This document shows, piece after piece, positions 1 through 9,579 of a stretch of 9,579 nt of DNA. The notes beneath the pieces were generated by a model that was given only the letters and a program-made list of their open reading frames with translations, was not told the origin of the DNA and ran no database searches. The stretch covers positions 1-9,579 of the forward strand of contig JAKSMY010000060.1 of NCBI GenBank assembly GCA_024400275.1, read 5' to 3'. The DNA comes from Paludibacteraceae bacterium. Its GTDB lineage: Bacteria; Bacteroidota; Bacteroidia; Bacteroidales; Paludibacteraceae. Each line of letters opens with the position of its first letter. The stretch's first letter is position 1. Both the position numbers and the translations under genes were made by a program.

Positions 1-55
1 GATGGATGCCTACAAGGGTCGTATCAATTCAATCGATTTCTTACGAAAATAATAG

Positions 56-86
56 TCGCGGGTCTCTCGCGGGTCTCTCGCAGGTC
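56..86. repeat. 11-bp tandem repeat, about 2.8 copies
   Basis: The unit TCGCGGGTCTC occurs at 56-66 and 67-77 and is followed by a partial diverged copy, TCGCAGGTC, at 78-86. It is too short to assign to a known repeat family. Confidence 0.85.
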
Positions 87-165
87 AGCCTTGTTTTTAC
101 AAACTTACAAATTGTTACCCAATCGGGTATTTTTGTGACAAAATGTTATTCTGCATTTAGTGCCG

Positions 166-200
166 CATCGTTCGTTCACCCTTGCTTCATCGTTCGTTCA
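166..200. repeat. 13-bp direct repeat
   Basis: CATCGTTCGTTCA occurs at 166-178 and again at 188-200, 22 bp apart start to start. Its role is unknown. Confidence 0.85.
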
Positions 201-294
201 TTGGTGCTTTACCGCTTAGTAGCAAAATGTCACAAAAAGCGCCCAAAATAATGACATTTGCCACAAGCCTAATCGTGGCTACTAAAAACGACAA

Positions 295-352
295 AATGAC
301 AAAACGACACTGGCATTTTGTCGTTTTGTCATTCTAAAGCGTCATTTTTTTT
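295..352 (+). terminator. Perfect 15-bp hairpin followed by a T tract
   Basis: AATGACAAAACGACA (295-309) and TGTCGTTTTGTCATT (319-333) are perfect reverse complements around a 9-nt loop. Eight T residues follow at 345-352, 11 nt after the stem. A plus-strand terminator is possible, but the gap before the T tract is longer than usual and no plus-strand gene is seen upstream in the window. The words TGACAAAA and GACAAAA recur around it (135-145, 226-233, 289-300), so a protein-binding site is an alternative. Confidence 0.45.
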
Positions 353-375
353 AGGGAAAGGCACTTTTTGCAAAT

Positions 376-406
376 GAAATGGGCAAAATGCCCATTTGCC
401 CATTTC
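376..406. repeat. 12-bp inverted repeat with ATGGGC/GCCCAT core
   Basis: GAAATGGGCAAA (376-387) is the reverse complement of TTTGCCCATTTC (395-406), with a 7-nt loop. Inside it TGGGCAAAATGCCCA (380-394) forms an alternative shorter palindrome. The same ATGGGC word forms the palindrome at 450-467, so the two may be related sites or hairpins at the end of the operon that stops at 529. Confidence 0.7.
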
Positions 407-449
407 GTGTAAATTATTCATTTATTGATTGTTAGATGCTATTTTTATA

Positions 450-467
450 AAATGGGCATGCCCATTT
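450..467. repeat. Perfect 18-bp palindrome
   Basis: AAATGGGCATGCCCATTT is self-complementary with no spacer. It shares the ATGGGC/GCCCAT half-site with the inverted repeat at 376-406. A protein-binding site or part of an end-of-operon hairpin would fit; the sequence does not decide between them. Confidence 0.75.
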
Positions 468-482
468 CATTTTCGCTTTCAC

Positions 483-507
483 TTCCTCACCCGCAATGTG
501 TGAGGAA
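483..507 (-). terminator. Hairpin downstream of the polysaccharide operon
   Basis: TTCCTCAC (483-490) pairs with GTGAGGAA (500-507) around a 9-nt loop. It is the first stem-loop after the stop codon at 529 when read on the minus strand. There is no T tract after it, so it is only a weak candidate for the terminator of that operon. Confidence 0.35.
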
Positions 508-528
508 AGTGTATGTGAGATAAATAAT

Positions 529-864
529 TTAACAAGGCATTTTTATTACCTCTATTCCATAATTACGCACAGCATTTACTATATAACGCAAGATTCTATT
601 TGTGCGGTTTGTATATATAACTAGACTTGGGCTAAGAGCAAGAATATCTCGAAGTATCTCGGATTTACGTTCTCCAGCAGCATACCGATGTACGAAAGTT
701 TTGCCTATTTTGTTAACAATGTCTTTTCCATCCTTACGTGGCAGGTCAAAGAAATTGATTTCTGCGTCCAAATCGGTTGTGACAATAGATTGTATGCACG
801 CTTCAAGTTCTTCTTGTGTGTTTGGGCAATGTCCCAGAATTACTATGTATTTTTTACTTTCCAT
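529..864 (-). CDS. Small protein, possible degenerate SLOG/DprA-like nucleotide-binding domain
   Basis: This is the last gene of the minus-strand polysaccharide operon, 111 residues. I chose the ATG at 862-864 (MESKKYIVIL...), 4 nt after the stop of the preceding gene; a TTG at 874-876 would add four residues and overlap it. I do not recognise the protein with certainty. It begins with a beta strand and turn (KYIVILGHCPN, residues 5-15), has AAGERKSEILRDI in the middle (62-74), and ends with SPSLVIYTNRTNRIL then a helix and a final strand, GIEVIKMP. This order resembles the SLOG fold of DUF2493/YspA-type proteins (GSR start, RN..M..., ALIAFWDGKSRGT, GIPV end), but the glycine-rich phosphate-binding motif is replaced by TNRTNR. 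A nucleotide-sugar or signalling role would be guesswork. The gene is certain enough from its position; the fold is an inference. Confidence 0.6.
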   Translation of the reverse strand: MESKKYIVILGHCPNTQEELEACIQSIVTTDLDAEINFFDLPRKDGKDIVNKIGKTFVHRYAAGERKSEILRDILALSPSLVIYTNRTNRILRYIVNAVRNYGIEVIKMPC

Positions 865-868
865 ATTA

Positions 869-1588
869 TTAGCCAATAATCTTTCGTTTGAATTTGATTA
901 ATCTAGTTTTCCATCGAGGAGTAAGAAGACCAAGTAACTTTCCTTTCCACCCGCCATTTCCACTCCAAGAATGTAGGCCTTTATGTTCACAATAAGTCTT
1001 GTTAGAATGGACATTTTCTCCAGTAGTTAGTACAGGACAAAAATATTCAACAGGAAATACATGCAATTCTCCAAAGTCTTTTTCCTTTCCATCAGGAATA
1101 AAACCTTTGGCTTCAAGTAGGTCAGAGAAATAACTTGTATTCGGCGTCAAGTCCAAACTTCCATCAGTCAAAATAAAATGTCGTGTATTATAAGTGCTTA
1201 TCATTTCGCTAACCCATATGCCACGAGGCTCACTTGCAATCACTCCCATCATAATGGGTTTTCTCTTAGAACCTTCATAACCGGCAAATGCTGAATGAAT
1301 GAGCAAGTCGTCGAAAGGTTTATAGACTTCAAAATCCACATCCATATACAAACCGCCAAATTTCTCCAAAGCCCATAGACGCACATAATCACTAACAAAA
1401 GCATATTTCTCCATTTTATATGCCTCTTTGACATAAGAAGGAGAAGATTGTATGTCAAAGGAATCCTCATTCCATAATTTATATTGCCACGTTGGCATAT
1501 AGTGATGCCACGACGCAAGACAATCTTGCACTAACTGCGACATTTCGTTTTTTCCGAACCAACAATAATGAATGATACGTGGAATCAT
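869..1588 (-). CDS. Glycosyltransferase, GT32/Gly_transf_sug family with DXD motif
   Basis: The 239-residue protein should transfer a sugar from a nucleotide-sugar donor onto a growing glycan, on the cytoplasmic side of the membrane. It opens with IPRIIHYCWFG (residues 2-12), the hallmark start of capsular GT32-type enzymes. It then shows SW..Y.P....LWNE (26-41) and KYAFVSDYVRLWALEKFGG (61-79), followed by LYMDVDFEVYKPFDDL with the metal-binding DXD at D83 and D85. A basic C-terminal tail (KTRLIKFKRK) may lie against the membrane. The start is fixed by an ATGA overlap (4 nt) with the stop of the ATP-grasp gene upstream, which indicates translational coupling. The length is normal for the family. 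The exact donor and acceptor cannot be read from the sequence. Its neighbours argue for surface polysaccharide or glycoconjugate assembly. Confidence 0.92.
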   Translation of the reverse strand: MIPRIIHYCWFGKNEMSQLVQDCLASWHHYMPTWQYKLWNEDSFDIQSSPSYVKEAYKMEKYAFVSDYVRLWALEKFGGLYMDVDFEVYKPFDDLLIHSAFAGYEGSKRKPIMMGVIASEPRGIWVSEMISTYNTRHFILTDGSLDLTPNTSYFSDLLEAKGFIPDGKEKDFGELHVFPVEYFCPVLTTGENVHSNKTYCEHKGLHSWSGNGGWKGKLLGLLTPRWKTRLIKFKRKIIG

Positions 1589-2760
1589 AGTTTTAAAAGT
1601 AGATTATTGAATTTGCGTTTGAACATATTTTGCCAAAAGATACGTGTAGGTTGGGTGTCCAATTTGTTCCCAAAATAAAGCACATCTGCTAATCTATATT
1701 GTCGCAACCATTCAAAAAATAAACTTGGGTGACGAAGACATTCTGTAAATGCATTTATTTCATCAAAAGCCACATATTTAATCGGTTTAACAGAAATAGA
1801 ATTTATATCAATATGTCCTTCAATAGTTGATTTTGCCCATAAATAAGGTAAATTAATACCTTCTAAAAGGTGATTATAATTATACATCCCAGTTCTCCAA
1901 TTTACCTCTAAGAAAAAGACTTTACCATCTTTATCTTGAATAAATTCTGCATCAAAAATACCATTGTAGTGCGCTTTTTGTATCAATTGTGAGAGACTAT
2001 ATCGAAGTTGTTCATTGGTACATGGCTCAAAATACATAAGATGGCCTATTTTATCTTCTTTCCGTTTCCATGTTTTTACATGTGTAAAGAAAATATCTTG
2101 TCCGCCATTAATAGAAAACCCTTTAAGATCCACTTCACACACGCCTTCAATATATTCCTCTACTATTACTGATTCTGCTTCAATCTTTTGATAGGCATTT
2201 TGTAAATCTTGTTCATTAAAACATACAATCATGTCGCTCTTCCAACTCGGAATGTAAGAACTGATTGTTTTTGTAATAATCGGGTATGGGATGCCATGGT
2301 TTATTGTTCCTTTTTTGACTACCTTATATTGTGGTACACGAATACCACACTTGGCGGCTAATTCACATTGAAAAGTCTTGTCTAGTAGTTTATTTAATGC
2401 GCCTTGTGAACCGGCATTATAGACATAAAATTTTTCTTTCAATTCATCATAATGTAAATCACAAAAAGATTCATGATATTCCCATGTGTAAAAAATGAAT
2501 GGTTTACATGGCTCATTGCCATATTTTTCCATAAGAACCCTATAAATATCTTCGTTGTTTTGTACGATGTCTACAGAGTCAACATATCTACTTTTATATA
2601 AAGCGGCATGATGATTGGGAGACCATTCTCCAAGCACATGGGTTTTAATACCAAATTCACCAAGACTGCGGATAATACCTAAGGCATTAACTGCATCCCC
2701 ACCAATAACAATGAATTTATGTTTCTTTATATCGTCCATGTCAGTCATTTTCTTTTCCAT
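1585..2760 (-). CDS. ATP-grasp ligase (carbamoyl-phosphate-synthase-like)
   Basis: The 391-residue protein is an ATP-grasp enzyme, a class that joins a carboxylate to an amine or other nucleophile via an acyl-phosphate. The N-terminal Rossmann-like part starts FIVIGGDAVNALGIIRSL (16-33). The ATP-grasp region includes LLDKTFQCELAAKCGIRVPQY (125-145), a likely nucleotide-binding lysine at K164 (IITKTI), VIVEEYIEG (198-206), and the Mg-binding end DAEFIQDKDGKVFFLEVNWR (270-289) with E272, E285 and N287. It may attach an amino acid or similar group to a sugar or glycan, but the substrate is unknown. The start is uncertain: the ATG at 2758-2760 overlaps the upstream gene by 20 nt, while ATGs at 2748 (8-nt overlap, purine-rich GGAAAAGAAA just before it) and 2739 are also possible. 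The downstream glycosyltransferase overlaps by 4 nt. Confidence 0.88.
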   Translation of the reverse strand: MEKKMTDMDDIKKHKFIVIGGDAVNALGIIRSLGEFGIKTHVLGEWSPNHHAALYKSRYVDSVDIVQNNEDIYRVLMEKYGNEPCKPFIFYTWEYHESFCDLHYDELKEKFYVYNAGSQGALNKLLDKTFQCELAAKCGIRVPQYKVVKKGTINHGIPYPIITKTISSYIPSWKSDMIVCFNEQDLQNAYQKIEAESVIVEEYIEGVCEVDLKGFSINGGQDIFFTHVKTWKRKEDKIGHLMYFEPCTNEQLRYSLSQLIQKAHYNGIFDAEFIQDKDGKVFFLEVNWRTGMYNYNHLLEGINLPYLWAKSTIEGHIDINSISVKPIKYVAFDEINAFTECLRHPSLFFEWLRQYRLADVLYFGNKLDTQPTRIFWQNMFKRKFNNLLLKL

Positions 2761-3640
2761 AATTGCGAATCATTTTCTTAAGTATTACTAACTTTGAAAT
2801 AATCCAACTTAATAGATTGTTCTGCCTATGAATATCAACGACCGTTACTCCTTTGTAAGAATTAAGGGTGTGCATTCCATCAACCAGCAACCCAAAAGGA
2901 GGTCTAATTTGACGCAAAGGGTTAATAGACCAGACTTCATTGTTGTGTAATTCTTGAATCTCAATTGCTTGACCATAAGTATAGCCACTTACTTGGGTAG
3001 GAATATACACTTTCTGATTTATGGAAAATAATGCACCTGCTAATCGCATGTTTTGACGCTCGCTGTGGAGAGAGGTTAAATATTCGTAACGTTTAGCAGA
3101 ACTATTCCACTGATAAATATCAAGAAAATGGTTGTTTTGATGCGCTGTAAAAAGCAAACTCTGCCCAAAGAAATCGTTAATATCCGTATCCCAAATAACA
3201 TCATCACATAGCGTATCAACTTTGTTTAATAATTCCCGACCTTGTGCATCGTGAAGAAGTTCGTATAAGTATAATTTTCCGCTATGGGCAGACTCCGGAT
3301 AAACAAAAATCTTACCATCTCGTCTAATAATGTTTGGAAAACTAAGATGCCATGGCTCGTCCAATATTGGACAAACATCCGTTATGGTCATTGTTCGCCT
3401 ATCAACTGTTAGTTTAGCAATAATACCTTTGGGATCGTTTGCCGGCATTGCTTCTACAAGTAGATAAATTGCTTCATTCGTGACATCAAGAACGAATGGG
3501 TCCGCAAACCAATATTGATTTTTGAATGGATTTTGTATAGAGATGAAATGAACTTTTTCACCTGCAACAATTTCCTCTAAACTTTCTTGAAGGAATGCTA
3601 AATCCCATCGAGAAGAAACAAGTTGATTAATAAATTTCAT
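2741..3640 (-). CDS. GINT1-like beta-propeller protein (GH43-like fold)
   Basis: The 299-residue protein matches the pattern of the domain found in plant glucosamine inositolphosphorylceramide transferase (GINT1) and in the C-terminus of some bacterial formyltransferase-like proteins. This is a five-bladed, GH43-like propeller. Seen motifs are YWFADPFVLD (43-52), GIIAKLTVD (72-80), EPWHLSFPNII (95-105), VYPESAHSGKLYLY (113-126), MRLAGALF (198-205), YTYGQAIEI (220-228) and GMHTLN (255-260). There is no signal peptide and no separate transferase domain in this chain. In glycan clusters such proteins occur beside glycosyltransferases, so a role in modifying or assembling a surface glycan is likely, but the reaction is not known. 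It is the first gene of the operon; its ATG at 3638-3640 follows a long structured leader and has no strong ribosome site. Confidence 0.8.
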   Translation of the reverse strand: MKFINQLVSSRWDLAFLQESLEEIVAGEKVHFISIQNPFKNQYWFADPFVLDVTNEAIYLLVEAMPANDPKGIIAKLTVDRRTMTITDVCPILDEPWHLSFPNIIRRDGKIFVYPESAHSGKLYLYELLHDAQGRELLNKVDTLCDDVIWDTDINDFFGQSLLFTAHQNNHFLDIYQWNSSAKRYEYLTSLHSERQNMRLAGALFSINQKVYIPTQVSGYTYGQAIEIQELHNNEVWSINPLRQIRPPFGLLVDGMHTLNSYKGVTVVDIHRQNNLLSWIISKLVILKKMIRNYGKEND

Positions 3641-3681
3641 ATGTCACATATTTGGATTAAAAAATCTTCTACTATGGACAT

Positions 3682-3711
3682 AAAAAAGCAGGTCCGAATT
3701 TCTCGTCCTGC
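3682..3711 (-). terminator. Rho-independent terminator in the operon leader
   Basis: On the minus strand GCAGG (3711-3707) pairs with CCTGC (3692-3688). An inner stem CGAG/TTCG around an AAA loop is also present, and six T residues follow at 3687-3682. It lies about 40 nt before the start codon of the first polysaccharide gene, so it would stop read-through into that operon unless prevented. It may equally end the toxin-antitoxin transcript. Confidence 0.7.
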
Positions 3712-3767
3712 AGTTCTCGGCCCTAGGAATTGCCTTCTACGATCAGAACAAGCAACTCAGAACCTGC
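3710..3767 (-). promoter_or_regulatory. Candidate antiterminator hairpin
   Basis: On the minus strand GCAGGTTCT (3767-3759) can pair with AGAACTGC (3717-3710), with one bulged G. The loop contains its own stems: GAGTTGC with GCAATTC (7 pairs, one G-U) and TTCT with AGAA. The segment AGAACTGC overlaps the 5' arm (GCAGG) of the terminator at 3682-3711, so the two structures cannot form fully at the same time. That is the standard logic of a transcription attenuator. The trigger (protein, peptide or ligand) is unknown. Confidence 0.4.
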
Positions 3768-3853
3768 GGGTATGTATATACGCACACACGTACGCCTATA
3801 AATAATTTAGGTGTAGCGTATGTAATAAATACACACTTACAGCGATTCATCAT
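3743..3853 (-). CDS. Possible leader peptide, 36 residues
   Basis: A small reading frame starts at a doubled ATGATG (3853-3848) and stops with TGA at 3745-3743, inside the candidate antiterminator hairpin. The product is MMNRCKCVFITYATPKLFIG... and ends SCLF, rich in Cys, Val and Tyr. Its 3' part covers the GCAGGTTCT arm at 3759-3767, so ribosomes on it could change which hairpin forms. It has no strong ribosome site and no run of one codon as in amino-acid attenuators. It may be a chance frame. Confidence 0.2.
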   Translation of the reverse strand: MMNRCKCVFITYATPKLFIGVRVCVYTYPQVLSCLF

Positions 3854-3907
3854 TACTTCGTCTCGGATCGCATCTAAATTTCCTAGGTTTAGAACTGCCA
3901 AGATTCG

Positions 3908-4009
3908 AAGCGTAACAAACGCTTACTTTTTATTATGTCTTTTGCAGGACTTTCACCTGCTGCCGAAATCACTTTTCCGGCTTCCGCCTATCCTTTTAGT
4001 CCGTAGGCG
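3908..4009 (-). ncRNA. Cluster of four hairpins, unassigned structured RNA
   Basis: Within about 100 nt, minus-strand RNA can form four successive hairpins: CGCCTA/TAGGCG (3985-3990 with 4004-4009), GCCGGAA/TTTCGGC (3962-3968 with 3975-3981, one G-U), GCAGG/CCTGC (3944-3948 with 3956-3960, loop containing TGAAAGT), and AAGCG/CGCTT (3908-3912 with 3920-3924). It starts 6 nt after the stop of the downstream antitoxin gene. I could not match it to a known RNA class; the GGTGAAAGTCC box made me consider cobalamin riboswitch and group II intron parts, but other required elements are missing. Confidence 0.4.
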
Positions 4010-4014
4010 AGGGA

Positions 4015-4128
4015 CTATCGTTCTTCTACTAATTTCTTTAGTTCTTCTAAAGATGCGACTTGATGAACCCGTCCGGCTTTCATATCTTCTATTGCTGCAT
4101 CCAACTGCTTCTTAAATTCTTCACTCAT
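4015..4128 (-). CDS. Mini-antitoxin-like protein, downstream of toxin
   Basis: The gene codes for 37 residues, beginning MSEEFKKQLDAAIEDM, continuing KAGRVHQVASLEELK, and ending in VEER. It starts one nucleotide after the stop of the YafQ-like toxin (TGATATG) and has a good Shine-Dalgarno, AAAGGAG, inside the last toxin codons. The pattern hydrophobic-x-x-A-hydrophobic-x-D-hydrophobic-x-AGR....SLEEL matches the antitoxin encoded upstream of the toxin (10 of 28 aligned residues identical), and such AGR-containing tails are seen at the C-termini of RelB/DinJ-type antitoxins, where they wrap the toxin. At 37 residues there is no room for a ribbon-helix-helix DNA-binding domain. It may bind the same toxin, stabilise the complex, or be the remains of a longer antitoxin. 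The reading frame is well supported; the role is inferred. Confidence 0.7.
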   Translation of the reverse strand: MSEEFKKQLDAAIEDMKAGRVHQVASLEELKKLVEER

Positions 4129-4129
4129 A

Positions 4130-4417
4130 TCACTCTCCTTTCTTTCCAAATAAATCTACATGAGTGCCTGTGTCGGTTAATAACAATGTTAATTGACGAT
4201 TATCTTGACGCCAAATTAATAGCCAATCATCTTCAATATGACATTCCCATAAACCGGCATAACGACCTGTCAGTTGATGAGGGAAAAAAGATGCAGGAAG
4301 ACAACCATCCTCTACTAAAATAGCGACTACATCCCATAAATCATCAATGCGTTTGCCGCGCATTTTGCATACTTTAATAGAATGTTCAAATTGAGTGGTG
4401 GTATCTACGCTATACAT
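4130..4417 (-). CDS. YafQ/RelE-family toxin, ribosome-dependent mRNA endonuclease
   Basis: The 95-residue protein fits the YafQ branch of RelE toxins, which cut mRNA in the ribosomal A site and are held inactive by a bound antitoxin. It shows F...IK.CKMRGK..DDL (10-27), LP..F..HQLTGRYAGLWECHIEDDWLLIW (40-69), and LTDTGTHVDLFG (80-91). By position H47, H60, D64, W65, H86 and F90 correspond to the active-site set known in E. coli YafQ (H50, H63, D67, W68, H87, F91). One difference is D82 where the family usually has Arg before TGTH. The start overlaps the stop of the upstream antitoxin by 1 nt (TAATG) and has no Shine-Dalgarno, so translation is probably coupled to that antitoxin. Full length for the family. 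Confidence 0.9.
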   Translation of the reverse strand: MYSVDTTTQFEHSIKVCKMRGKRIDDLWDVVAILVEDGCLPASFFPHQLTGRYAGLWECHIEDDWLLIWRQDNRQLTLLLTDTGTHVDLFGKKGE

Positions 4418-4557
4418 TACTTAAACTTGTTTATCAACTCTGCTAAAGAAGAATAGTGATTAATGCGACCTGCTGCAATATCAGCCATCGCTTTCTCTAA
4501 TCCACATACAGGTTGAGATACGACATTCGGCATCGTCGTCATTGTTACATGTTGCAT
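4417..4557 (-). CDS. Mini-antitoxin, upstream partner of YafQ-like toxin
   Basis: The gene codes for 46 residues. It starts MQHVTMTTMPNVVSQPVC, then has GLEKAMADIAAGRINHYSSL, and ends AELINKFK. The ATG at 4555-4557 is fixed by a strong Shine-Dalgarno AAAGGAGG five nucleotides away (4563-4570) and lies about 24 nt after the predicted transcription start. The second half shares the A..D..AGR....SL.EL pattern with the other small protein of the cassette. Known YafQ partners (DinJ) have an N-terminal ribbon-helix-helix domain; here the N-terminus is a short Thr/Val-rich segment that cannot form one. It most likely neutralises the toxin encoded directly downstream (1-nt overlap). Autoregulation by this protein alone is doubtful given the missing DNA-binding domain. 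Confidence 0.75.
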   Translation of the reverse strand: MQHVTMTTMPNVVSQPVCGLEKAMADIAAGRINHYSSLAELINKFK

Positions 4558-4575
4558 AATAACCTCCTTTTTAAA

Positions 4576-4594
4576 ACTTTTGCGCTGCAAAAGT
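4576..4594. promoter_or_regulatory. Inverted repeat over the TA promoter, candidate operator
   Basis: ACTTTTGC (4576-4583) and GCAAAAGT (4587-4594) form a perfect 8-bp inverted repeat with a 3-bp spacer. It covers the -7 box and the predicted transcription start of the toxin-antitoxin cassette. This is where an autoregulatory operator would sit; it could also be a hairpin at the very 5' end of the mRNA. Confidence 0.5.
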
Positions 4595-4619
4595 ACAACT
4601 TTTTTCTGATATACGCAAA
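4588..4619 (-). promoter_or_regulatory. Bacteroidetes-type promoter of the TA cassette
   Basis: On the minus strand TTTG (4619-4616), a 20-nt spacer and TACTTTTG (4595-4588) match the consensus TTTG-N19-21-TAnnTTTG recognised by the primary sigma factor of Bacteroidetes. Transcription should start near 4581 and read the upstream antitoxin, the toxin, the second antitoxin and possibly the polysaccharide operon. Confidence 0.8.
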
Positions 4620-4660
4620 TTTTTTGCCAAAAATCGTTCTTCGCGAGGCGGGTTGGTTAT

Positions 4661-4700
4661 ATACAAAGAGGGCGTGCAGAATAACACGCCCTCTTTGTAT
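4661..4700 (-). terminator. 16-bp perfect hairpin after pckA
   Basis: ATACAAAGAGGGCGTG (4661-4676) pairs perfectly with CACGCCCTCTTTGTAT (4685-4700) around an 8-nt loop. It lies 19 nt beyond the pckA stop codon and before the toxin-antitoxin promoter. There is no real T tract on the minus side, but the stem is very stable, so it probably ends or stabilises the pckA mRNA. Confidence 0.75.
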
Positions 4701-4719
4701 GAAAAATAATCGGTAGCAA

Positions 4720-6438
4720 TTACTTCTTGAAAATCTTCTTAATCCAACCGCAGATGCAGCAGCATTCTTTCTTCTCTGCTTTTGCTTCTGCCTTGGGAGC
4801 CTCAGCCTTAACTTCAGCCTTAGGAGCCTCAGCGGGGAGTTTCGGACCGGCAGCAACCAAAGCCTTACCTGCCTCGTTGGTCTCGTACTTAACGAAGTTC
4901 TTGATGAAACGAGAAGCCAGGTCTTTGGCTTTCTCGTCCCACATCTTAGCATCTGCATAGGTGTCACGAGGATCCAAGATAGCAGGATCAACGCCCGGCA
5001 GAGCGGTCGGAACTTCAAAGTCGAAGAACGGAATCTTCTTGGTCGGAGCAGACAGAATGCTACCGTCCAAAATAGCGTCAATGATACCACGTGTGTCGCG
5101 GATGGAGATACGTTTGCCCGTACCGTTCCAACCGGTATTAACGAGGTAAGCCTTGGCACCGGATTTCTCCATTTTCTTTACCAACTCCTCAGCATATTTG
5201 GTCGGATGCAACTCCAGGAATGCCTGGCCGAAGCAAGCCGAGAAAGTGGGAGTCGGCTCGGTGATACCACGCTCGGTACCTGCCAACTTAGCCGTGAAAC
5301 CGCTCAGGAAATAGTACTTCGTCTGCTCAGGAGTCAGGATAGATACAGGAGGCAGTACGCCAAAGGCATCAGCGCTCAGGAAAATAACATTCTTGGCATC
5401 CGGACCGGCGGAGATAGGACGAACGATTTTCTCAATATGGTTGATAGGATAACTAACGCGGGTGTTCTCGGTTACGCTCTTGTCGTTGAAGTCAATCTTA
5501 CCCTCTGCATCCACGGTAACGTTCTCCAGCAAAGCATTGCGGCGAATAGCGTTGTAGATGTCAGGCTCGGACTCCTTGTCCAGTTTGATAACCTTGGCAT
5601 AGCAACCACCTTCGAGGTTGAAGACGCCCTTGTCATCCCATCCGTGCTCATCGTCACCGATAAGCAGACGCTTCGGGTCGGTGGAAAGGGTGGTCTTACC
5701 TGTACCGGACAGACCGAAGAAAATAGCGGTGTTCTTGCCTTCCATATCGGTGTTGGCAGAGCAGTGCATCGAAGCGATACCTTGCAACGGCAGGTAGTAG
5801 TTCTGCATGGAGAACATACCTTTCTTCATCTCACCACCGTACCAGGTGTTGATGATAACCTGCTCACGGCTGGTTGTATTGAAAGCCACGCAGGTGTCAG
5901 AGTGCAGACCCAGTTCCTCAAAGTTCTCTACGCGAGCCTTGGAAGCGTTGTAGATAACGAAGTTGGGCTCAAACTCAGCCAGTTCTTCCTCTGTCGGCTG
6001 GATGAACATATTCTTAATAAAGTGTGCCTGCCAAGCCACCTCAACGATGAAACGAACAGCGAGGTGAGTCTCCTTGTTAGCACCGCAGAAAGCGTCCACT
6101 ACATAAAGGTCCTTGTTGCAGAGTTCCTTGATGGCGATTTCTTTCACCTTAGCCCAGATCTCTTCAGACATGGGGTGGTTATCGTTCTTATAACCTTCGG
6201 TAGTCCACCAAACATTGTTGTGACTCTGTGCATCGTCCACGATGTATTTGTCCTTAGGCGAACGGCCGGTGAAAACACCCGTCATTACATTCACTGCACC
6301 GAGTTCGGTGAGTTGACCTTTTTCATAACCTTCCAAAGCAGGGTTCATCTCTGCTTCAAATAACTCTTCATAAGAAGGGTTGTGAGCGATTACCTTACTA
6401 CCGGTAATGCCATACTTGGCTAAATCAATTTCTTTCAT
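4720..6438 (-). CDS. pckA: Phosphoenolpyruvate carboxykinase (ATP), with unusual C-terminal tail
   Basis: This 572-residue cytoplasmic enzyme interconverts oxaloacetate plus ATP with phosphoenolpyruvate, CO2 and ADP. In Bacteroidales it usually runs toward oxaloacetate to fix CO2 for succinate and propionate formation. Seen are the substrate-binding GRSPKDK (58-64), MHCSAN (224-229), the P-loop GLSGTGKT (242-249), the metal-binding [11 protein letters not shown] (258-268) and the C-terminal [15 protein letters not shown] (436-450). The normal enzyme ends around [14 protein letters not shown] (521-534). Here 38 more residues follow: a Lys/Ala/Glu/Pro repeat ([19 protein letters not shown]), then ECCCICGW and the basic, amphipathic IKKIFKK. 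The reading frame is continuous to the stop and the repeat is visible at DNA level (GGAGCCTCAGC twice). The gene is monocistronic, with its own promoter at 6489-6520 and a hairpin after the stop. The start [11 protein letters not shown] is the family's usual one. Confidence 0.97.
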
Positions 6439-6488
6439 TGCAGTATTATATTTAATAGTGTTATTTATTTTGCCTTCTTAAGCGGTTA

Positions 6489-6520
6489 CAAAATTACAAT
6501 AAATTTCTCAAATCTGCAAA
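6489..6520 (-). promoter_or_regulatory. Promoter of pckA
   Basis: Minus strand TTTG (6520-6517), 20-nt spacer, TAATTTTG (6496-6489), a full match to the Bacteroidetes consensus. The predicted start near 6482 gives a leader of about 45 nt. Two inverted repeats overlap it: TTACAAAAT/ATTTTGTAA (6486-6494, 6531-6539) and TCTGCAAATT/AATTTGCAGA (6513-6522, 6552-6561), possible regulator sites. Confidence 0.75.
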
Positions 6521-6597
6521 TTTTCTTTGTATTTTGTAAAGTCCACATTACAATTTGCAGAAAAACATGCTAAATAACATACTTTTTTATGAAAATA

Positions 6598-6629
6598 TTT
6601 GCACAGATGTCAAAAAAGCAGTACTTTTG
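6598..6629 (+). promoter_or_regulatory. Promoter of a short transcript upstream of tsaC
   Basis: TTTG (6598-6601), a 20-nt spacer and TACTTTTG (6622-6629) match the Bacteroidetes promoter consensus. The predicted start is near 6636, only about 40 nt before a terminator hairpin. Confidence 0.75.
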
Positions 6630-6635
6630 CACCGT

Positions 6636-6706
6636 GTTTTTCATGGTATTAGATTTAAGGTTAAGTAAAGATTGGGTTGTCGAGATGACAATCCTTCTTT
6701 TTTTTT
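6636..6706 (+). ncRNA. Probable short RNA (about 70 nt)
   Basis: The segment lies between a consensus promoter (6598-6629) and a rho-independent terminator (6674-6706). It contains TCATGGTATTAGATTTAAGG (6641-6660), a stretch that I have the impression recurs in Bacteroidales genomes, though I cannot name a family with certainty. An ATG at 6643 would start a peptide MVLDLRLSKDW, so a leader peptide is an alternative to a regulatory RNA. Read-through would enter tsaC. Confidence 0.5.
6674..6706 (+). terminator. Rho-independent terminator
   Basis: GGGTTGTC (6674-6681) pairs with GACAATCC (6687-6694), eight pairs with one G-U, around a 5-nt loop. TTC and nine T residues (6698-6706) follow. It separates the short transcript from the tsaC promoter. 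Confidence 0.8.
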
Positions 6707-6735
6707 GTTTATTTCGAATAATTTTTGTACCTTTG
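6704..6735 (+). promoter_or_regulatory. Promoter of the tsaC operon
   Basis: TTTG (6704-6707), a 20-nt spacer and TACCTTTG (6728-6735) match the Bacteroidetes consensus. Its TTTG box is made of the last three T residues of the preceding terminator plus the next G. The predicted start near 6742 leaves a leader of about 19 nt before the ATG at 6761. Confidence 0.8.
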
Positions 6736-6760
6736 CAGCGTGAACTGAAAATGCATTGGC

Positions 6761-7357
6761 ATGACTGATTTGCGTTACGAAAAAGAAGATTTGGAAACCG
6801 CCGTCCGTGTGATGAAGGAGGGTGGTATTATTCTATACCCCACGGACACGGTCTGGGGGATCGGTTGTGATGCCGCCAATGAGGAAGCGGTGCGTAAGAT
6901 TTTTGCACTCAAGCGCCGTGAGGACAGCAAGTCAATGCTGTGTCTGCTGGAAGGTGCCGGTAAGTTGCAGGGTTATGTGGATGTGCCGGATGCTGCATGG
7001 CAGTTGTTGGAAGCCACGGCACCGGAGGAGGGCTTGGACCAACGCCCACTCACTATTATCTACCCGCACGCGCGTAATGTGGCGTCCTCGTTGATAGCCG
7101 AAGATGGCAGTATCGGTATTCGTATCACGGATGAACCGTTCTCCAAGGCATTGTGCGAGCGTCTGCACCACCCTGTGGTATCAACCAGTGCCAACATAAG
7201 TGGCGAGAAAACGGCACGTATGTTCTGCGAGATTAGTCCGGAGATAAAAAACGGCGTTGATTATATATGCCGTTTCCGCCGTAATGACAACACACCGCAT
7301 AAACCCAGCGGTATCATCAAAGTGGGTCCTAACAACGAAATTGAGATTATACGATGA
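6761..7357 (+). CDS. tsaC: L-threonylcarbamoyladenylate synthase (YrdC/TsaC)
   Basis: The 198-residue cytoplasmic enzyme makes threonylcarbamoyl-AMP from threonine, bicarbonate and ATP, the first step of the t6A modification at position 37 of ANN-decoding tRNAs. The YrdC domain fills the protein: GGIILYPTDTVWGIGCDA (21-38) with the typical PTDT substrate site, KIFALKRREDSKSM (46-59), PLTIIYPH, GIRITDEP, and VVSTSANISGE (139-149). The Sua5-specific C-terminal domain is absent, so this is the short TsaC type. The ATG at 6761 lies just after the predicted transcription start. It is first in a plus-strand operon; its TGA overlaps the next gene's ATG by 4 nt. Functional link to the downstream sugar transferase is not obvious. 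Confidence 0.95.
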   Translation: MTDLRYEKEDLETAVRVMKEGGIILYPTDTVWGIGCDAANEEAVRKIFALKRREDSKSMLCLLEGAGKLQGYVDVPDAAWQLLEATAPEEGLDQRPLTIIYPHARNVASSLIAEDGSIGIRITDEPFSKALCERLHHPVVSTSANISGEKTARMFCEISPEIKNGVDYICRFRRNDNTPHKPSGIIKVGPNNEIEIIR

Positions 7358-8568
7358 CTTCCTATCGCAAAAAACAATTAGGGTATATCGCCGTAGATAT
7401 TGTATCTTCGGTCGTGGTATGGCTATGTTTTTTGCTGTTCCGATGGCTGGTATATGAAGGGCGTGTGTTCGGTTGGGAGAGTGTGTTGGTACCGGCATTC
7501 GATTTCTACCGCCCGCTGGTGCTGTATCCGTTGGCCTGTTTAGTGATTCATTACCTGACCGGTTATTATGTGCAAGTATGTCGTAAGGATTGGGGCAAAG
7601 AACTGCTGACCACCTTAGTGAGTGCAACCATTATTGCGTTGGGGGCGTTCTTTGTCATTATCATTGATGATAAGGTGGATGATTACAGCCATTACCTGAT
7701 GTCATTGTGGGTGCTGTGGGGGTTACAATTCGTGGTGTGTTATGTGCCTCGTTTGGCATTGACGCTGCATCATCGCTATCATACACAGAAAGATGAAGTG
7801 ATTATCTTGGAACCTCACGAGGGGGAAGGAGAGACTGAATTGTACCGCCGTATCGCTGAGGCTTATCCGTCCGGCAAGTCTATTTATATCGTGCCGCGGG
7901 TGCTGGATATTGTGACCGGTGCCGCTCATATCACACAATTGGATGATAATCCGTATATTTGCATCTCCGACTCGCATATGTCGGATGCCCAACTGGCTAT
8001 CAAGCGGGCAACGGATGTGGTGGTTTCTTTGGTGGCTATGGTTGTGCTATCCCCTTTATACGGAGTGTTGGCAGTGTTGGTTAAACGCAGTTCGGAGGGC
8101 CCTGTTTTCTATCGTCAGGAACGTGTGGGACTGTACGGAAGGACATTCTCTATCTGGAAATACCGCACGATGGTGGTGGACGCAGAGTCGTCCGTTCCGC
8201 AACTCAGTGAAGATAATGACCCGCGTGTCACTTCGGTGGGGCGTGTGCTACGCAAATATCGTTTGGATGAGTTACCACAGATGTGGAATGTGTTGAAAGG
8301 AGATATGTCCTTGGTGGGACCGCGTCCGGAACGGGCATACTTCATTCGCCAAATTGAACAAAAAGCCCCCTATTACTGCCTTATCTACAAAGTGCGTCCG
8401 GGCTTGACCAGTTGGGGCCCGATTAAGGTGGGCTATACCGATACGGTGGACAAAATGGTACAACGTCTCAACTACGATGTAGCCTATGTGGAGAACCAAT
8501 CGTTGGCATTGGATATAAAGATTTTATTTTACACCTTTGGTGTGCTGATTGACGGAAAGGGTAAATAA
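7354..8568 (+). CDS. Polyprenyl-phosphate sugar-1-phosphate transferase (WcaJ/PglC-type initiating enzyme)
   Basis: The 404-residue membrane protein should start glycan assembly by moving a sugar-1-phosphate from a nucleotide sugar onto undecaprenyl phosphate. The N-terminal half has about four membrane segments (residues ~10-33, 52-74, 84-104, 112-136), then a short cytoplasmic segment (145-205) smaller than the Rossmann-like part of WcaJ. The catalytic bacterial sugar transferase domain follows: a membrane re-entrant helix DVVVSLVAMVVLSPLYGVLA (221-240), EGPVFYRQERVG (248-259), FSIWKYRTM (265-273), DPRVTSVGRVLRKYRLDELP (289-308) with the key D305/E306, and GDMSLVGPRPE (316-326). It overlaps tsaC by 4 nt (ATGA) and is followed by xseB with 1-nt overlap. 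It may supply the first sugar for the glycan made by the minus-strand cluster, but nothing in the sequence proves that link. Confidence 0.92.
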   Translation: MTSYRKKQLGYIAVDIVSSVVVWLCFLLFRWLVYEGRVFGWESVLVPAFDFYRPLVLYPLACLVIHYLTGYYVQVCRKDWGKELLTTLVSATIIALGAFFVIIIDDKVDDYSHYLMSLWVLWGLQFVVCYVPRLALTLHHRYHTQKDEVIILEPHEGEGETELYRRIAEAYPSGKSIYIVPRVLDIVTGAAHITQLDDNPYICISDSHMSDAQLAIKRATDVVVSLVAMVVLSPLYGVLAVLVKRSSEGPVFYRQERVGLYGRTFSIWKYRTMVVDAESSVPQLSEDNDPRVTSVGRVLRKYRLDELPQMWNVLKGDMSLVGPRPERAYFIRQIEQKAPYYCLIYKVRPGLTSWGPIKVGYTDTVDKMVQRLNYDVAYVENQSLALDIKILFYTFGVLIDGKGK

Positions 8569-8741
8569 TGACATACGACGAAGCATTACAAAAGACAGAA
8601 ACGATAGTGAGCGAGTTGGAACGGGCAGAAGCGATGCCTATGTCCGAATATCGTAAGAAAGCCGATGAGGCAAAGCAGTTATTGGATTTCTGTGAGAAGG
8701 AACTAAGTGGGTCGCTACGCGACGTTAAGAATGTTGAATAA
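8568..8741 (+). CDS. xseB: Exodeoxyribonuclease VII small subunit
   Basis: The gene codes for 57 residues, starting MTYDEALQKTETIVSELERA, with the family pattern (Y.EAL..LE.IV..LE) followed by MPMSEYRKKADEAKQLLDFC and EKEL. Exonuclease VII small subunits form coiled-coil helical hairpins that bind the large subunit XseA in degrading single-stranded DNA. XseA is not in this window. The ATG overlaps the preceding stop by one nucleotide (TAATG). The protein is short for the family (about 60-80). Its last residues, SLRDVKNVE, are encoded by the first copy of a duplicated sequence (8711-8734 and 8742-8765), so the C-terminus seems to have been replaced or extended by a repeat. Confidence 0.85.
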   Translation: MTYDEALQKTETIVSELERAEAMPMSEYRKKADEAKQLLDFCEKELSGSLRDVKNVE

Positions 8742-8765
8742 GTCGCTGCGCGACGTTAGAGATGT
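8711..8765. repeat. Tandem 24-bp repeat with internal hairpins
   Basis: GTCGCTACGCGAC followed by GTTAAGAATGT (8711-8734) is repeated as GTCGCTGCGCGAC followed by GTTAGAGATGT (8742-8765), 31 bp apart, with three or four differences. Each copy has a small hairpin, GTCGC/GCGAC with a 3-nt loop. The first copy codes for the end of XseB and the second lies in the 31-nt gap before the convergent ClC gene. The hairpins might serve as terminators for both genes, though neither has a T tract. Confidence 0.75.
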
Positions 8766-8772
8766 GTAGACG

Positions 8773-9579
8773 TTATTCTTCCGAGAAGCGAACAAGGACA
8801 TCCCTGTAGCAGGAGAATATCTTGGACTTACTAATCATTCCAAGGTATTTTTTTTGTTTATCTACCACGGGCAGATTCCATGCACCGGTGTCTTCAAATA
8901 ATTCCATCACCTTCTCCATCGGCATATCTTGTGTGATAATGGCTTGTGGAGAGGTCATCAGTTGGTCCACGGTGAATCGGTCGTACAGACGGGGTTGGAA
9001 CATGATATTACGCACCTCATCCAGCAGTAATATGCCTTTCAACCGTCCGCGTTTATCCACTACGGGGAAGATATTACGGTTGTTTTCGGCAATCACCTTA
9101 ACCAATTCGCCCAGTTTTACCTCGGGACGTAGGGTGGTCAGGTCGTCTTCTAACACTTCCTCGATGTGCATTAGCGTCAGCACGCTGCGGTCTTTGTTAT
9201 GGGTCAGCAATTCGCCTTTTTGTGCCAAGCGGCGGGCGTAGATATTGTGCGATTCAAAGATACGGATGGTCAGGTACGACACAATCGATACCATCATCAG
9301 CGGCATAAACAGGTGGTAGCCGCCGGTCAGTTCGGCAATAAGGAAAATACCGGTCAGCGGTGCAAACATCACACCGGACATAAGACCTGCCATACCAATA
9401 AGGACAAAATTAGTCTCCGATACATTCACTCCCACCGATTCCAGCAGGCGTGCCGTCAGTAAACCTACCAATGCACCAACGAACAAGGACGGTGCAAAGA
9501 TACCACCCACACCGCCACCGCCGTTGGTGGCTACGGATGCAACCACTTTCAGCAAGATAATAGCAAATATATACACCAA
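8773..9579 (-). CDS. ClC-family chloride channel/transporter with two CBS domains, 5' end missing
   Basis: The gene runs off the right edge, so only the last 268 residues are present and the true start lies outside. ClC proteins move chloride, in bacteria often in exchange for protons, across the inner membrane. The visible part has the anion-pathway signature GGGGVGGIFAPSLFVGA (20-36 of the visible part, GxFxP at G26-P30), the APLTGIFLIAELTGGY segment (73-88), and further membrane helices up to about residue 108. The cytoplasmic part has two CBS domains: VLEDDLTTL...RNIFPVVDKRGRLKGILLLDEV (142-189) and VDQLMTSPQAII...WNLPVVDKQKKYLGMISKSKIF (204-255), which commonly bind adenine nucleotides and regulate gating. 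It is convergent with xseB. The gating glutamate is in the missing part. Confidence 0.93.
   Translation of the reverse strand: MVYIFAIILLKVVASVATNGGGGVGGIFAPSLFVGALVGLLTARLLESVGVNVSETNFVLIGMAGLMSGVMFAPLTGIFLIAELTGGYHLFMPLMMVSIVSYLTIRIFESHNIYARRLAQKGELLTHNKDRSVLTLMHIEEVLEDDLTTLRPEVKLGELVKVIAENNRNIFPVVDKRGRLKGILLLDEVRNIMFQPRLYDRFTVDQLMTSPQAIITQDMPMEKVMELFEDTGAWNLPVVDKQKKYLGMISKSKIFSCYRDVLVRFSEE

What the first reader, a model, noticed from the sequence alone, without database searches (positions are those of the whole stretch)
4015..4557. YafQ-type toxin gene sandwiched between two tiny related antitoxin-like genes
Reading the minus strand gives a 46-residue antitoxin-like protein, a 95-residue YafQ/RelE toxin and a 37-residue antitoxin-like protein, with a 1-nt overlap and a 1-nt gap. 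Both small proteins share A..D..AGR....SL.EL (10 of 28 aligned residues identical) and both lack room for a DNA-binding domain. Known YafQ systems pair one toxin with one DinJ antitoxin carrying a ribbon-helix-helix domain. A toxin with two minimal antitoxins, one on each side, is an unusual arrangement and could be a distinct TA subtype.
Basis: partly seen in the sequence, partly recalled or inferred. Interest (0 to 1): 0.75.

Follow-up and report, generated by a model that had tools for sequence, protein, structure and literature searches.

The report
YafQ toxin with two mini-antitoxins
A small bacterial toxin gene sits between two tiny related genes that each look like only the toxin-gripping tail of its normal antidote; the trio is conserved in some Paludibacteraceae-type bacteria and looks like a real, slightly new kind of toxin-antitoxin module.

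Summary
Confirmed. On the minus strand lie AT1 (46 aa, 4557-4417), a YafQ toxin (95 aa, 4417-4130; PF15738 E 1.3e-27) and AT2 (37 aa, 4128-4015). The trio is not chance: AT2 follows the toxin directly in 12 of 358 genomes of the family of G001; short AT1 occurs in 10 of 358, all among those 12; codon-position bias shows purifying selection on all three genes. Both small proteins align to the C-terminal half of the usual Bacteroidota YafQ antitoxin (hhalign E 4e-16 and 3e-12) and lack its N-terminal part. They look like free-standing toxin-binding tails, not remnants. New here: AT1 and AT2 carry strong Shine-Dalgarno sites (-12.5, -9.4 kcal/mol) and the toxin none (0.0), in a class whose ribosomes are reported to ignore such sites (PMC9976891, passages). 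Best reading: a three-gene type II operon in which two mini-antitoxins mask one YafQ. Toxins flanked by two antitoxins (faRel) or with two small antitoxins (SpoIISABC) are in print, so this is a new variant of a known kind. Neutralisation is inferred; nothing was tested at the bench.

The parts
4588..4619 (-). promoter: TTTGCGTAT (-33 type) and TACTTTTG (-7 box, TAnnTTTG)
   Evidence: read; same layout upstream of the antitoxin in most relatives shown; box names recalled for Bacteroidota
4576..4594 (.). perfect palindrome ACTTTTGC-AGC-GCAAAAGT over the -7 box
   Evidence: arms of 8 bp in the window and in the nine short-AT1 loci examined (L001-L006, L008, L009, L018)
4562..4570 (-). strong Shine-Dalgarno of AT1 (AAAGGAGGT, -12.5 kcal/mol)
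4417..4557 (-). AT1, 46-aa mini-antitoxin (toxin-binding tail without the N-terminal part)
4130..4417 (-). YafQ-family toxin, 95 aa, no Shine-Dalgarno of its own
   Evidence: PF15738 E 1.3e-27; E. coli YafQ in the PDB E 8.7e-10; 0.0 kcal/mol
4135..4141 (-). Shine-Dalgarno of AT2 (AAAGGAG, -9.4 kcal/mol) inside the toxin's last codons
4015..4128 (-). AT2, 37-aa second mini-antitoxin

Best explanation
A three-gene type II toxin-antitoxin operon. One promoter drives AT1-toxin-AT2. AT1 and AT2 are each a free-standing version of the C-terminal segment (two short helices, consensus ALEDIxxGRVxxxxSxxDLxxxI) of the ordinary Bacteroidota YafQ antitoxin; each is inferred to bind and mask YafQ. Both have strong Shine-Dalgarno sites while the toxin has none and starts on the overlapping TAATG, so the toxin is probably made by reinitiation and the antitoxins in excess. 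Without the N-terminal part neither is likely to repress the operon by itself; the palindrome over the promoter would be read by another protein or by none. Shown: genes, homology, conservation, selection, Shine-Dalgarno sites. Inferred: neutralisation, excess, loss of self-repression.
For: AT2 directly after the toxin in 12 of 358 genomes of the family of G001 (in all, 39 of 358 match AT2's profile, the other 27 only through antitoxin tails); short AT1 at full length in 10 of 358, all within those 12 (26 of 358 match its profile in all). AT2 in 11 of 80 toxin loci. hhalign: AT1 v AT2 E 1.8e-11, AT1 v full-length 4.3e-16, AT2 v full-length 3.1e-12. AT2's profile finds the upstream antitoxin of the same operon in all 12 genomes at E 4e-10 to 3e-6. 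Purifying selection. Shine-Dalgarno means over 12 operons: AT1 -11.9, AT2 -8.6, toxin -1.7; background ORFs -1.3, n 49. The toxin part of a model of the relative L012 matches YafQ of the DinJ-YafQ complex, target-normalised TM 0.88. In two of the 12 genomes the toxin is broken (frameshift in G009, N-terminal part missing in G079) while both antitoxin frames are whole.
Against: No binding, toxicity or neutralisation was tested. The DinJ tail match is not significant (E 0.49 and 0.74) and ranks behind unrelated designed proteins. The read-through model of a full-length antitoxin plus toxin has pTM 0.58, so docking is not shown. Two AT2 genes have only weak sites (L009 -5.3, L017 -5.4), and in L015 and L017 the toxin has a site too (-9.2, -6.1). 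On the toxin tree five rows with a long antitoxin and no AT2 (L007, L014, L016, L033, L035) fall among the short-AT1 rows. The window's AT2 shares only 29-49% with the ten others. The broken toxins may be assembly errors.
Confidence: 0.62

Rival explanations
1. AT1 is the only working antitoxin; AT2 is a related helper with another job, such as neutralising a second YafQ in the cell, shielding AT1 from proteolysis or tuning the operon.
For: AT1 is more conserved (82% mean column identity, 22 invariant columns in 10 sequences) than AT2 (62%, 4 invariant in 11); 6 of the 9 genomes searched carry a second, more distant YafQ hit on another contig.
Against: AT2 keeps the same tail consensus, in most operons its own strong Shine-Dalgarno, and is under selection.
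Confidence: 0.22
2. AT1 and AT2 act together as one inhibitor, replacing a dimer of the full-length antitoxin (an AT1-AT2-toxin complex).
For: All 10 genomes with full-length matches to short AT1 also have AT2.
Against: Both align to the same segment of the full-length antitoxin, not to different halves; the genomes are kin, so 10 of 10 is weak.
Confidence: 0.12
3. One or both small frames are remnants or chance frames.
For: They are very short and have no Pfam or NCBIfam match above a cut-off.
Against: Conservation, size classes, codon-position bias and Shine-Dalgarno sites.
Confidence: 0.02

Closest known systems
DinJ-YafQ (E. coli, Lacticaseibacillus)
   Same: YafQ toxin with an antitoxin gene just upstream; the end of DinJ resembles the conserved tail here, below significance
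   Different: DinJ has an N-terminal RHH part that dimerises and binds the operator (PMC9592637, passages); AT1 and AT2 have no room for one, and there are two of them
Bacteroidota YafQ with its longer antitoxin (no Pfam or NCBIfam family in the examples scanned)
   Same: same toxin branch, same C-terminal antitoxin segment
   Different: one antitoxin with an N-terminal part; no AT2 found in 69 of 80 toxin loci, a few of which hold little downstream sequence
SpoIISABC (Bacillus)
   Same: one toxin, two small antitoxins related to each other (PMC4526809, abstract and section 17)
   Different: membrane toxin of another family; both antitoxin genes lie after the toxin, each with a putative promoter
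faRel of Cellulomonas marina
   Same: toxin gene flanked by two antitoxin genes (PMC11782079, one passage)
   Different: alarmone-synthetase toxin; the two antitoxins are of different kinds, one an alarmone hydrolase
PaaR-PaaA-ParE
   Same: three genes; an antitoxin without a DNA-binding domain (recalled)
   Different: the third gene is a transcription regulator (PMC4803016, passages)

Membership tests
YafQ toxin family (PF15738) | profile match above the curated cut-off | tested here: met
   96.4 bits against a cut-off of 30; the NCBIfam model TIGR00053 for YafQ stays below its cut-off (45.7 of 87.25)
YafQ toxin family (PF15738) | catalytic His/His/Asp/His of E. coli YafQ (residues recalled) | tested here: met
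   H47, H60, D64 and H86 line up with H, H, D, H of E. coli YafQ; H47, H60, H86 invariant in 31 sequences, D64 in 90% or more
YafQ toxin family (PF15738) | ribosome-dependent mRNA cleavage | not testable with these tools
   needs the bench
DinJ-YafQ system | antitoxin with an N-terminal RHH domain | tested here: not met
DinJ-YafQ system | DinJ-like C-terminal toxin-binding tail | tested here: inconclusive
   profile finds DinJ residues 71-85 at E 0.74 and 61-85 at E 0.49, behind unrelated proteins
Type II TA with two antitoxins (SpoIISABC, faRel kind) | two antitoxin-type genes next to one toxin gene | tested here: met
   gene layout and homology to the antitoxin tail
Type II TA with two antitoxins (SpoIISABC, faRel kind) | each protein neutralises the toxin | not testable with these tools
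   needs the bench
Type II TA operon | antitoxin represses its own promoter | not testable with these tools
   a palindrome covers the -7 box, but similar palindromes also precede housekeeping genes

The most novel reading that the evidence does not exclude
The operon reads the state of the ribosome. In Bacteroidia the anti-Shine-Dalgarno is hidden by bS21, bS18 and bS6, and Flavobacterium ribosomes lacking bS21 gain use of strong Shine-Dalgarno sites (PMC9976891, passages). Here only the two antitoxins have such sites. Ribosomes lacking bS21 would then raise antitoxin over toxin, and anything that fills ribosomes with bS21, for example a phage that brings its own bS21 (described for lake phages predicted to infect Bacteroidetes, PMC9723584, passages), would cut antitoxin supply and free YafQ: a phage or growth-state sensor built into translation. 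A second antitoxin after the toxin would sharpen that switch.
Probability: 0.12. Interest if true: 0.85.

Novelty: new variant of a known kind. Interest (0 to 1): 0.55.

Why it matters
It would be a natural minimal antitoxin: 37-46 residues that do only the toxin-masking job, present twice. That makes a clean test of which part of a YafQ antitoxin is enough, and of how a TA operon lives without a self-repressing antitoxin. The Shine-Dalgarno pattern offers genes, beyond the rpsU and rpsR reported, in which to test whether Bacteroidota use ribosome composition to steer translation.

Tried and rejected
Chance or remnant frames: rejected. A TA-specific operator: the palindrome over the -7 box looked TA-specific at first; a wider sample showed palindromes of the form TACCTTTGC-nnnn-GCAAAGGTA before housekeeping genes, so the general palindrome is not TA-specific. 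The 345-nt stretch after AT2 as part of the TA system: rejected, four copies elsewhere lie between other genes. No viral relative of the toxin was confirmed in viral contigs; YafQ-like frames in 881 plasmid and 15 phage records, none at 60% identity or more. A first alignment of the noncoding element used the wrong strand for two rows and was redone. A toxin-AT2 read-through alignment (A7) aligned badly and was not folded. PHROGs gave only weak matches for AT1 and AT2 and PADLOC none. Papers: seven searches on TA topics and one on Shine-Dalgarno use; no title or abstract listed there tells of a YafQ with two mini-antitoxins, which is a statement about those listings only. Other papers seen only as passages: PMC11980606, PMC7584586, PMC7167474, PMC7591505.

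Full report
What is there. The minus strand carries AT1 (46 aa, 4557-4417), a YafQ toxin (95 aa, 4417-4130) and AT2 (37 aa, 4128-4015), with a shared base between AT1 and the toxin and one base between the toxin and AT2. The toxin matches PF15738 (E 1.3e-27) and solved E. coli YafQ (E 8.7e-10). AT1 and AT2 have no Pfam or NCBIfam match above a cut-off. The nearest toxins with a named source come from Paludibacteraceae and Bacteroidales assemblies, several from the rumen or reticulum by their titles; no genome is held for the window itself.

Conservation. A scan of the genome-contig collection confirmed 144 relatives of the toxin and kept the best 80 loci. An upstream frame ending within about 20 nt of the toxin start was read in 80 of 80 (by eye these carry the antitoxin tail): 44-46 aa in nine (L001-L006, L008, L009, L018), longer in 71, L022 as part of a 212-aa HicB fusion. 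A downstream AT2 is found in 11 of 80, those nine plus L015 and L017; 74 of 80 loci held at least 450 nt of the stretch searched. In a second set, 358 genomes of the family of G001, the toxin has a match in 121. AT2's profile matches in 39, of which 12 over its whole length and directly after the toxin; the other 27 match through antitoxin tails. Short AT1's profile matches in 26, of which 10 over the whole length, all among the 12. The other two of the 12, G149 and G180 (the genomes of L015 and L017), have a 67-aa upstream antitoxin. In two of the 12 the toxin is broken (a frameshift in G009, the N-terminal part missing in G079) while AT1 and AT2 are whole; assembly error is not excluded. The genes around the operon differ from locus to locus, by eye, which fits a mobile module.

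Selection. In 10 AT1, 11 toxin and 12 AT2 sequences differences fall mostly on third codon positions (AT1 351/285/999; toxin 1061/708/2564; AT2 487/353/1214), with median dN/dS of 0.09, 0.06 and 0.13. Left out: the long AT1 of L015 and L017 and the broken toxin of L018. Only 19 of 45, 21 of 55 and 30 of 66 pairs gave usable dS, and most pairs with the window are saturated, so the test speaks for the group more than for the window.

History. A tree of 78 toxins (three of 81 dropped as too short: L018, L051, L060; 93 columns, so many forks unresolved) puts the short-AT1 rows in one 14-row set (95/93) with five long-antitoxin rows without AT2 inside it; L015 and L017 form a separate pair. By score AT2's closest full-length relatives are the upstream antitoxins of L017 and L015 (E 4e-10 and 3e-9), which suggests, without proving, that AT2 began as a copy of such a tail. 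The N-terminal part changes between close toxins (L014 and L016 have another kind, by eye), so it seems exchangeable.

Translation signals. Shine-Dalgarno pairing in the window is -12.5 (AT1), 0.0 (toxin) and -9.4 kcal/mol (AT2); six neighbouring genes lie between -2.7 and 2.2. Over 12 operons the means are -11.9, -1.7 and -8.6; AT2 is at -7 or stronger in 10 of 12 (L009 and L017 weaker), and the toxins of L015 and L017 have sites of their own (-9.2, -6.1). Among 26 loci that I grouped near the window's toxin, the upstream antitoxin has a site of -7 or stronger in 22, against 2 of 54 other loci; the toxin in 2 of 26 and 0 of 54; background ORFs of at least 200 aa in 1 of 42 and 7 of 184. The grouping is mine, by toxin similarity: it holds one locus titled Prevotellaceae, and some titled Paludibacteraceae fall in the other group. 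AT2's site lies inside the last codons of the toxin. Ribosomes of Bacteroidia are reported to ignore such sites, those of Flavobacterium to use strong ones when bS21 is lacking, strong sites being frequent before rpsU or rpsR (PMC9976891, abstract and passages). This is the most surprising feature and the basis of the novel case.

Promoter. A palindrome with 8-bp arms covers the -7 box in the window and the nine short-AT1 loci, with matching changes in both arms; of 228 other TAnnTTTG sites in the loci examined 14 have arms of 8 or more. The exact form TACCTTTG-N3..8-CAAAGGTA is rare (18 sites in 9 genomes, reversed control 0; with N5..6 in 87 of 358 genomes, reversed control in 3), but a wider sample has it also before housekeeping genes. 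The 22-mer TACCTTTGC(A/G)GCGTCAAAGGTA stood 24-51 nt before a small gene, mostly with a second gene close behind, in 27 of 27 fetched sites: YafQ 8, nucleotidyltransferase-HEPN 4, DUF4160 3, PIN 2, GNAT 2, ParE-like 2, DUF6169 2, DUF3791-DUF3990 1, RelE-like 1, unknown 2. Pfam was run on 20 of these proteins (15 with a match above cut-off); the rest is by eye, and that the DUF pairs are TA modules is recalled or inferred. The site list was cut, so this is a sample, and the window has another variant.

Known or new. Toxins flanked by two antitoxins (faRel, PMC11782079, one passage) and with two small antitoxins (SpoIISABC, PMC4526809, abstract and one section) are in print. Two homologous mini-antitoxins on either side of a YafQ were not in the listings of the searches made. 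I rate it a new variant of a known kind.

Noticed in passing
window 3682-3981, minus strand: A 300-nt structured noncoding element ending in a terminator-like hairpin and T run, 33 nt after AT2 (fold of 3670-4014: z -7.3). Nearly full-length copies in G108 (90%), G109 (two), G099 and G111, between other genes, and shorter matches in more genomes (27 of 358 in all). Five copies aligned: 96 predicted pairs, 14 with changes on both sides. Two weak Rfam matches, both below gathering score. Looks like an undescribed dispersed RNA.
   Followed up: partly
L008:1-8285: A run of small TA operons (PIN, RelE-like, YafQ) with repeated intergenic stretches and a promoter palindrome before most of them; cassette-like. 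Stretches near 1400-1790 and 7150-7480 look like distant kin of the window's noncoding element (by eye).
   Followed up: partly
27 fetched sites, for example L179, L182, L185, L186: One 22-mer palindromic promoter sequence shared by small-gene-first operons of about eight unrelated, mostly toxin-antitoxin, families; a shared regulator or a shared cassette promoter.
   Followed up: partly
L022:1492-2130: The antitoxin tail fused to a HicB domain (PF05534 E 6.5e-17): another N-terminal part on the same tail.
   Followed up: no
window 6634-6707, plus strand: FopS small RNA (RF04319, 76.9 bits) between the pckA-like frame and the next frame.
   Followed up: no
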